64,000 bases of DNA, from contig NZ_VLKR01000004.1 in the NCBI RefSeq assembly GCF_007830445.1, positions 179,604-243,603 of the forward strand, given 5' to 3'. Source of the stretch: Sphingobacterium siyangense (GTDB lineage: Bacteria; Bacteroidota; Bacteroidia; Sphingobacteriales; Sphingobacteriaceae). Positions 1 through 64,000 of the stretch are shown in pieces. The notes beneath the pieces are model-generated. The model made no database searches and was not told the origin of the DNA. It was given only the letters and a program-made list of their open reading frames with translations. Position numbers and translations under genes: made by a program. How positions within the stretch are numbered: the stretch's first letter is position 1; each line of letters begins with the position of its first letter.

Positions 1-35
1 CGCTGTTAGAATAACGACATATAGTTTACAGTAAC

Positions 36-314
36 ATGCGTAATATCTTTTTAATCTTGATAACGGTTATCATCACAGTTGTGTGTGTCAAAAATCCGCA
101 ATCGGTGCAGCTCAATTTTCTCGGGGAATCACAAGTGGCACTATGGAAGCTATTATTGGCCTTTTTTATTGCAGGAATTGTATTTGTATCCCTATTGAAA
201 ATCGAAAAAAAGAAACAGCGGACGTATGAAGAGGAAGAAATAGACGAATCGGAAGAAGAAAACAGCGACAGAAAGTCCCAATTATCGGATGAAGACCGGG
301 AATTTCTGTCCTAA
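36..314 (+). CDS. LapA-like (DUF1049) small inner-membrane protein
   Basis: A 92-residue protein with two hydrophobic segments (about residues 3-18 and 36-54) and a highly charged, Glu-rich C-terminal tail. The N-terminal membrane span, the short VxxNxxxVxLNFLG stretch and the second span match the lipopolysaccharide-assembly protein A domain (DUF1049), whose E. coli members help control LPS assembly at the inner membrane. The acidic cytoplasmic tail from about residue 60 is longer than in the minimal domain. It stands alone just upstream of the tRNA-Lys gene. Family assignment rests on layout and length; a direct LPS role in this organism is inferred. Confidence 0.65.
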   Translation: MRNIFLILITVIITVVCVKNPQSVQLNFLGESQVALWKLLLAFFIAGIVFVSLLKIEKKKQRTYEEEEIDESEEENSDRKSQLSDEDREFLS

Positions 315-380
315 ATAAAAAAATAAATCACTAAAAATGAAGCCCTAAACAGCCGTAGCGCAATTTTATCGCACAAATAC

Positions 381-411
381 TTGCGTGGAATAGGGATTAA
401 CCCTATCTTTG
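381..411 (+). promoter_or_regulatory. Bacteroidetes-type promoter of tRNA-Lys
   Basis: TTG at 381-383, then exactly 20 nt, then TATCTTTG at 404-411. This fits the TTG-N19/20-TAnnTTTG consensus of the Bacteroidetes primary sigma factor. Transcription would start near 418, about 38 nt before the mature tRNA. Confidence 0.75.
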
Positions 412-455
412 CATCACTTCAAACAAGGAACGGTAGTTCAAAAACAAAGAAGTAA

Positions 456-528
456 GATTCCGTAGCTCAGCTGGTAGAGCAATACACTTTTAATGTATGG
501 GTCCTGGGTTCGAATCCCAGCGGGATCA
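456..528 (+). tRNA. tRNA-Lys (anticodon TTT)
   Basis: A 73-nt cloverleaf without an encoded CCA. The acceptor arms GATTCCG (456-462) and CGGGATC (521-527) pair over 7 bp with one T-G wobble, followed by discriminator A528. The D-arm contains GCTCAGCTGGTAGAGC. The anticodon stem ATACA/TGTAT encloses the loop CTTTTAA with anticodon TTT at 489-491. The T-arm is CTGGG TTCGAAT CCCAG. The last 16 bp (513-528) recur at the start of each downstream 142-bp repeat unit, as expected where an integrative element has used the tRNA 3' end as its attachment site. Confidence 0.97.
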
Positions 529-918
529 CAAAAGAAAAGCTAATCGAAAGATTAGCTTTTCTTGTTTTAAAGCTATTAGGATTCGAAAGAAGGGTCGGCC
601 GGGTTCGATCCAATGGAGGCTCAGGGCTGTGTTTGGGAAATGAGGGGCTGAGCCAATCCCAGCGGGATCACAAAAGAAAAGCTAATCGAAAGATTAGCTT
701 TTCTTGTTTTAAAGCTATTAGGATTCGAAAGAAGGGTCGGCCGGGTTCGATCCAATGGAGGCTCAGGGCTGTGTTTGGGAAATGAGGGGCTGAGCCAATC
801 CCAGCGGGATCACAAAAGAAAAGCTAATCGAAAGATTAGCTTTTCTTGTTTTAAGACTATTAGGATTCGAAAGAAGGGTCGGCCGGGTTCGATCCAATGG
901 AGGCTCAGGGCTGTGTTT
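513..918 (+). repeat. Tandem array of 142-bp units, each starting with the tRNA-Lys 3' end
   Basis: Three head-to-tail copies: 513-654, 655-796 and a 3'-truncated third at 797-918. Copies 1 and 2 appear identical; copy 3 has a small change (TTTTAAGAC for TTTTAAAGC) and stops after CTGTGTTT. Each unit holds the last 16 bp of tRNA-Lys, the tRNA terminator, a T-arm-like GGGTTCGATCC and a 7-bp inverted repeat GGCTCAG/CTGAGCC. The first unit's tRNA part belongs to the functional tRNA. The right end of copy 3 abuts the 5' part of an rteC-like gene. The array is not CRISPR: there are no variable spacers and the units are too long. Confidence 0.9.
532..570 (+). terminator. Intrinsic terminator of tRNA-Lys
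   Basis: A 14-bp perfect stem (532-545 with 550-563) capped by a GAAA loop and followed by a T-rich tail (TGTTTT). It starts 3 nt after the tRNA. Identical copies lie at 674-705 and 816-847 inside the tandem repeats. Confidence 0.85.
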
Positions 919-1036
919 CAAGGATAAAGTGTATAACAGCCTCCATCCGTTGTACGGAACAATCAGTTTCAATTTCCAATTCATTGATTGCCGTTTCCAG
1001 TTTAGACAATGTTTCGTTGTAAAATTTAGCTATCAT
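905..1036 (-). pseudogene. RteC-like protein, N-terminal fragment
   Basis: A reading frame of 43 codons begins at ATG 1036-1034 with MIAKFYNETLSKLETAINEL and continues LEIETDCSVQRMEAVIHFIL before entering the repeat and stopping at 905. The FY...L..L...I.ELE.ETD..VQRMEA.I pattern is that of the RteC N-terminus; full-length RteC is over 200 residues. The authentic coding part ends at the 918/919 junction and the last few residues (TQP) come from the repeat. Its ATG overlaps the stop codon of the upstream 70-residue gene (TAATG), which indicates translational coupling in the intact element. The identification is from recalled family pattern; a profile search would settle it. Confidence 0.55.
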
Positions 1037-1248
1037 TACCTGCTGTTATTTTTCTTTCTTACCCCTTTCATTAGACTGTAATTACACGCTCTATTTTCTG
1101 CATATTCAATTTTATGTTCAGCTAGAAGCTGTACAATTATTTCGTTTGTTTCATCTTCATTAAGTCCTATTTTTTCCCCGAGGTCAATTTCATTAAGTTG
1201 ACCGTCATTTTCTATTAATGCTCTGTAATATTTTTCTTTATTTTCCAT
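1036..1248 (-). CDS. Small hypothetical protein, probably winged-helix-like
   Basis: A 70-residue charged protein. The stretch LNEIDLGEKIGLNEDETNEI followed by a hydrophobic helix and KIEYAENRACNYSLM resembles a minimal winged-helix fold: a helix, a recognition helix after 'LGEKIGL', and a beta wing. No family name can be given with confidence. Its start overlaps the 3' end of the methyltransferase gene (1238-1248) and its stop overlaps the rteC-like ATG, so the three genes form one tightly coupled transcription unit. A small regulator or accessory factor of the mobile element is a reasonable inference, but nothing in the sequence shows its target. Confidence 0.6.
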   Translation of the reverse strand: MENKEKYYRALIENDGQLNEIDLGEKIGLNEDETNEIIVQLLAEHKIEYAENRACNYSLMKGVRKKNNSR

Positions 1249-2077
1249 AACTATATTTTTTTTGCACAGCTATCATCATGTGTGGACTAAAGGGTAAAAG
1301 ATAGCTGTCATTTTCAGTAACTTGCATAAGTTCCATTAATGTTCTTCGTTTTTTGTTATTCAGCATATTGGCAAAGTATTTTTTATCCAACCATGCCATA
1401 CCCTCAACCGCATAAGTATTTAGATAGATTAAGCCTTGATTTATAAATTCATCTTTTAGCTGTTGTGGCTTATGATAAAATGCTTCTGCTAAAAGCCAAG
1501 GGAAATCATCGGGCGGATTGTGCATCCCCCTTATTAATTCTTCTTTGCACATGTCAAAAAATGGCTTTTTGTGAATTAAGCCGTTTAAAAGACCAACCAG
1601 CGTTGATGCCGTATAATTGATGGCAAAACCCAAAATAATCCCATCACTCTTTAAAATACGTTTAGCTTCGCAAATGGCTAAATCTCTATCCTCCTTTTTT
1701 TGAAGATGATAAAGAGGGCCGTGCAGTATTATTAGGTCTGCATAATTATCTGGAAATTCCAATTTTCGAGCTTCTCCTAAATGTACAGAAAAACTGTTCT
1801 TTAATCTATTCGCTCTGTTTTGGGCTATTTGTATATGTTTTGCAACTGGCTCTACTAAATGAACTTGATGTCCTTTTTTAGCAAGCCATTCCGAATACTT
1901 TCCCGTACCACCACCAATGTCTATTATTTTTGAAGATGAAGTTGGTATATATTTTTCTACGAGTGATTTAATTCTTTCAAATTCAAATACGCCCATTCCT
2001 TTGTCAAGTCGAGTTTCTTCGGATGCTCTATTGTAAAATAGCTCGATATCTCTACTTATTAACTGTTTACTATTCAT
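1238..2077 (-). CDS. Class I SAM-dependent methyltransferase
   Basis: A 279-residue protein with the Rossmann-type SAM-binding core: motif I IIDIGGGTGK (residues 51-60), the acidic end of strand beta-2 in HLVEP (about 73-77), and LIILHGPLYHL as the motif IV region. After about residue 160 the sequence resembles Methyltransf_11/25-type small-molecule methyltransferases with a helical lid. The substrate cannot be read from the sequence. It is the first gene of the minus-strand trio with the small protein and the rteC-like fragment, so it is probably cargo of the former mobile element; such elements often carry resistance or detoxification methyltransferases, but this one lacks the hallmarks of an rRNA (Erm-type) enzyme. 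Confidence 0.75.
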   Translation of the reverse strand: MNSKQLISRDIELFYNRASEETRLDKGMGVFEFERIKSLVEKYIPTSSSKIIDIGGGTGKYSEWLAKKGHQVHLVEPVAKHIQIAQNRANRLKNSFSVHLGEARKLEFPDNYADLIILHGPLYHLQKKEDRDLAICEAKRILKSDGIILGFAINYTASTLVGLLNGLIHKKPFFDMCKEELIRGMHNPPDDFPWLLAEAFYHKPQQLKDEFINQGLIYLNTYAVEGMAWLDKKYFANMLNNKKRRTLMELMQVTENDSYLLPFSPHMMIAVQKKYSYGK

Positions 2078-2399
2078 TTTTAGTCATCGTTTCACCACAT
2101 TTTGAAATGTTGAATACACCGCAAAAGTGATAATGCAACCGATTTGATAATCGTTTGTTTTGTTTAAGATTAAGAAATAAGTCGATAGGATTATCTGTGC
2201 ATTAAAAACCAAAAAATTTCAATGCATTAATCACTCTGTTTTAGAGTTGTCTTTCGAGTAAGACCAGATAATATGTTAGATATAGTATAACAGACCACAA
2301 AGATAGAAAATTTGGATTAATTTTTAACGTTGAATTGACACTAATATTCCCCGATTAAAAATCACTATTTTCATTGATTTTTTAACAGATCTAATTTGA
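2078..2399. other. Gene-free interval
   Basis: An A+T-rich gap between divergent genes. It should hold the promoter of the methyltransferase unit (an imperfect CACTTTTG lies at about 2121-2128 on the minus strand). It is also where the right edge of the mobile-element remnant would be expected, but no copy of the tRNA 3' end is seen here. Confidence 0.5.
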
Positions 2400-2407
2400 T
2401 AGTTTTG
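2400..2407 (+). promoter_or_regulatory. Putative -7 box for the secreted protein gene at 2433
   Basis: TAGTTTTG matches TAnnTTTG 26 nt before the ATG at 2433. A TTG lies 23 nt upstream, a little further than the usual 19-20. Confidence 0.45.
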
Positions 2408-2432
2408 TTATGCACATTAAATAGCACAACGG

Positions 2433-3209
2433 ATGAAAAATTTTGTTTTACTACTTTTAACCTTCTTAAGTATACCTACTCATGCCCAAGATAAATTAGC
2501 TTTAACGGATTTGGTGTATCCTGATTTAATTCCGACACTCATGCAGAACAGCTTATTTGGCTACTGTGACAAATCACTAAACGTTAAAATAAAGGCACTT
2601 TTTGAAAAAGCAGAACTATTCGAAGCTGATTACAATTTCCAACTTTTCCATGTAAATAATCCCGAGATCATTAAATATGGAACAGAAGACTATGCTTGGG
2701 TACTATTCAATGGCGAACGCTACCGTATCGATAAAAAGGGAACACGAGTATATAAATACAATGCCGCCGATTTTAAAACAGGTGAAACAACAATTTATCT
2801 GTACAAAAATTCAACTGTTTATTATAGCGACAGCATAGATCAAAACACACTCTTTCAACATATCAAAGACAACCAGAGCGGAAAACAAATATTTCCGGAA
2901 GAGCAATCCATTCAGGAATTTCGCATAAAAAATAAGGCGTTGATTGAGGAAGGAGTTAAATTGATTTTCCGCCCCAAAAGAAAAGAAATACCTTACGTAG
3001 ATTTTACCAGTGAGCACACTTTGTTGAAGGGAATAAAAAATAGTGAGACCAATCAAATCATTGTAAAAGCAAAGTATGCAAATATTGAGGAGCTTTATAA
3101 TAATCCATTACGTGAACAGCAGTATCCGCTGTTTATTGGCTATCGCGGTGACCTCGACAAGGAAATATATGTCGGTCTGAATGGAACCGAGTACTCCATC
3201 AAAGACTAG
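2433..3209 (+). CDS. Secreted hypothetical protein
   Basis: A 258-residue protein with a clear Sec signal peptide (hydrophobic core LLLLTFLSI, cleavage likely after THA at about residue 18). The mature part is soluble, rich in Lys, Tyr and Asn, without obvious repeats, metal motifs or a lipobox, so it is probably periplasmic or exported. I recognise no domain. It is monocistronic, with its own likely promoter and the Crp-family gene promoter 60 nt beyond its stop. The coding assignment is supported by the signal peptide and the absence of a competing frame. Confidence 0.7.
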   Translation: MKNFVLLLLTFLSIPTHAQDKLALTDLVYPDLIPTLMQNSLFGYCDKSLNVKIKALFEKAELFEADYNFQLFHVNNPEIIKYGTEDYAWVLFNGERYRIDKKGTRVYKYNAADFKTGETTIYLYKNSTVYYSDSIDQNTLFQHIKDNQSGKQIFPEEQSIQEFRIKNKALIEEGVKLIFRPKRKEIPYVDFTSEHTLLKGIKNSETNQIIVKAKYANIEELYNNPLREQQYPLFIGYRGDLDKEIYVGLNGTEYSIKD

Positions 3210-3271
3210 TGTAAAAATCTTTAGTTTCCAAGTTACAATCTGGTAAAGTACAATTGAAGCGATCATTTCAC

Positions 3272-3279
3272 TAACTTTG
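3272..3279 (+). promoter_or_regulatory. Putative -7 box of the Crp-family gene
   Basis: TAACTTTG fits TAnnTTTG, 42 nt before the ATG at 3322. No good TTG lies at the expected distance upstream. Confidence 0.5.
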
Positions 3280-3321
3280 TTAAATAGATAGATCGGTCAT
3301 TTACAAAACAGTTACCTATTG

Positions 3322-3897
3322 ATGATAGAAAAACTCCTCTTCGAAATGAATACTTATGCTGCGCTTAGCCCAGCTACGACAGAAATTTTGAAAACTATCT
3401 TTCAGGTGAAGCAGTTCAAAAAAAATGAACATATTCTACGTGCTGGAGAATATGCTAAGTACTATTATTTTATATGCAAAGGATTATTAGGTTATTATAA
3501 ATCAAACGCTGATGGCAATATTATCTACAAAATGTTTTTTGAAGAAAATAGCTTTTGTGCTTCCACCGCCGCCATCATTGAAGAAACACCGAGCACCTTC
3601 AACATCATTGCGCTCGAAGATGTGGAGTTAATTCAATATTCAGCCAAGGCTTTCCGTGAGCTTGTCCGCACAAAGCATGATTTGGCGCTCTTTCAGATAG
3701 CCTACCTGGAAAAGAATTGGGTGGTCAAAAAAGAACCACTTGAAATCGAGCTCAAGTGGGAATCTGCAAAGGAACGTTATCTTGAACTTCATAAGAATCA
3801 GGTGCTTTTCAAACGCCTCAAGCAGCGTCATATCGCCTCCTATCTTGGTGTAACTCCCACGCAATTAAGTCGCATCCGTAAGGAATTAAAAGAATAA
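3322..3897 (+). CDS. Crp/Fnr-family transcriptional regulator
   Basis: A 191-residue protein with an N-terminal cyclic-nucleotide-binding-like beta barrel (about 10-120; HILRAGEYAKYYYFICKGLL is the typical start of that roll) and a C-terminal helix-turn-helix (RHIASYLGVTPTQLSRIRKE, about 167-186). This is the short Bacteroidetes Crp/Fnr type in which the effector site is often degenerate; the Arg and Glu that bind cAMP phosphate and ribose are not evident, so the ligand is unknown. I used ATG 3322 rather than the TTG codon directly before it. Lying 74 nt upstream of the esterase gene in the same direction, it may control the esterase/exporter pair. Confidence 0.85.
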   Translation: MIEKLLFEMNTYAALSPATTEILKTIFQVKQFKKNEHILRAGEYAKYYYFICKGLLGYYKSNADGNIIYKMFFEENSFCASTAAIIEETPSTFNIIALEDVELIQYSAKAFRELVRTKHDLALFQIAYLEKNWVVKKEPLEIELKWESAKERYLELHKNQVLFKRLKQRHIASYLGVTPTQLSRIRKELKE

Positions 3898-3971
3898 TTC
3901 CATCAACATGTGTATACGTTTTTAAAGATTATACTGTTGAATTTTGCCTTATAGAGACAAAATTTTAAGCT

Positions 3972-4790
3972 ATGAAAACAGTATGCACACTCCTATTTTC
4001 TGCCCTTAGCCTACCACTGGCTGCACAAAAAGTCGTTAAGACAAAAATCCATAGTGCCAAAATGGACAAAAACATTGAAACCATTATAATTACGCCCGAC
4101 ATGCAAGACGGGATCAATTATAAAACAGTTTATATTCTCCATGGTTATAGCGGCACCCCCACCCGTACCGTACAAGAAGACATTCCGGACTTAATCCAAA
4201 AAGCAAAAACATTTCAGACGATCTATGTACTACCAGATGGAAATTTCAATTCTTGGTACGTAGATAGTCCTATCGATCCACATGCACAATACACCACTTT
4301 TATAGGAAATGAACTAGTAAGTTACATCGATCATCACTACCCGACGCAACAAAACCGAAATGCGCGCGGAATACTGGGCTGGAGCATGGGTGGCTACGGA
4401 GCATTGCACATCGGCATAGCCTATCCACAAACATTTTCGATCGTCGGAAGTTCATGCGGTGCTCTTGATTTCGACCGCTTCGGACAAGCTTACCTGCAAT
4501 ATCAGGTAGACAAGGTATTGGGCGACTATAAAAATCTGAACGATGTAGACCGCATCTACAGCAACGAAGATAAAATGAAGCACAATAAACAACGCTATAT
4601 CCTCGATTGTGGAACTGAAGACCTGCAAATGCTGGAAATGAACCGTACATTCCACAAGCATCTGACCGACAAAAATATCGAGCATCTTTACATCGAATCA
4701 AAAGGAGGACACGATACTGCTTATTGGAGCAAATCACTATCACAACAGTTGGCTTTATTTCAAAACTACTTTCAACATGAAGGACTATAA
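3972..4790 (+). CDS. Secreted alpha/beta-hydrolase, esterase D / FrmB type
   Basis: A 272-residue protein with a signal peptide ending at AAQ (residue 19) and an esterase fold. Visible parts are the oxyanion-loop region YILHGYSGT (54-62), the nucleophile elbow GWSMGG with Ser138, an acidic residue in DCGTEDLQM (Asp217) and His247 in KGGHDTAYW, in the usual Ser-Asp-His order. This is the putative-esterase family that includes S-formylglutathione hydrolase, antigen-85-like acyltransferases and feruloyl or acetyl-xylan esterases. Export to the periplasm makes a carbohydrate or ester substrate more likely than formylglutathione. The gene overlaps the start of the next transporter gene by 14 bp, so the two are translated together. 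Confidence 0.85.
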   Translation: MKTVCTLLFSALSLPLAAQKVVKTKIHSAKMDKNIETIIITPDMQDGINYKTVYILHGYSGTPTRTVQEDIPDLIQKAKTFQTIYVLPDGNFNSWYVDSPIDPHAQYTTFIGNELVSYIDHHYPTQQNRNARGILGWSMGGYGALHIGIAYPQTFSIVGSSCGALDFDRFGQAYLQYQVDKVLGDYKNLNDVDRIYSNEDKMKHNKQRYILDCGTEDLQMLEMNRTFHKHLTDKNIEHLYIESKGGHDTAYWSKSLSQQLALFQNYFQHEGL

Positions 4791-5649
4791 ATCGACACTC
4801 TATGTTGCTGCAGGCGCATGTAGTTATGGACTGCTCGCAACAATTGTGAAATATGCAAACCATTTAGGGATACACACAAGTTTGTTGACCTTTCTGCAGT
4901 TTATGTTTGGTTTTCTCTTTTTGTTGTCCTTTAATCTGTTGTCAAAGCGTAATGCAGACGAACATAACACCATCAAATTTTCATCAAAAATTAAACTGAT
5001 GGTCTGGGGCATTTCCCTTGGTCTAACAACAACACTTTACTATCTTTCCATCCAATATATCCCCGTATCCGCTGGAATTATTTTACTGATGCAATCCATT
5101 TGGGTAAGTTTGGTTGCAGAAGCAGTCCTGTTGAAAAAGTTTCCGTCAAAAGGCAAGATAACAGGAGTTACTATTGTTTTGCTCGGAACGACCTTAGCAA
5201 CCAATCTCTTCCAAAACAATAATAATCTTGATTACAAAGGAATAATACTGGGTTTCGGAGCGGGAATAAGTTATGCGTTGGCAATTTATGCTTCAAGCAC
5301 AGTGGAAAAAGACTTACCGAGTCCAGTACGTAGCCAATTCTTGGTCTTAGGCGGACTGCTGCTCATCGTAGCATTTTGGAACATTGATATTATTCGGTAT
5401 ATGCAACCTAATGCATTGCCCTGGGGATTATTGATTGCCATTTTTGGAACTATTCTTCCCCCCTTACTATTTACAAAAGGAATCCCAAAAACCGGAATAG
5501 CGATGGGAAATATTATTTCAAGTCTGGAGATCCCTGTTTCAACCTTATCTGCCATGTTGGTTCTACAGGAAGTTGTTTCAGGGTTCCAATGGTTTGGCAT
5601 ACTCCTGATTTTAATGGCTGTCATTATAATTAATGTTGGTAAGCCGTAG
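4777..5649 (+). CDS. DMT-family (EamA) transporter
   Basis: A 290-residue integral membrane protein with ten hydrophobic spans in two EamA-type halves (about 5-143 and 155-288), the standard layout of drug/metabolite exporters of the RhaT/EamA branch. The second half shows the usual PW.LL...GTILPPLLFTKGI helix pair. Direction and substrate cannot be fixed from sequence; family members export amino acids or small metabolites. It begins inside the last codons of the esterase gene, which suggests a shared transcript, and its last 20 bp overlap the convergent gene at 5630. Confidence 0.85.
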   Translation: MKDYKSTLYVAAGACSYGLLATIVKYANHLGIHTSLLTFLQFMFGFLFLLSFNLLSKRNADEHNTIKFSSKIKLMVWGISLGLTTTLYYLSIQYIPVSAGIILLMQSIWVSLVAEAVLLKKFPSKGKITGVTIVLLGTTLATNLFQNNNNLDYKGIILGFGAGISYALAIYASSTVEKDLPSPVRSQFLVLGGLLLIVAFWNIDIIRYMQPNALPWGLLIAIFGTILPPLLFTKGIPKTGIAMGNIISSLEIPVSTLSAMLVLQEVVSGFQWFGILLILMAVIIINVGKP

Positions 5650-6055
5650 TAGTCAACCAATGATTAAATCTATTATATTGCCATAAGATCAGTCCCCATA
5701 CTGGAACTATAGTTGCAGCCATGTGGAGCATTTCAAATATATTGGATGCTCCGCCTGCTTGGATCAGAAAGAACGAAAACAATAGGCTAATAGCGGCGGG
5801 CAATAAAACAAAGGATAGTGCCCGTGCAAGCCTACTGGTTCTGAATTGCTTATTTAGATTTAGAAAAATAGATATCGTACCAATCGCAATACAGAGTGCC
5901 ACGAATGAAAGCAACAATTCTGTAAAAAAGGGCATGTAGCAACGTGCTCTTTTTGCAGCCTCATTATTTGCCTGAAGTATGGCTGTAAGGACAAAGGTCG
6001 TCAATACACTAAACCCTATAATTCGCAGGAAAATAAAACTTAGCTTCCTTTTCAT
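5630..6055 (-). CDS. Hypothetical four-span membrane protein
   Basis: A 141-residue protein with four hydrophobic segments (about 5-25, 44-64, 78-98, 107-127) and a basic N-terminus (MKRKLSF). I recognise no named family with confidence; the size and layout are like Bacteroidetes DUF4293-type membrane proteins. ATG 6055 is preferred over the GTG two codons earlier. The 3' end overlaps the convergent exporter gene, so no terminator separates them. Confidence 0.55.
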   Translation of the reverse strand: MKRKLSFIFLRIIGFSVLTTFVLTAILQANNEAAKRARCYMPFFTELLLSFVALCIAIGTISIFLNLNKQFRTSRLARALSFVLLPAAISLLFSFFLIQAGGASNIFEMLHMAATIVPVWGLILWQYNRFNHWLTTTAYQH

Positions 6056-6425
6056 CAGCACACTATTTTAAAATAAATAAAACCGCGAATAGGCCTGAAC
6101 TTCTCGCTCCCTCCTATTTTCCTTTAATACATTTCGACCAGTTCCTGCGGAGAGCAGCAATCCCAAAACTGATTTCAACGCCGACCTTTTACAAGTTACA
6201 GCTGATAAATCCCTTTAACCATCAAGCTTTAAGTAAAAACAATAATCTTCTTTAAAGATGCGAATTAATCCGTTAAGATAAATGCCAAAGCAATATTGGA
6301 CGTGGTATTGACGATATTGGTCGGTTGGAGCTTAATATTTGTCGACGTGCTGCACCTAATTATTTTTTTACTTTTTTTACTAAGGTTTATCCTCCCTGTT
6401 ACGTATCTATCTAAAATTATATACC
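6056..6425. other. Gene-free interval upstream of fecR
   Basis: 370 bp without a credible reading frame. It must hold the promoter of the FecR/SusCD/sulfatase locus and that of the membrane-protein gene, but I see no clean TTG-N20-TAnnTTTG; the closest is TTAATATTTG at about 6332-6341, one base off in spacing. An ECF-type promoter is possible here and cannot be judged by eye. Confidence 0.4.
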
Positions 6426-7601
6426 ATGAGATTGACTGATGATATCAAACAACTAATCATAAAGTATATCGGCGACAACTTAACGTCCGATGAAAAGACC
6501 GATTTAAAGTTATGGTTGGATGAATCAGCAGAACATCGTGTTTTTTTTGAAGACCTCCTGGATAACCATGATTTGATAAACGACTTGAATCAATGGAGCG
6601 AGCTTCAGGCTTCAGATACAATGGATTGGAACGAAAGGTTAAAAGCAAAGACCCTAGAAACTATTCGGACCTCTGCCGTTAAACCATCTCCTATCAGAAA
6701 TATAAAACACCTGCTTCCCTACGCAGCAGCTTTAATAAGCATAATCTTAGGAGGTTTGATGTATTTCATGGTTAGAAAACAAGTTGCACCGGTCAGTAAT
6801 CGAATCGTCTTAAATGACGTAGAAGCACAGAGCAACCAGGCAGAAATACGGCTTTCGAACGGCAAAGTGCTCCAGGTATCGAGTCAGAAAGGAGCCTTGG
6901 TTTCAGGAGAAAATTTAACCTACGAAGACGGTACTATCCTTCAAAACGCCTCTTTAAAAGGAGATCTGATGGCCACGGTCAACACCCCTGCTGGCACGAT
7001 GCTGCAACTCCAACTGGAAGATGGATCGGAGATTACGCTCAATGCAAAAACAACACTTAAATACCCGCTTCGTTTTGCAAACAACAAACGTGTTGTTGAA
7101 GTGGACGGTGAAGCCTATTTTAAAATTGCAAAAAATAAAAAGGTACCCTTCCATGTTCTTTCCAACGGGCAACAAATTGAAGTCACGGGCACTGAATTCA
7201 ACGTAAATACCTATTCAAAATCCCAAAGTAGTACAACGCTTATAGAGGGGAGTATCAATCTATCGGCGCAAGGGCAAACGTTACAGCTCAAGCCCAATCA
7301 GCAAGCGCTCTTAGCTTCGGGTCAACTATCTAAAAAAGTGGTCGATCCCGCTAATTACATCGCATGGCTCGACAATAAATTCTATTTTAATGAAACGGAC
7401 CTCCATACTGCTCTACAACTGATCGGCCAATGGTATGACCTGCAAATCATCTACACGCAACCGATAAAAGAAACACTTTTATATGGCGAAATTAAACGCA
7501 CGAAAAGTCTCGCGGCAGTCCTAAAGATCCTGGAGCGTAGCCATATTAAATTTGACTTGATCCAAGAAAATGGAGTTCGTAAACTCTTTGTTTCAAACTA
7601 A
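6426..7601 (+). CDS. FecR-family anti-sigma factor
   Basis: A 391-residue single-span protein. Residues 1-90 form the cytoplasmic sigma-binding part (YIGDNLTSDEKTDLKLWLDE is the typical N-terminal helix pair), a membrane span follows at about 95-118, then the periplasmic FecR domain (about 180-280, with TPAGTMLQLQLEDGSEITLN and VDGEAYFKIAKNKKVPFHV) and a C-terminal DUF4974 domain (about 318-388) that usually contacts the STN domain of its outer-membrane transducer. It precedes the STN-bearing SusC by 184 nt, so the two should form a trans-envelope signalling pair. Unusually, no sigma gene lies directly upstream; the only ECF sigma factor is 8.5 kb downstream, beyond the sulfatases. Confidence 0.93.
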   Translation: MRLTDDIKQLIIKYIGDNLTSDEKTDLKLWLDESAEHRVFFEDLLDNHDLINDLNQWSELQASDTMDWNERLKAKTLETIRTSAVKPSPIRNIKHLLPYAAALISIILGGLMYFMVRKQVAPVSNRIVLNDVEAQSNQAEIRLSNGKVLQVSSQKGALVSGENLTYEDGTILQNASLKGDLMATVNTPAGTMLQLQLEDGSEITLNAKTTLKYPLRFANNKRVVEVDGEAYFKIAKNKKVPFHVLSNGQQIEVTGTEFNVNTYSKSQSSTTLIEGSINLSAQGQTLQLKPNQQALLASGQLSKKVVDPANYIAWLDNKFYFNETDLHTALQLIGQWYDLQIIYTQPIKETLLYGEIKRTKSLAAVLKILERSHIKFDLIQENGVRKLFVSN

Positions 7602-7679
7602 CCAATTATCCATGAAATAACCCAAAAACAACAATTATGAGAAAACCAACCTAACGAGACCAAACGAGATACTAAAAAA

Positions 7680-7708
7680 GCCGACCAATGCTACGAACAT
7701 TAATCGGC
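7680..7708 (+). other. Imperfect hairpin between fecR and susC
   Basis: Arms GCCGACCAATG and CATTAATCGGC pair over 9 of 11 positions around a 7-nt loop, with a 2x2 internal loop. There is no T-run, so it is not a standard terminator. It could stabilise or process the mRNA between the regulatory gene and the highly expressed susC, which is an inference only. Confidence 0.4.
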
Positions 7709-7785
7709 CATAATAGCGATCTCCATTTTTGACCGATTTACCCAATCAGTTTAATAATAGATTATATCCCTAATTCAACAAATTT

Positions 7786-10700
7786 ATGAATTTTAATTTT
7801 CTTGTTCATAGAAATCGAATTGCTGTGAACATACCCAAGCAATGGAAGACCAAAATGAAGCTTAGTGCCTTTTTTACCCTTGCATGTGTTGTTAAGCTGT
7901 CTGCAGCTAGCTACGCACAATCAATTACTATTAACGCCAAAAAAATGTCTTTGGTGCAGGTATTACGTACCATCCAAAAACAGAGTGGCGTCCCCTTTCT
8001 GTTGAATGGTAAAGAACTTGCCGACATTAAAATTGAGGCGCAGGTTCGTAATATGCCTTTAGAAAAAGCCATACAGCTTCTCTTAAAAGACCAACCTGTC
8101 GATTGGAGTTTTCAGGACAATATGCTTGTCGTAACGAAGTTAAAAACAAATTATCCGACTTATGAGCTTCCAAATAACTACACGTTAGTACAACAAACCC
8201 GCACATTCAAAGGAAATGTTCACGATAGCAAAGGAACAATGCTTCAGGGCGCGACGATTATAATAAAAGGTTCGACAAGGGCAACCACGACAGATGAAAG
8301 TGGTAACTTTCAGATCGAAGCAAATAATAATGCCGTACTCGTGATTAAAATGATCGGCTACCAAACCAAAGAAATCCCATTATCCAACCAGCTTTACCTG
8401 AATATTGAACTTAGCCAACAGGTCGATGCTTTGGAAGAAGTCGTCGTCGTAGGCTACGGTACGACAAAAAAGAAAGAATTAATCGGTTCGGTTTCCCAAG
8501 TTGATGGGAAACAACTAGCCAAACGCTCCGTTCCCCAGCTTGCGCAAGCCCTCACAGGTCAAATGCCCGGTGTGACCGTCATACAGCGATCTGGTCAGCC
8601 TGGTGCAGCAAACAATACCATACAGATCCGTGGTGTGGGTTCGTTCGGTGCAAGTACCGACGCGCTTATTTTAGTCGACGGTATACCCACCAATTCCTTC
8701 AATGATATCGATCCAAATGATGTTGCATCTATCTCGGTACTGAAAGACGCTTCCTCCGCTGCGATATATGGAGCTAGAGCCGCCAACGGTGTTATTCTGG
8801 TTACAACAAAAACCGGGGCAACAGGTGGAAAATTAACGGTCAATTACAATGGCTATTACGGTATCCAGAAACCAACAGCGTTCCCCGAATTTGTCAACTC
8901 TTGGGAGTACGCTTCCTTGCTCAATGAAACCACAAGTGGCGGCGGAGGCTACACCGCAGAGGAGATCCAAAAATTTAAAGATGGCTCGGATCCCGATAAC
9001 TACCCAAATAGGAATTACTTGACCAGTTCATTCAAGTCCCAAGCGGCGCAAACAGGCCACAACTTAAATATATCCAATACCACAGATAAAATACAATACA
9101 CCTTATCTGCGGGCTTTCTCAATCAAAAAGGTATTGTCATCAAAAACAATTTTGACAAATACAATGTCCGCCTCAATCTCATATCAAACCTCAATGACAA
9201 GCTCAAATTAACGACGCGGGTAGCAGCAATTCAGACCGAAACAGACGAACCCGCAGCACCGGCAACGCTTGACTTCTCCAGCATGACGGATATCATTTCT
9301 CAGGTGATTCGCTATCCCGCCATATACCCGATCCGCCTGAGCAACGGCGACTGGGGCGCAGGGAATAACCTGAAGGGGACACCTGTATCTTTCCTGGAGA
9401 GCGAATCTTTCTACAAAGAAAAAGTATCCAATATCTCCGGAAACGCAAGACTCGACTGGAAACCGATTTCAGATCTGACCTTGTCCGCTATTGGGGGCTA
9501 TACGCAGACGAATGGCCGCACAAAACTTTTTAGAGCATCACAACGGATCAACAATTCCATTACGCTCGGACCTTCTAGCCTCAATCAAACTGCTCCTTAT
9601 GAAACGTATAAAACGTTTCAGGCCTTAGCAGACTATAATAAAACGATCGGGGAACATTCCCTGAAAATATTGGGCGGTTATTCTTTCGAGAAAGGCTACA
9701 GCGAAGGTTTAAGCGCTTACCGCCAGAATTTTCCCAGCAATGATCTTACCGAGTTAAATGTAGGTTCACCAGATGGACAACAAAATACTGGTACAGCTAC
9801 TGAGTGGGCATTGGAATCGTTATTTGCACGCATACAATATAACTATGCCAAGAAATACCTGGTCGAAGGTGTTGTTCGATACGATGGATCTTCCCGTTTT
9901 CCAACCGATAAAAAGTATGCCACTTTTCCTTCAATTGCAGTAGGTTGGCTACTGAGTGAAGAATCGTTTATAAAGGACCACTATAGCTGGATAGACGAAT
10001 TGAAAATCAAAGGATCTTATGGAGTTCTCGGTAACCAAAATATTGTCAATAATGTCCAACAGCGCGTTGTCTCTAACTACCCATACCAGGATGTTTTAAA
10101 TCCTGGTTACAATTACCCCTTTGGAAACACTATTTCTCCAGGGGTCGCCCGAACAACAATTGTTGACCCTATGCTACGCTGGGAATCGACCCGAACGGCA
10201 GATGCGGGCGTAGAAGTGGCTTTATTTAAAAATTTACTGACCTTCAGCAGTACCTATTATAACCGATATACTTACGATATTTTGGTGAGCCCAGGTTCTA
10301 GTGTTTCCAAAATTTTGGGTTTTGAAGTAGGTGTACAAAATTCTGGAAAACTTCGAAATACAGGATGGGAATTTACACTAGGGCATCAAAAAAAATTAAA
10401 TGATTTTTCTTACAACGTAAATCTGAACTTCTCTACGGTCAAAAATAGGGTCGTCGATTTGGGTGTCGGCAATATCAATCAACCGAATGGCTTAGTGGGA
10501 AATGGTTCAACCCTATTTATCGGTTACCCGATTCAAGCCTACTACGGCTACCAGGCCGATGGCTTGTTTATTGATGCAGCCGATATTGCAAGCTATACCA
10601 ATCAAACCAGCATCAACCCCAAACCGCAACCAGGCGATATCCGCTACAAGGACATCAGTGGCCCCGACGGTGTACCTGATGGAAAAGTAGACGCTACGTA

Positions 10701-11214
10701 CGACCGAACTGTAATTGGATCACGCATCCCCAAATACACCTACGGGATGAATATCGGAATGAACTACAAAGGGTTTGACTTAGGAATACTTCTTCAAGGT
10801 GTAAGCGGTGTCAAAGGCTTATTGGACAATTATGCTGGATTTGCGTTGACACAAAACGGCAATATCCAACGCTGGCAAGCTGATGGCAGATGGACTGCAG
10901 CCAATCCCGATCGAAATGCCATATACCCAAGAATTGAACAATTGCCGAATACTGGCACACCAAATACCCTGCTATCGGACTACTGGTTACTGGACGCAAG
11001 CTATCTGCGGCTCAAGAACATCCAATTGGGTTATACCATTCCTAAGCACATCCTTAACAAATGGAAATTGTCGGGTCTAAGGGTTTACGCAAATGCCGAA
11101 AACCTATTCACGAAAAGCAACTATAGAAAAGGATGGGATCCCGAAATCAATTCAAGCGGAGCCTACTACCCTATTATGCGCAATTTTACATTTGGGGTTA
11201 ACCTTAGTTTTTAA
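7786..11214 (+). CDS. SusC-type TonB-dependent transporter with STN domain
   Basis: A 1142-residue outer-membrane protein. After a signal region ending near SYAQS (about 45) come an STN domain (about 47-118), a carboxypeptidase-regulatory-like domain (about 138-215), the plug (about 220-345; VVVGYGTTKKKELIGSVSQV at its start, QIRGVGSFGASTDALILVDG inside) and a beta barrel ending in NLSF. It should import, with the lipoprotein SusD that follows 17 nt later, an oligosaccharide or other large ligand. The STN domain marks a transducer that signals through the upstream FecR protein. ATG 7786 gives a long n-region common in this family; M24 (7855) is an alternative start. Confidence 0.95.
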   Translation: MNFNFLVHRNRIAVNIPKQWKTKMKLSAFFTLACVVKLSAASYAQSITINAKKMSLVQVLRTIQKQSGVPFLLNGKELADIKIEAQVRNMPLEKAIQLLLKDQPVDWSFQDNMLVVTKLKTNYPTYELPNNYTLVQQTRTFKGNVHDSKGTMLQGATIIIKGSTRATTTDESGNFQIEANNNAVLVIKMIGYQTKEIPLSNQLYLNIELSQQVDALEEVVVVGYGTTKKKELIGSVSQVDGKQLAKRSVPQLAQALTGQMPGVTVIQRSGQPGAANNTIQIRGVGSFGASTDALILVDGIPTNSFNDIDPNDVASISVLKDASSAAIYGARAANGVILVTTKTGATGGKLTVNYNGYYGIQKPTAFPEFVNSWEYASLLNETTSGGGGYTAEEIQKFKDGSDPDNYPNRNYLTSSFKSQAAQTGHNLNISNTTDKIQYTLSAGFLNQKGIVIKNNFDKYNVRLNLISNLNDKLKLTTRVAAIQTETDEPAAPATLDFSSMTDIISQVIRYPAIYPIRLSNGDWGAGNNLKGTPVSFLESESFYKEKVSNISGNARLDWKPISDLTLSAIGGYTQTNGRTKLFRASQRINNSITLGPSSLNQTAPYETYKTFQALADYNKTIGEHSLKILGGYSFEKGYSEGLSAYRQNFPSNDLTELNVGSPDGQQNTGTATEWALESLFARIQYNYAKKYLVEGVVRYDGSSRFPTDKKYATFPSIAVGWLLSEESFIKDHYSWIDELKIKGSYGVLGNQNIVNNVQQRVVSNYPYQDVLNPGYNYPFGNTISPGVARTTIVDPMLRWESTRTADAGVEVALFKNLLTFSSTYYNRYTYDILVSPGSSVSKILGFEVGVQNSGKLRNTGWEFTLGHQKKLNDFSYNVNLNFSTVKNRVVDLGVGNINQPNGLVGNGSTLFIGYPIQAYYGYQADGLFIDAADIASYTNQTSINPKPQPGDIRYKDISGPDGVPDGKVDATYDRTVIGSRIPKYTYGMNIGMNYKGFDLGILLQGVSGVKGLLDNYAGFALTQNGNIQRWQADGRWTAANPDRNAIYPRIEQLPNTGTPNTLLSDYWLLDASYLRLKNIQLGYTIPKHILNKWKLSGLRVYANAENLFTKSNYRKGWDPEINSSGAYYPIMRNFTFGVNLSF

Positions 11215-11231
11215 CCAATCGATAAAAAACC

Positions 11232-12887
11232 ATGATACACATCTCATATAAACCTATAAAATTGGCCTTATGCATTCTTTTTGCATCAAGCCTGAGTACC
11301 AGTTGTAAAAAGCAACTGGAAACCAATCCACTGGATAAATTTGCCAACGAAACCTTTTGGACAAACGAAACGAATGCTCGAGCAGCGCTGACAGGATTAT
11401 ACAAAGCAGAAATACAAATGAACTCCCTCGCCGAATTCAGCCCTACAGATTGGTGGTCCTATAACGGTCTGCTTTACCTGGAGTTTGCTTCGGACAACGC
11501 CTACGATAGACGTGGTGATAATTCGGTTTTCAACAAACTATCCGATGGTACATTAACGAGCAATAATAGCAACTTAGACAATTATTGGATGTATACCTAC
11601 AAGAAAATCGCCCGTGTAAATTATTTTCTTGAAAATATAGATAAAACTCCTATTTCAGCAGATCTACTCGCACGATTTAAAGCAGAAGCCCGGTTTATTC
11701 GTGCTTGCCAATATTTCTACCTGTCCCAATACTGGGGTGATGCCCCTTTAGTTACCAAAACTTTAACGCCCAGTGAAGCGAATCAGGTTTCCAAAGCGAA
11801 AAAACAGGAATTGGTTACATTTGTCGCGCGTGAATTGCAGGAAGCGGCAAACGACTTACCTAGTTATGGCAAATTGACTACCGCAGAAAGGGGCCGCGCA
11901 AGCAAACAGGCAGCCCTCGCTTTCCTTGGACGCATCCAACTGGCAGAAAAATCTTACGCCGACGCTATCAAAAGCTATGAGCAGATCATCAATGCCAATG
12001 AAAATAACATAGATCCTAACTATTCAGGATTATTTAATGGAACCAACGAAACGAGCAAAGAGATTATTTTTGCCACGCAGTACTTGGTTGATCTTGCCGG
12101 AAACGGTATGTTTCAGCACAATTTTCCGGCAATCGCAGGCGGCTGGCATCTTCACTGTCCGCTCGGTAGTCTTGTAGAAAGCTATGGTTTCACCGATGGA
12201 ACGGCATTTTCGTACGATGATGCGCGCTATAATGCGCAAGACATCAGCAAAAACCGGGATCCGCGTTTAGCCTTCACCGTGATAACGAATGGTGATCGTT
12301 TCAAAAACCTTAAATATACTTCTCACCCCGATTCCACCCTATCTATCGACCAATTGACAACAACAAAACAGGCCACTCGTACGGGCTACGGATTACGCAA
12401 GTTCAACGACGAAGGGTTTAGTGGAAACTTACAAAACTCTGGAGCCGACGTTCCTATTGTACGCTACGCCGAAGTTCTCCTGAGTTACCTTGAAGCCAAA
12501 CTCGAAAATGGAGATCCTATTACCAGCGACTTACTCGACAAAACCATCAACGCTGTCAGAAAAAGAAGCAGCGTTAATATGCCAGCCATTAACGTCCAAA
12601 GTAGTACCTCCTTGCGCACGACGTTACGCAACGAAAGACGTGTGGAACTCGCATTGGAAGGACTTCGTTATTGGGATTTACTACGTTGGGGTATCGCAAA
12701 GGATGTACTGAAAGGTGACTTTTATGGCGCCCCATTTCCAAATGCGAAAAATCTTCGAATAAAATCCGGTGGAAGTAAAGACCCTTATAGCCGATGGTAT
12801 GTGACCAGCAAATCCTTCCGGGTTGGCCAAGATGAACATTGGCCGATTCCGCAAAATGAAGTTAATATCAATCCAAATTTAAAATAG
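11232..12887 (+). CDS. SusD/RagB-family surface lipoprotein
   Basis: A 551-residue lipoprotein with a lipobox ending at Cys25 (SLSTSC). The SusD-like N-terminal part and TPR-type helices follow (KIARVNYFLENID, FKAEARFIRACQYFYLSQYW) and the C-terminal RagB region has the standard VRYAEVLLSYLEAK, RNERRVELALEGLRYWDLLRW and WPIPQNEVNINPNL. It is the ligand-binding lid of the SusC barrel encoded just upstream. The specific ligand is unknown, but the two sulfatase genes that follow suggest a sulfated compound. Confidence 0.95.
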   Translation: MIHISYKPIKLALCILFASSLSTSCKKQLETNPLDKFANETFWTNETNARAALTGLYKAEIQMNSLAEFSPTDWWSYNGLLYLEFASDNAYDRRGDNSVFNKLSDGTLTSNNSNLDNYWMYTYKKIARVNYFLENIDKTPISADLLARFKAEARFIRACQYFYLSQYWGDAPLVTKTLTPSEANQVSKAKKQELVTFVARELQEAANDLPSYGKLTTAERGRASKQAALAFLGRIQLAEKSYADAIKSYEQIINANENNIDPNYSGLFNGTNETSKEIIFATQYLVDLAGNGMFQHNFPAIAGGWHLHCPLGSLVESYGFTDGTAFSYDDARYNAQDISKNRDPRLAFTVITNGDRFKNLKYTSHPDSTLSIDQLTTTKQATRTGYGLRKFNDEGFSGNLQNSGADVPIVRYAEVLLSYLEAKLENGDPITSDLLDKTINAVRKRSSVNMPAINVQSSTSLRTTLRNERRVELALEGLRYWDLLRWGIAKDVLKGDFYGAPFPNAKNLRIKSGGSKDPYSRWYVTSKSFRVGQDEHWPIPQNEVNINPNLK

Positions 12888-12942
12888 TATCTTGGGTATC
12901 GTCAATTGTCAAACGATACCCTTTAAACAAAACTTAACGTAT

Positions 12943-14466
12943 ATGAAGAAGCCACTATCCCTAACGTTATTACTCTCCTCGAGCCTTTTCGCAGCGCTCC
13001 CCACAGTTAGTTTTGCCCAAAAGGCTAGTAAACCAAATGTGATCTATATTTATGCAGACGACCTTGGTTTTGGTGATTTAAGCAGCTATGGTGCCAAACA
13101 AATCGAAACCCCCAACCTGGATAAGCTCGCCCAAAGCGGCGTACGATTTACCAATGCTCATAGTACTTCGGCAACTTGTACCCCTTCCCGTTTTGCATTG
13201 ATGACCGGAACGTATCCCTGGCGTCAGGAAGGTACAGGCATTCTGCCCGGAGATGCCAAACTAATCGTTCCAACAGATAAAATCACCTTACCCAAAGTAT
13301 TTAAACATGCGGGCTACGCTACCGCCATTGTTGGCAAATGGCATATGGGACTCGGAAATCAGGTCCAAAAAGACTGGAACGCACCCATCAAACCCGGGCC
13401 TAATGATGTAGGTTTTGACTATTCATTCATTTTTCCTGCAACAGCAGATCGCGTCCCAACGGTGTTCCTTGAAAATGATCAGGTCGTCGCTGCAGAGGCC
13501 AATGATCCAATCCTGGTCGACTATGAAAAGAAAATAGGTAACGACCCCACAGGAAAAGAGCATCCCGAACTGCTCAAAATGCATTCTTCACCTGGCCAGG
13601 GACATAATCAAACTATTGTCAACGGTATCGGAAGAATCGGTTACATGAGCGGTGGAACACGTGCAAGATGGGTAGACGAAGAAGTTTCTACAACATTTCT
13701 TCACAAGGCCCAGGACTTTATTTCGCAACATCAAAACAAACCCTTCTTTCTCTACTTCTGCTTGACAGAACCACACGTCCCTCGCATGCCAGCAACACAA
13801 TTTAAAGGTAAAAGCAAACTCGGCTACCGCGGCGATGCAATCCTTCAATTGGATTGGACCGTCGGACAAATTCAACAGCAATTGCAACTTTTGGGACTTG
13901 ACAAAAACACGATTATAATTTTCAGCAGCGACAACGGCCCCGTTCTCGACGACGGGTATATGGATGGCGCTGTGGCCCAGCAAAATGGCCATTTACCCGC
14001 AGGTCCACTACGCGGTGGCAAATATAGCATCTTCGAAGGCGGAACTCGCGTGCCCTTTATCGTAAGCGGCAAGGGCGTTGCACAGGGAAAAGTTTCCAAT
14101 GCATTGATCAGCCAAATAGACCTCTTGGCAACAAGTGCCCAATTATTGGATGTTCCACTAAAAGCAGATGAAGCAAAAGACAGCGCGCCGCTCTTGAAAA
14201 CCTTAACCGGTCAAGATAATAAGGGACGTAGCAGTATGGTTCAGCATGCACAGACACTTGCCATCGTAAAGGACGAATGGAAATATATTGCGCCAAGCAA
14301 AGGTTCCCCCTACATGAAATTAACCGATACAGAAACAGGAAGTCTTCCGGAAGATCAGTTATACGATCTTAAAAATGATATCGGCGAAAAGAATAATGTG
14401 GCTTCAAAATATCCAGAAAAGGTCGCTGAACTCAAGCAATTATTGGAAGGAGAACGTAAAAAATGA
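12943..14466 (+). CDS. S1-family sulfatase 1
   Basis: A 507-residue secreted arylsulfatase-type enzyme with a signal peptide ending at SFAQ. Metal-binding Asp39-Asp40 lie in YADDLGFGD; Cys79 in CTPSR is the residue converted to formylglycine; KWHMG, EPHVP and SSDNGP supply the other conserved Lys, His and Asp-Asn residues. LRGGKYSIFEGGTRVP is the family signature near 330. Sulfate removal from a glycan or other ester in the periplasm is the expected role. ATG 12943 follows the family start; the TTG 51 nt upstream would spoil the signal peptide. The stop overlaps the next gene's start (ATGA). The Cys-type site requires a formylglycine-generating enzyme, which is not in this window. Confidence 0.93.
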   Translation: MKKPLSLTLLLSSSLFAALPTVSFAQKASKPNVIYIYADDLGFGDLSSYGAKQIETPNLDKLAQSGVRFTNAHSTSATCTPSRFALMTGTYPWRQEGTGILPGDAKLIVPTDKITLPKVFKHAGYATAIVGKWHMGLGNQVQKDWNAPIKPGPNDVGFDYSFIFPATADRVPTVFLENDQVVAAEANDPILVDYEKKIGNDPTGKEHPELLKMHSSPGQGHNQTIVNGIGRIGYMSGGTRARWVDEEVSTTFLHKAQDFISQHQNKPFFLYFCLTEPHVPRMPATQFKGKSKLGYRGDAILQLDWTVGQIQQQLQLLGLDKNTIIIFSSDNGPVLDDGYMDGAVAQQNGHLPAGPLRGGKYSIFEGGTRVPFIVSGKGVAQGKVSNALISQIDLLATSAQLLDVPLKADEAKDSAPLLKTLTGQDNKGRSSMVQHAQTLAIVKDEWKYIAPSKGSPYMKLTDTETGSLPEDQLYDLKNDIGEKNNVASKYPEKVAELKQLLEGERKK

Positions 14467-15953
14467 AACTAAAAGTTGGACTTTCCCTCATCCTCCTCGG
14501 ATGGGGGACTCTTTTTGCACAACAAAAGAAAAAGCAGCATAAATTGCCCAATATTATATTTTTTTATGCAGACGATTTAGGTTATGCCGAAACTGAGCCC
14601 TATGGACAACGATTGATCAAAACACCAAATATCCAGCAACTGGCACATGAAGGTTTACGCTTTATAAACCACTATACAAGTACTCCAGTATGCGCCCCAG
14701 CCCGTTGCATGTTATTAACGGGCAAGCATGGTGGCCAATCTTATATTCGCGGAAATTATGAATTGGGCGGTTTCGCAGATAGTCTCGAGGGTGGCCAGAT
14801 GCCACTACCTGAAGGAACGTATACCATGGCTCACCTATTTAAAAAAGCCGGTTATCAGACCGCTGCCATTGGAAAGTGGGGACTTGGAATGAATAATTCC
14901 ACCGGAAGCCCCAATAAACAGGGATTTGACTATTTCTTCGGTTACCTGGACCAAAAACAGGCACACAATTATTACCCAACACATCTTTGGGAAAATGAAA
15001 CAAAATATCCCCTTCAAAACAAGGAAAAATTTGTCCATTCTCCTTTAGATTCCAGTAAGGCCACGGCGGAGGACTTCAAACAGTTTGACGGTAAGGAATA
15101 TGCACCTGAACTAATGACTGAGAAAGCACTGGCTTTTATCGACAAAAACCAACGCAAACCTTTTTTCTTATACCTTCCTTATACATTGCCGCACTTATCA
15201 CTACAAGTTCCACAGGAATATGTAGATAAATATAAGGACCTCTTCCATGACAAACCTTATTACGGACAGGACGGCTATACGGCTACCCCCTATCCAAGAG
15301 CAACCTATGCCGGTATGATCACCTATCTGGATGACCAGGTCGGCACGATTATGAAGCATATCAAAGCATTGGGAATAGATGACAATACCATTATTCTATT
15401 CTCCAGTGACAACGGAACTGGCTTTAATGGGGGCATAGATTATCGTTTTTTCCGCAGTGTCGATTCACTTCGGGGATTGAAAATGGATGTTTTTGAAGGC
15501 GGTATCAAAGTTCCGTTAATTGTCAGGTGGCCCAACCATATCAAAGCGAATTCCGAAACAGACTTGATTTCGGCCCAATACGATCTCATGGCTACCTTCG
15601 CTCAGCTGGTTCAACAAAGCCCCGGCCACAGCAATGGGCTCTCCCTCCTTCCAACCTGGCTGGGTCAAAAGAACCAACAAAAACATCAATATCTCTATTT
15701 CGAATATCCAGAAAAGGGCGGCCAGATCGCCATACGCGAAGGACGCTGGAAGGCAGTCAAGCTCGATCTGAAGAAAAACCCTAAATCAAAATGGCAATTA
15801 TATGATTTAACAACAGACCCTTGGGAAGAAAAAGATATCGCGGTACAGCACCCACAAATGCTGCTGCATTTCGATGAAATTATCCATAATGAACACCAGC
15901 CTGCTCATATACAGGAATGGGAGATTGTAGCGAATAAGATGATTAAAAAATAA
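14463..15953 (+). CDS. S1-family sulfatase 2
   Basis: A 496-residue secreted sulfatase with a signal peptide ending near LFAQ (residue 20). Asp37-Asp38 in FYADDLGYAE bind the metal, Cys77 in VCAPAR is the formylglycine precursor, and GKWGLG, LPHLSLQ and SSDNGTG carry the remaining active-site positions. The signature LRGLKMDVFEGGIKVP is close to, but distinct from, that of the first sulfatase, so they probably act on different sulfate positions of the same substrate. Its ATG overlaps the preceding stop (ATGA), indicating translational coupling. No glycoside hydrolase accompanies the pair. Confidence 0.93.
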   Translation: MKLKVGLSLILLGWGTLFAQQKKKQHKLPNIIFFYADDLGYAETEPYGQRLIKTPNIQQLAHEGLRFINHYTSTPVCAPARCMLLTGKHGGQSYIRGNYELGGFADSLEGGQMPLPEGTYTMAHLFKKAGYQTAAIGKWGLGMNNSTGSPNKQGFDYFFGYLDQKQAHNYYPTHLWENETKYPLQNKEKFVHSPLDSSKATAEDFKQFDGKEYAPELMTEKALAFIDKNQRKPFFLYLPYTLPHLSLQVPQEYVDKYKDLFHDKPYYGQDGYTATPYPRATYAGMITYLDDQVGTIMKHIKALGIDDNTIILFSSDNGTGFNGGIDYRFFRSVDSLRGLKMDVFEGGIKVPLIVRWPNHIKANSETDLISAQYDLMATFAQLVQQSPGHSNGLSLLPTWLGQKNQQKHQYLYFEYPEKGGQIAIREGRWKAVKLDLKKNPKSKWQLYDLTTDPWEEKDIAVQHPQMLLHFDEIIHNEHQPAHIQEWEIVANKMIKK

Positions 15954-15981
15954 ATCGATTTCTTTCTTAATTTTTTAATCT

Positions 15982-16030
15982 TAAAAAACTTGGGTTGTCC
16001 GGATTGAATCATGACAACCCAAGTTTTTTA
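15982..16030 (+). terminator. Intrinsic terminator after the sulfatase genes
   Basis: A long stem (AAAAAACTTGGGTTGTC with GACAACCCAAGTTTTTT, about 17 bp) around a loop of about 13 nt and ending in T6. It lies between sulfatase 2 and the sigma gene, so the sigma factor probably has its own promoter or depends on read-through. Coordinates are approximate within a few bases. Confidence 0.8.
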
Positions 16031-16152
16031 TGTAATTTAGTCAAGCAATCCATAGCGGGGCTCGAATGTGAATTTACCTATTGAATGACGTATTGACCAC
16101 ACAGGTGTATAACATATTCCGAAGGCCAACGTAAAACGATCAATAACCAAGT

Positions 16153-16746
16153 ATGCGGCAAATAGAATCATACATCAATACACTTAAAGAAGGTGATGAA
16201 ATGGCTTTATGCTTTTTTATGGATCATTTTGGTCATTCCTTACGCTATTTTGCCTTTTCTTACCTCCGCAACAAAACCGATGCCGAGGAAATTGTCTCCG
16301 ATGTTTTTGTTAAACTCTGGAATAATAGACAAAAGGTAGAGCATTATGAAAGCCTTAAAGCCTTTCTTTTTATCGCTACTAAAAATGCCTGTATCGCTAT
16401 GCAAAGAACTACGCAATTCAAAATACGGAAAGAGGAACTCGATATTCTGCAGCATATGTCGGTTCCAGATGAAGATGTACTCAAGAAGATATTCCGAACA
16501 GAACTCACCGAGTTGTTACTTGCTGAAATCAATTTGCTTCCCAAACAACAAGCTCAGATCTGCAAGCTCAGTTTTTTGGAAGGCTTGAATACAGATGAAA
16601 TTTGCGAAACATTGAACACAACCGCATCAACCATCTATTATGCGAGATCCAAAGCATTGCATGCGTTAAAAGAACGTTTCAAATCGAAAAAATTTGAATA
16701 TCTCACCATCCTAATGCTGACAGCATGGTATACCTTCAAAAGTTAA
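16153..16746 (+). CDS. ECF (FecI-like) RNA polymerase sigma factor
   Basis: A 197-residue sigma-70 family protein of the extracytoplasmic-function type. Region 2 spans about 10-75 (YLRNKTDAEEIVSDVFVKLW) and region 4 about 120-175 (LPKQQAQICKLSFLEGLNTDE then the helix-turn-helix through STIYYARSKALHALK). The C-terminus carries a short hydrophobic tail (YLTILMLTAWYTF), common in Bacteroidetes ECF factors. Partner choice is inferred: the only FecR-type anti-sigma factor in the window opens the same locus 8.5 kb upstream. The usual order is sigma then anti-sigma side by side, so this layout is odd. Confidence 0.92.
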   Translation: MRQIESYINTLKEGDEMALCFFMDHFGHSLRYFAFSYLRNKTDAEEIVSDVFVKLWNNRQKVEHYESLKAFLFIATKNACIAMQRTTQFKIRKEELDILQHMSVPDEDVLKKIFRTELTELLLAEINLLPKQQAQICKLSFLEGLNTDEICETLNTTASTIYYARSKALHALKERFKSKKFEYLTILMLTAWYTFKS

Positions 16747-16850
16747 CTGCTACCACACAGCCCGCATCCTCCTCCCAGAAATTTATAAAAGAAATTAAAC
16801 AACTCGCTATTAAGCATTTAGGGAAATAACAATCAAAAAAAAATGATCAC

Positions 16851-16930
16851 AAAAAAAAGCTTAGCATTCGGTCGGGCGACCTGCTAAGCTTTTATAAATA
16901 CCTCTTTGTAAGAGGCAATCAACCTAAACC
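16851..16930 (-). ncRNA. Candidate small RNA of about 80 nt with own promoter and terminator
   Basis: On the minus strand a textbook promoter (16936-16967) is followed about 7 nt later by a short transcript with no reading frame. A small hairpin (CCTCTT/AAGAGG) comes first, then a strong stem (AAAAGCTTAGCA with TGCTAAGCTTTT and an inner GGTCG/CGACC) ending in T8 at 16858-16851. No gene follows on this strand, because the next is the convergent end of the ECF sigma gene, so it is not a leader. I recognise no Rfam family. Function is unknown; a trans-acting regulator is possible. Confidence 0.6.
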
Positions 16931-16935
16931 TAGGA

Positions 16936-16967
16936 CAAAGATAGTGGTTCAAATGATATAAACAAAA
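16936..16967 (-). promoter_or_regulatory. Promoter of the candidate small RNA
   Basis: Minus strand: TTTTG (16967-16963), 19 nt, then TATCTTTG (16943-16936). Both box sequences and spacing fit the Bacteroidetes primary-sigma consensus. The rest of the interval 16968-17391 shows no other recognisable element. Confidence 0.7.
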
Positions 16968-17391
16968 ATTTTGTTATATTTTTTTTCAACTCCCATAAAT
17001 TTGTTTTAGCACAGCAATCACAAAAGGAATAGTAAGTGTACAATGTACACTACAATCTTTTTGCATTTTTCAACAGGTTATTTTTTTGGTTGCTTCGCTC
17101 AGCTAGTCCCAACCACAGTATTTAACCCTTGCATTATTTATCTTTACAACAGAATAACCGATCATCTCCTGCCTTCGTTTTATCTGTCACTTTTATCTTT
17201 ACGTACTCAATTGCATCCGTAAATATAGCCTAAAGGTCAATACAGACCACAATTGTTGATTGTCCCTTAACTTTCAAGTCTGCCATTTAACTTAATTTGG
17301 TGGTGAAGTCTGATTTCAGATGTAATCACCATGAGCTCTTATCTACCACATTTGTGCGATCTAAACATCGATATTTCATTTAATTATTTAG

Positions 17392-17399
17392 TAACTTTG
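17392..17399 (+). promoter_or_regulatory. Promoter -7 box of ribE; decides the start codon
   Basis: TAACTTTG ends 21 nt before ATG 17421. Transcription from about 17406 leaves a leader of only about 15 nt. This excludes the longer reading frame that opens at 17331 and leaves no room for an FMN riboswitch. Confidence 0.6.
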
Positions 17400-17420
17400 G
17401 AATCAATCAAAAAAAATATC

Positions 17421-18011
17421 ATGTTTACTGGAATCATAGAAACCCTAGGAAAAATAGAAAATATCGAACAGGAAAAAAGCAATATCCATTTTTACGTCAG
17501 TTCTGATATTTCCAATGAACTTAAAATAGACCAGAGTGTAAGTCATAATGGCGTTTGCCTTACCGTTGTGGGATTGAACAATAATCAGCATAAAGTGACG
17601 GCAATTGATGAAACCTTGCAGAAGACAAATCTCGCTCAATTAAGGATGGGCGACCTGATCAATCTGGAACGTTGTACTTTGGCAGGAGGAAGATTTGATG
17701 GACATATCGTCCAGGGACATGTGGATCAGACTGCGCGTTGTATCCAAAAGAAAGATGAAAATGGTAGTTTTATTTTTACCTTTCAATATGATGTTTCCAA
17801 ACAAAATATCACCGTAGAAAAAGGATCCATTACCGTAAATGGTATCAGCTTGACCGTAGTAGACTCTAAAGACGATCAGTTTTCAGTTGCTATCATTCCG
17901 TATACACTAGAGCATACCAACTTACAACAAGTTGAGGTGGGTAGCACAGTCAACTTGGAGTTTGATATTATCGGAAAATATGTCACAAAGATAATGGCTT
18001 TACGCGCTTAA
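17421..18011 (+). CDS. ribE: Riboflavin synthase, alpha subunit type
   Basis: A 196-residue protein with the two tandem lumazine-binding beta barrels of riboflavin synthase: MFTGIIETLG at the very start, VSHNGVCLTVV (first repeat) and ITVNGISLTVV (second repeat), and GHIVQGHVD between them. The enzyme dismutates two 6,7-dimethyl-8-ribityllumazine molecules into riboflavin and a pyrimidine in the cytosol. The start MFTG is the family norm and agrees with the promoter position. It is a lone gene, without the other rib genes nearby. Confidence 0.95.
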   Translation: MFTGIIETLGKIENIEQEKSNIHFYVSSDISNELKIDQSVSHNGVCLTVVGLNNNQHKVTAIDETLQKTNLAQLRMGDLINLERCTLAGGRFDGHIVQGHVDQTARCIQKKDENGSFIFTFQYDVSKQNITVEKGSITVNGISLTVVDSKDDQFSVAIIPYTLEHTNLQQVEVGSTVNLEFDIIGKYVTKIMALRA

Positions 18012-18021
18012 AAAATTTGCC

Positions 18022-18058
18022 ATGCTTCCTCGGGTTTAAAGCCGACCCAAGGGAGCAT
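18022..18058. terminator. Possible bidirectional hairpin between convergent genes
   Basis: A 14-bp stem (starting ATGCTTCC, ending GGGAGCAT, with two G-U pairs) lies between the ribE stop and the ClC stop. It lacks a T-run on either side, so termination is plausible from position rather than from sequence. Confidence 0.4.
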
Positions 18059-18102
18059 ATCCGAACACACTTCGTTTCGGGTTCTAACAATGTGTACTCG
18101 AT

Positions 18103-19902
18103 TTATTCCAAATAATGCCCCTGACGTATCAATAACGCGCGATATTTGTTGAATACACTCGATTTGGAAACAAAGCCCATATACTTATTTTCATCCCCCA
18201 AAACTGGAAGTATCCACGTGTCGTCCTTATTCATTTTAGCCATCACAATTTCCATGTTTTCATTGATACCTACCGTATCATTTGGCTTCTGAGCTAACTT
18301 TTCGAAAGTCGTATCCCCCCCATCCACTTCACCCAATAATACTGAGAATAGAAACTCGCTATAAAGAAGCCCCATAAATTTGCCTTCGTAATCCACCACC
18401 GGAAAGATATTGCGTTTACTATGGATGATGTCGGTTTGTCGACCTTTTGGTGTTTCGTCAGGGCGTAAGATCACAAAATTAGTTTCCAATACATATTTTA
18501 TCCGCATCATACTTAACACGGATCGATCCTTGTCTTCATAAGAAATCAGATCGCCAGACTCCGCCAATACCTTGGTGTAAATGGAATGCTTTAAAACCGA
18601 CCGATTAATCAAATAGGAAATGGAACAAACCAGCATCAATGGAACCATCAAAGTATAACCTCCGGTCACTTCTGCAATCAAAAATATGCCCGTCAACGGC
18701 GCATGCATAATGCCGCTCAACGCACCGGCCATCCCCGCTACCACAAAATTTGGTACATTTAGCTCGGCAATTCCCGTCAAGTTTACACCATAAGAAAATG
18801 CAAAGCCCAACAGACCTCCCATCACTAAACTTGGTCCAAATACCCCACCATTTCCACCGCCATTTAATGTAAATAACGCAGCAAGGGATTTTCCAAATAA
18901 GGTCAATATCGTATAGCCCAGGACTACTAATCCCATATCCTTGTAGTCTGAGAACAAGCTGTTCTTAACAATCGAGTTAAACTGACCATTGAGAATCTGC
19001 TGAATGGTAATATAGCCCTCACCATACAGCGCTGGGAATACAAAAATCATCAGACCTAAGGCAATACCACTGACCCACACTTTATTATAGGGATTTTTAA
19101 TCTTAGAAAACCATTTCCCCACACTCCTTGAAACACGTGCAAAGTAAATCGTATAAAGCCCAATCAGCACAGCTAATAGCAAATAAAACAGCAATGCCGA
19201 AACTTGCCAATCGGAATTGAATGTACTGAATAAGGGTTCATTATAAAGCACCCGAGAGACAACAGAAGCCAATGCCGATGAGATCAGTAAAGGAATGAAC
19301 ACTGGAATGGAAAATTCGGGAAGCAAGATCTCGATAGCAAAAATCATTCCTGCCAAAGGACTGTTGAAGGCGCCTGAAATTCCTGCTGCTGCACCACAAG
19401 CCAATAACATGGTAACTTCCTTATACTGCAGTCCAAAAAAACGGGCGATATTAGAGCCGATAGAAGAACCACCCAAAGCAACAGGAGCTTCCAAACCACA
19501 GGACCCGCCAAAGCCAACGGTAATAGCCGAAGTCACCACCTGAGAATAAATATTGCTGGGATCCAATCGGCTGCCTTTCCGACTGATGGCATAAATAATC
19601 GGGGTAATCCCGTGCTCCATCTTCTTCCCTTTCAAAAATTTGCGAACAAAAAACACGCTGAGCAAAATCCCTATCAATGGAAAAATCAAGTAAACCGAGT
19701 ATTTTACTTTCCAATCGATATCATCCTGTATAGTCGTTGCAATAAAATGGGTTAATCTCTTTAGCACAGATGCCATAATACCACCAACAATTCCAACCAA
19801 AAATGCGAGTATAATGATAAAGTTCCGGTTAGAAACTTTCTTCATCCGCCATTGATTGATCTGGTCTATTTTTTTAAAAAAACGTCTTTTGAGGTTTCTC
19901 AT
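18103..19902 (-). CDS. ClC-family chloride channel/antiporter with CBS domains
   Basis: A 599-residue membrane protein with the ClC core (about 20-430) followed by two CBS domains (about 450-595). Selectivity-filter segments are recognisable: GGSCGLEAPVALGGSSIG stands in place of the GxEGP loop and keeps the gating Glu, and GGNGGVFGPSLVMGG is the GxFxP element. The replacement of the usual Ser-Gly-Ile-Pro and Arg-Glu positions by Cys-Gly-Leu-Glu-Ala may alter gating or anion choice. CBS domains often sense adenine nucleotides. The gene starts 6 nt after the oxyR stop, so both are probably one transcript. Confidence 0.9.
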   Translation of the reverse strand: MRNLKRRFFKKIDQINQWRMKKVSNRNFIIILAFLVGIVGGIMASVLKRLTHFIATTIQDDIDWKVKYSVYLIFPLIGILLSVFFVRKFLKGKKMEHGITPIIYAISRKGSRLDPSNIYSQVVTSAITVGFGGSCGLEAPVALGGSSIGSNIARFFGLQYKEVTMLLACGAAAGISGAFNSPLAGMIFAIEILLPEFSIPVFIPLLISSALASVVSRVLYNEPLFSTFNSDWQVSALLFYLLLAVLIGLYTIYFARVSRSVGKWFSKIKNPYNKVWVSGIALGLMIFVFPALYGEGYITIQQILNGQFNSIVKNSLFSDYKDMGLVVLGYTILTLFGKSLAALFTLNGGGNGGVFGPSLVMGGLLGFAFSYGVNLTGIAELNVPNFVVAGMAGALSGIMHAPLTGIFLIAEVTGGYTLMVPLMLVCSISYLINRSVLKHSIYTKVLAESGDLISYEDKDRSVLSMMRIKYVLETNFVILRPDETPKGRQTDIIHSKRNIFPVVDYEGKFMGLLYSEFLFSVLLGEVDGGDTTFEKLAQKPNDTVGINENMEIVMAKMNKDDTWILPVLGDENKYMGFVSKSSVFNKYRALLIRQGHYLE

Positions 19903-19908
19903 ATCGTC

Positions 19909-20847
19909 CTATTGAAAGCTCAACACTTCCTTTTTCTTTTTTGTTTTGAATTTATCGGGTACTACGGCCAATATTTCTTTTTCTAAGGCCTGAATTGCAT
20001 GTCTCTTTACATAATTTTGCGTCGTCACCAATGATATCTCCCGTACTGGTTCCGGTGATTTGAAATAACGGATTCTATCCAATTGTTCATCGGAATAATC
20101 CCAAATCGACAACTCAGGCAATATCGTGATTCCGTCGTTGATATCTACCATACGTTTTAAAGTCTCTACGCTACCCGTATTATACTCAAATCGCCCTGTA
20201 AGATCTTGATTATGTTTATGATGACAAATATTAAGCACCTGCCCGCGCATACAATGTCCCTCATTGAGCAACCAAAGTTTATCATCGGCAATATCATCAC
20301 CACTCAGTATTTTTTTGGGAAACAGTGGGCTATTGGCTGAAATATAAGCGACAAAATTTTCGTAAAATAAGGGTGATTCCAAAATCCCCGGGTCATTTAA
20401 GGGAGTAGATAGCACACCACAGTCCAGAAGTCCGACCTTCAATTCATGCACAATCCGTTCTGTTGTATATTCCCAAATCTGCAATTGAAGCTTCGGATAT
20501 TTCTCCATAAATGTGGTCAGCACATTCGGAAGTAAATAAGGTGCGATTGTCGGGATAACACCGACCCTTAGTGTACCCTCAATTTCCCCTTTTTTATCCT
20601 GTACGATCTCATTGATCTTTCGGCTTTCCGTCAACACCAATCGAGCTTGAAGAATAATTTTCTCGCCGATTTCTGTAGGAACAACAGGCTGACGGCTCCG
20701 GTCGAAGATTTTAGCCCCTAAAGACTCTTCAAGTTTTTGTATTTGCATGCTCAACGTAGGTTGCGTGACAAAACATTTTTCTGCAGCTGCAACAAAACTT
20801 CGGTAGGTATCAACAGCTATAATATATTCCAGTTGGATTAAGGTCAT
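19909..20847 (-). CDS. oxyR: OxyR-type LysR regulator (peroxide sensor)
   Basis: A 312-residue LysR-family protein: N-terminal winged helix (1-60, MTLIQLEYIIAVDTYRSFVA) and an effector domain (about 90-300). The redox cysteines of OxyR are present as Cys199 (EGHCMRGQ) and Cys208 (LNICHH), at the same numbers as in the E. coli protein. It should sense hydrogen peroxide by disulfide formation and activate catalase, Dps and related genes; dps lies about 19 kb away in this window. The ATG at 20847 is chosen because the promoter box lies at 20866-20873, downstream of the alternative start seven codons earlier. Confidence 0.92.
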   Translation of the reverse strand: MTLIQLEYIIAVDTYRSFVAAAEKCFVTQPTLSMQIQKLEESLGAKIFDRSRQPVVPTEIGEKIILQARLVLTESRKINEIVQDKKGEIEGTLRVGVIPTIAPYLLPNVLTTFMEKYPKLQLQIWEYTTERIVHELKVGLLDCGVLSTPLNDPGILESPLFYENFVAYISANSPLFPKKILSGDDIADDKLWLLNEGHCMRGQVLNICHHKHNQDLTGRFEYNTGSVETLKRMVDINDGITILPELSIWDYSDEQLDRIRYFKSPEPVREISLVTTQNYVKRHAIQALEKEILAVVPDKFKTKKKKEVLSFQ

Positions 20848-20865
20848 CTTACTATCTTTAAAGCA

Positions 20866-20873
20866 CAAAATTA
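20866..20873 (-). promoter_or_regulatory. Promoter -7 box of oxyR/ClC operon
   Basis: Minus-strand TAATTTTG, 18 nt before the chosen oxyR ATG; transcription would begin near 20859. A TTG lies 17 nt upstream, slightly close. Confidence 0.5.
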
Positions 20874-21034
20874 CGAATCCTGTCGTAAACCAATGTCAAA
20901 TCCTTTATAATTAAAGTCAACAGGAGCATTTGGCCTGCCGATTATACAATAAATACCTTGCCAAAAAGGTCCAGTATATCCACTATTGTTACATTAGTTC
21001 ACATAAAAAATCGATTTCATCAAAATGCTTTTCT

Positions 21035-21042
21035 TAAATTTG
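21035..21042 (+). promoter_or_regulatory. Putative -7 box of the S46 peptidase gene
   Basis: TAAATTTG matches TAnnTTTG, 31 nt before ATG 21074. No clear TTG upstream. Confidence 0.45.
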
Positions 21043-21073
21043 GAGATTTACAACAGTTGATAGTTAAAATCCT

Positions 21074-23236
21074 ATGAAGTTTATAAATCGTACGACAATT
21101 GCACTAGCTTTATTCTTAACCATGGCAAACAGTCCTTATAGCAAGGCAAATCCCGATGAGGGAATGTTTCCATTGAGCGAATTAAATAGAGCTGGATTGA
21201 AGAAAGCTGGGTTAAAGATCAGTGAGAAAGATATCTACAATCCCGGTCAGGTCGGACTGGTAGATGCCCTGGTTCAAGTCAGTGGATGTACAGGGTCGTT
21301 TGTCTCAAACCGTGGTTTAATCATTACCAATCACCACTGCGCTTTTTCTGCCGTTCAACTTGCCAGTACAGCAATCAACAATTACCTAAAAAACGGGTTT
21401 GTAGCCCAAAATCAAGAACAGGAAATTGAAGCAAAAGGATTAAAAATAAGAATTACCGATTCTTATGAGGATGTTTCTGCTAAAATATTAAATGCTGTCG
21501 CCAACATCAACGACCCAGTAGAGCGTATCAATACGATCAAACGTAAACAACAAGAACTGGTTAAACAAGCGGAAAAAGAAGATCCCACGATTAAAGCTGA
21601 AGTATCGGAAATGTTTATCGGTAAAAGTTATGTCCTATTCCGTTATAAAACAATCGAAGACGTTCGTTTAGTTTATATTCCACGTCAAAACATCGGCGAA
21701 TTTGGTGGAGAGACAGATAACTGGGTATGGCCACGCCACACGGGAGATTATTCTTTTCTGAGAGCTTATGTCGGCAAAAACGGAAAATCTGCACCTTATT
21801 CTAAAGACAACGTCCCTTACCAGCCAAAAAAACACCTTAAAGTCAATCCAAATGGCGTACGGGAGAATGATTTCACCTTTATCCTTGGTTATCCCGGAAA
21901 AACATTCCGACACAGACCAGCACAATATATTCAATATCAACAAGAATATCTTTTGCCTTACGTATCCAACCTGTATGATTTCCAAAATAAACAGATGGAG
22001 GAAGCAGGAAAAGACAATACCGATATCGCCTTGTCCTTGGCAACACGCATAAAACGTAATGCGAATGTATTGAAAAACTATCGTGGTAAACTCAAAGGCT
22101 TACGAGGAATCGACTTGCTATCGACAAAAAAACAAGAAGACGAAGCACTGGCAGCGTTTATCTTAAGTAAACCCGAACTGAAAAACAAATATGGAAGTCT
22201 GCTCACTGATATTGACGCCTATTATCAGCTGAGCGATCAAGATGCCCTGAAAGAACTTTGGATCAATAATATTTACAATAGTACGAGCTTATTGAAAGTA
22301 GCCCGCGACCTGAACGTTCTGAAAACCAACTTGGCAAAGGAAAAATCTTCCCAAGCTGCCAAGCAGCTTTTCGATCTGAATATCGAAAAATTAAAAACCG
22401 CTGTTAAAGAAACCTACGAAAGCTACAATAAACAGGCTGATCAGCGTATTTTCTCCAGAATGTTGGAAGATGCCATTGCATTCCAAGGTAAAAATCAATT
22501 GGCATCCATTCAGAAATTGCAATTTAATACGGCTACTGCACAAGAATTTGCAACAGAGATTATTCAGAACAGTAAACTTGCCGATCAAAATTACATACTG
22601 AATACTGTCTTGGCCAATGCCGATGCACTTCAGAAATTTGACGACAAATTATTGGATTTCCAGGGCAAATTGAACAATGATATTGTCCAGTTCGCTGCTG
22701 AACAAAAAAGACGTGAAGGGGTACTGAACAAATTAATGGGCGATTATGTTGCCGTCAAGGAAATTTTTCAGGCCAAAAACTTTATTCCTGATGCAAACTC
22801 AACCTTACGTCTGACGTATGGGCACATCAAAGGCTACTCTCCTGCTGATGCAACTTATATGAAGCCATTCACCACAATCGAAGGAATCATTCAAAAAGGA
22901 AATCTTGGTTTAGCAGAATTTGACTATCCACAAGAAATCAAGACTGCTTACCTCAATAAAAATTTTGGTCCTTATCTTCAAAAAGATCTGGGATCTGTGC
23001 CGGTCAATATCTTATATGATATGGATACTACAGGGGGAAATTCAGGATCTCCAATAATGAATGCCAATGGTGAATTAATCGGTGTAAATTTTGACCGTGC
23101 TTATGACGCAACAATTAATGATTTCGCTTGGAACGAGAGTTACAGCAGATCCATCGGAGTCGACATTCGTTATGTCCTCTGGGTTGCCGATAAAATTGAC
23201 AACGCGCATTTCATTCTGAAAGAAATGGGTATTTAA
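21074..23236 (+). CDS. S46 dipeptidyl-peptidase, DPP11-like
   Basis: A 720-residue periplasmic serine peptidase, the usual length of the family. A signal peptide ends near SKA (residue 25). The catalytic His is in ITNHHCAF (His87/88) and the nucleophile is Ser657 in GGNSGSP. Eighteen residues after it Arg675 sits in NFDRAYD; the same spacing separates Ser655 and Arg673 in Porphyromonas DPP11, where this Arg gives preference for Asp or Glu at the second position, whereas DPP7 has Gly. The enzyme should therefore release acidic dipeptides from oligopeptides. The gene is monocistronic and followed by a strong terminator. Confidence 0.9.
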   Translation: MKFINRTTIALALFLTMANSPYSKANPDEGMFPLSELNRAGLKKAGLKISEKDIYNPGQVGLVDALVQVSGCTGSFVSNRGLIITNHHCAFSAVQLASTAINNYLKNGFVAQNQEQEIEAKGLKIRITDSYEDVSAKILNAVANINDPVERINTIKRKQQELVKQAEKEDPTIKAEVSEMFIGKSYVLFRYKTIEDVRLVYIPRQNIGEFGGETDNWVWPRHTGDYSFLRAYVGKNGKSAPYSKDNVPYQPKKHLKVNPNGVRENDFTFILGYPGKTFRHRPAQYIQYQQEYLLPYVSNLYDFQNKQMEEAGKDNTDIALSLATRIKRNANVLKNYRGKLKGLRGIDLLSTKKQEDEALAAFILSKPELKNKYGSLLTDIDAYYQLSDQDALKELWINNIYNSTSLLKVARDLNVLKTNLAKEKSSQAAKQLFDLNIEKLKTAVKETYESYNKQADQRIFSRMLEDAIAFQGKNQLASIQKLQFNTATAQEFATEIIQNSKLADQNYILNTVLANADALQKFDDKLLDFQGKLNNDIVQFAAEQKRREGVLNKLMGDYVAVKEIFQAKNFIPDANSTLRLTYGHIKGYSPADATYMKPFTTIEGIIQKGNLGLAEFDYPQEIKTAYLNKNFGPYLQKDLGSVPVNILYDMDTTGGNSGSPIMNANGELIGVNFDRAYDATINDFAWNESYSRSIGVDIRYVLWVADKIDNAHFILKEMGI

Positions 23237-23256
23237 TAGGGGCTAAAACAAACCTC

Positions 23257-23296
23257 AAAAAATCCGCTGCATCGAGAGATACGGCGGATTTTTTTG
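23257..23296 (+). terminator. Intrinsic terminator after the S46 gene
   Basis: The stem AAAAATCCGC/GCGGATTTTT surrounds a loop of about 16 nt and ends in T7. It lies 20 nt after the stop codon. Confidence 0.8.
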
Positions 23297-23400
23297 TTCA
23301 TTACGCTATTTCCTTTTCGCTCGGCGGCATGATCCTATGAACGAAGAACTCTCCGTAAATCAGAACCTATTCATCTACTAACGCAGCATCTATTCGTATG

Positions 23401-24579
23401 CTATTTTGCTCCTTGCAGTAAAGAGGAGAAAACAGTCTTCAAACGCAACAAGCCTGTTGTCAAGACTTCCCTTGAACAAGCAATATTGAGGCGAATAAAG
23501 GCGTCACTCCCCTTGCCATACATCGCACCGACATTGACCTGTACATGTGCCTCGTCCAATAAGAGCTGTCCCAATTTTCGACTTGAAATCCCCAAAGCCG
23601 CGCAATCTACCCATACCAGATAAGTGCCCTCCAAAGGAAGGACATGCAAAGCAGGCAGGTATTCAGCCATAAAGCCTTTCAGATAAACATAATTCGCATG
23701 AATGTAGCTTAAAGCTTGATCCAACCATTCCCCACCCGACTCATACGCTGCGATCAGGCCTGTAATAGCAAAGGGACTTATGCTACTTATCTCGTTGGCT
23801 AAGAAAGCCTGCTGCACTTTCCTTTTGAGTTCAGGATCGGCCACGAAGACCGTAGCGACCTGGAGTCCTGCCAAATTAAAGGTTTTACTCGGAGCTACAC
23901 AGGTAATCGAATTCGCCAAAAAGGCTGCACTGATGCTTCCAAAAGGAATATGTGTATGGCCCTCAAATACCAGATCGCAATGAATTTCATCCGAAATGAC
24001 TAAGACCTGGTGCCGCAAACAGATTTCACCGAGACGTTCAAGCTCAGCTCTAGTCCAAACACGGCCAGCGGGGTTATGTGGGCTACATAAAATAAATAAC
24101 TTGACTTTCGGATCACTTGCTTTATATTCAAAATCTTCAAAATCAATAGCATACTCACCATTGCGGTAAATCAAGTCATTGGAAACCACCTCGGCTTGAT
24201 TGCGTTCTATTGAGGAAAAAAAACAATGATATACAGGCTCTTGAACCAAAACCTTGTCACCGGGTGAGGTAAATGCGCCAACCAAAGCCGAAAGCGCCGG
24301 TACGACACCGATCACAGGAAGTATCCATTCCGGCTGAAGTACAAATTTATGCCGCTGCGAAGACCAGCTCATAACCGCGCTGTAAAAAGCTGTTGGAATA
24401 GTAGCATACCCATATACAGCATGTTGAACCCGCTGCGCAAGCGCATCCACAACAGGTTGTGCTGCTGGAAAGTCCATATCCGCAACCCAGAGTGGAATCA
24501 AATCGTCATAATCATGTTGATTCCATTTGACCGAATCGGTACCACGACGAACAATCGTTTTATCAAAATTATAGATCAT
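23401..24579 (-). CDS. PatB/MalY-type PLP C-S lyase
   Basis: A 392-residue fold-type I PLP enzyme. The N-terminus (FDKTIVRRGTDSVKW, LIPLWVADMDF) is the hallmark of the MalY/PatB group. SPHNPAGRVW, ISDEIHCDLVF and the Schiff-base lysine in PSKTFNLAGLQ follow in order. These enzymes cleave cystathionine or cysteine S-conjugates to a thiol, pyruvate and ammonia in the cytosol. It stands alone, convergent with the S46 gene. Nothing nearby indicates whether methionine synthesis or thiol detoxification is the main role. Confidence 0.9.
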   Translation of the reverse strand: MIYNFDKTIVRRGTDSVKWNQHDYDDLIPLWVADMDFPAAQPVVDALAQRVQHAVYGYATIPTAFYSAVMSWSSQRHKFVLQPEWILPVIGVVPALSALVGAFTSPGDKVLVQEPVYHCFFSSIERNQAEVVSNDLIYRNGEYAIDFEDFEYKASDPKVKLFILCSPHNPAGRVWTRAELERLGEICLRHQVLVISDEIHCDLVFEGHTHIPFGSISAAFLANSITCVAPSKTFNLAGLQVATVFVADPELKRKVQQAFLANEISSISPFAITGLIAAYESGGEWLDQALSYIHANYVYLKGFMAEYLPALHVLPLEGTYLVWVDCAALGISSRKLGQLLLDEAHVQVNVGAMYGKGSDAFIRLNIACSREVLTTGLLRLKTVFSSLLQGAK

Positions 24580-24760
24580 ACAGCAATTTACTCAAAATTA
24601 GGCTGCATTTGTAATAAAAGCCCCATAAAGTAAAAAGGATGAACAAGAAAGCGGATCAGATGGATATGGCAAAGGAATAGCTCGGACTAAATACAATAAA
24701 AAATCCAGTATGCCTAGATAAGCAGAAAGCGCTATCTTTACAGAAAATAGTAGGACAACT

Positions 24761-25144
24761 ATGGCCAAAAACAACTTTTCATTTCGTGCTAGATTAAAGA
24801 GTTTTCACTATGCCTTCAGTGGGCTAAAAACAGCCTGGCAGGAAGAACATAATTTCAGGGTGCATTGTATAGCGGCCATTATTGCCATTATCCTGTCATT
24901 TGTGCTTCACATAAGTACCCACGAATGGATTGCTGTACTCTTTTCCATTGGTTTTGTATTTGTCTGTGAATTGTTAAATACCGCATTGGAAAATATAGCC
25001 GACTTTATCTGTCCAGAAAAGAATCCAAACATAAAAAAGATTAAAGATGTTGCCGCAGCGGCAGTGATGATCAGCAGCATCACTGCACTATTGATCGGCC
25101 TCTTAATTTTTATTCCCAAGCTGATCTCATTGGCCCTTCGCTAA
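24761..25144 (+). CDS. Diacylglycerol/undecaprenol kinase family protein
   Basis: A 127-residue membrane protein with three spans (about 33-48, 52-72, 96-120). EEHNFRVH and the active-site helix ELLNTALENIADF are the DgkA signatures. The short form without extra domains resembles the Gram-positive and Bacteroidetes enzymes that phosphorylate undecaprenol, so recycling of the lipid carrier is as likely as diacylglycerol phosphorylation. A TATCTTTA box lies at 24733-24740. Its last 18 bp overlap the convergent lipoprotein gene. Confidence 0.9.
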   Translation: MAKNNFSFRARLKSFHYAFSGLKTAWQEEHNFRVHCIAAIIAIILSFVLHISTHEWIAVLFSIGFVFVCELLNTALENIADFICPEKNPNIKKIKDVAAAAVMISSITALLIGLLIFIPKLISLALR

Positions 25145-25615
25145 ATTTTCTAAGGCAAATTTCTCATCAAAAGCTATCTTTTTAGGATCGGCAAAAGTCA
25201 TTTTTCCAGCCTTCTCCTCCATCGCACCATAACCTTCCAGTGCACGCTCCTTGGATAGTTTAAATATCACCTGGCGGACCGACTCCTGTCCCTCAGAAGA
25301 AAAAGTATAATCGGCAGTTAAAATATCCCCCTTCAAGACACCATCAATATGTCCCTTATTACGATCTTTTTCCTTCCAGGCATAGCTTAGATCACCCTGT
25401 ACCTTTTCTCCATCAACAGTGATTGATAATGAAATGGTATCGCCATTTTTAAGGTATTGATAGGTACTCTTTCCCGTAAGAAACCTCCCCGTATCCAAAG
25501 GTTGAGTACGCTGAACAGTGTCATTGAGTTTCGTGGAAGCATCCTGTTTTTTTTGTTCCTGATGGCAAGCAGCGCAACACAGCAACACTATAAATCCAAA
25601 ATTTATTATTCTCAT
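25127..25615 (-). CDS. Small lipoprotein of unknown function
   Basis: A 162-residue protein with a lipoprotein signal (LLCCAACHQEQKK, lipidated Cys about residue 17). The mature part is predicted to be mostly beta strand: TYQYLKNGDTISLSITVDGE, VQGDLSYAWKEKDRN and GVLKGDILTADYTF. This resembles a small beta-barrel found in Bacteroidetes envelope lipoproteins. No enzymatic motif is seen. It is monocistronic and convergent with the kinase gene. Confidence 0.7.
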   Translation of the reverse strand: MRIINFGFIVLLCCAACHQEQKKQDASTKLNDTVQRTQPLDTGRFLTGKSTYQYLKNGDTISLSITVDGEKVQGDLSYAWKEKDRNKGHIDGVLKGDILTADYTFSSEGQESVRQVIFKLSKERALEGYGAMEEKAGKMTFADPKKIAFDEKFALENLAKGQ

Positions 25616-25880
25616 CGTGTTTTTTTGTTTGATAGTATAGATAGCAATTCAAAAGAAATTTTGTTTTAAATAACTAACATTTAAAAATTTAAAATTCAAA
25701 AAACAAAAAGCAAGCAAATATTGTTTATAAGTTAGACGGCACTCGGCTATTTTAGCACGATATAAGCTATTAAAAATAAACAATTTAGTAACAATAAAAT
25801 TATTGCTGGCTTATTGTAAAGCTAATTTTTATTAGTAAATTGTACTCTATAAAATTCAGGAATTCTTAACCAATATTAGT
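25616..25880. other. Gene-free A+T-rich interval
   Basis: Very A+T-rich sequence between the lipoprotein gene start and the small frame at 25881. No TAnnTTTG box with proper spacing and no stable hairpin is evident. Confidence 0.4.
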
Positions 25881-26069
25881 ATGAAAGATGTAAGCTTTAA
25901 GAAATTTGATAGTGGATGTACATCACTCACAAAATTGTCCATTGAAACAGACTTGGCTATTATTGTTAAAGAGCAAGTTACCATTTCTTCCGAATCCAAA
26001 GTTGAAAAACTCAGACGCTGTAAAGAAGAATTACTTAAAAGTCTTTGGTTTGTTCAACGTCAATGTTGA
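25881..26069 (+). CDS. Possible 62-residue small protein
   Basis: An ATG-started frame encoding MKDVSFKKFDSGCTSLTKLS and an amphipathic, charged C-terminal half ending in Cys. It has no recognisable domain or signal peptide. Support is modest: it fills an otherwise empty 600-bp gap, ends 89 nt before a terminator that has T-runs on both strands, and has an acceptable residue composition. It could equally be chance. Confidence 0.35.
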   Translation: MKDVSFKKFDSGCTSLTKLSIETDLAIIVKEQVTISSESKVEKLRRCKEELLKSLWFVQRQC

Positions 26070-26158
26070 GATAACATTTTCCTCCAAATTTCGACTATCC
26101 GCTGATCAGCATTTTATGGTCTGACAGCCACACATTCATGTCACTTTTAACACAAAAC

Positions 26159-26193
26159 AAGCCCCTCCGCTGTTATGCTTCGAGGGGCTTTTA
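26159..26193. terminator. Bidirectional terminator downstream of the pyruvate oxidase gene
   Basis: Nine-bp stem AAGCCCCTC/GAGGGGCTT with a 14-nt loop. T4 follows on the plus strand and TTGTTTTG on the minus strand. It ends the pyruvate oxidase transcript and may also end a plus-strand transcript from the small frame. Confidence 0.75.
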
Positions 26194-26224
26194 ATATGTT
26201 TAACAATTCGAATATCACAAGTGA

Positions 26225-27958
26225 TTAAAGCGATTTCAAATGTTTATAGTTCGACTTAATGGTATCCCATACTTCTTCGAAATTACCCGACAACATTAAT
26301 TTTGCCATACTTTCTGTCATCCCTTTCATTTGACTGAAGGATATCTTGGGCGGCATAGCCAATGCATTGGGATTGGTATATATATCGATCAGGACAGGCT
26401 CATCCGTCATGCCAAGAGCTTCAGTGATAACAGCATCCACCTCTTGGGGCTGAGTGACCGTAAATGCGCGTATTCCCATCGCTTGCGCGATCATCGCAAA
26501 ATCTGGATTGACCATATTGGTTTCCTGATCTTTCAGACCTGATACCTGCATTTCTAATTTAACCATACCAAGTGCACGGTTGTTAAAGACGATAATTTTA
26601 ATCGGTAAGTTATATTGTTTTATTGTTGCGAGATCCCCCAACAACATGGATAGTCCCCCATCACCACAAAAAGCAATAACCTGACGTTCAGGATGTGTCA
26701 ATGCCGCTCCAATAGCCATTGGCATGGCATTAGCCATAGACCCATGATTAAAAGACCCCAGCATGATACGATCCTTTCGCTGATTGATATAACGTGCTCC
26801 CCACACACAGCACATCCCGGTATCAAGTAGAAAAATCGCATCATCACTTGCTTTTTGATCAATGGTATGCGCAACAAATTCAGGCTGTATCGCGCATTCA
26901 CTGCCCGAATCGTCCACATAAGTCATGAGATCTTCCTTGACCTTTTCATAAGAAGCAAGCTGCTTCTCCAGAAATTTTGTATCCGAACGCGCTTCCACAA
27001 AAGGCAATACCGCTTTTAAGGTATGCTCGATATCCCCCACAAGCCCATAGTCTACGATGGATCTGCGACCAAGCTTTTCACCTTCGATATCAATCTGGAC
27101 AATGGTTTTGTTGGTCGGTATAAAATCTTTATAAGGAAAATCAGTCCCCAAAAGTAAAATGAGATCCGAATGATGCATGCTTTGAAATGCCGACGCCATG
27201 CCCAAAAGTCCGGTCATGCCAATTTCATTGGGATTGTCGCGTTGAATATCCAACTTTGCTTTAAATGAATAACCCACCGGCGCATGGATCTTTTGTGATA
27301 ACGCTACAATTTGCTGCTGTGCTTTCTTGGCTCCCACACCACAGAACAAGGTTATCTTTTCTGCTTGATTGATATATTGGGCTAATCGCCCAATTTCCAT
27401 CTCAGAAGGTCTAATTTGCGGCTCGGTAAAAAAAACCTTCGTTGAGGTATTCATTTGAACCGCTTCCATTTCTGAGACATCACCAGGCAAACCGATAACC
27501 GCCACATCCCGTTTAGAGATAGCCTGTTGTAATGCATTTTGCACCATACGTTGCACCTGCTCTGGCCGAGTGATCATTTGATTGTAGCAAGAACAATCAT
27601 CAAACAATTTGATTGGATTTGTTTCTTGAAAATAATCGGTTCCAAATTCGTATGTAGCACATGTTGATGCGATCACAAGCATGGGTACCCGTGTCTTGTG
27701 TGCTTCATAAACACCATTGATCAGATGCACATGTCCTGGTCCACTGCTTCCCGCACAACAGGCGATCCCGTGCAAATCAGCCTCTGCCGTTGCGGCAAAT
27801 GCCCCCACTTCCTCATGTCTTACATGTATCCATTGCATCGTTCCATCTGCATGAACAGCTTCGTTGAAAAAATTTAAACTATCGCCCGTTACGGCATAAA
27901 TACGCTGAATTCCCGCATCCTTTAAAAGACCCACAATCTGGTGTGCTACATTTTTCAT
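26225..27958 (-). CDS. poxB: Pyruvate dehydrogenase (quinone) / pyruvate oxidase
   Basis: A 577-residue ThDP-dependent enzyme, close to E. coli PoxB (572). Three domains are visible: the Pyr domain with the catalytic Glu in HVRHEEVGAFAA, a central FAD-type domain (about 190-330), and the PP domain with GDGGLSMLLGDLATIKQ ending in VFNNRALGMV, which binds ThDP and Mg. The enzyme oxidises pyruvate to acetate and CO2 and passes electrons to quinone at the membrane. Other members of the family (acetolactate synthase, oxalyl-CoA decarboxylase) are less similar at both ends. It is monocistronic. Confidence 0.9.
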   Translation of the reverse strand: MKNVAHQIVGLLKDAGIQRIYAVTGDSLNFFNEAVHADGTMQWIHVRHEEVGAFAATAEADLHGIACCAGSSGPGHVHLINGVYEAHKTRVPMLVIASTCATYEFGTDYFQETNPIKLFDDCSCYNQMITRPEQVQRMVQNALQQAISKRDVAVIGLPGDVSEMEAVQMNTSTKVFFTEPQIRPSEMEIGRLAQYINQAEKITLFCGVGAKKAQQQIVALSQKIHAPVGYSFKAKLDIQRDNPNEIGMTGLLGMASAFQSMHHSDLILLLGTDFPYKDFIPTNKTIVQIDIEGEKLGRRSIVDYGLVGDIEHTLKAVLPFVEARSDTKFLEKQLASYEKVKEDLMTYVDDSGSECAIQPEFVAHTIDQKASDDAIFLLDTGMCCVWGARYINQRKDRIMLGSFNHGSMANAMPMAIGAALTHPERQVIAFCGDGGLSMLLGDLATIKQYNLPIKIIVFNNRALGMVKLEMQVSGLKDQETNMVNPDFAMIAQAMGIRAFTVTQPQEVDAVITEALGMTDEPVLIDIYTNPNALAMPPKISFSQMKGMTESMAKLMLSGNFEEVWDTIKSNYKHLKSL

Positions 27959-28199
27959 ACCTATACTATAATTTAAGATTTTGTGACAGCGACCTTATGC
28001 AAATTATGTTATCGCCACTTAATAACAACAATAATTTAGCGTAATGGTTTGGGATATTACCTGAACAATACTGTATTACCCAAGCGTATAAAATGATCGC
28101 ATGTGCAAGGATAGCCTCAACGGGAAGAAAGGATACACTGCGCCGAAAATTTCAGCCAACAATCCGCTGCACTTAAAATAGAAAAAGATTATAATCAAC
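27959..28199. other. Gene-free interval upstream of poxB
   Basis: Holds the promoter region of poxB on the minus strand. A near-match ATAATTTG lies at about 27999-28006, with no certain promoter. No RNA-like structure is seen apart from the terminator at 28200. Confidence 0.4.
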
Positions 28200-28237
28200 A
28201 AAAAAGCTGCTTCAAATTGATGGAAGCAGCTTTTTTA
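28200..28237. terminator. Terminator of the DUF4091 gene
   Basis: Thirteen-bp stem built on AAAAAGCTGCTTC/GAAGCAGCTTTTT with a 9-nt loop. T-runs follow on both strands. It lies about 20 nt after the stop of the minus-strand gene. Confidence 0.8.
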
Positions 28238-28259
28238 AAATTATAGACTTAATAAATCC

Positions 28260-30041
28260 TTAGTTGATTTGTCGCGACAATTCATCGACAAAACGCTTTG
28301 CATCATTGAGATCTTTATTCCAGTCCGCATAGCGTTTAGCGGTATTCAATTTTGCAATTTTTGCATTTAGCTTCGCTAGGTTAGCTTGATCTTTTGACTT
28401 CTCCAACTTTGCTTTAAGAATGCCGACTTTGGTATAATCTTGAATACCTTCCAGCATACGCTCATAACGGATAGAGCTTCTTCCTTGTGGATAAACAATA
28501 TAAGTGTCTCCCGCTGGCCATGTACGGAACCTTGAATCATGCAGCGGATCTTTGACCCAGGAGTTAAATGCCCAACGCAATGCTCCATCGAAGCCTGCCG
28601 CTAGCGCATACCAAGCCATATAGGTGGATTCTGCCGGATCCGAGAACGTGAATTGATTTGGGAATTCGTCCGAACAACAAACATAAAATGTCGTGATATA
28701 CCCTTTTTTACGTCGCTCAATGAGATCTTTCTGATCAAAAGGATCTCCAGCGGCAACGCTGATATCGGTACTTTTATGATAGCGTTGGTAGCTTTTGTGA
28801 TTATCTGCAAATGCAACACCAAATTCGGGCGCTACTTTTTCCAATAATGCTATTGCTGGATCCATTTCCTCCCGGCCTCTTTCATCCATCGCAATATTGG
28901 TAATCTTTAACCAGCCCTTTGCGGTAATGTGTTTACTAAAATCCTTTAAGAAAGGCGTCCATAGTTCCTCGAATATAGCTGTACCGGGCTTCGCAATAAC
29001 ATTGACCAGTTCATTTTTACTTTCATCGAAATAATGTACCTCGTTATTCCATGGTAAAAGCGAATAGCAGTTGATCTGTTTGTTGACCCCCAGATCCATC
29101 ATAAAGTTTACCCACCGATCAAAAACAGCATAATCATAGGTCCAGGAACCGTCTTTTGCCTTCTTCCAGGTGATCATATCCGCATAAGGATCATAGGTCT
29201 GTACGTTCCAGGCATCCTTATTTAAAGTCGCAGTAATCACTTTTTGCCCTGCAGCTGCAAGTTGTTTCATGGTAGGCTTCAACGCTTCAAAATGCTCATC
29301 GCTCCACATTTTTACATTATTGACCCGAGCCACAGCAGAAGGGTGTTGCCATTGATCCAAATGATAAGTCCGCTGGGATGCAGGTGGCAGCACATGATTT
29401 TGCACATTGACCGTAAGTTGTAACTGTTCCTTTACCTGACCATTTTGCTTAACCGAAATTGTCGTTTTATATTGTCCAGCAGCAGCTTCTTTGGGAACCT
29501 TTACTGTAATCCATACAGGACGGACTTTCTTAGCTTCAAGGTCATAGCTTTTCAGATCATCCAACATATCTGCCGACAGAGAAGCTTTAAAATCTTCTGG
29601 TTTCCGATGGCCACAACCACTTGCAAATTCATCAGTCATGACATAACGAACAAAACGTGCTTGTACCGCATCGCTACCGATCACCTTGCCTGTTGTAGAC
29701 TTTAATTCACTTGCCGATACAGCAACATCTGCTGCGGCAGCACTGGTCCATAACAATACTTGCGCCGATACCTGTTCACCTTTCCAGGCATCCACAGCCG
29801 CCGTACGTTGTGTTGCCAGATTTGGATTAACAGATTTGGGATAACGTTTGTCTATCGATACAAACGAAGCATGTAGGCCGGTTTTAACATTCGACCAGTT
29901 GGATAAAGTATCCTTTGTGGGATCGGCCATTTCAGTAAATGTTGTCCCTGTAGCAAAACGCTGCTGGGAAAATCCCGGATTACTGCCACAAAATAGCATA
30001 CAAGCCAGGGCAATAGAAGAATAAATTGTAGTTTTAGGCAT
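28260..30041 (-). CDS. Secreted DUF4091 (putative glycoside-hydrolase-like) protein
   Basis: A 593-residue exported protein with a signal peptide ending near GFSQQ. The N-terminal beta-sandwich-like part (about 40-200) is followed by a TIM-barrel-like region (about 230-500) and the DUF4091 signature at the end (GFDGALRWAFNSWVKDPLHD and the stretch through YERMLEGIQDY). DUF4091 proteins are predicted glycosidases; activity has rarely been shown, so the substrate is open. ATG 30041 is preferred to an upstream TTG because it gives a standard signal peptide. It is monocistronic. Confidence 0.8.
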   Translation of the reverse strand: MPKTTIYSSIALACMLFCGSNPGFSQQRFATGTTFTEMADPTKDTLSNWSNVKTGLHASFVSIDKRYPKSVNPNLATQRTAAVDAWKGEQVSAQVLLWTSAAAADVAVSASELKSTTGKVIGSDAVQARFVRYVMTDEFASGCGHRKPEDFKASLSADMLDDLKSYDLEAKKVRPVWITVKVPKEAAAGQYKTTISVKQNGQVKEQLQLTVNVQNHVLPPASQRTYHLDQWQHPSAVARVNNVKMWSDEHFEALKPTMKQLAAAGQKVITATLNKDAWNVQTYDPYADMITWKKAKDGSWTYDYAVFDRWVNFMMDLGVNKQINCYSLLPWNNEVHYFDESKNELVNVIAKPGTAIFEELWTPFLKDFSKHITAKGWLKITNIAMDERGREEMDPAIALLEKVAPEFGVAFADNHKSYQRYHKSTDISVAAGDPFDQKDLIERRKKGYITTFYVCCSDEFPNQFTFSDPAESTYMAWYALAAGFDGALRWAFNSWVKDPLHDSRFRTWPAGDTYIVYPQGRSSIRYERMLEGIQDYTKVGILKAKLEKSKDQANLAKLNAKIAKLNTAKRYADWNKDLNDAKRFVDELSRQIN

Positions 30042-30111
30042 AACAGTTATAATTAACAAAACTTTAGCGAAGCGATGATCTTCTTTCCAGCCCAGGAGCA
30101 GGGTGCTCGCA

Positions 30112-30141
30112 GAAAAAAGGCAAACAACTTCTGTTTGCCTT
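30112..30141 (-). terminator. Terminator of the lipoprotein-mtfA operon
   Basis: Ten-bp perfect stem AAGGCAAACA/TGTTTGCCTT with a 5-nt loop, followed on the minus strand by T6. It is 30 nt after the mtfA stop. Confidence 0.8.
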
Positions 30142-30170
30142 AAAAATACTAAAATTTTATTTATCTATAA

Positions 30171-30953
30171 CTAACTTTGTTCAAAAATTTCAGAAAGTGC
30201 TTTATAGAGCTCGGCATGATGGGTCTTGAATTTCGCAGGGTTCTCAAAGAAATATTCAGACGCAACCGCAAAAAACTCAGCTGGATTGGTCATGCCGTAT
30301 ACATCAATATCAGATTTATTTTCTTTTATCTTGGTAATTTCTTCCCGTATCAGATTCATAAAAGGAATGACTGAAGCCTTATCCATCAAATGTGTGGGAA
30401 TGCCATCCACTGTGCCATCGGTTTTATCGATCAAGTGCACAAATTCGTGTATCGCTGTATTCTGTCCATCGTTTGGATTCTTAAAGCCATACTCCAGTGC
30501 CGATTTAGACAATATCATTTGTCCATTCATGGCTCCCTCACCCACCATACCCATAATATTGCGGTCAGCATGGCCTTCAAATTCATAGGCTGTATTGAAT
30601 TGGGAAGGATAAACCATAATATTGGTCAAATTGGGATAAGTCCATTTCTTAAAGGCAAATATTGGAATAATTGCACTGGCGGCAATCATCATATAATCTT
30701 TCAGCTCAACCGCTACACCTACACCTTCAATCTTGACCGTATCCAAAAATTTTAAACAGCGGGTTTCAAATTCCGCTTTGTCCGCAGTGGGCAGATTGCG
30801 GTAATAGGCAACTTCTTTTTCTAGAATTTCTTTGCCTTCGTCGCTTAATACACGTTTAATGGCTTTGCTATTTTTGGCCGTACGATTTAACAGGTAATAA
30901 ACAACATAAATGGTTACTGGTATAAGCAGTACAATGAATAGTTTTCCTAGCAT
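30171..30953 (-). CDS. mtfA: MtfA-like zinc metallopeptidase (M90)
   Basis: A 260-residue protein, close to the 265 of E. coli MtfA. An N-terminal membrane span (LFIVLLIPVTIYVVYYLL) replaces the soluble start of the E. coli protein. The zinc site is HEFVH in NTAIHEFVHLIDKTDG, the family's HExxHxxD form, and NPAEFFAVASEYFFENP supplies the distal Glu ligand. E. coli MtfA binds and inactivates the Mlc repressor and is an aminopeptidase; an Mlc link in Bacteroidetes is not established. ATG 30953 lies 1 nt after the upstream stop, so the two genes are coupled. Confidence 0.88.
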   Translation of the reverse strand: MLGKLFIVLLIPVTIYVVYYLLNRTAKNSKAIKRVLSDEGKEILEKEVAYYRNLPTADKAEFETRCLKFLDTVKIEGVGVAVELKDYMMIAASAIIPIFAFKKWTYPNLTNIMVYPSQFNTAYEFEGHADRNIMGMVGEGAMNGQMILSKSALEYGFKNPNDGQNTAIHEFVHLIDKTDGTVDGIPTHLMDKASVIPFMNLIREEITKIKENKSDIDVYGMTNPAEFFAVASEYFFENPAKFKTHHAELYKALSEIFEQS

Positions 30954-30954
30954 A

Positions 30955-31716
30955 TTATTTGATCTGTATCCATTTGGGATCCCGAGCCTGCAAATTACGC
31001 AAAAAGCCTTTAAAATGTGAGGTTCCAAATAAGATTAAAATCTTTTGCTGTGGAGCGTCAGCAACTAACGAAGCCAGGTTCTCTTCCCTTTTTTTCATGA
31101 CAAATTCTTTATCAAATTTGTTTTTTAATGCCGCTTTTATAGGTTTGCAGGAATAAGGTTCCTGGAGCGGTGTTTTGTAATCACAATCATCCAGGTTGAT
31201 CGCACCATACAGGTATTCAAACTCGTCAAGCAATTTATTTTTGGGAATATCCGCATTTACCGCCGTTTCATAATTCACCAGAAAAAAGGAATAATCGGGC
31301 TGACTAATGATTCGCTGCCCCAGTTTACGGTACATGGGCGCCCGAAGAACCCGGGAGGTATCGCCCGGTATTTCAATACATTGCTGCAACCCTAGCCGAT
31401 TCCCTGTAAGCTTTCTAAATTTGCGGTCATATAGATCACGTTGTGCCGCACTATCCACCTGATAAGCGATGCTTTCATAAAAAACAACATAGCCCAAATG
31501 TTGAAGAGAATCTACAGCACGCTGGATTTGATCATAGTACACACGTGTACCCAGATGCCGCATTGGAATGTAAACGACTGTTCGATTGCCGTTACGAAGT
31601 TCAAATCTACGCGAGGCATCACGTAAGACACCACTACCTTGAACCATCAATGAGGTATCACAACCTACAAAGACAAACAGTATAAAAAAAAGGGAGATAA
31701 CCTGTCTCAATTGCAT
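30955..31716 (-). CDS. Lipoprotein with distant TraB/Tiki-like features
   Basis: A 253-residue protein with a lipobox ending at Cys19 (FVFVGC). The mature part opens with VVYIPMRHLGTRVYYDQIQR and closes with ILILFGTSHFKGFLRNLQ, an arrangement like the paired His-containing motifs of TraB/Tiki-type proteins, where a conserved GxxH lies near each end. The family match is weak, and an unnamed hypothetical lipoprotein is the safe call. It directly precedes and is coupled to the MtfA-like peptidase, suggesting a joint envelope proteolysis or quality-control role. Confidence 0.5.
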   Translation of the reverse strand: MQLRQVISLFFILFVFVGCDTSLMVQGSGVLRDASRRFELRNGNRTVVYIPMRHLGTRVYYDQIQRAVDSLQHLGYVVFYESIAYQVDSAAQRDLYDRKFRKLTGNRLGLQQCIEIPGDTSRVLRAPMYRKLGQRIISQPDYSFFLVNYETAVNADIPKNKLLDEFEYLYGAINLDDCDYKTPLQEPYSCKPIKAALKNKFDKEFVMKKREENLASLVADAPQQKILILFGTSHFKGFLRNLQARDPKWIQIK

Positions 31717-31884
31717 ACGATTTTTTTATATTAAAATGCTCTTTGCCAGCAAAGACAGTACCATGAAACAATTATTTTACTACCTACCCGTAAATTGAAC
31801 CTGTAGATTAGCCGTATTTCCCGGTACTTCCATTAGAATAACTTGCAATGATAACAATATATTATCTCCCTTGTTCTATAAATT

Positions 31885-33168
31885 TTATAGGCTTGTCAAT
31901 CCTATTGTTGTTCCGTTTGGAATAACCGCATTTTTTTTGATAACAACAATGCCGTCACAAATGGTATAGGTAGGATGATTGGCATTCAGCAAATGAGGTC
32001 CGCCATTGATCCGGACATCGTTACCGATACGACAATTTTTATCCAAAATAGCATTCTCAATATAACAGCGTTCTCCAACACCCACCACAGGTATATTTTT
32101 CCGCTTTGCATCCTCCATATCGACGAGATCCTCATAATAGTCAGACCCCATCATATATGTCCCGCGCACCACAGATCCTGTACCAATCCGCGAACGAACG
32201 CCCACGACGGAACGGTCTATTTTATCCGCTTGGATAATGCAGCCATCCGAAATGACAGAATTGATCAATGTTGTACCCGAAATTTTAGAAGGCGGCAACA
32301 TCCTTGGACGGGTGAAAACCGTATTTTTATCAAACAGATTAAAGGCCGGAATATTATCAGTCAAACCAATGTTGGCCTCATAGAAAGAACCTATGGTTCC
32401 GATATCTGTCCAATAGCCCTCAAATTGATAGCTAAGCACCCTATTCGTATCAATTGCATCGGGAATAATTTCTTTTCCAAAATCCATTCCGCGATTCTCT
32501 TCCAGCATACGTTTCAGGACGCCTTTTGAAAAAACATAAATACCCATAGAAGCCAGGTATTCCCTACCCTCACCCTTTAAATGGTCGCTCACTTCTGAAC
32601 TCCAGTCTACCAGCTGCTCACTATTCGGCTTCTCAATAAAAGAGGTAATGTGATTCTTTTCATCTGATTTCAGTATTCCAAAACCAGTGGCATCTTTGGC
32701 GTTTACTGGAATAGTCGCAATGGTCAGGTCGCCTTCGTTTTCGACATGAAAGTCAACCAGTGCATCAAAATCCATTTGATACAGCTGATCCCCCGATAAA
32801 ATCAGTACATAGTCATAATCAATACTAGCCAGCTTCCGAAACGATCGCCGTACGGCATCTGCCGTACCTTCGAACCATTTATCGCCATCATTGGTCTGTT
32901 CGGCAGCCAGGATATCAACAAAGCCCTTACTAAAAATACTAAAGTTGTAGGTATTCTTAATGTGGGAGTTGAGTGACGAAGAATTGAATTGTGTCAACAC
33001 AAAAATCTTGTTAAAACCCGAATTAAGACAATTCGAGATGGGAATGTCCACCAAGCGATATTTCCCGGCAATGGGAACCGCTGGCTTAGACCGTTGATCG
33101 GTCAATGGATACAGACGTGAGCCCCTTCCTCCGCCCAAGACGATAGCTACTACATTATGACGTGACAT
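31885..33168 (-). CDS. glgC: Glucose-1-phosphate adenylyltransferase
   Basis: A 427-residue nucleotidyltransferase. The N-terminal GGGRGSRLYPLT loop (about 12-23) binds ATP, followed by the KPAVPIAGKYRLVDIPISN substrate segment. A catalytic Asp lies in ILSGDQLYQMD, and the C-terminal left-handed beta helix carries hexapeptide repeats. It makes ADP-glucose, the first committed step of glycogen synthesis, in the cytosol. It is the last gene of the four-gene minus-strand operon and starts 6 nt after glgA. Confidence 0.95.
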   Translation of the reverse strand: MSRHNVVAIVLGGGRGSRLYPLTDQRSKPAVPIAGKYRLVDIPISNCLNSGFNKIFVLTQFNSSSLNSHIKNTYNFSIFSKGFVDILAAEQTNDGDKWFEGTADAVRRSFRKLASIDYDYVLILSGDQLYQMDFDALVDFHVENEGDLTIATIPVNAKDATGFGILKSDEKNHITSFIEKPNSEQLVDWSSEVSDHLKGEGREYLASMGIYVFSKGVLKRMLEENRGMDFGKEIIPDAIDTNRVLSYQFEGYWTDIGTIGSFYEANIGLTDNIPAFNLFDKNTVFTRPRMLPPSKISGTTLINSVISDGCIIQADKIDRSVVGVRSRIGTGSVVRGTYMMGSDYYEDLVDMEDAKRKNIPVVGVGERCYIENAILDKNCRIGNDVRINGGPHLLNANHPTYTICDGIVVIKKNAVIPNGTTIGLTSL

Positions 33169-33174
33169 ATCAAA

Positions 33175-34587
33175 TTACATTATTTGGTTATATAGACTTA
33201 TATACTTCGCTGCAGATTTATCCCAAGAAAAATCCAACTGCATCATTTTACGTTGATTCTCCTCAAACTGCTTTTTACTGTCGTAAAAATTTATAGCCCG
33301 AACAATCGCTGCACTAATTTCAGTGATTGTCAAACTATCAAAACCTATACCGTAACCATCATTTTTCAGATCGATTACCGTATCTTTTAATCCCCCCACC
33401 TGATGCACGATCGGCAATGTACCGTACTTCATCGCATAGAGCTGATTAAGCCCACAGGGCTCAACACGAGAAGGCATTAAAAGAAAATCCGCACTGGCAT
33501 AAAGCCAATGGGCAAGGCTTTCATCATAACCAAAGAATACATCAAAATTATCAATTCCATCATCGACGAGCGATTTCACACGCGACTGGATCGCTGGGTC
33601 TCCGGCACCCAGTATAAATATACTTAATCTATCGCGATATTTCTCCGTCAAATCCAAAATTATCTCCGGTAGTAAATCCGCTCCTTTTTCTGTTGCAAAT
33701 CGGCCGATAAAAACAAGCAGTGGTCGATCTGGATTGATTTTATACTGCTTCGCCAAAGCCTCCTTATTTTTCAATTTGCCGGAAAAAGCTTGTACAACAT
33801 CATAGTTTTCGAACAAGGTATAATCAATTTTGGGATCCCAAATTTCCCAGTCAATTCCATTGACAATACCGACAGATTTATTTCGCTCATCATAAAATAG
33901 ATGCTGTAAGCCATTTGCTTCCACATAGAGCTCTTCCAGGTAACCTTCAGATACCGTTGTGTAAGCATCGCAACATTTAATTAGGGCCGCAAGTGGGTTA
34001 ATTAAACCATCCCAGTCCAATAATCCCCATTTCCAGCTATCGAAAGCAGGCAACAGAATAGCTTTGCTCCAATGTGTCCAACCCTGATATTGCCCATTGT
34101 GCACGGTGGCTACCGTTTTAACATCGGCAAGAAAATTATAGTCATTGCTATACTTCATCAAAAAAGGCATCAAACCGACATGATGGTCGTGGCAATGCAC
34201 AATATCAGGTACTATAGCTTTATCCTTAAACCAAGCCAATACCGCATGTTGAAAGGCGATAAACTGTTCGCCTTCATCGGGATAACAATACACCTCCTGC
34301 CGATCGAGTTTACCTGGAATCTTAATCAAGTAGAGCTCAAAACCGAGTACCTGATGATCTTCCTTATAAACGCCGTAGCTCAGCAATTCAGATCCTTGAT
34401 AAAAAGCACCTTCATGAACTAGGCTAAAAGCATGATCCCTAACAAAAGGACGATCATACCAGGGCATGACAACCGCCGCCTCCCAGCCCAGCTTGGTTTG
34501 GTATTTGGGCAGCGCTCCCACGACATCCGCGAGACCACCTACTTTGGCCACGGGATAACATTCTACACTCAAGTGAAATACTTTCAT
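33175..34587 (-). CDS. glgA: Glycogen synthase (GT5)
   Basis: A 470-residue GT-B glycosyltransferase. The N-terminal KVGGLADVVGALP loop (about 15-27) is the ADP-glucose-binding KxGGL motif, and the C-terminal half has FIGRFATEKGADLLPEII and the acceptor-site region MPSRVEPCGLNQLYAMKYG. It transfers glucose from ADP-glucose to the non-reducing end of a glucan chain. It follows glgB by 35 nt and precedes glgC by 6 nt. Confidence 0.95.
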   Translation of the reverse strand: MKVFHLSVECYPVAKVGGLADVVGALPKYQTKLGWEAAVVMPWYDRPFVRDHAFSLVHEGAFYQGSELLSYGVYKEDHQVLGFELYLIKIPGKLDRQEVYCYPDEGEQFIAFQHAVLAWFKDKAIVPDIVHCHDHHVGLMPFLMKYSNDYNFLADVKTVATVHNGQYQGWTHWSKAILLPAFDSWKWGLLDWDGLINPLAALIKCCDAYTTVSEGYLEELYVEANGLQHLFYDERNKSVGIVNGIDWEIWDPKIDYTLFENYDVVQAFSGKLKNKEALAKQYKINPDRPLLVFIGRFATEKGADLLPEIILDLTEKYRDRLSIFILGAGDPAIQSRVKSLVDDGIDNFDVFFGYDESLAHWLYASADFLLMPSRVEPCGLNQLYAMKYGTLPIVHQVGGLKDTVIDLKNDGYGIGFDSLTITEISAAIVRAINFYDSKKQFEENQRKMMQLDFSWDKSAAKYISLYNQIM

Positions 34588-34622
34588 TCTTCTTTTACAG
34601 CATGAGATTTAATAACAAGATT

Positions 34623-36581
34623 TTATACAGGGATACGATCGCTTTGTTTAATTGGATCGACTTCCTTTACCGCGCTCTTTCTTTTCAGAATATATCCGCC
34701 AAGCGGAGGCAAATGAAGTTGTGCAGACTGTACTTGGTTCATCCAATGCAGGTGCTCACTATGGATATGCAGATTATGTATTCCGGAACCGAAATAGGTC
34801 AAATCATCCGAATTCAGCAGCACTTCCCATTCACCGGCGTAAGGTAAACCAATACGGAAATGTTCCCGAACAACGGGCGTTAAGTTAAGTACAACAACCG
34901 TATCATCCCAGGAGTCAAATCCCTTTCGCCAATAGACCACAATCGAATTTTCACGATCACCGGCATCTATCCATTCGAAACCTGCAGCATCGAAAGCCTT
35001 TTGGTAAAGACTTGGTTGAGCTTTATAAACCGCGTTCAGATCGGCTACAAATCTTTTCATACCCTGATGGGGCGCAAACTCCAGAAGATGCCAATCAAGC
35101 GATTGGTTTACATTCCACTCCGAAGTCTGCCCAAATTCACCGCCCATAAACAGCAATTTTGTTCCCGAAAAAGTATACATAAAGAGGTATAATGCTCTCA
35201 AGTTGGCAAACTTTTGCCATTCATCGCCTGGCATCTTATAAATTAAGGACTGCTTTCCGTAAACCACCTCATCATGTGACAACGGCAGCATAAAATTCTC
35301 ATGGAAAGCATATACTGTCGCAAAGGTGAGTCGATCATGATGATAACTGCGGTTAATCGGATCCTCTTTAAAGTAATCCAACGTATCATGCATCCACCCC
35401 ATCATCCATTTCATTCCGAATCCCAATCCACCAGCATACGTTGGCCGACTGACACTCGGCCAAGAAGTAGATTCTTCGGCGATTGTCTGCACATGTGGAA
35501 AATGTCCGTAAACAGCCTCGTTCAGCTCTTTTAAAAATTGTACCGCTTCGAGATTCTCATTTCCTCCAAATTCATTGGGAATCCACTCGCCTGCATTTCG
35601 ACTATAATCCAAATACAGCATAGAAGCTACCGCATCGACCCGAAGTCCATCGATATGAAAACGATCCAACCAATAAAATGCATTACTGATCAAAAAAGAA
35701 CGCACTTCATTTCGCCCATAGTTAAAAATATAGGATTGCCAATCGGGATGAAACCCTTTCCTGGGATCTTCATGTTCGTATAAGCTCGTGCCATCAAAGC
35801 GATAAAGACCATGTGCATCGCCGGGAAAATGCGAAGGAACCCAATCCAACAATACGCCTATTCCGGCGGCATGCAGCTCCTCAATCAGATACATGAGATC
35901 TTGTGCCGATCCATAACGCGAACTTGCCGCAAAATAACCTGTTATCTGGTATCCCCAAGAAGGATAATAGGGATGCTCCATTAAAGGCATAAACTCCACA
36001 TGCGTGAAATTCATTTCCTTCACATAAGATACAAGTGCCACGGCGATTTCGCGGTAGTTGAGCAAAGTATCCGGACTTTCCGGATCCCGCGACCAGGACC
36101 CTAAATGTACCTCATAGACCGACCAGGGTTGATCCAGCCTATTTTTAACGGCACGCTCCTGCATCCATTGCTTATCCTGCCACTCGTACCAGGTCGAATG
36201 AACAACGGAAGCAGTCTTTGGAGCAACTTCCCACCGAAAGGCAAAAGGATCACCTTTCTCGAGTTGCTCACCAGTATAGGTCTGGATAACATACTTATAT
36301 GTCTCTCCATTGCCAAGCCCCGGAATAAACCCTTCCCAGATTCCGCTACCATCCCAGCGCACAAAGAGCGCGTGATGCTCCTTATCCCAAAAATTGAAGT
36401 TGCCGGTTACGGAGACGGATTTTGCATTTGGAGCCCAAACCGCAAAATAAACGCCTTTTTCACCGTTGACTTCCAGTTCGTGCGAACCGAACTTTTCATA
36501 TAATTTGAAGTGCTTACCCGACTGGAATAAGGCCACATCAAATTCAGAAAAGAGACTATGCGGAATTACTTCATTGGCCAT
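34623..36581 (-). CDS. glgB: 1,4-alpha-glucan branching enzyme (GH13)
   Basis: A 652-residue enzyme. It has an N-terminal CBM48 (about 30-130; VYFAVWAPNAKSVSVTGNFN), a GH13 barrel with DWVPSHF, nucleophile Asp in GLRVDAVASMLYLDY, acid/base Glu in AEESTSWP and the HDEV transition-state Asp, and a C-terminal beta domain. It makes alpha-1,6 branches in glycogen. It starts 2 nt after the GH31 gene stops, indicating coupled translation. Confidence 0.95.
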   Translation of the reverse strand: MANEVIPHSLFSEFDVALFQSGKHFKLYEKFGSHELEVNGEKGVYFAVWAPNAKSVSVTGNFNFWDKEHHALFVRWDGSGIWEGFIPGLGNGETYKYVIQTYTGEQLEKGDPFAFRWEVAPKTASVVHSTWYEWQDKQWMQERAVKNRLDQPWSVYEVHLGSWSRDPESPDTLLNYREIAVALVSYVKEMNFTHVEFMPLMEHPYYPSWGYQITGYFAASSRYGSAQDLMYLIEELHAAGIGVLLDWVPSHFPGDAHGLYRFDGTSLYEHEDPRKGFHPDWQSYIFNYGRNEVRSFLISNAFYWLDRFHIDGLRVDAVASMLYLDYSRNAGEWIPNEFGGNENLEAVQFLKELNEAVYGHFPHVQTIAEESTSWPSVSRPTYAGGLGFGMKWMMGWMHDTLDYFKEDPINRSYHHDRLTFATVYAFHENFMLPLSHDEVVYGKQSLIYKMPGDEWQKFANLRALYLFMYTFSGTKLLFMGGEFGQTSEWNVNQSLDWHLLEFAPHQGMKRFVADLNAVYKAQPSLYQKAFDAAGFEWIDAGDRENSIVVYWRKGFDSWDDTVVVLNLTPVVREHFRIGLPYAGEWEVLLNSDDLTYFGSGIHNLHIHSEHLHWMNQVQSAQLHLPPLGGYILKRKSAVKEVDPIKQSDRIPV

Positions 36582-36583
36582 GT

Positions 36584-39043
36584 TTAACCTTCTATCAATA
36601 TGTTATCAAATTCTCGTGCGACATTAATCCAATACCGCCCCTTTTCATCTACTTGTACTTTCGTATCAATACCATCGGTCTTCACCTTCTTTACTTGAAA
36701 AGGCAGGCCGATCAACTGTAGTTTATATTCTTCGTATCGCTCTGTAAAAAGCCCATCTCTGGTTTGTTTGATCGACAAGGATTCTTTGAGCCCTGAAACC
36801 GTAAAACATTTTTCAAGATAGATATCTTGTTCATACGCAAAGGTGTCGCCATGATCTGAATACACATACGAACGGGTTACTCCTTCAGCGAAGTAAACAT
36901 TGAGCTGTAGCTCCTCAATTTTCTTTTCACCAGTATATTGCATCACCGGATATTCAGGAATAACAGATCCCCCGCGAATGAAAATCGGCATTTCATCAAT
37001 CGGCGTGGCGACCGTATGTTCCTTACCGCCCACGTAGATTTCATTATTGAAATAATAGAACCAAGTGCCCTCGGGTAGATAGACAATCTTGCTTTTTTGT
37101 CCTGGCTGCAATACCGGGGACACCAATATTTTATCCCCAAAACAGAATTCCTCCTCACGTTGCCAGTTGGTCGGTATATGCTGCTCGACCATGGAAATCG
37201 GGCGTAATATTGGAAAACCATACTTGGTCTGCTCCCAAAAACAGGTATAGATATACGGCAACAACTTATACCGGAGTTCGATAAATTTCCGATTGATCTT
37301 TTCCCAATTCTCCCCAAAACTCCAGGGCTCACGATCGCGGGTATCGCCGGCAGAATGCACACGCATAAAGGGCGAGAAAACGCCAAATTGCATCCATCGC
37401 GTAAATAACTCGCCGTCGGGTTCGCCCGTAAATCCACCGATATCTGTTCCGCAGAAGGACATCCCCGAAGTCGATAGACGCTGCAATTGCAAGGTTCCCA
37501 GCTTGAGGTGTTCCCAACTCGCCAGATTATCGCCGGTCCAAACCGACGAATAGCGTTGTGTACCCGCATAAGCCGCTCGGGTAATGGTAAATGGGCGCTT
37601 ATTTTTATACAATTTCTTTAAGCCATCATAGGTAGCACGGACCATCTGCATGCCATAGACATTATGTGCCTTACGATGTGACCCCCGATGGCCGTCGTAT
37701 TGGTGACGTACATCGTCGGGGAATGTTCCGCGGCCAAATACCGCCGGCTCATTCATATCGTTCCAGAAGCCTGCAACACCATCTTCCACAAGCCCCTGGT
37801 ATAATGTGCCCCACCATTGGCGAACCTCCGGATTGGTAAAATCAGGAAATTGACAACGTCCGGGCCATACAAATCCTTCCATAAAATAATCGTCCCCTCG
37901 ACGACAAAAATATTTATTCTCTTTTCCTTCCCTGAACACCCAGTAGTTCTCATCAACCTTAATACCCGGATCGATCATCACCACGGTTTTAAAACCATCA
38001 TTGGCCAAATCGCTGATCATGTTTTTAGGATTAGGAAAATACTGTTTATTCCAGGTAAAACAGCGGTATCCTTCCATGTAATCGATATCTAGGTAAATAG
38101 CATCACATGGAATCTGTCGCTTCCGAAACTCCTCAGCAACCTTCCGGACATTCGCTTCGGGATAGTAGCTCCAACGACACTGGTGGTAGCCAATTGCCCA
38201 CAAGGGTGGCAGGTAATGCGTACCTGTCAACGTATGATAACGACGGATAACATCGATAATATGCGGACCATGGATATAATAGTACTGCAGTTCCCCGCCT
38301 TCGGACCAAAAGCTTGTTTTTCCCGGATCTTCCGCAGCGAAATCAAAATACGTTTTAAAGGTATTGTCAAAGAAAATCCCATAGGCCTCACCATCTTTTA
38401 AGCCGATATAAAATGGAATAGTTTTATACAATGGATCTTGATCGTAAGCAAAAGCATAGGTATCTGAATTCCAGTTTTTAAGCCTTTTACCTCTCAGATT
38501 CAATTTAGTCGCCTTGTCCCCAAGTCCATAAAAAGCTTCATTTTCAAAGGCCACTTTCGTGCTATATACATAGTAACCTCCAAAATCGGGATTTTCCTCC
38601 CAGTGCATCGGTGCCAAATCAGCGTTAAACAGCTTCCCTGAACGATCAGCAAAAGAAATCAAAAAGTCATTCTTATTGATCTTACAAGAAATTGTATTCG
38701 TATGAACCAGATAATGGTCAGTCTCTTCCTTACATTGATGTATACTAACACGATGATCTTTCTTGGCCAAGGCATAGGAAAAATCCTCCAAAAAAGTCCC
38801 TTGTGGAGCCAGCCGAACCCTGACGATCTCGTCCGTGACGATCTTAATTTCTACCTTGGCTTTGCCGTCAGAAAAATAATAGGACTTATCGTTTTGATTG
38901 TGGGCTACTATGGTTTCAAGGTATTTCTTTTCAATTTTAGGTAAATCCAATACCGGATTATTCACATGATGCATACTCTCCAAAGTACCATCATTTTCCT
39001 CCTCATTTAGTGTGGTTTGATTTAGGTTGTCGTCTTCAAGCAT
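36584..39043 (-). CDS. GH31 alpha-glucosidase heading the glycogen operon
   Basis: An 819-residue GH31 enzyme. After the N-terminal beta domain (about 60-270), the barrel shows the nucleophile Asp429 in GFWNDMNEP and the acid/base region HSAGDTRDREPW; a C-terminal beta sandwich follows. There is no signal peptide, so it is cytosolic, in keeping with the glycogen genes behind it. It should split terminal alpha-1,4-linked glucose from maltodextrin or glycogen fragments. An additional activity on alpha-1,6 links is possible in this family. A single promoter at 39086-39116 serves the whole operon. Confidence 0.92.
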   Translation of the reverse strand: MLEDDNLNQTTLNEEENDGTLESMHHVNNPVLDLPKIEKKYLETIVAHNQNDKSYYFSDGKAKVEIKIVTDEIVRVRLAPQGTFLEDFSYALAKKDHRVSIHQCKEETDHYLVHTNTISCKINKNDFLISFADRSGKLFNADLAPMHWEENPDFGGYYVYSTKVAFENEAFYGLGDKATKLNLRGKRLKNWNSDTYAFAYDQDPLYKTIPFYIGLKDGEAYGIFFDNTFKTYFDFAAEDPGKTSFWSEGGELQYYYIHGPHIIDVIRRYHTLTGTHYLPPLWAIGYHQCRWSYYPEANVRKVAEEFRKRQIPCDAIYLDIDYMEGYRCFTWNKQYFPNPKNMISDLANDGFKTVVMIDPGIKVDENYWVFREGKENKYFCRRGDDYFMEGFVWPGRCQFPDFTNPEVRQWWGTLYQGLVEDGVAGFWNDMNEPAVFGRGTFPDDVRHQYDGHRGSHRKAHNVYGMQMVRATYDGLKKLYKNKRPFTITRAAYAGTQRYSSVWTGDNLASWEHLKLGTLQLQRLSTSGMSFCGTDIGGFTGEPDGELFTRWMQFGVFSPFMRVHSAGDTRDREPWSFGENWEKINRKFIELRYKLLPYIYTCFWEQTKYGFPILRPISMVEQHIPTNWQREEEFCFGDKILVSPVLQPGQKSKIVYLPEGTWFYYFNNEIYVGGKEHTVATPIDEMPIFIRGGSVIPEYPVMQYTGEKKIEELQLNVYFAEGVTRSYVYSDHGDTFAYEQDIYLEKCFTVSGLKESLSIKQTRDGLFTERYEEYKLQLIGLPFQVKKVKTDGIDTKVQVDEKGRYWINVAREFDNILIEG

Positions 39044-39085
39044 AGTTGTAATATGTTAAAAAGTTTCTGAAGGCTTAATTCCTCT

Positions 39086-39116
39086 TTAAGATAGAAAATT
39101 AATCCTGCGCTGACAA
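39086..39116 (-). promoter_or_regulatory. Promoter of the GH31-glgB-glgA-glgC operon
   Basis: Minus strand: TTG at 39116-39114, exactly 20 nt, then TATCTTAA at 39093-39086, which keeps TAnnTT of the consensus. Transcription would start near 39079, 36 nt before the GH31 ATG. Confidence 0.6.
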
Positions 39117-39126
39117 CAAAACACAA

Positions 39127-39164
39127 AAAAAAATCCCGCCTATCGGGATAGACGGGATTTTTTT
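39127..39164 (-). terminator. Terminator of dps
   Basis: A 14-bp stem with one mismatch (AAATCCCGCCTATC with GATAGACGGGATTT) ends in T-runs on both strands. On the minus strand it separates dps from the promoter of the glycogen operon. Confidence 0.8.
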
Positions 39165-39191
39165 CAATACCTGTGGATAAAGTTCTACAGC

Positions 39192-39665
39192 TTACTTAAT
39201 GAAATGCGCACGAAGCATCCAAGCCATCTTCTCATGCTTTTCTAATAATCCGACCAAAAAGTCCTCCGTACCATTATCTGCAGTTCCTTCAACCACGGAA
39301 ATATCGGCACGAATTGACATCGCTATAGATTCATGGTCAGCCAACAATTCCTTGTAATAGGACTGACTGTCGGTTTTTTCTGAAGCAGACTCCGTTAAAC
39401 GAGTCAATTTCAAATATTTATCAAACGTACCTACCGCATAATGCCCTAAAGTACGTACACGTTCTGCTACTTCATCGATCACTTCAGCTAGTTCATCGTA
39501 TTGTGATTCCAAAAATAAGTGAGCAGCATGAAAATCCGCACCTTCTACATTCCAATGCGCGTTGCGCGTTTTCATGTAGATAATGTGTTCATCTGCCAAC
39601 AGCACATTTAGCAACTTTGCAACTTTTTTCAAGTCCGCATCTTTAATTCCAATTGAAGTTTTCAT
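39192..39665 (-). CDS. dps: Dps family DNA-protection ferritin
   Basis: A 157-residue four-helix ferritin-like protein. The ferroxidase site at the dimer interface is visible as NAHWNVEGADFHAAHLFLESQYDEL (His, Asp and Glu ligands). The N-terminus is short and lacks the Lys-rich DNA-binding tail of E. coli Dps. It should oxidise and store iron using peroxide and shield DNA in starvation. OxyR commonly controls dps, and an OxyR gene is in this window. A promoter lies about 42 nt upstream. Confidence 0.93.
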   Translation of the reverse strand: MKTSIGIKDADLKKVAKLLNVLLADEHIIYMKTRNAHWNVEGADFHAAHLFLESQYDELAEVIDEVAERVRTLGHYAVGTFDKYLKLTRLTESASEKTDSQSYYKELLADHESIAMSIRADISVVEGTADNGTEDFLVGLLEKHEKMAWMLRAHFIK

Positions 39666-39706
39666 ATGTATAATCTTTTGTTAACTATATGTTTTAAATG
39701 CTTAGT

Positions 39707-39737
39707 TAAATTTACCCAAAAATGCGGTAAAAACCAA
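39707..39737 (-). promoter_or_regulatory. Putative dps promoter
   Basis: Minus strand: TTTG (about 39738-39735), 20 nt, then TAAATTTA (39714-39707), one mismatch from TAnnTTTG. The spacing is right; the box is slightly off, which could suit an activated promoter. Confidence 0.45.
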
Positions 39738-39960
39738 ATAAAAAGCCACTCAAATTCACAACAGTTACCTCAACCCATTATGCCAAAACCGACTTGTATA
39801 TCGTATAGCTGCAAAGGGTTTGCTATACCGAAAAAATGAAAATACCGAAGCTGGAGTGACCTTGATCTTTGTCGACAGCAATTAAACCTAAACAGTATCT
39901 TATATACGAAACATTTTAAACAAAAATCGATCAAGCTATTATTTAAAGCACATAATGTTG
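39738..39960. other. Gene-free interval between dps and rluA-like gene
   Basis: Sequence between two divergent promoters. No reading frame or stable structure can be supported. Confidence 0.4.
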
Positions 39961-39968
39961 TATTTTTG
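39961..39968 (+). promoter_or_regulatory. Putative -7 box of the RluA-family gene
   Basis: TATTTTTG fits TAnnTTTG, 36 nt before ATG 40005. Confidence 0.5.
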
Positions 39969-40004
39969 CGAACATCTTTATTTTGAGGGAGCGCTGCGGA
40001 CAAA

Positions 40005-41684
40005 ATGGACAACAATACATATTTTCATCAATTCAAACAGGATATTTCAGCTATTGAACTTCCGATACGATTTACTTTTCCATTTTGCTATGAACCGCAC
40101 CCCCTTGCCGTCACTGCCGCACAAGAACTCCAATACTACATCGAAACCCAAAGCGATTGGACCCACAATTTTGGCCTAGACTCCGCCGTGGAGGGACTCG
40201 CTATTGGAAAAATGTTCGGTGTACTGGTTGTCAGAAACCAACATAATGAGCTTGGCTACCTTGCCGCTGTTTCGGGAAAACTGGCCGGAAGCAACAAACA
40301 CCGGCATTTTGTACCTCCCATCTTCGATATGTTGGAAGAAAACAGTTTTTTCCTAAACGAAGAGGTGCATCTCAATGCGCTGAACCGAAAAATAGAAAAT
40401 CTTGAAGCAAGTGAAGAGCTGGCAAACGCCCAACGTAATCTTGGTCTATTAAAAAACGGATGGGATAAATCACTCGATGAACTAAAATCGAAATTGAGAA
40501 TTCAAAAGAAGGAACGCAAAGAAACCCGTACAAAATTGAAGGTCACTTTATCGGATGCGGAGTACGAGTTATTGATGGAAGACATGCGGAGCCAGAGTTT
40601 AAAAGACAAACAACAGCTTCAACGTTTTCAATATGAAATGCATTTGGCCCTGGAGACAGAAAGTAACCATTTACACCAGTTGCTATCGACGATTACTGCG
40701 CTAAAAGAGGAACGTAAAATGCGCTCAGGAAATCTTCAAAAACAGCTTTTCGAACAATATAATTTTCGCAATGCAAAAGGGCAACACAAAAATGTAGTCG
40801 GCATATTCGATGAATTTGACCGCACAACACCGCCTGCCGGATCGGGGGAATGCGCAGCGCCAAAATTGCTGCAATATGCTTATGAAAACCAGTTAACACC
40901 CCTTGCTCTGGCCGAATTCTGGTGGGGCTGCTCACCTGCATCTGAAATACGCAGGCACAAAAACTACTACCCTGCCTGCCGCAAAAAATGTGAACCGATT
41001 TTAGGGTATATGCTCGAAGGCTTGGTCGTAGATCCCAATCCCATGCAACAGGAAACGACTTTGGATATAGCACTTCCTCAAATTTACGAAGATGAGGATA
41101 TCATCATTATCAACAAACCGGCCGAATTTCTGTCTGTCCCCGGAATATATGTAAAGGATTCGGTCTACAACCGTATTCTTCAACGCTACCCAAATGCGGG
41201 ACCGATTATTATCCACCGCCTCGACATGTCTACATCCGGCTTGTTGGTTGTTGCCAAAAACAAAGAGGCGCATAAATTTATTCAGGATCAATTTATACAA
41301 CATACCATCAAAAAAACATACATTGCCTTACTGGATGGTATTATCGAAGCCGCATCAGGTTTGATCGATCTCCCACTTCGCGTAGATCTGGATGATAGAC
41401 CCCGGCAAATGGTCTGCTACACTTATGGCAAGCCAGCGCAGACAAAATGGGAAAAAATTGCGATAGCAAATAATCAAACGAGGGTCAGGTTTTACCCCTT
41501 GACTGGCCGCACCCATCAGCTTCGCATGCATGCCGTCCATCCAAATGGCCTAAATACACCTATTGTTGGTGACGATCTCTATGGCAGAAAAGCCAATAGA
41601 TTACACCTCCACGCAGCTTCAATTACCTTTATTCATCCTCGTTCCAAGCAAGAAATAACCTTCGAAATCGAGCCAGATTTTTGA
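40005..41684 (+). CDS. RluA-family pseudouridine synthase with long N-terminal extension
   Basis: A 559-residue protein. The C-terminal 220 residues form the RluA catalytic domain: IYEDEDIIIINKPAEFLSVP, HRLDMSTSGLLVV with the catalytic Asp407, KKTYIALL, and TGRTHQLRMHAVHP. They convert uridine to pseudouridine in rRNA or tRNA. The first 340 residues are not an S4 domain. They include a charged coiled coil (about 130-245) and a Cys-containing segment (SGECAAPKL, WGCSPASEI, CRKKC, about 280-330) that may bind metal or RNA. This long form occurs in Bacteroidetes. The target position is unknown. Confidence 0.9.
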   Translation: MDNNTYFHQFKQDISAIELPIRFTFPFCYEPHPLAVTAAQELQYYIETQSDWTHNFGLDSAVEGLAIGKMFGVLVVRNQHNELGYLAAVSGKLAGSNKHRHFVPPIFDMLEENSFFLNEEVHLNALNRKIENLEASEELANAQRNLGLLKNGWDKSLDELKSKLRIQKKERKETRTKLKVTLSDAEYELLMEDMRSQSLKDKQQLQRFQYEMHLALETESNHLHQLLSTITALKEERKMRSGNLQKQLFEQYNFRNAKGQHKNVVGIFDEFDRTTPPAGSGECAAPKLLQYAYENQLTPLALAEFWWGCSPASEIRRHKNYYPACRKKCEPILGYMLEGLVVDPNPMQQETTLDIALPQIYEDEDIIIINKPAEFLSVPGIYVKDSVYNRILQRYPNAGPIIIHRLDMSTSGLLVVAKNKEAHKFIQDQFIQHTIKKTYIALLDGIIEAASGLIDLPLRVDLDDRPRQMVCYTYGKPAQTKWEKIAIANNQTRVRFYPLTGRTHQLRMHAVHPNGLNTPIVGDDLYGRKANRLHLHAASITFIHPRSKQEITFEIEPDF

Positions 41685-41985
41685 TAGCGCTGACTATATC
41701 GTTACAAAAGTCAGTAAATAAAGCAGCGGAAAATCATCGCCAAGTCAAAATGTAATGCAAAATTTATTGACCCAAATCAATAATTTAACATAAATAATTA
41801 AAAAACAACTGTTTACACGGGAATGTAATTCAATTACTTTCCTTTATTACATTACAATAAAATTTTAATTATTCTTAATTTTTTGTTTCCTTTGTTCACT
41901 GATTTTTTGATTTTAATACCTATAAAGTCAAAAATAAAGTAGAAACAGGAAAACAATTTTGAATTTTCAAGATTATAGCAATATA
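41685..41985. other. Gene-free interval upstream of the DUF5686 gene
   Basis: Highly A+T-rich, with the inverted pieces GTAATTCAATTAC and TGTAATG; no confident promoter box. The nearest is TTCCTTTG at about 41885-41892. Confidence 0.4.
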
Positions 41986-44583
41986 ATGAGAGCTAAAATA
42001 AACGCAACAACCTTCATAACTAAACTCTTTTTTTCGATAACGCTCGTGCTAACGGTGTCTATGGCTTTTGCCCAAAACAAAACCGTAACCGGCACCGTTA
42101 GAGATGCAAAGACCAAGAATCCTATACCCTATGCTACCGTAGCCGTTGTTGGCGCACCGGCTTCTGCTGGAACCACAACATCGACCAATGCAAATGGTGA
42201 ATACAAACTTGTCTTTCCAACATCTTATGTAAAAATCAGAGCAAGTTACATTGGTTATGACAGCAAAGACGCTTTTGTTACGAATGATGCCACGCAAACA
42301 AAAGAAATTCTGATGGATCAACAGGACAACATGCTGGAAGAAGTTGTCGTCAAGGCCAAAAAGAAAAAATACAGCAACAAAGATAATCCTGCTGTCGCAT
42401 TGATCCGAAAAGTCATCGAGAATAAGGAAAAAAACAGACTTTCAGGGCAACAATATGCTGAATTTGACCAATACGAGAAGATGTCTTTAGGATTAAGCAA
42501 TCTATCGGAGAAATTTGTCAATAAAAAAATATTCAAAAACTATCAATTTCTTTTTGAAACGGACGACTCGGCTAAAACTGCCAACAAATATGTTTTGCCT
42601 GCTTTCATTGAAGAAAAAATGTCCAAGGTATATTACCGTAAAGATCCAAGCAAAACCAAACAGTATATCCTTGGTGACCAACGTGCACAATTTGATCCAA
42701 GATTTATTGACAACGATGGTCTGACAGCCTATTTCAATAAATTGTACGAACAAGTTGATATTTATGACAACAACATTTCATTGGTTACCAATCAGTTCTT
42801 AAGTCCGATTGCAAACTCCGCACCTACTTTTTATAAGTTTTTTATTACGGATACGATTAAGACTGTACAACCTTGGTTGGTCGAATTAAGCTTCTTTCCA
42901 CGCAACAAGGCGGACATGTTATTCAAAGGTCAACTGTACGTTACCTTGGACGGCAATTATGCCGTGCAGGGCGCCAATATGACTGTTGCTGATGACATTA
43001 ATCTAAACTTTGTCCGTGACCTTCAGATACAGCTTAAATTTGAGAAAGACAGCAAAAGTCGCTTCTACCTAAAAACAAGCACCCTGGGTATTGATTTTTC
43101 TTTAACGGAAAAAGGCATGGGGATACGTGGAAGCCGAACAGTGGATTACAACAATTACAAAGTCGGCATTCAGCAACCTGATAGTACCTATGATGGTCCG
43201 TCTACGGTTATTGCCTATAACGTCGAAAATAAGAAAGCGACAAAATCCTTATTTGAAACACAACGACCGCTTGCCCTTGCGCAAAACGAACTGAACATCT
43301 ATCATAATATTGATACATTACAAAAGATCCCTTCATTCCGTTCGTTCATGGATATCGCCGCGTTATTGCTGTCAGGATACAAACAGGCTGGCCCAGTTGA
43401 AATCGGCCCAGTCAATACATTCTATAGCTTTAACCCCGTAGAAGGTTTCCGTTTACGTGTCGGCGGACGTACGACAGAATCGTTAAGCAAGCGTTTCTAT
43501 GCTGAAACTTATGCGGCCTATGGTTTTAAAGATCAGAAATGGAAATACTTTTTCAGTGGAACTTATGCGTTCAACAATAAATCAGTATACTCCTTCCCGA
43601 TGCACTACATCAGGGCCTCTTATAAAAAGGATACGAAGATTCCTGGACAAAAACTGGAATTTATTCAAGAAGACAACTTCTTGCTATCTTTCAAACGCGG
43701 AGATAACGACCGTTACATCTATGAGACAAATTATGGCTTAGAGTATAAAAAAGAATTTTTAAATCACCTGGCTATTGGCGCTGCTTTCAATATCAACAGA
43801 CAAACACCTGCTGGAAGTCTGACTTACCAAATGGTTGATGCCAACAATGAAAGTAGACTGTTCAATGAACTGAACTCGACCGAAGTGTCTGTAAATTTCA
43901 GATACGCTCCTCATGAAGAGTTTTATCAAGGAAAGATTTACCGGACACCTATATTCAATCAATATCCGATCTTCACGTTCAATTATACCGCTGGTATCAA
44001 AGGATTAGCGAAGGGTGAGTACAATTACCACAACTTTAATCTTGGTGCATTCAAACGCTTTTATTTGAGTCAATTTGGCTATGCCGACGTGACCGCAGAA
44101 GGAAATTATATTGCCGGTAAAGAGATCCCTTTCCCTTTCTTGACGATCCATCGTGCCAATCAGACCTATGCTTATCAATTAAATTCATACAACTTAATGA
44201 ACTTCCTTGAGTTTGTCAGTGATCATAATGCCTCATTGAACGTGCAGTATTATATGAACGGTTTCCTTTTGAACAAGATTCCGTTGATCAAAAAACTTAA
44301 ATTACGTGAGGTATTTAGCTTCAAAGGAGTATACGGTGGACTGCGTAAAGAAAACAATCCCGACGACCCTAACTATGGTTCAAAGGTATTCACTTGGCAG
44401 CACAATGCGGATGGCACACAAAGCTCCTATACGTTCGGTTCAGAACCTTATATGGAAGCTAGTATCGGTCTATCCAACATCTTTAAAATATTACGTGTAG
44501 ACTACGTAAAACGTCTAAATTACCTTGATCACGTCGATGCACCAGCCTGGGGTATTCGTGCTCGGGTCAAATTTGACTTCTAA
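41986..44583 (+). CDS. DUF5686 outer-membrane protein with carboxypeptidase-like domain
   Basis: An 865-residue exported protein. Signal peptide (SITLVLTVSMAFAQ) is followed by a carboxypeptidase-regulatory-like beta sandwich (about 37-115; TVTGTVRDAKTKNPIPYATV) and the long DUF5686 region, which is predicted to form an outer-membrane beta barrel and ends in RVKFDF, a typical aromatic C-terminal barrel strand. There is no plug domain, so it is not a TonB-dependent transporter. Function of the family is not established. ATG 41986 is taken instead of a TTG nine codons earlier. Confidence 0.85.
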   Translation: MRAKINATTFITKLFFSITLVLTVSMAFAQNKTVTGTVRDAKTKNPIPYATVAVVGAPASAGTTTSTNANGEYKLVFPTSYVKIRASYIGYDSKDAFVTNDATQTKEILMDQQDNMLEEVVVKAKKKKYSNKDNPAVALIRKVIENKEKNRLSGQQYAEFDQYEKMSLGLSNLSEKFVNKKIFKNYQFLFETDDSAKTANKYVLPAFIEEKMSKVYYRKDPSKTKQYILGDQRAQFDPRFIDNDGLTAYFNKLYEQVDIYDNNISLVTNQFLSPIANSAPTFYKFFITDTIKTVQPWLVELSFFPRNKADMLFKGQLYVTLDGNYAVQGANMTVADDINLNFVRDLQIQLKFEKDSKSRFYLKTSTLGIDFSLTEKGMGIRGSRTVDYNNYKVGIQQPDSTYDGPSTVIAYNVENKKATKSLFETQRPLALAQNELNIYHNIDTLQKIPSFRSFMDIAALLLSGYKQAGPVEIGPVNTFYSFNPVEGFRLRVGGRTTESLSKRFYAETYAAYGFKDQKWKYFFSGTYAFNNKSVYSFPMHYIRASYKKDTKIPGQKLEFIQEDNFLLSFKRGDNDRYIYETNYGLEYKKEFLNHLAIGAAFNINRQTPAGSLTYQMVDANNESRLFNELNSTEVSVNFRYAPHEEFYQGKIYRTPIFNQYPIFTFNYTAGIKGLAKGEYNYHNFNLGAFKRFYLSQFGYADVTAEGNYIAGKEIPFPFLTIHRANQTYAYQLNSYNLMNFLEFVSDHNASLNVQYYMNGFLLNKIPLIKKLKLREVFSFKGVYGGLRKENNPDDPNYGSKVFTWQHNADGTQSSYTFGSEPYMEASIGLSNIFKILRVDYVKRLNYLDHVDAPAWGIRARVKFDF

Positions 44584-44611
44584 TAGTTTCCATAAATTTA
44601 TAGTATAATTT

Positions 44612-44649
44612 GAAGCTCTGTTCATACAAATGACAGGGCTTCTTTTTTT
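44612..44649 (+). terminator. Terminator of the DUF5686 gene
   Basis: Ten-bp stem GAAGCTCTGT/ACAGGGCTTC (one G-U) with an 11-nt loop and T7. It lies 28 nt after the stop. Confidence 0.8.
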
Positions 44650-44652
44650 GCC

Positions 44653-44800
44653 TTATGCTTCCGCAACATCAGCTCCATCACCACCATCGCCACCTGGAGG
44701 ATAAGTTGGAAAATAAAATGGTAGTGACGGATATGAAGGCTGCGACGGCGAAAAGCCTGGATTATTTGGTGGGGGCGGCACATTCACCTCAGGTAGGGTT
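44653..44800 (-). pseudogene. Possible 3' remnant of a Pro/Gly-rich gene
   Basis: On the minus strand an open frame ends with NVPPPPNNPGFSPSQPSYPS and a further Pro/Gly/Asp-rich stretch before a stop at 44653. Upstream it runs into the inverted-repeat element at 44802, so any gene it belonged to would be cut there. The codon pattern looks protein-like but low complexity; no homologue can be named. Confidence 0.25.
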
Positions 44801-44801
44801 C

Positions 44802-44989
44802 GGGGAAAGATTCGTACCTGCTTCGTACCTGCTTCGGACAAGCAACAGATATTGAACAGGTGCTGTACAGTTGTTGAACAGACCCCGAACAGGAAATATC
44901 TGGTCAGGGTTTGGTCAATATATGTTGCAAGATTGTCCCCGTCCGAAGCTGGTACGAACACAATACGAAGACAATACGAAGACAGCCCC
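44802..44989. repeat. 188-bp imperfect inverted-repeat element (MITE- or REP-like)
   Basis: The ends read GGGG-N5-TTCGTA inwards from both sides (44802-44816 and 44989-44975). The left arm has TTCGTACCTGC twice and then TTCGGAC; the right arm contains the reverse complement of TTCGTACCAGCTTCGGAC. Further in, GCAACAGATATTGAACAG pairs with CAATATATGTTGC, and CAGACCCCGAACAG with CTGGTCAGGGTTTG, so nearly the whole element folds into one long interrupted hairpin. It encodes no protein. Similar short TTCGTAC-rich repeats between genes are known to me in Sphingobacteria; copy number here cannot be seen. Confidence 0.65.
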
Positions 44990-45028
44990 ACTGCATAAGC
45001 CCTGGAGACACAAAAAGCGATATTTTAT

Positions 45029-45063
45029 CAAAAAAAATCCCCCTTGCACATAACAAGGAGGAT
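45029..45063 (-). terminator. Terminator of the dsbD-like gene
   Basis: Minus strand: ATCCTCCTTG/CAAGGGGGAT stem with a 7-nt loop and T7-8. It lies about 22 nt after the stop. Confidence 0.8.
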
Positions 45064-45084
45064 AAAATTAGAATATGACGATGG

Positions 45085-46770
45085 TTAGTTTTTATGTTTA
45101 AATGCATCCACACCACTTTGCAGGAATGCCTTGTACTCTTCTACATTGTAGTTGGCACCGCTCTGAGGCACCAGTTTTTTGCCCGTCGGATCGACAATTA
45201 CATACAGTGGCTGTGAATTGCTATCGAATGTGGCAGCTTGAAAATCGCTATTTTTCTTACCGATTGTATTGATCTTTTTGCCGCTATATTTGGAAACAAA
45301 TTGTTCATTGGCAGCCAGCTCGGTCTTATCATCCACAAAAAGCTCGGCCATAACAAACTCTTCTTTTAATAATTTGGCCACCGCTTGGTCTGTCCAAACA
45401 TTCGCTTCCATTTTACGACAATTGACACAATTCCAACCCGTAAAATCGATTAAAACGGGCTTGTTTAATTCTTTAGCCGTAGCTAATGCCTGGTCGTAAT
45501 CATAATAAGGATCAAATCCTTTTGGCGTGCCTCTTTCATGAAAAATTTCAGCATATTTTTTCACCTTCCCGTCTGAATGTGCAGCAGCACCAGAGCTTAC
45601 ACCCGAAGAAAGATCAAAGTCTTGTGTTGCCGATGGTGGTAAAAAAGCAGAAATCGATTTTAAAGGTGCTCCCCATAAACCGGGCACCATATAGACCACA
45701 AAAGAAAAAACAACAATTGCCAAGATCGTTCTGGGAACAGATAGGAATTTCAGCTCACTGTCATGGGAGAACTTTATCTTGCCAATCAAGTATAGACCCA
45801 TCAAAGCAAAAATAGCAATCCATAGCGACAGGAACACCTCTCTATCCAACCAATTCCAGTGGTAAGCTAAGTCGACATTGGATAAAAATTTCAATGCTAA
45901 AGCGAGTTCCAAAAATCCCAATACTACTTTTACACTATTCAGCCAACCACCGGATTTCGGCAAGGATTTAAGCATGGAAGGAAACATGGCGAACAAACCA
46001 AAAGGAATGGCTAGAGCAATGGAGAATCCCAACATCCCAATTGCTGGACCTAATCTTTCCCCTTTCGAAGCTGCCTCAACCAACAACGTCCCAATAATCG
46101 GTCCTGTACAAGAAAATGAAACCAATGACAAGCTGAAGGCCATAAAGAACAAGCCGACCAAACCACCTTTATCTGATTTGGCATCCATTTTATTGACAAA
46201 GGAGCTTGGTAAAGTAATTTCAAATGCACCAAAAAAAGATGCCGCAAATCCAACCAACAACAAAAAGAAAATGAAGTTGAATATGCCGTTAGTCGAAAGC
46301 GCATTGAGTGCATCAGATCCGAATGCGATCGTGATAATCATCCCCAAAGCAACATAAATCACAATAATAAATAATCCATACAACAGGGCTTTACTGATAC
46401 CACTGGCACGACTTCCCGACTGTTTCGTAAAATAACTCACCGTCAGGGGTAGCATCGGAAAAATACAAGGCATCAATAATGCTGCAAAACCGCCTATAAG
46501 GCCTGCAATAAAGATACTCCACAATGATTTCTTTTCTGCCCCAGCAGCTTTTTCACCTGTTGCTACTGCCGCTACTGTGGTCTTGTTCGAGTCGGCCTTT
46601 ACGGTAACGGTATCCGGAGATTCCTCAAAAGATAGTGAATCGGGACTGATCGTACCATCCGTAAACTCAAGCCCCTCCAACTTGTTTGTTGTTGTATCCG
46701 CTTGAGCAAACATGGCCACAGGCGCTATCAGCAACATGAGAAGGATAAATAATTTGAAATTGACTTTCAT
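45085..46770 (-). CDS. DsbD-like thiol:disulfide interchange protein
   Basis: A 561-residue inner-membrane protein. A signal peptide and about 70 residues of acidic linker are followed by eight spans (about 80-400). The paired membrane cysteines are in LMPCIFPMLPLTV and SFSCTGPIIG. A C-terminal thioredoxin-like domain (about 430-560) carries FTGWNCVNCRKME. It would pass electrons from cytosolic thioredoxin to the periplasm for cytochrome c or disulfide reduction. The N-terminal DsbD-alpha domain is missing, so another partner must receive the electrons. Confidence 0.92.
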   Translation of the reverse strand: MKVNFKLFILLMLLIAPVAMFAQADTTTNKLEGLEFTDGTISPDSLSFEESPDTVTVKADSNKTTVAAVATGEKAAGAEKKSLWSIFIAGLIGGFAALLMPCIFPMLPLTVSYFTKQSGSRASGISKALLYGLFIIVIYVALGMIITIAFGSDALNALSTNGIFNFIFFLLLVGFAASFFGAFEITLPSSFVNKMDAKSDKGGLVGLFFMAFSLSLVSFSCTGPIIGTLLVEAASKGERLGPAIGMLGFSIALAIPFGLFAMFPSMLKSLPKSGGWLNSVKVVLGFLELALALKFLSNVDLAYHWNWLDREVFLSLWIAIFALMGLYLIGKIKFSHDSELKFLSVPRTILAIVVFSFVVYMVPGLWGAPLKSISAFLPPSATQDFDLSSGVSSGAAAHSDGKVKKYAEIFHERGTPKGFDPYYDYDQALATAKELNKPVLIDFTGWNCVNCRKMEANVWTDQAVAKLLKEEFVMAELFVDDKTELAANEQFVSKYSGKKINTIGKKNSDFQAATFDSNSQPLYVIVDPTGKKLVPQSGANYNVEEYKAFLQSGVDAFKHKN

Positions 46771-46869
46771 TTTGTGTTATTCTTAGGTATATATTGGTTT
46801 TTGAATAAATGAAACCCGAGGAGCTAGAGACTCCCCGAGTTAACTATAAACATATGAAACTAAATCTTT

Positions 46870-47937
46870 TTAAGCGCCAAATACCGGATTTGGCAGTCTA
46901 CAGATCGGTTGAAAACCCGAAAAATCAACGTCTGTAGAAAGATATCCTTCTTTTACCGGCTCGTCTTTCACCAAATCAGTACTTAGGTATTTTTTGTTAT
47001 CATCACAAAGTAGCGTCACCACGACAGCCTCATCACCCAGCTCCTGTTGTAATTTAATCGCTCCGATTACATTTGCTCCCGAAGAGATACCAACAGCCAA
47101 TCCCAACTGGCGCGATAGTTTCTGCGCCATGATAATGGAATCACCATCATTCGCACAAACGACAGTATCGAGTTCATCTAAATCCACAATAGCAGGAATA
47201 AACTCATCCGATATTCCCTGAATACGGTGTGAACCTACTTTATGTCCTGTAGTCAAAGTTGGACTTTCTGCCGGTTCCAGCGGATGTACACGAACATTTG
47301 GGTTTACTTTTCTTAAGCTTCTACCCACACCCATTACCGTACCACCAGTTCCCACACCAGCAACAAAAGCATCAGCAACTAAGCCCTGTTCTTCCAGTTG
47401 CTTTACAATCTCGTAACCTGTAGTTTTCTCATGCGCTTCGGCATTATATTGATTCTCAAATTGCCGTGGAAGAAAAACACCGCCCTTTGCAGCAAGCTCT
47501 TCACTTAAACGAATACTTCCTAAAAAACCACCTTCCTCCTTGCTTATCAACTGAATATCCGCCCCCATACTTCGAATAATATCGGTACGCTCCTTACTCA
47601 GCCAGTTAGGCATAATAATCTTTACTTGATGACCAAGCGCTTTGCCGATTGCTGAAAAAGCAATCCCTGTATTTCCACTCGTGGCTTCAATAACAACATC
47701 AGTCGGGCGAATCTGACAATTCATATACGCTTTGTATAGAATATAAAGAGCCATCCTATCCTTAATGCTACCGGTCAGATTGTAGTTCTCACATTTCACG
47801 AAAATTCGCCCCGGTTTACCTTTGTAAGTATACTGTAGTTCCAACATCGGTGTATTTCCAACTAATCGCCACAGATGTTTGAATCTCTTGTCCAATGCAG
47901 GTGACAGACACGCACTTAATAATTCTTGTTCAGCCAT
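46870..47937 (-). CDS. PLP-dependent cysteine synthase family protein
   Basis: A 355-residue fold-type II PLP enzyme of the CysK/CBS group. The PLP lysine lies in [10 protein letters not shown] (about residue 59), the Asn-containing [11 protein letters not shown] loop follows, and the phosphate clamp is GTGGTVMG. An N-terminal extension of about 25 residues and a C-terminal tail ([19 protein letters not shown]) distinguish it from standard CysK. Formation of cysteine from O-acetylserine and sulfide, or of a related beta-substituted alanine, is likely. An Lrp-family regulator is divergently transcribed 160 nt away and probably controls it. Confidence 0.88.
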
Positions 47938-48097
47938 TTCTTATAAATGATTATTCTGTTGCAAAATTGACCATTGACAAGATAATATTCAATACATCAT
48001 CATAATTTCAATAAAAATTAAATTAAAAGACATAAAAACCAATAAATAATTCAGAACAATAGCGTATTTTTACAGCCGTACCGAAAATATTCAGATT

Positions 48098-48556
48098 ATG
48101 GAATTGGATGAAATCGATGTAAAATTATTGCGCCTCCTACAGCAAGATGCCTCAATGAGTAACAAAGCCCTATCCTTTGAACTCAACAAATCTATTGCAG
48201 CTGTTCATGAACGTGTTAGAAAGCTAAAGCGGTTGGGTTACATCAAAAAAACGGTGGCAATTTTGGACCGCCACAAGATAGGCATTGGGTTAATCTCATT
48301 TTCCCAGGTTTTTCTCAAGGCGCATACGTTTGAAGTATTGAATGAATTCGAAAAAGAGGTGGCTAAATTCCCGGAAGTGATGGAATGTTACCAAATGGCA
48401 GGCTCTTACGACTTTATGTTACGTATAGCAACCAAAGATATGGATGCTTATCATATTTTTCTGCGGCATCGACTGGCCGTATTACCTCAAGTAAACACCG
48501 TACAGACCTACTTTGTATTATCGGAGACAAAAAGCGAGACGGCCTACCCCCTTTAA
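48098..48556 (+). CDS. Lrp/AsnC-family transcriptional regulator
   Basis: A 152-residue protein: an N-terminal helix-turn-helix (about 5-55; LDEIDVKLLRLLQQDASMSN, then KSIAAVHERVRKLKRLGYIK) and the C-terminal RAM ligand-binding domain (about 65-145; GSYDFMLRIATKDMDAYHIF). Members bind amino acids and often control adjacent divergent genes. That places the cysteine-synthase-like gene as its probable target, with Cys or Met as candidate effectors. A TATTTTTA box at 48065-48072 may be its promoter. Confidence 0.9.
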   Translation: MELDEIDVKLLRLLQQDASMSNKALSFELNKSIAAVHERVRKLKRLGYIKKTVAILDRHKIGIGLISFSQVFLKAHTFEVLNEFEKEVAKFPEVMECYQMAGSYDFMLRIATKDMDAYHIFLRHRLAVLPQVNTVQTYFVLSETKSETAYPL

Positions 48557-48580
48557 TCTTTGTCTTAAAAACGAAGGAAT

Positions 48581-48622
48581 ATTGCTGTCATGTGCAATAG
48601 CATTATTGCACATGACAGCAAT
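48581..48622. terminator. Perfect 19-bp inverted repeat between convergent genes
   Basis: The arms 48581-48599 and 48604-48622 (ATTGCTGTCATGTGCAATA and its exact reverse complement) surround a 4-nt loop GCAT. It lies between the Lrp stop and the PNGase F-like stop. No T-run follows on either strand, so it is either a bidirectional terminator of unusual form or a protein-binding dyad. Confidence 0.5.
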
Positions 48623-48632
48623 GAAAAACTAA

Positions 48633-50309
48633 TTAATCGAATAACAAGGTACCCGTCACATTCCAGCTGCTGAAACTTGTTCCTTCAGGCGCTCCCTGTG
48701 GGATCTGTACCTGCATCGTATGGTCTCCAGCTTTTAAATCCCCCAGATCAATGTAGATCGGCGGTGTTACTGTACCTGGACACCAATTGGAGCGACTCAG
48801 ATCGGATGAAGACAGCCCTGTAGCAAAATTGCCTGAAGCGGGGTTCGATAAACGATACGAACCGCAATCATTGCGCCAAGGGGTGTATTTAAAGAGCAAT
48901 GAATCGTTTAGGAAAATGCGGTTTTCTTTAGGCACAAACTCATCACCATTGCCCCAGCCTCCATGCCCTGTGGTAATGTAGCGTAATTGCACATTTTTAG
49001 CATCCTGGTCCAAATGAAATGAAACAGTAAGACCTTTCTCCTTATCAAACATAGATCCGTACTCCTGACCGCCCATTTCCATGACATTGGTCGTCGTAAA
49101 TAAAGACATCGTCTTTTTCAGACTGCCTTTTGACTCGGCATCGAATCCCGGATGTATCGTCAGCTCCACACTCACCTCATGTCCATTTTTATCATAGTTA
49201 CCAATGAAGGCACCCACATAGACCTCCTGCTCGCTCAACATACCGGCCAATTCGGTTACGTCCTGACGGTACAGCACCGAGTCTTGCCAAACCTTATCCT
49301 TTAACTGAAGATAGTTAAACTGCTTAACACCAAAAGGTGTAAAGAAACGCATCAATTCAACAATAGGCTCAAAGGATGCTGTTTTTACAACCCCTTGATA
49401 GGCTTTACCATTGCCATTTTCATACTTAGGAAGGGTACCCATACCATTTTTCATGCCATCCAAAAAGCTCTGCGCCTTGTTGGTGGGGATGATAAAAACT
49501 GATCCAGTACGATCATAGGCATCACCTTTCGATTGTTCGACCAACTGCACAAATACATTGTCGCTTGTCTTTATTTTTGGGATTTTCACCTTTTTTACCA
49601 AAACTGTCCCATTAGCAAAACGCAAAATAGAATCCGACTTTACACCATCCGAAAAACGTATACTCTCCTTCCGAAAAACAGGTATTTGGATAAAACGGTT
49701 CTTCCAGATAAGATCTTTATAGGAAAGTTCATCGTAAGGTTTTTCAGTTCCTTTCAGCCTCAGTTGATCCGGTATAGTCTTTACCTTTTCTACTTTGGTG
49801 GCAAAGGTACGTGTATTCCCATTGCGGATTACCTCGAGTACCAAACCAAGGTCCTGACCAAGTTCCGTGGGTGCACCTTTGACCCCTAATTTATCGGTAT
49901 ACCAAACTTCTATTTTATTGGAATTGATGCTCGTCTCCACTTTTTTACAGGGATAGCCCAAGATTGTTTTAGTCTCGTTTGTGGCGTTAAATTTTTGTTT
50001 CGAAAGTGCGAGCGAATCTTTGGTTAGAATGATTGATCCGTCTTTGAGTTTAGCAATTTTAAGTAAGGCATTGCCTCCAGAACGCTCCACCACAACCCGT
50101 TCGTATGGCGGCGCCAACTGTCCGTTCATTTCTTTTGCCGAACTAACAAAAGTCTCCTTTTCATTGGCATAGACTAGAATGGCATTTTGATTGGCAGCTG
50201 TATTCCCATTGAAACTTTGATTATATTGAATGACATAATTCGACAGCTTTTGCGCCTGCGAAGACAATGACAAACATAAAATAGACTTAAAAAGAATACT
50301 TTTCTTCAT
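48633..50309 (-). CDS. PNGase F-like peptide N-glycosidase with GLPGLI-like N-terminal part
   Basis: A 558-residue secreted protein. The C-terminal portion is clearly PNGase F: YITTGHGGWGNGDEFVPK, PWRNDCGSYRLSNPASGNF, LSSSDLSRSNWCPGTVTPP and IPQGAPEGTSFSSWNVTG, which form the second beta sandwich. The enzyme releases N-glycans from asparagine. The first 190 residues after the signal peptide resemble the GLPGLI family (YVIQYNQSF, LGYPCKKVETSINSNKIEVW, LGLVLEV in place of the name motif). Known type II PNGases carry an extra N-terminal bowl-like domain; whether this is the same domain needs a structural comparison. Monocistronic. Confidence 0.85.
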   Translation of the reverse strand: MKKSILFKSILCLSLSSQAQKLSNYVIQYNQSFNGNTAANQNAILVYANEKETFVSSAKEMNGQLAPPYERVVVERSGGNALLKIAKLKDGSIILTKDSLALSKQKFNATNETKTILGYPCKKVETSINSNKIEVWYTDKLGVKGAPTELGQDLGLVLEVIRNGNTRTFATKVEKVKTIPDQLRLKGTEKPYDELSYKDLIWKNRFIQIPVFRKESIRFSDGVKSDSILRFANGTVLVKKVKIPKIKTSDNVFVQLVEQSKGDAYDRTGSVFIIPTNKAQSFLDGMKNGMGTLPKYENGNGKAYQGVVKTASFEPIVELMRFFTPFGVKQFNYLQLKDKVWQDSVLYRQDVTELAGMLSEQEVYVGAFIGNYDKNGHEVSVELTIHPGFDAESKGSLKKTMSLFTTTNVMEMGGQEYGSMFDKEKGLTVSFHLDQDAKNVQLRYITTGHGGWGNGDEFVPKENRIFLNDSLLFKYTPWRNDCGSYRLSNPASGNFATGLSSSDLSRSNWCPGTVTPPIYIDLGDLKAGDHTMQVQIPQGAPEGTSFSSWNVTGTLLFD

Positions 50310-50331
50310 AGCATGTGTATTGGTTTAGATG

Positions 50332-50339
50332 CAAAAATA
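50332..50339 (-). promoter_or_regulatory. Putative -7 box of the PNGase F-like gene
   Basis: Minus-strand TATTTTTG, 22 nt before ATG 50309. It overlaps the edge of the palindromic terminator of the upstream gene pair. No TTG at the expected spacing. Confidence 0.4.
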
Positions 50340-50376
50340 AGAAAGGCTTTAGGAATTCCTAAAGCCTTTCTTATTT
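50335..50376 (-). terminator. 42-bp perfect palindrome, terminator of the engB-ubiA pair
   Basis: All 21 base pairs match around the centre AATT. On the minus strand it ends in TTATTTTTG, making it a good terminator 14 nt after the UbiA stop. Confidence 0.7.
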
Positions 50377-50389
50377 TATGCTAAAACGT

Positions 50390-51244
50390 TTATTTGATCA
50401 ACCAGATATCCAAGAGGTAAAATACCGCAAAAATCACCGAGGCATAACCATTTGTTGTCATAAAGTCGCGATTGACCCGACTTAAATTAGTCGATGAAAA
50501 CAGGGTATGCTGGTAAATCAGCAATGCCCCATAAAAGGCCACACCTAAATAATAAATCCAGCCTACCGGCATCAAAAATGCTGGTATTAAAATAAATATA
50601 AAAGAAAACACATGCAGGCATTCCGAAACGCGCATAGCTCCCTTCGTTCCTAACCACACGGGTATAGAATTAAGATGATTTGCCCGATCAAAGGCTTCGT
50701 CCTGCAAAGCGTAAATAATATCGAAGCCACTCACCCAGGTCAACACAGCGAAACCATAAAGTACCGGAACGGTCGCAAATTGACCTGTAATAACCATATA
50801 TGCGCCTATTGGAGCCAATCCCAGCCCTGCTCCCAATACAAGATGGCATAAGGGTGTTATGCGCTTTGTATAGGAGTAAAAAAGCACGACAAAAAGTGCA
50901 ATGGGCGACAACATAAAGCAAAGAGAATTGATAAAATACGTCGCTGCAATAAAAATCAGGCAATTTACCAGCGTAAAAACCAATGCATTTTTAGCGGAAA
51001 TTTTTCCGGCAGGAATATCACGCATGGCCGTTCTTGGATTAATGGCATCAATATCTCTATCCAGATAACGATTGAATGCCATGGCAGCATTACGGGCCGT
51101 CACCATACAAACGAGCATCAAAACCAATAATTTCCACGAAAAGGCATAGTCCGTTGTGTGCAATGCCAAAAAGAAGCCAATAAAGGCAAATGGCAATGCA
51201 AATACACTATGGGCAAATAAAACTAAGGACAAGTATTTTTTCAT
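50390..51244 (-). CDS. UbiA-family polyprenyltransferase
   Basis: A 284-residue membrane protein with eight or nine spans. The first Asp-rich motif is NRYLDRDID with ARNAAMAFNRYLDRDIDAIN around it; the second is DIIYALQDEAFDRANH. These bind the prenyl diphosphate via Mg. The variant seen here is the one annotated as 4-hydroxybenzoate octaprenyltransferase or MqnP in Bacteroidetes; since these organisms use menaquinone, a role in menaquinone synthesis is more likely. It lies 17 nt after engB. Confidence 0.85.
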   Translation of the reverse strand: MKKYLSLVLFAHSVFALPFAFIGFFLALHTTDYAFSWKLLVLMLVCMVTARNAAMAFNRYLDRDIDAINPRTAMRDIPAGKISAKNALVFTLVNCLIFIAATYFINSLCFMLSPIALFVVLFYSYTKRITPLCHLVLGAGLGLAPIGAYMVITGQFATVPVLYGFAVLTWVSGFDIIYALQDEAFDRANHLNSIPVWLGTKGAMRVSECLHVFSFIFILIPAFLMPVGWIYYLGVAFYGALLIYQHTLFSSTNLSRVNRDFMTTNGYASVIFAVFYLLDIWLIK

Positions 51245-51261
51245 CTGAACTTAAAATCTAG

Positions 51262-51891
51262 CTAAAACTGTTCGTTTCCGTCGAGTTCAGGGCGAACAAA
51301 TCGGCCATTAACTTCATCGATAGCTTCTAAAATAGGCTCATGACCCATTTTCTTCTCCGCTGACGTTAGGAAAATCGGCGGCACCTCCTCAAACCATTGG
51401 AGCAATGATTTTTTAAATTTCGCAATATTCGCATCGGATTTAACAGTCGATTGCTTATCGGCTTTGGTGAAAACCAACATAAATGGTAAACCGCATTCGC
51501 CCAACCAATAGCAAAAATCAAGATCAATCTTTTGTGGTTCATGACGGCTATCCACCAACACAAAAACACATTGCAAATTGTCCCGATGGGTAAGATATCT
51601 CCGGATGAACTTTTCCCATTCATTACGACTTGTTTTAGAGGCCTTAGCAAAACCATAACCTGGCAAATCCACCAAATACCATGTATCGTCGATGATAAAA
51701 TGATTGATCAACTGCGTCTTACCAGGTTTTTGGGAGGTCTTGGCAAGTCCTTTCTTGTTGGTCATTGCATTGATCAACGATGATTTACCGACATTTGAAC
51801 GTCCGATAAACGCATATTCCGGCAAATTAGGTGCAGGTAATTTGTCAACTCTCGTGTTACTGCACACGAATTCGGCTTTTTTCACTTCCAT
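51262..51891 (-). CDS. engB: Ribosome-biogenesis GTPase EngB (YsxC/YihA)
   Basis: A 209-residue small GTPase with all G motifs: GRSNVGKSS (G1), KPGKTQ (G2), DLPGYGFA (G3), TKADK (G4) and TSAEK (G5). The protein binds late 50S precursors and is usually essential. The start MEVKKAEFVCSNTRVDKLP is the standard N-terminus. It is first in a two-gene transcript with the UbiA gene. Confidence 0.96.
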   Translation of the reverse strand: MEVKKAEFVCSNTRVDKLPAPNLPEYAFIGRSNVGKSSLINAMTNKKGLAKTSQKPGKTQLINHFIIDDTWYLVDLPGYGFAKASKTSRNEWEKFIRRYLTHRDNLQCVFVLVDSRHEPQKIDLDFCYWLGECGLPFMLVFTKADKQSTVKSDANIAKFKKSLLQWFEEVPPIFLTSAEKKMGHEPILEAIDEVNGRFVRPELDGNEQF

Positions 51892-52196
51892 GGAACAAAG
51901 GTACGTTAAATGAATCCCTTTGACAAGATTTGTACGGCTTCTATTCCATAAAAAAGCTCGACTTCCGATTTTATGGGCAGGATAATAAAATGTCCCTAAT
52001 TATTTTTAACTTTCACTACAAACGATTAGTCAAACGAATAAACGTATTCCGAAGCGAAAATATGCATAAAATTTTTCAGGGATGCTGTAACAATTCAGCC
52101 GTACAAGATACTAACTACATAAATAAACGTCAGTCTTTGGAAAAAAAGCAATGTTCTTAAAAACCCAAAGAACGAATAAATTAAACCTTAAAATAG

Positions 52197-53132
52197 ATGT
52201 TACTCGAAATCAATCATGTCACCAAAGATTACGCCAATCACCGTGCATTGGACGATGTATCCATTCAAATCCCAAAGGGTAAGATTTTTGGGCTATTGGG
52301 GCCAAACGGGGCGGGAAAAACATCCCTGATCCGTATTATTAACCAAATTACCGCCCCCGATTCCGGCGAAATTCTGTTTAATGGCGAACCCTTGGGCCCA
52401 CAGCATATTGCTCAAATCGGCTATTTACCCGAAGAGCGGGGTTTGTACAAAAAAATGAAAATCGGTGATCAAATGTTGTATTTGGCGCAGCTTAAGGGGC
52501 TTTCCAAGCGAGAAGCCTTAACACGCATCCGAGATTGGTGCCAACGCCTGGACATCACATCCTGGTTAGACAAAAAAATAGAAGATCTGAGTAAAGGGAT
52601 GCAGCAAAAAGTACAATTTGTCGCTACAGTCATTCACCAACCACAATTGATTATCTTAGATGAGCCCTTTTCGGGATTTGATCCCGTAAATGCCAATATC
52701 ATAAAAGAACAGATTCTCCGCTTAAATCAAGAAGGTGCGACCATTATATTTTCCACACACCGCATGGAGACTGTGGAAGAGCTTTGCGATAATATCGCTC
52801 TCATCAACCGATCAAAAAAAATACTGGATGGTTCTGTACAAGCGATTAAAAAAGAATACCGAAATCAAACCTATCGATTGGAATATACAGCAAGCGAAGA
52901 TAATTTTCTTCTGTCCGACGACACCCTATTTGAGGTCATCACGTCAACAAAGAATGAAAAAACATACATCACTACAATTCAGCTAAATAACAACAGCCAT
53001 ATCAATGATGTATTAATGCGTTTCATACCCCAAATACAGCTCAATCAACTCATTGAAATCGTTCCCTCCATGGCGGATATTTTCATCCAAAAAGTCACAC
53101 AAGTCTCACCCACAGCTAACGATCATGCATAA
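52197..53132 (+). CDS. ABC transporter ATP-binding protein, NatA-like
   Basis: A 311-residue ATPase subunit with Walker A GPNGAGKTS (about 38-46), Q-loop region IGYLPEERGLYKKMKIGDQM, signature LSKGMQQKV (variant LSGGQ), Walker B LIILDEPFSGFDP and switch His in FSTHR. The 'EERGLY' pattern and C-terminal DUF4162-like extension (about 225-300) match the NatA family, which pairs with an ABC-2 permease for export of sodium or antibiotic-like compounds. It overlaps the permease gene by 8 bp. Confidence 0.9.
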   Translation: MLLEINHVTKDYANHRALDDVSIQIPKGKIFGLLGPNGAGKTSLIRIINQITAPDSGEILFNGEPLGPQHIAQIGYLPEERGLYKKMKIGDQMLYLAQLKGLSKREALTRIRDWCQRLDITSWLDKKIEDLSKGMQQKVQFVATVIHQPQLIILDEPFSGFDPVNANIIKEQILRLNQEGATIIFSTHRMETVEELCDNIALINRSKKILDGSVQAIKKEYRNQTYRLEYTASEDNFLLSDDTLFEVITSTKNEKTYITTIQLNNNSHINDVLMRFIPQIQLNQLIEIVPSMADIFIQKVTQVSPTANDHA

Positions 53133-54450
53133 AATATTACTTATCATCCAACGGGAATACCTATCACGTGTCAAGAAAAAATCTTTTATTGTCATGACTT
53201 TTGCCGTGCCCCTGTTCTTTTTCGCACTGTATGCAGGCATGTTTTATCTGACAAAAAAGAGCTTCAAAGATTCGCACACCGAAGTCTTTATTTTAGATGA
53301 GCAAGGCGACTTTGCCAGCAAACTCCAAAGCAATAAAAATGTAAGTTATACCATATCCAAATTGGACCTCCAGGCTCAAAAAGCGCAGCTTACACAAAGC
53401 GAAGGAAAACAGTCGATCCTTTATATTCCAAAAGATATTTTAACAAGCGAAAGAGCCGAACTGATTACCGGCGGCAAGACAAGTTTTGTCACACAGGAGA
53501 TCATTAGCGGCCAGTTGGAAGAAATCATCCGTGAAAAGGAATATAAAGCCAAGGGAATCGACCTGCAGATTATCCAGTCCATTAAACCCAAAGTCACCAT
53601 CGATGCAAAAGAAATAACAGCAGACGGTGAAGAAAAGAACAGCAATACAGCCATTGCAATGGGGCTTGGTGTCGCTTTGGCTATCTTAGTATACCTATCG
53701 CTGTTTCTCTATGGTGCCCAGGTAATGCGTGGTATTATCGAAGAAAAGAGCAACCGTATCATCGAAGTCATTATTTCCTCGGTCAAACCCTTTCAGCTCA
53801 TGATGGGTAAAATTGTTGGGATCGGTATGGTTGGACTGACACAATTTGTCATGTGGCTAGTGCTTACAGGAGGCTTATTTATCACAGCAACGCTCCTATT
53901 TGTCAATCCTCAGGATATGCAGGAGGTTGCCGCAAGCCAACCTGGAGCCGGTAATATGAGTACCGTATCAAAAGCAATGGCCCAGAATGATTCTGCTTCT
54001 ATCCTTACTTCGATCCAAAGCTTTAATTTCACGGAAGTCATCATTTTCTTCTTTCTGTTTTTTATTGCCGGATATCTGCTGTATAGTGCTATTTTCGCTG
54101 CTGCTGGTTCAGCTGTCGACAATGAAACAGAGGCCAATCAGTTTTCAATGCCCATTACCATGCCTTTGCTATTGACCTATATTCTTTCTTTTGGCGTCAT
54201 TATCAACGATCCCAATGGACCGATTGCAACATGGTTAAGCTTTATTCCATTCACCTCTCCCATCGCTATGCTCGTTCGCATACCTTTTGGTGTACCCCTA
54301 TGGCAGATTCTGACCTCATTGACCTTGCTCATACTGACCTTCTTATTTGTGACCTGGGTTGCTGCCCGCATCTATCGTGTCGGTATTTTGATCTATGGTA
54401 AAAAAGCAAGTCTCAAAGAAATCATCAAATGGTTCAATTACAAAAGCTAG
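53125..54450 (+). CDS. ABC-2 type permease, NatB-like
   Basis: A 441-residue membrane protein. One span near the N-terminus (about 22-45) is followed by a large extracytoplasmic domain (about 50-180) and five to six spans (about 190-420). Segments IIEEKSNRIIEVIISSVKPF and MLVRIPFGVP are typical of NatB/ABC-2 permeases. The ATG at 53125 overlaps the ATPase stop, and a frame open further upstream is an artefact of that overlap. Substrate unknown. Confidence 0.9.
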   Translation: MHKILLIIQREYLSRVKKKSFIVMTFAVPLFFFALYAGMFYLTKKSFKDSHTEVFILDEQGDFASKLQSNKNVSYTISKLDLQAQKAQLTQSEGKQSILYIPKDILTSERAELITGGKTSFVTQEIISGQLEEIIREKEYKAKGIDLQIIQSIKPKVTIDAKEITADGEEKNSNTAIAMGLGVALAILVYLSLFLYGAQVMRGIIEEKSNRIIEVIISSVKPFQLMMGKIVGIGMVGLTQFVMWLVLTGGLFITATLLFVNPQDMQEVAASQPGAGNMSTVSKAMAQNDSASILTSIQSFNFTEVIIFFFLFFIAGYLLYSAIFAAAGSAVDNETEANQFSMPITMPLLLTYILSFGVIINDPNGPIATWLSFIPFTSPIAMLVRIPFGVPLWQILTSLTLLILTFLFVTWVAARIYRVGILIYGKKASLKEIIKWFNYKS

Positions 54451-54489
54451 CTGTATTCTGAACCAGCTGTGCATAACTACAGCAACATA

Positions 54490-54528
54490 AAAAGGGCCAA
54501 ATTGCAAGCAATTTGGCCCTTTTCTTTT
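54490..54528. terminator. Terminator of the ABC exporter genes
   Basis: Sixteen-bp perfect stem built on AAAAGGGCCAAATTGC, with a tiny loop and TTTTCTTTT tail. It may also serve the convergent gene at 54594, whose minus-strand tail is TTTTTATG. Confidence 0.8.
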
Positions 54529-54593
54529 ATCTACAAGCATCCCGATTAGGCTACGATTATAAATAGTACAATCAGCACCTAAAAACAGCTCAG

Positions 54594-55121
54594 TTAATAT
54601 CTTAAATTCAATTTTTTAAAGACAAAATGCCACAACCATATCGGTCCGACAAGTAAAAACTGTAGAAACTGCTGTCCTGTAATTTTCTTCTTTTCCTTTC
54701 CCTTACCGATAAACAGCGCGGCAATAGCTAGCAATGCGATTCCCAAACACACCCAGATGACAGCCGGGCCACCATTCTTTTGAGTGTATTCCAATTGCAC
54801 AATAAAGAAACTCATCCCCCCGATAGAGAATAATATCGCATAGGACAACGTTGCAGACAGCTTTAAATAATAGTAAATGACAATAGCGATGAAGAAAGAG
54901 CCCCAATTCAAAAAAGTATGCCAATTGAGTTTGACCAAGAACTCGAACTGTGGAAATGGGATCATCCAGATGCAGCCCATAATACCAAAAAACAATAATG
55001 GTAAAAAGATGGCTTGAATCAGACGGTTGGTCGGATCCTGAAAATTAGCATCCAGCTCCGCAAAATACTTATCTACGGGACGTAAAGGTTCTACTTCTTG
55101 AACTTTCTTCTTTTGTTTCAT
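54594..55121 (-). CDS. Mpo1/DUF962-like membrane protein
   Basis: A 175-residue protein with four to five spans. DKYFAELDANFQDPTNRLIQ and AIFLPLLFFGIMG match the start of the Mpo1-like (DUF962/YGL010w) family, whose yeast member is an iron-dependent 2-hydroxy fatty-acid dioxygenase. The His residues normally found at 'HxNPxN..IH' are replaced by Gln/Asp and Gln here, so the enzyme activity may be lost or the match only distant. Charged tail KGKEKKKITGQQ. It is monocistronic. Confidence 0.5.
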   Translation of the reverse strand: MKQKKKVQEVEPLRPVDKYFAELDANFQDPTNRLIQAIFLPLLFFGIMGCIWMIPFPQFEFLVKLNWHTFLNWGSFFIAIVIYYYLKLSATLSYAILFSIGGMSFFIVQLEYTQKNGGPAVIWVCLGIALLAIAALFIGKGKEKKKITGQQFLQFLLVGPIWLWHFVFKKLNLRY

Positions 55122-55262
55122 TCGGCAAATTTAACAAATATTGGGCATGCCTTAGGCCTTAAAGATGATAATATTCCTTATTTTTTGGTCTGCTGCAGGT
55201 CATTATATGCTTTCAGAGCATACAAACTCGCTTACTCCTATTCTATTCCGTAATATTGCAGC

Positions 55263-55916
55263 ATGAAGTCTTACAAACATATCTTATTTGATCTGGACGG
55301 AACCCTGACCGACCCCGCAGAAGGAATTACGAAATGTATTGCCTATGCCTTGGAATCCAAAGGCATCCATACAGCAGATCTGAATAGCCTCAAACCCTTG
55401 ATCGGCCCGCCCCTTAAAGATTCTTTCATACATACCTTTGGATTTGAGGAAAGCGAAGCTATTGCCTGTGTAGAAAAATATCGGGAACGCTTTTCAACCA
55501 TAGGGCTGTATGAGAATATCCTGTTTGATCGCATACCCGAGCTTTTAGCATTGCTGAAAACAAAAGGGTACAACATCTACCTTGCGACCTCCAAACCCGA
55601 AATTTTCGCCCACAAAATATTACAGCACTTTGCTATAAATACCTATTTTGATTTTGCGGGTGGAAGCGCTTTGGACGATTCCAGACCGACCAAAACCAGT
55701 GTCATCCAATATGTCATGGAAAAGGCCAAGTTAACACGTCCACAAGACTGCCTCATGATCGGAGATCGCAAACATGATCTGATTGGTGCCCGAGAAACAG
55801 GCATGGATGCTATTGGTGTACTGTATGGCTATGGTAGCCAAGCCGAACTCGAACAGGAAGATCCGACCTATCTATTGGCTACGGTGACAGATCTGATGGA
55901 ATTTTTCCGATATTAA
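55263..55916 (+). CDS. HAD-superfamily phosphatase, phosphoglycolate phosphatase-like
   Basis: A 217-residue cytosolic HAD hydrolase. Motif I FDLDGTLTD (9-17) gives the nucleophile Asp, motif II TSKP supplies Ser/Thr (about 109), motif III the Lys (TK) and motif IV GDRKHD the acidic pair (about 163-168). The alpha-helical cap (about 18-80) is of the Gph/PgmB type. Substrate may be phosphoglycolate or another small phosphate ester. Confidence 0.88.
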   Translation: MKSYKHILFDLDGTLTDPAEGITKCIAYALESKGIHTADLNSLKPLIGPPLKDSFIHTFGFEESEAIACVEKYRERFSTIGLYENILFDRIPELLALLKTKGYNIYLATSKPEIFAHKILQHFAINTYFDFAGGSALDDSRPTKTSVIQYVMEKAKLTRPQDCLMIGDRKHDLIGARETGMDAIGVLYGYGSQAELEQEDPTYLLATVTDLMEFFRY

Positions 55917-55982
55917 GTCCATCCTTTGGAGAATGGAATGGCTGAAATGATCAAGTTGAAGGAAAAACGTGTAGAATTGCAT

Positions 55983-56021
55983 AAAAAAAGCTCCAAACGA
56001 AATGTTTGGAGCTTTTTTTAT
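55983..56021. terminator. Terminator between the HAD and rny genes
   Basis: Sixteen-bp stem AAAAAAAGCTCCAAAC/GTTTGGAGCTTTTTTT with loop GAAAT; T-runs on both strands, so it serves both convergent genes. Confidence 0.85.
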
Positions 56022-56037
56022 AATGGATCCTTAGGAT

Positions 56038-57591
56038 CTATTTTGCGTAAGACACTGATCTTGTCTCACGAATTACAGTTACTTTAATTTGCCCTGGATA
56101 AGTCATTTCCGTTTGAATACGGTTAGAGATATCAGCAGCTAGTATTTCCGACTGTGCATCAGACACCTTCTCACTCTCAACGATGACACGTAGCTCACGG
56201 CCAGCTTGTATCGCGAAGGTTTTCTCAACCCCAGGATACGATAAAGCCAAATCTTCCAACTCTTTTAGGCGCTTGATATAACTTTCCACAACCTCACGAC
56301 GTGCGCCCGGGCGTGCACCAGAGATCGCGTCACAAGCCTGAACAACCGGAGATATTAAGGCAGTCATTTCGATCTCATCATGGTGAGCACCAATTGCATT
56401 ACATACATCAGGGTGTTCCTTGTATTTCTCTGCAAGTTGCATCCCTAAAATAGCGTGTGGCAACTCCGGATTATCATCAGGCACTTTACCTATATCGTGT
56501 AGTAATCCAGCACGTTTCGCATGTTTAACATTCAGACCTAGTTCTGCCGCCATTGTTGCTGCAAAATTAGCTACCTCACGCGAGTGTTGTAGAAGATTCT
56601 GTCCGTAAGACGAACGGTAACGCATACGCCCTACCATACGAATCAATTCGGGGTGCAAACCATGGATTCCCAAATCGATCGCGGTACGTTCACCAATTTC
56701 AACGATTTCATCCTCTATTTGCGTCCTTGTCTTAGCAACAACCTCTTCAATACGTGCCGGGTGGATACGACCATCTGTTACCAAACGGTGTAAAGCCAAA
56801 CGCGCTATTTCGCGACGTACGGGATCGAAACCAGATAGGATAATTGCTTCAGGTGTATCGTCTACAATGATTTCTACGCCTGTTGCAGCTTCCAATGCAC
56901 GAATATTACGACCTTCACGACCAATAATACGACCTTTGATTTCATCATTTTCGATATTGAAAATTGAAACCGTATTTTCGATTGCAGATTCTGTAGCAGT
57001 ACGTTGGATGGTCTGAATAACAACCTTTTTCGCCTCTTTAGTCGCCGTCAATTTGGCCTCATCCACAATATCTTTGATTTGAATCATCGCTTGTGAGCGG
57101 GCTTCTTCGCGCAACGAGTCCACCAATTGATTTTTTGCTTCGTCAGCAGTGACGCCAGCGATACTTTCCAATTGCTTAATCTGTTGTAATTTGAGCGTTT
57201 CTACTTCTTCAGATTTCTTTTCATTCAGTTCAACCAATTTATCCAATTGCTTTTTCTTGGTATCCACATCTTGCTTATCGCGATTGATGTTTTCCAGCTT
57301 TTGGTTAATTGACTGTTCTTTTTGTCTTAACGTATTTTCCTTTTGGTTGATGGTATTGTTACGTTGATTGACTTCCTTTTCGTGTTCAGATTTTAATTGA
57401 AGGAACTTTTCTTTGGCCTCTAATAGGCGTTTCTTTTTAATATGTTCCCCTTCCTGCTCTGCATCTTTCAGTATGCTATTTACCTTATCCTTGGCTTCCT
57501 GCTCTTGTTTTTTAAATAACAGAACCAATAGATAACGACCTATAACAACACCAACAATCAGAGAAATTATGCTATAAATTGCGATGTCCAT
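56038..57591 (-). CDS. rny: Ribonuclease Y
   Basis: A 517-residue endoribonuclease with an N-terminal membrane anchor ([19 protein letters not shown]), a long charged coiled coil (about 25-200), a KH domain (about 208-270; [19 protein letters not shown]) and an HD domain (about 330-430; the metal site HSREVANFA...HDIG). It starts mRNA decay at the membrane. It follows zapA and the 6S-like RNA gene on the same strand. Confidence 0.96.
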
Positions 57592-57731
57592 GTATGTATA
57601 ATTGTATTATTTATGTTTGTTTTTATTAATTATATTCAAATTCCAGTAAAATCATCAATCAGCCTGCCCCCTTACCTTTGGTATGCGCCAACTCAGTAGC
57701 GATCCCGATAAGTGCATCAGTACTTCATGAC

Positions 57732-57920
57732 AAAAAAAAAACCGCAATTAAATTTAAACAGGTCTCATGTATTATTAAACTTCGTGATTACATAATTAGG
57801 CTTAGATTATGACCCAGATGGCTTTCGCAAAATGGCCTATATCTTTTTGCGCCTGTAATATTGAAGCGTTAAGTTTAAAATAGTGACAACCCGAATTTAA
57901 TTGCGGCAAATTCGTCGTTT
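57732..57920 (-). ncRNA. ssrS: 6S-like RNA (6S-Flavo type)
   Basis: A minus-strand stretch of about 185 nt begins after a TATATTTA box (57934-57927) and ends in T10 (57741-57732). Its two ends form a perfect 13-bp closing stem, CCGCAATTAAATT (57906-57894) with AATTTAATTGCGG (57754-57742). Inside, TATTTTAAACTT pairs with AAGTTTAATAATA, ATTACA with TGTAAT, and CGCAAAA with TTTTGCG at the tip. A long rod with internal bubbles, of this size and directly next to zapA, is the architecture and context of 6S RNA, which binds RNA polymerase holoenzyme in stationary phase. 6S-Flavo is the named Bacteroidetes form. Confidence 0.7.
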
Positions 57921-57926
57921 AAGCTC

Positions 57927-57934
57927 TAAATATA
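57927..57934 (-). promoter_or_regulatory. Putative -7 box of the 6S-like RNA
   Basis: Minus-strand TATATTTA, one base from TAnnTTTG, starting the transcript near 57920; the upstream element would fall in the end of zapA. Confidence 0.4.
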
Positions 57935-57946
57935 AAGAACGTAAAT

Positions 57947-58237
57947 TTATTTTTTAAAGAAATCCGTCAACAACTGATCAAGTTCCTGTACTGAATTTTC
58001 CAAACCCACTTCGTGGTTTTGAGACTGCCGCTCTGCATTAAGCATACGCGTCGCAAATTGCAATACACACATGGATAACAAATCCTGCTTATCTCTCACA
58101 GTATAGTTTTCCTGCAATTCCTTTACTTTTTCATTTATCAATTTCGCAGCGTGTCGAATTACTTCTTCCTCCGCGCTCTCCACCCGAAGGGGATAAACAC
58201 GATCTGCGATATTTATTTTTATGGAAATCTCTCCCAT
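57947..58237 (-). CDS. zapA: Cell division protein ZapA
   Basis: A 96-residue protein with the ZapA layout: MGEISIKINIADRVYPLRV forms the beta hairpin of the globular head, and a long C-terminal helix follows from about 25 (ESAEEEVIRHAAKLINEKVK) for the coiled coil. It crosslinks FtsZ filaments at the division ring. It lies between a coiled-coil gene (54-nt gap) and the 6S-like RNA. Confidence 0.9.
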   Translation of the reverse strand: MGEISIKINIADRVYPLRVESAEEEVIRHAAKLINEKVKELQENYTVRDKQDLLSMCVLQFATRMLNAERQSQNHEVGLENSVQELDQLLTDFFKK

Positions 58238-58291
58238 TTCTTTGAGCTTTTTAACGTTGTATTAGTTTGAATCCGATAACACTTCTCCCAA

Positions 58292-58597
58292 CTATTTCAA
58301 CAAACTAATACACTTGTCTATTTCCCGCACAAAATCGTTAATTTTTTGTTTTGTGTCAAGTATTTTTTCATTAATTGCTTCCTTATCCGTTTCAGAATCT
58401 AACGTACGGGCAACTGCCAACGCTTTGACCTTCTCTTCCAATTGCTTGCTCTTATCGTTGCTCGCATCGAAAGCCACTTTTAAGGATTGTACCTCTAATT
58501 TAAGCAAATCATTTTCTTCTTGCAAGACTTCGCACAATTGAATTAAATTTTTCGTTTTCTCAACGATCAGATTCATTTGTGAAGACAATGTTGCCAT
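58292..58597 (-). CDS. Coiled-coil protein, possible ZapB-like partner of ZapA
   Basis: A 101-residue all-helical protein with heptad-rich stretches (LIQLCEVLQEENDLLKLEVQ, SKQLEEKVKALAVARTL, then KILDTKQKINDFVREIDKCI). No catalytic motif or signal peptide. The position just upstream of zapA on the same strand, the small size and the coiled-coil design suggest a cell-division role like that of ZapB, but sequence identity to ZapB cannot be claimed. Confidence 0.7.
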   Translation of the reverse strand: MATLSSQMNLIVEKTKNLIQLCEVLQEENDLLKLEVQSLKVAFDASNDKSKQLEEKVKALAVARTLDSETDKEAINEKILDTKQKINDFVREIDKCISLLK

Positions 58598-58637
58598 AAT
58601 ATAAATTGAATATTACCAATTAATGTTGTATCTCTAA

Positions 58638-61034
58638 TTAACCACGCACTTCCGCGCCTAGTTCCTTCTCAAAATTAACAATTAATTTTTGAACTATCGC
58701 ATCAATTTGCTTATCAGTAAGTGTTTTTTCTTCATCCTGCAAGATAAAGCTCAGAGCATAAGACTTTTTCCCTTCCGGAATTTTATCACCTTTATACACG
58801 TCAAACACATTTACCTCCTTTAAAAGCTTGCGTTCGGTCTTCTGAGCGACAAATTGTAGCTTATCGAAGCTTACATTTTCGTCGATCAAGAGCGATAAAT
58901 CTCTGCGTACAGCCGGGAATTTGGAAACTTCTTTATATTGAATGCTATTCTTACGAATAATTTTCATCAAAACATCCCAGTCAAAATCAGCAAAGAAAAC
59001 CTGACCTTCAACATCTGCTTTTTTCAAATCTGCGTTTGCAATTGCACCAAATGAAACCAAACATTTCTGCCCTTTCATATAGTTCAAACCATAGGCAAAA
59101 TGGGAACTTGTAGCATCTTGTATCTGAATTCCTTCAATTTTCAGCCTTTTGATAACAGTATCTACGGCTGCTTTTAGGTTATAGAAATTAACTGCATCTT
59201 TTTTGCTATTCCATTGCTCAGCTTCATTTTTACCCGCCATGGCAAAAACCAGGTGCTGTGTTTCTTTATAACCTTCACCATCCAGCGCATAAGTCTTACC
59301 GAATTCAAAGAATTTCAGATCAAAGTTTCTTCGTTTTTGGTTATATTCAATCGCACTCAAAACAGAAAACACCATATTTTGACGCATCGTATCCAAATCC
59401 GAACTCAATGGATTATACAATTTAACCGCCGTTTCGCTATCATCCGCATAGTCCAGCTTTGTTAGGGAGTTGGACAGAATCTCACGAAATCCATTTGCAA
59501 TGAGCAGATCAGCCAATTGATTTAAGACAACTTCCTTATCTGGCTTTTCAACCGTATTTAAAGAGGCCTTAATCTGTGACTTCAACTCAATATTGTTATA
59601 ACCGTAAATACGCAACACTTCCTCCACAACGTCTACCTCACGTGTGACATCGACGCGATATGCCGGCACCAACACATCAAGGCCTGTTTCAGTTTCTGAA
59701 GTGACTTCAATGCCAAGAGCGACAATAATGGATTTAATTTCTTCATTTGGAATCGCCTGACCGATCAAACGAACCACATTCGCATAGCTCACGTGAAATG
59801 AAAACGGTTTAATCACAACAGGATACTCATCCTTTAGGGTAGATGAAATCGTTCCACCTGCAATTTCTTGAATCAATAAAGCAGCGCGCTTCAATGCTTC
59901 AACCGTAATATTTGGATCGGTACCCCGTTCGAAACGGAAAGAAGCATCTGTTTTTAAACCATGTCTTTTGGAAGTCTTCCGTACAGAAACAGCATTAAAA
60001 TAAGCTGACTCCAAAAATACATTGGTCGTTTCGGCTGATACACCAGAATGTGCTCCACCAAAAACCCCCGCAATACACATCGGTTTTTCAGCATCGGCAA
60101 TCACCAAGTCCTCTGCAGACAAGGTACGCTCCACACCATCCAGGGTAACAAATTTCTCGCCCTCTGTCGCAAGACGAACTAGGACTTTATTTCCCGCAAT
60201 TTTATCAGCATCAAAAGCATGCAATGGCTGACCTAAATCGTGTAATATATAATTTGTGACGTCGACAATATTATTGATCGGACGAACACCGATAACATTT
60301 AATTTCTCTTTCAACCAATCTGGAGATTCGCCAACGCGAACACCAGTAATATTGATACCACTATAACGTGGGCTCGCCTGTGCGTCCGCAACGACCACTG
60401 TCGTTCCCTCAGCCTCAGCAGCCTTGAATGCAGAAACATCTGCTTTTAACACTTGTGTACGAAAATGTGCCGCAATATCTCTTGCAACGCCTAAATGCGA
60501 AGCTGCATCTGCACGATTTGGTGTTAAACCAATTTCATAACGGTAATCATCCTGGATATTGAAATGATCTTTCACTAGGGTCCCCACGGCAACATCAGCT
60601 GGTAATTCAACGATACCGGCATGGGATGTTCCTAAACCGATTTCATCTTCTCCACATAACATACCTTCGGAAACTTCACCACGAATTTTAGATTTGGTAA
60701 TTTTAAAAGGCTCTCCTGTAAGCGGATGACATGTCGTGCCCACTGTAGCAACAATGACTTTCAATCCTGTACGACAGTTCGGTGCGCCACATACAATGTG
60801 CAATAACTCCGGTCCACCGACATCAACGGTAGTTACTCTTAATTTATCGGCATTAGGATGCTGTTCACAAGTTTTCACTTCACCAACAACCAAACCATCC
60901 AATCCACCTGGGATACTCTGCACGACGTCCAAAGCTTCTACTTCCAATCCTGTATTTGTCAAGATAAGCGATAGTTCCTCCGGTGTCGAATCTATATTAA
61001 CGTGTTGTTTTAACCAATTATATGAAATATTCAT
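58638..61034 (-). CDS. pheT: Phenylalanine-tRNA ligase beta subunit
   Basis: A 798-residue subunit, the normal bacterial length. It opens with MNISYNWLKQHVNIDSTPEE, followed by the EMAP-like tRNA-binding domain (about 40-150; VGEVKTCEQHPNADKLRVTT), the B3/B4 editing domain (about 210-390), B5, the catalytic-like core and the C-terminal ferredoxin-fold anticodon-binding domain (FPAVRRDLSLLIDENVSF). With PheS it charges tRNA-Phe. Start 61034 is used because the promoter box sits at 61055-61062, inside the longer frame that opens at 61145. Confidence 0.97.
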   Translation of the reverse strand: MNISYNWLKQHVNIDSTPEELSLILTNTGLEVEALDVVQSIPGGLDGLVVGEVKTCEQHPNADKLRVTTVDVGGPELLHIVCGAPNCRTGLKVIVATVGTTCHPLTGEPFKITKSKIRGEVSEGMLCGEDEIGLGTSHAGIVELPADVAVGTLVKDHFNIQDDYRYEIGLTPNRADAASHLGVARDIAAHFRTQVLKADVSAFKAAEAEGTTVVVADAQASPRYSGINITGVRVGESPDWLKEKLNVIGVRPINNIVDVTNYILHDLGQPLHAFDADKIAGNKVLVRLATEGEKFVTLDGVERTLSAEDLVIADAEKPMCIAGVFGGAHSGVSAETTNVFLESAYFNAVSVRKTSKRHGLKTDASFRFERGTDPNITVEALKRAALLIQEIAGGTISSTLKDEYPVVIKPFSFHVSYANVVRLIGQAIPNEEIKSIIVALGIEVTSETETGLDVLVPAYRVDVTREVDVVEEVLRIYGYNNIELKSQIKASLNTVEKPDKEVVLNQLADLLIANGFREILSNSLTKLDYADDSETAVKLYNPLSSDLDTMRQNMVFSVLSAIEYNQKRRNFDLKFFEFGKTYALDGEGYKETQHLVFAMAGKNEAEQWNSKKDAVNFYNLKAAVDTVIKRLKIEGIQIQDATSSHFAYGLNYMKGQKCLVSFGAIANADLKKADVEGQVFFADFDWDVLMKIIRKNSIQYKEVSKFPAVRRDLSLLIDENVSFDKLQFVAQKTERKLLKEVNVFDVYKGDKIPEGKKSYALSFILQDEEKTLTDKQIDAIVQKLIVNFEKELGAEVRG

Positions 61035-61054
61035 CTCGAATTTGATTTGATGCA

Positions 61055-61085
61055 CAAACTTAGATAAATTTGAGTTTATATCCAA
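61055..61085 (-). promoter_or_regulatory. Promoter of pheT
   Basis: Minus strand: TTG at 61085-61083, exactly 20 nt, then TAAGTTTG at 61062-61055. Transcription would begin near 61048, 14 nt before the ATG. Confidence 0.7.
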
Positions 61086-61498
61086 CGTCAATTTACCCTT
61101 CATCAACAGTTGGTCTGAATTTAATGCAGTAGGTAGGCTCCTCAAAAGACTTCATTAAGCTAGGCAGCAAGCGATTTTATCTTTTTTGGAAAGTTGATAC
61201 GATAGAACCAAGTTAGCTATTTGGACCTTAGATTCATACCGAAGGAAGAGATCGTATGAAGGAGTTCATAAACCCCTTCCCAAGGATAATCATATTTATT
61301 CATAGGTGATGAATGCTGCGAATGTAGGGGCTTTCCCCGAACGAAACGAATGCAATTATTAATTATAACTTTTATTTACATGAATTAACACAACTTTACA
61401 CTTATTTACACAAAACAGCAATTTTGGCCTTTTCCAATAAACGCAACCTGAGCCTATTTTTTAATGAAAATTCAAGCATTTCCATCAAAATAAATATG
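61086..61498. other. Gene-free interval between pheT and purL
   Basis: No supported gene. A hairpin-like inverted pair TTCATAC (61233-61239) and GTATGAA (61254-61260) lies next to GAAGG/CCTTC; its meaning is unclear. The rest is A+T-rich. Confidence 0.4.
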
Positions 61499-61506
61499 TA
61501 ACTTTG
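61499..61506 (+). promoter_or_regulatory. Promoter -7 box of purL
   Basis: TAACTTTG matches the consensus, 48 nt before ATG 61555. Confidence 0.55.
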
Positions 61507-61554
61507 TGCTTTAATTTGAAGAACGTTCAAAACAAACATTTATAATGATTCATT

Positions 61555-64000
61555 TCTTTGAGAACCCATCGAACACTGTATATGGTGTTCAAAGCGTAAA
61601 CTCTTTATCACAAGAAGACATTACTAAACTCAACTGGCTATTCGGCAACGCCAAAAAACTAGACGACCAAAACCTTAACCATTACTTTGTAGGACCCCGC
61701 GCTGCGATGGTTACTCCCTGGAGTACCAATGCCGTAGAAATCACACAAAATATGGGCATTGCAGGAATTGTTCGTATAGAAGAATTTCAACCGGTACCAG
61801 CGGATTTCAATGACTTCGATCCAATGATTTCACAAAAGTTCAGTATGTTGACACAGGACATGTATACCGTCAACATCACACCTGAACCGATATTGGAAAT
61901 TGAAGACATCGAGGCCTACAACAAATCTGAGGGCCTTGCGCTAAATCCAGAAGAAGTAGACTACCTCAATAATCTTTCGACCAAGTTGGGTCGTCTGCTT
62001 ACAGACTCGGAAGTATTCGCTTTTTCACAAGCAAATTCTGAACACTGTAGACACAAGATTTTCAATGGTACCTTTATCATTGATGGCGAAGAGCAGCCCA
62101 CTTCCCTATTTAAATTAATCAAAAAGACTTCTGAAACCAATCCGAACGAGATTGTTTCTGCTTATAAAGATAACGTTGCCTTTGTTAAAGGTCCACGTGT
62201 CACACAATTTGCGCCTAAATCTGCCGACAAACCTGATTTTTACGAAGAGAAAGCATTTGATTCGGTTTTATCAGTAAAAGCAGAAACACACAATTTCCCT
62301 ACTACTGTAGAACCATTTTCGGGGGCTGCTACTGGGTCAGGTGGTGAAATCCGCGACCGTATGGCCGGTGGCCAAGGAGCGATTCCATTGGCGGGTACAG
62401 CCGTATATATGACTGCTTATTCGCGATTGGAACAAAATAAATTGGACCTTCAGGCAGGAACAGTAACTGAGCCAGCAAAGGAACTCAACAAAACACGCCC
62501 ATGGGAAAATGCGATGCAAGAGCGTCAATGGTTATACCAAACCCCAGTTGACATCCTGATCAAAGCTTCCAACGGTGCTTCTGACTTCGGTAATAAGTTT
62601 GGTCAGCCCCTCATTACAGGTTCTGTATTGACCTTTGAGCATGAAGAGGATGGCCGTAAACTTGGTTACGACAAAGTCATTATGCAAGCTGGTGGTGTTG
62701 GCTATGGAAAACTAGATCAAGCGAAAAAACATACGCCGAAAACTGGTGATAAAGTCGTTATCCTAGGTGGTGAAAATTACCGCATCGGAATGGGTGGAGC
62801 CGCTGTATCTTCTGCAGATACAGGAGCATTTGGTTCTGGAATTGAGCTTAATGCGATTCAACGTTCCAATCCAGAAATGCAAAAACGTGCCGCAAATGCT
62901 GTTCGTGGCTTAGTAGAGTCCGATCATAACCCAATTGTCTCTATCCATGATCATGGTGCAGGTGGCCACTTAAACTGTTTATCTGAACTTGTTGAAGAGA
63001 CCGGAGGTTTAATTGACCTGGATGCACTTCCTGTAGGAGATCCTACACTATCGGCAAAAGAAATTATCGGTAATGAATCGCAAGAACGTATGGGACTTGT
63101 GATCGCTGAAGATGATATTGACACGTTAAAACGTGTTGCAGACCGCGAACGTGCACCAATGTACACTGTAGGTGATGTCACTGGCGACCACCGCTTTACT
63201 TTCGAATCGAAAAGTACAGGTGAAAAACCAATGGATTACGCCCTTGAAGATTTCTTTGGTTCATCGCCAAAAACTTTCATGCGCGATAAAACCGTCGTTC
63301 GCAATTATGCTGATCTTGCTTATGATGCAGCCGACATTCCAAACTACTTAAACCAAGTATTACAATTGGAAGCTGTTGCTTCGAAAGATTGGTTAACTAA
63401 TAAAGTAGACCGTTGTGTTGGTGGCCGTGTTGCCAAACAACAATGTGCAGGTCCATTGCAATTGGCGTTGAACAACGTCGGTGTTATGGCACTTGACTAT
63501 AAAGGTAAAGAAGGTATTGCGACAACAATAGGTCACTCCCCTGTTGCTGCCTTGGTGGATCCGGCGGCGGCAAGTAGAACGGCTATTGCCGAATCACTTT
63601 CCAACATCGTATTTGCGCCAATCAAAAATGGCCTCGCAGGAATCTCCCTATCGGCCAACTGGATGTGGGCGGCCAATAATGAGGGGGAAGATGCCCGCTT
63701 ATACCAAGCTGTTAAAGCCTGCTCGGATTTTGCCATTGCATTGGGAATCAATATCCCAACGGGAAAAGATTCTTTGTCGATGAAACAAAAATATCCAAAC
63801 GGCGAAAACGTCATTGCCCCAGGCACATTGATCATTTCTGCCGCAGGAAATTGTACTGATATCACAAAAGTGGTAGAACCTGTGCTGAACAAAAAGGCCG
63901 GATCGATCTATTACATCAACTTATCAAAAGATCAGTTCAAATTAGGCGGTTCGTCATTTGCGCAGATCATCAATAAATTAGGTACTGAAGTACCGACCAT
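61555..64000 (+). CDS. purL: Phosphoribosylformylglycinamidine synthase (partial, runs off the edge)
   Basis: The frame starts at ATG 61555 ([16 protein letters not shown]) and remains open to the window end: 815 of an expected 1,200 or so codons. Visible motifs include [16 protein letters not shown] near residue 160, [20 protein letters not shown] with [15 protein letters not shown], and the second synthase half from about 420 ([12 protein letters not shown]). It is the large single-chain form, with the glutaminase domain expected beyond the window. It converts FGAR to FGAM with glutamine and ATP in purine synthesis. Confidence 0.97.

Follow-up and report, generated by a model that had tools for sequence, protein, structure and literature searches.

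A minus-strand small RNA gene that is conserved throughout the genus Sphingobacterium was identified in the window, i.e., the 64,000-nt stretch of DNA analyzed here. Most likely (we put the probability at about three in four), it is a stand-alone gene for a trans-acting seed sRNA of about 82 nt with a FopS/GibS-like mode of action. The putative RNA extends from about position 16932 to position 16851, its inferred 5' end lying a few nucleotides past the −7 box (Table 1). All elements named in the preliminary description, i.e., the sequence TTTTG-N19-TATCTTTG (spanning 16967–16936), about 80 nt with two hairpins, and a run of eight U, were found in place on the minus strand. There is no gene downstream of the sRNA gene on the same strand, the ECF-sigma and sulfatase ORFs both being located on the plus strand.

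Table 1. Features of the sRNA locus and its flanking genes (window positions)
Feature	Position	Strand	Basis or remark
−33 promoter box TTTTG (TTTG core)	16963–16967	−	Sequence; conservation across loci
−7 promoter box TATCTTTG (Bacteroidota TAnnTTTG)	16936–16943	−	Sequence; conservation across loci
RNA 5' tail UAGGUUUAGGUUGAUU, predicted unpaired seed, nearly invariant	16917–16932	−	Alignments, fold, paralogs
Hairpin 1 (GCCUC...GAGGU), GCCUCUUACAAAGAGGU	16900–16916	−	Predicted fold; pair conservation
Hairpin 2 (terminator stem, inner stem, and conserved UCGCCCGA apex)	16856–16892	−	Fold; compensatory changes
U8 tract, intrinsic terminator, RNA 3' end	16851–16858	−	Sequence; chance estimate
ECF sigma factor gene, convergent, outside the conserved unit	16153–16746	+	Neighbor in close relatives only
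ribE, riboflavin synthase (Lum_binding), divergent neighbor	17421–18011	+	Kept in 43 of 43 distinct loci

Taken alone, the two-box promoter is weak evidence and could be due to chance; TTTG-N19-TANNTTTG matched twice in the window, as compared to 0.7 matches expected. For the terminator, the number expected by chance in the window was 0, and the predicted fold was better than that of shuffled sequences (z −4.6; none of 200 as good). In the predicted fold, begun near the inferred 5' end, the 5' tail is mostly unpaired. A sigma-70 and terminator scan of the window detected neither the promoter nor the terminator and is uninformative here, as was to be expected: Bacteroidota promoters differ, and the terminator hairpin carries a 3-nt bulge. 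Within the RNA, no ORF shared across the homologs was found, and a small-peptide reading was rejected on these grounds.

Conservation decides the matter. A DNA similarity search detected the RNA in the window's genus, Sphingobacterium, and a covariance model (R1), built on 16 relatives with the window's own clade left out, found one strong copy in 65 of the 68 sampled Sphingobacterium genomes including that of the window, with E-values down to 2e-18 (2e-12 in the window genome). In the alignment of 37 distinct sequences, which was fitted to the model, 99.7% of the pair cells were paired, and two-sided compensatory changes (for example C-G to U-A, G-C to A-U, and G-C to C-G) occurred at 9 of the 19 base pairs; covariation in relatives, which the preliminary description had named as a check, is thus present in Sphingobacterium. 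An unfitted (free) alignment also yielded this structure, again with double changes. The covariation score was reached by none of 500 shuffles, and slid structures dropped from 0.354 to 0.156 or less. Within hairpin 2, two-sided compensatory changes were observed at 8 of 14 pairs; in hairpin 1, four of the five pairs are invariant, the outer pair occurring as A-U, G-U, or U-A. The best-conserved part of the RNA in the genus alignments is the near-invariant 5' tail.

As to the promoter, the −7 box is retained in 53 of 57 distinct loci, as compared to 1.3% at random positions, and both boxes, with TTTG 19–21 nt upstream of the −7 box, are retained in 40 of the 57 (0.4% at random positions). A lack of both boxes in close relatives, which would have spoken against the gene, was therefore not observed, and the observation is taken to be real because the promoter boxes are conserved across loci. 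The features by which intergenic sRNAs are recognized, namely an own promoter, an own terminator, a conserved RNA structure, and no conserved ORF, were all found. On the basis of these comparisons, we regard the genus-wide, previously uncatalogued RNA gene as established. The roughly 50-nt stretch preceding the −33 box (window 16963–17015, minus strand; CAAATTTATGGGAGTTGAAAAAAAATAT...) is nearly identical within the S. multivorum-like clade, albeit not in more distant species, and is a possible regulator site.

An Rfam search of the window at the gathering threshold matched only the tRNA at 456–528, and at relaxed thresholds, too, no family scored above threshold for the sRNA, which hence is uncatalogued. 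With no Rfam match, and with promoter, structure, and terminator conserved genus-wide, its earlier designation as a previously unlabelled small RNA gene holds. The top weak match of a bacterial sRNA family over the RNA was OmrA/OmrB (Rfam RF00079; 22.4 bits, E 0.09), far under the gathering score of 40; a single-stranded 5' part followed by a terminator is common to both, the resemblance being in shape only. OmrA and OmrB are Hfq-dependent sRNAs of enterobacteria. A literature search covering open-licence papers found no account of this RNA in Sphingobacteriaceae.

The exact 14-mer AGGTTTAGGTTGAT of the tail was searched in 301 Sphingobacteriaceae genomes, with the reversed pattern as control. 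Nearly every Sphingobacterium genome contains about two copies, one in the sRNA gene and one associated with the gene of EF-P. Copy numbers were 3–17 in genus g27, 6–15 in g39, and mostly 1–4 in g37, as compared to about 0–1 for the reversed control. In g27 and g39, one or two short hairpins and then a U-run come after the tail in most copies that were inspected, and some copies have a TAnnTTTG box of their own. The second tail copy of the window genome (L098 ~2038, minus strand; G000:C3:229550–229563) begins about 15 nt past the end of the EF-P coding sequence, directly ahead of a terminator hairpin; at 21 loci, which belong to several genera, such a 3'-UTR copy lies between the EF-P stop codon and the terminator, 9–33 nt past the coding sequence. 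By eye, several paralogs and the EF-P copy consist of a single-stranded 5' part followed by one terminator hairpin. To judge from their sequences, the tail-bearing loci are a family of small RNAs which share the 5' tail and are either promoter-driven or 3'-UTR-derived. The terminator apex (16870–16880) is C-rich, with UCGCCCGA in the window RNA and AUCCCCAAA in many paralogs (loops of L087, L091, and L125), and represents a possible second contact or protein site.

Outside the Sphingobacteriaceae, a search for the promoter-plus-tail pattern across the phylum gave no excess over the control. In a Mariniphaga record from outside the family (L353 ~2931), the tail occurs as well, and a terminator hairpin comes after it. 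A scan of viral contigs with a 15-mer, which is too short a pattern for a judgment, yielded at least 120 matches. The sequence GTGATAAGGTTTAGGTTGAAA, followed by a strong hairpin, recurs in genera g38, g44, g43, and others (L212, L215–L217, L223–L235, and L240 near 1501), and this element is probably another class of sRNAs that likewise contain the core tail. The motif CAACCTAAACCTTATCACAA near ATG, considered as a target motif, turned out to be mostly the reverse strand of the GTGATAAGGTTTAGGTTGAAA-plus-hairpin element in genera g38, g44, g43, and g30, which itself resembles an sRNA; for this reason, the motif was left out of the target evidence.

The FopS sRNAs of Bacteroides, 14 of which are present in B. 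thetaiotaomicron, are expressed from a primary-sigma promoter and have a 5' seed that is unpaired, as well as a terminator. They inhibit the translation of susC, and the RRM protein RbpB binds and antagonizes them; they are multicopy, with 12–15 per genome (PMC11697453). The window RNA has a canonical TTTG/TAnnTTTG promoter of the primary-sigma type, and it resembles FopS in size (about 65–80 nt), in having a conserved 5' seed, predicted to be unpaired, ahead of an intrinsic terminator, and in the occurrence of paralogous copies in several relatives, one of them 3'-UTR-derived. However, it is devoid of the TTTTTCATAGT block and contains an extra hairpin between tail and terminator, whereas FopS RNAs have a single terminator hairpin directly after the 5' part. 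Besides, the window genome has two tail copies rather than many, multicopy sets being confined to g27 and g39, and an RbpB-type RRM_1 protein was not found in it. Because of the low copy number, the extra hairpin, and the failure to find an RRM protein, the window RNA was not classed as FopS. GibS likewise has an unpaired 5' seed, R1, which is also that of FopS and by which it pairs at the start codons of metabolic mRNAs (PMC7366714); it differs in its length of 145 nt, its two seeds, and its non-canonical PM2 promoter, and was set beside the window RNA by description, not by sequence.

The similarity of the window tail alone to the published FopS seed consensus GTGTTTTTCATAGTATTAGATTTAAGGTTAACAAA was not significant (P 0.11). 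When paralogs from g37 and g25, which contain both a TTTTTCATAGT-like sequence and AGGTTTAGGTTGAT, were compared with the FopS consensus, only 0–1 of 5000 shuffles scored as high. Copies from genus g37 (TTTTTCATAGTTTAGTTTGAGGTTTAGGTTGATT) and FopS (TTTTTCATAGTATTAGATTTAAGGTTAA) form a bridging pair. Two genomes of another family contain 5–7 FopS-consensus copies each, together with one copy of TTTTTCATAGTTAAGGTTTAGGTT, a FopS-like RNA with AGGTTTAGGTT, that is followed by a terminator-like hairpin. Judging from these sequence comparisons, the window RNA and FopS/GibS are likely of common descent, although the relationship would be a distant one.

A pairing seed would be expected to show up as an unpaired 5' tail shared by RNAs whose bodies vary, and the recurrence of the RNA's first 16 letters in many sister sRNAs of the family suggests message silencing by pairing near start codons. 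Start-site pairing of the seed is proven for both GibS and FopS (PMC7366714, PMC11697453). Among 26 exact complements of the tail outside sRNA genes, eight are located 1–23 nt before a gene start, as compared to a background of 2.8% (P = 4e-7); the test is a small one, with one pair of close relatives among its sites, which were a sample of those found. The genes behind these eight sites include those of an alpha/beta hydrolase, a DsbD-type transporter, an aldehyde dehydrogenase, and a secreted protein; in genus g38, an exact complement is situated 33 nt before the start of a TonB-receptor-type gene. In two g37 species (L152 and L153 near 1501), the start of the gene for the same secreted protein with an F5/8-type C domain is preceded, at a distance of 11 nt, by an exact complement of the tail, which makes this gene a candidate for a conserved target.

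In the window genome, an exact complement of the tail is absent apart from the two sRNA copies, and duplex energies calculated for 1307 initiation regions (1.66 Mb) showed no excess over upstream control regions. A weak trend was seen for the initiation regions of SusC genes (30 genes; mean reached by 5 of 200 shuffles). The window itself contains a gene for a SusC-type TonB-dependent transporter (8200–11211), and there are 56 such genes in the genome.

Seed pairing is the best inference for the mode of action. Leftward transcription would start from the gene's own primary-sigma (TTTG/TAnnTTTG) promoter and end at the intrinsic terminator. The unpaired tail would then act as a seed, pairing with translation-initiation regions and blocking ribosome entry, while stability would be conferred by hairpin 1 and the terminator; at the C-rich apex of the terminator, there may be a site for a protein or for a second contact. 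The stand-alone copy would be controlled through its own promoter and the 3'-UTR copy through the expression of EF-P, with both serving one common regulon. Alternatively, the RNA might act mainly by protein binding, as a sponge or a 6S-like effector, with the tail and the UCGCCCGA apex as protein sites rather than a seed. The near-perfect conservation of the 16-nt tail and of the C-rich apex across the genus is consistent with such a role, as is the binding of FopS by RbpB in Bacteroides; however, complements of the tail lie just ahead of gene starts in relatives more often than expected, and neither Hfq nor an RRM_1 (PF00076) protein was found in the window genome, which makes this alternative unlikely.

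The genes flanking the sRNA gene have to be considered as well. The divergent ribE gene, retained in all 43 distinct loci, lies at a distance that ranges from about 63 nt, in one genome, to several hundred nucleotides. Its constant presence and the short distance in that one genome would agree with cis control of ribE, exerted by transcription in the shared intergenic region or by an overlapping control site, with the RNA product being of minor importance. The variable distance, the conservation of structure and tail as RNA, and the occurrence of the same tail at many unrelated loci argue against this and render it quite improbable. The ECF-sigma gene, on the other hand, adjoins the sRNA gene in only about 5 of the 43 distinct loci, all in close relatives, and the idea put forward in the preliminary description that the RNA could regulate the sigma message is therefore without comparative support; its other suggestion, that the RNA could act elsewhere, fares better. 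The convergent arrangement, with the sigma stop codon about 105 nt from the 3' end of the RNA, might still suggest an antisense or 3'-end regulator of this message, but the ECF gene is missing at the locus in most of the 43 distinct loci, and the conserved tail is unlinked to it, tail and structure being conserved even where there is no sigma gene; we thus consider such a function very improbable. That the hairpin is a mere terminator of the plus-strand sigma gene, combined with a chance promoter match, is hardly credible, for although a hairpin followed by TTTT can be read on the plus strand and a two-box promoter alone is not rare, the boxes, their spacing, and the tail are conserved where the sigma gene is absent, and only the minus strand carries the U8 run.

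Going beyond the trans-acting seed sRNA, the window RNA might be a branch of an ancient, AGGUUUAGGUU-type seed family of the Bacteroidota that includes FopS and GibS. Within the Sphingobacteriaceae, the EF-P 3' UTR would be its oldest home and the source of the multiplied promoter-driven copies. In this way, the silencing of mRNAs for surface and metabolic functions would be coupled to EF-P expression and would require neither Hfq nor an RRM protein. We consider this scenario tentative and, on balance, rather doubtful.

To our knowledge, small RNA regulation in the Bacteroidota is known almost solely from Bacteroides. Sphingobacterium now offers a clear case of an sRNA that occurs genus-wide in a single copy and whose candidate seed is defined; a twin in the EF-P 3' UTR exists across the family, and the paralog sets of sister genera are expanded. 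Together, these make it possible to test directly where the FopS/GibS seed originated and whether pairing proceeds without the known chaperones.
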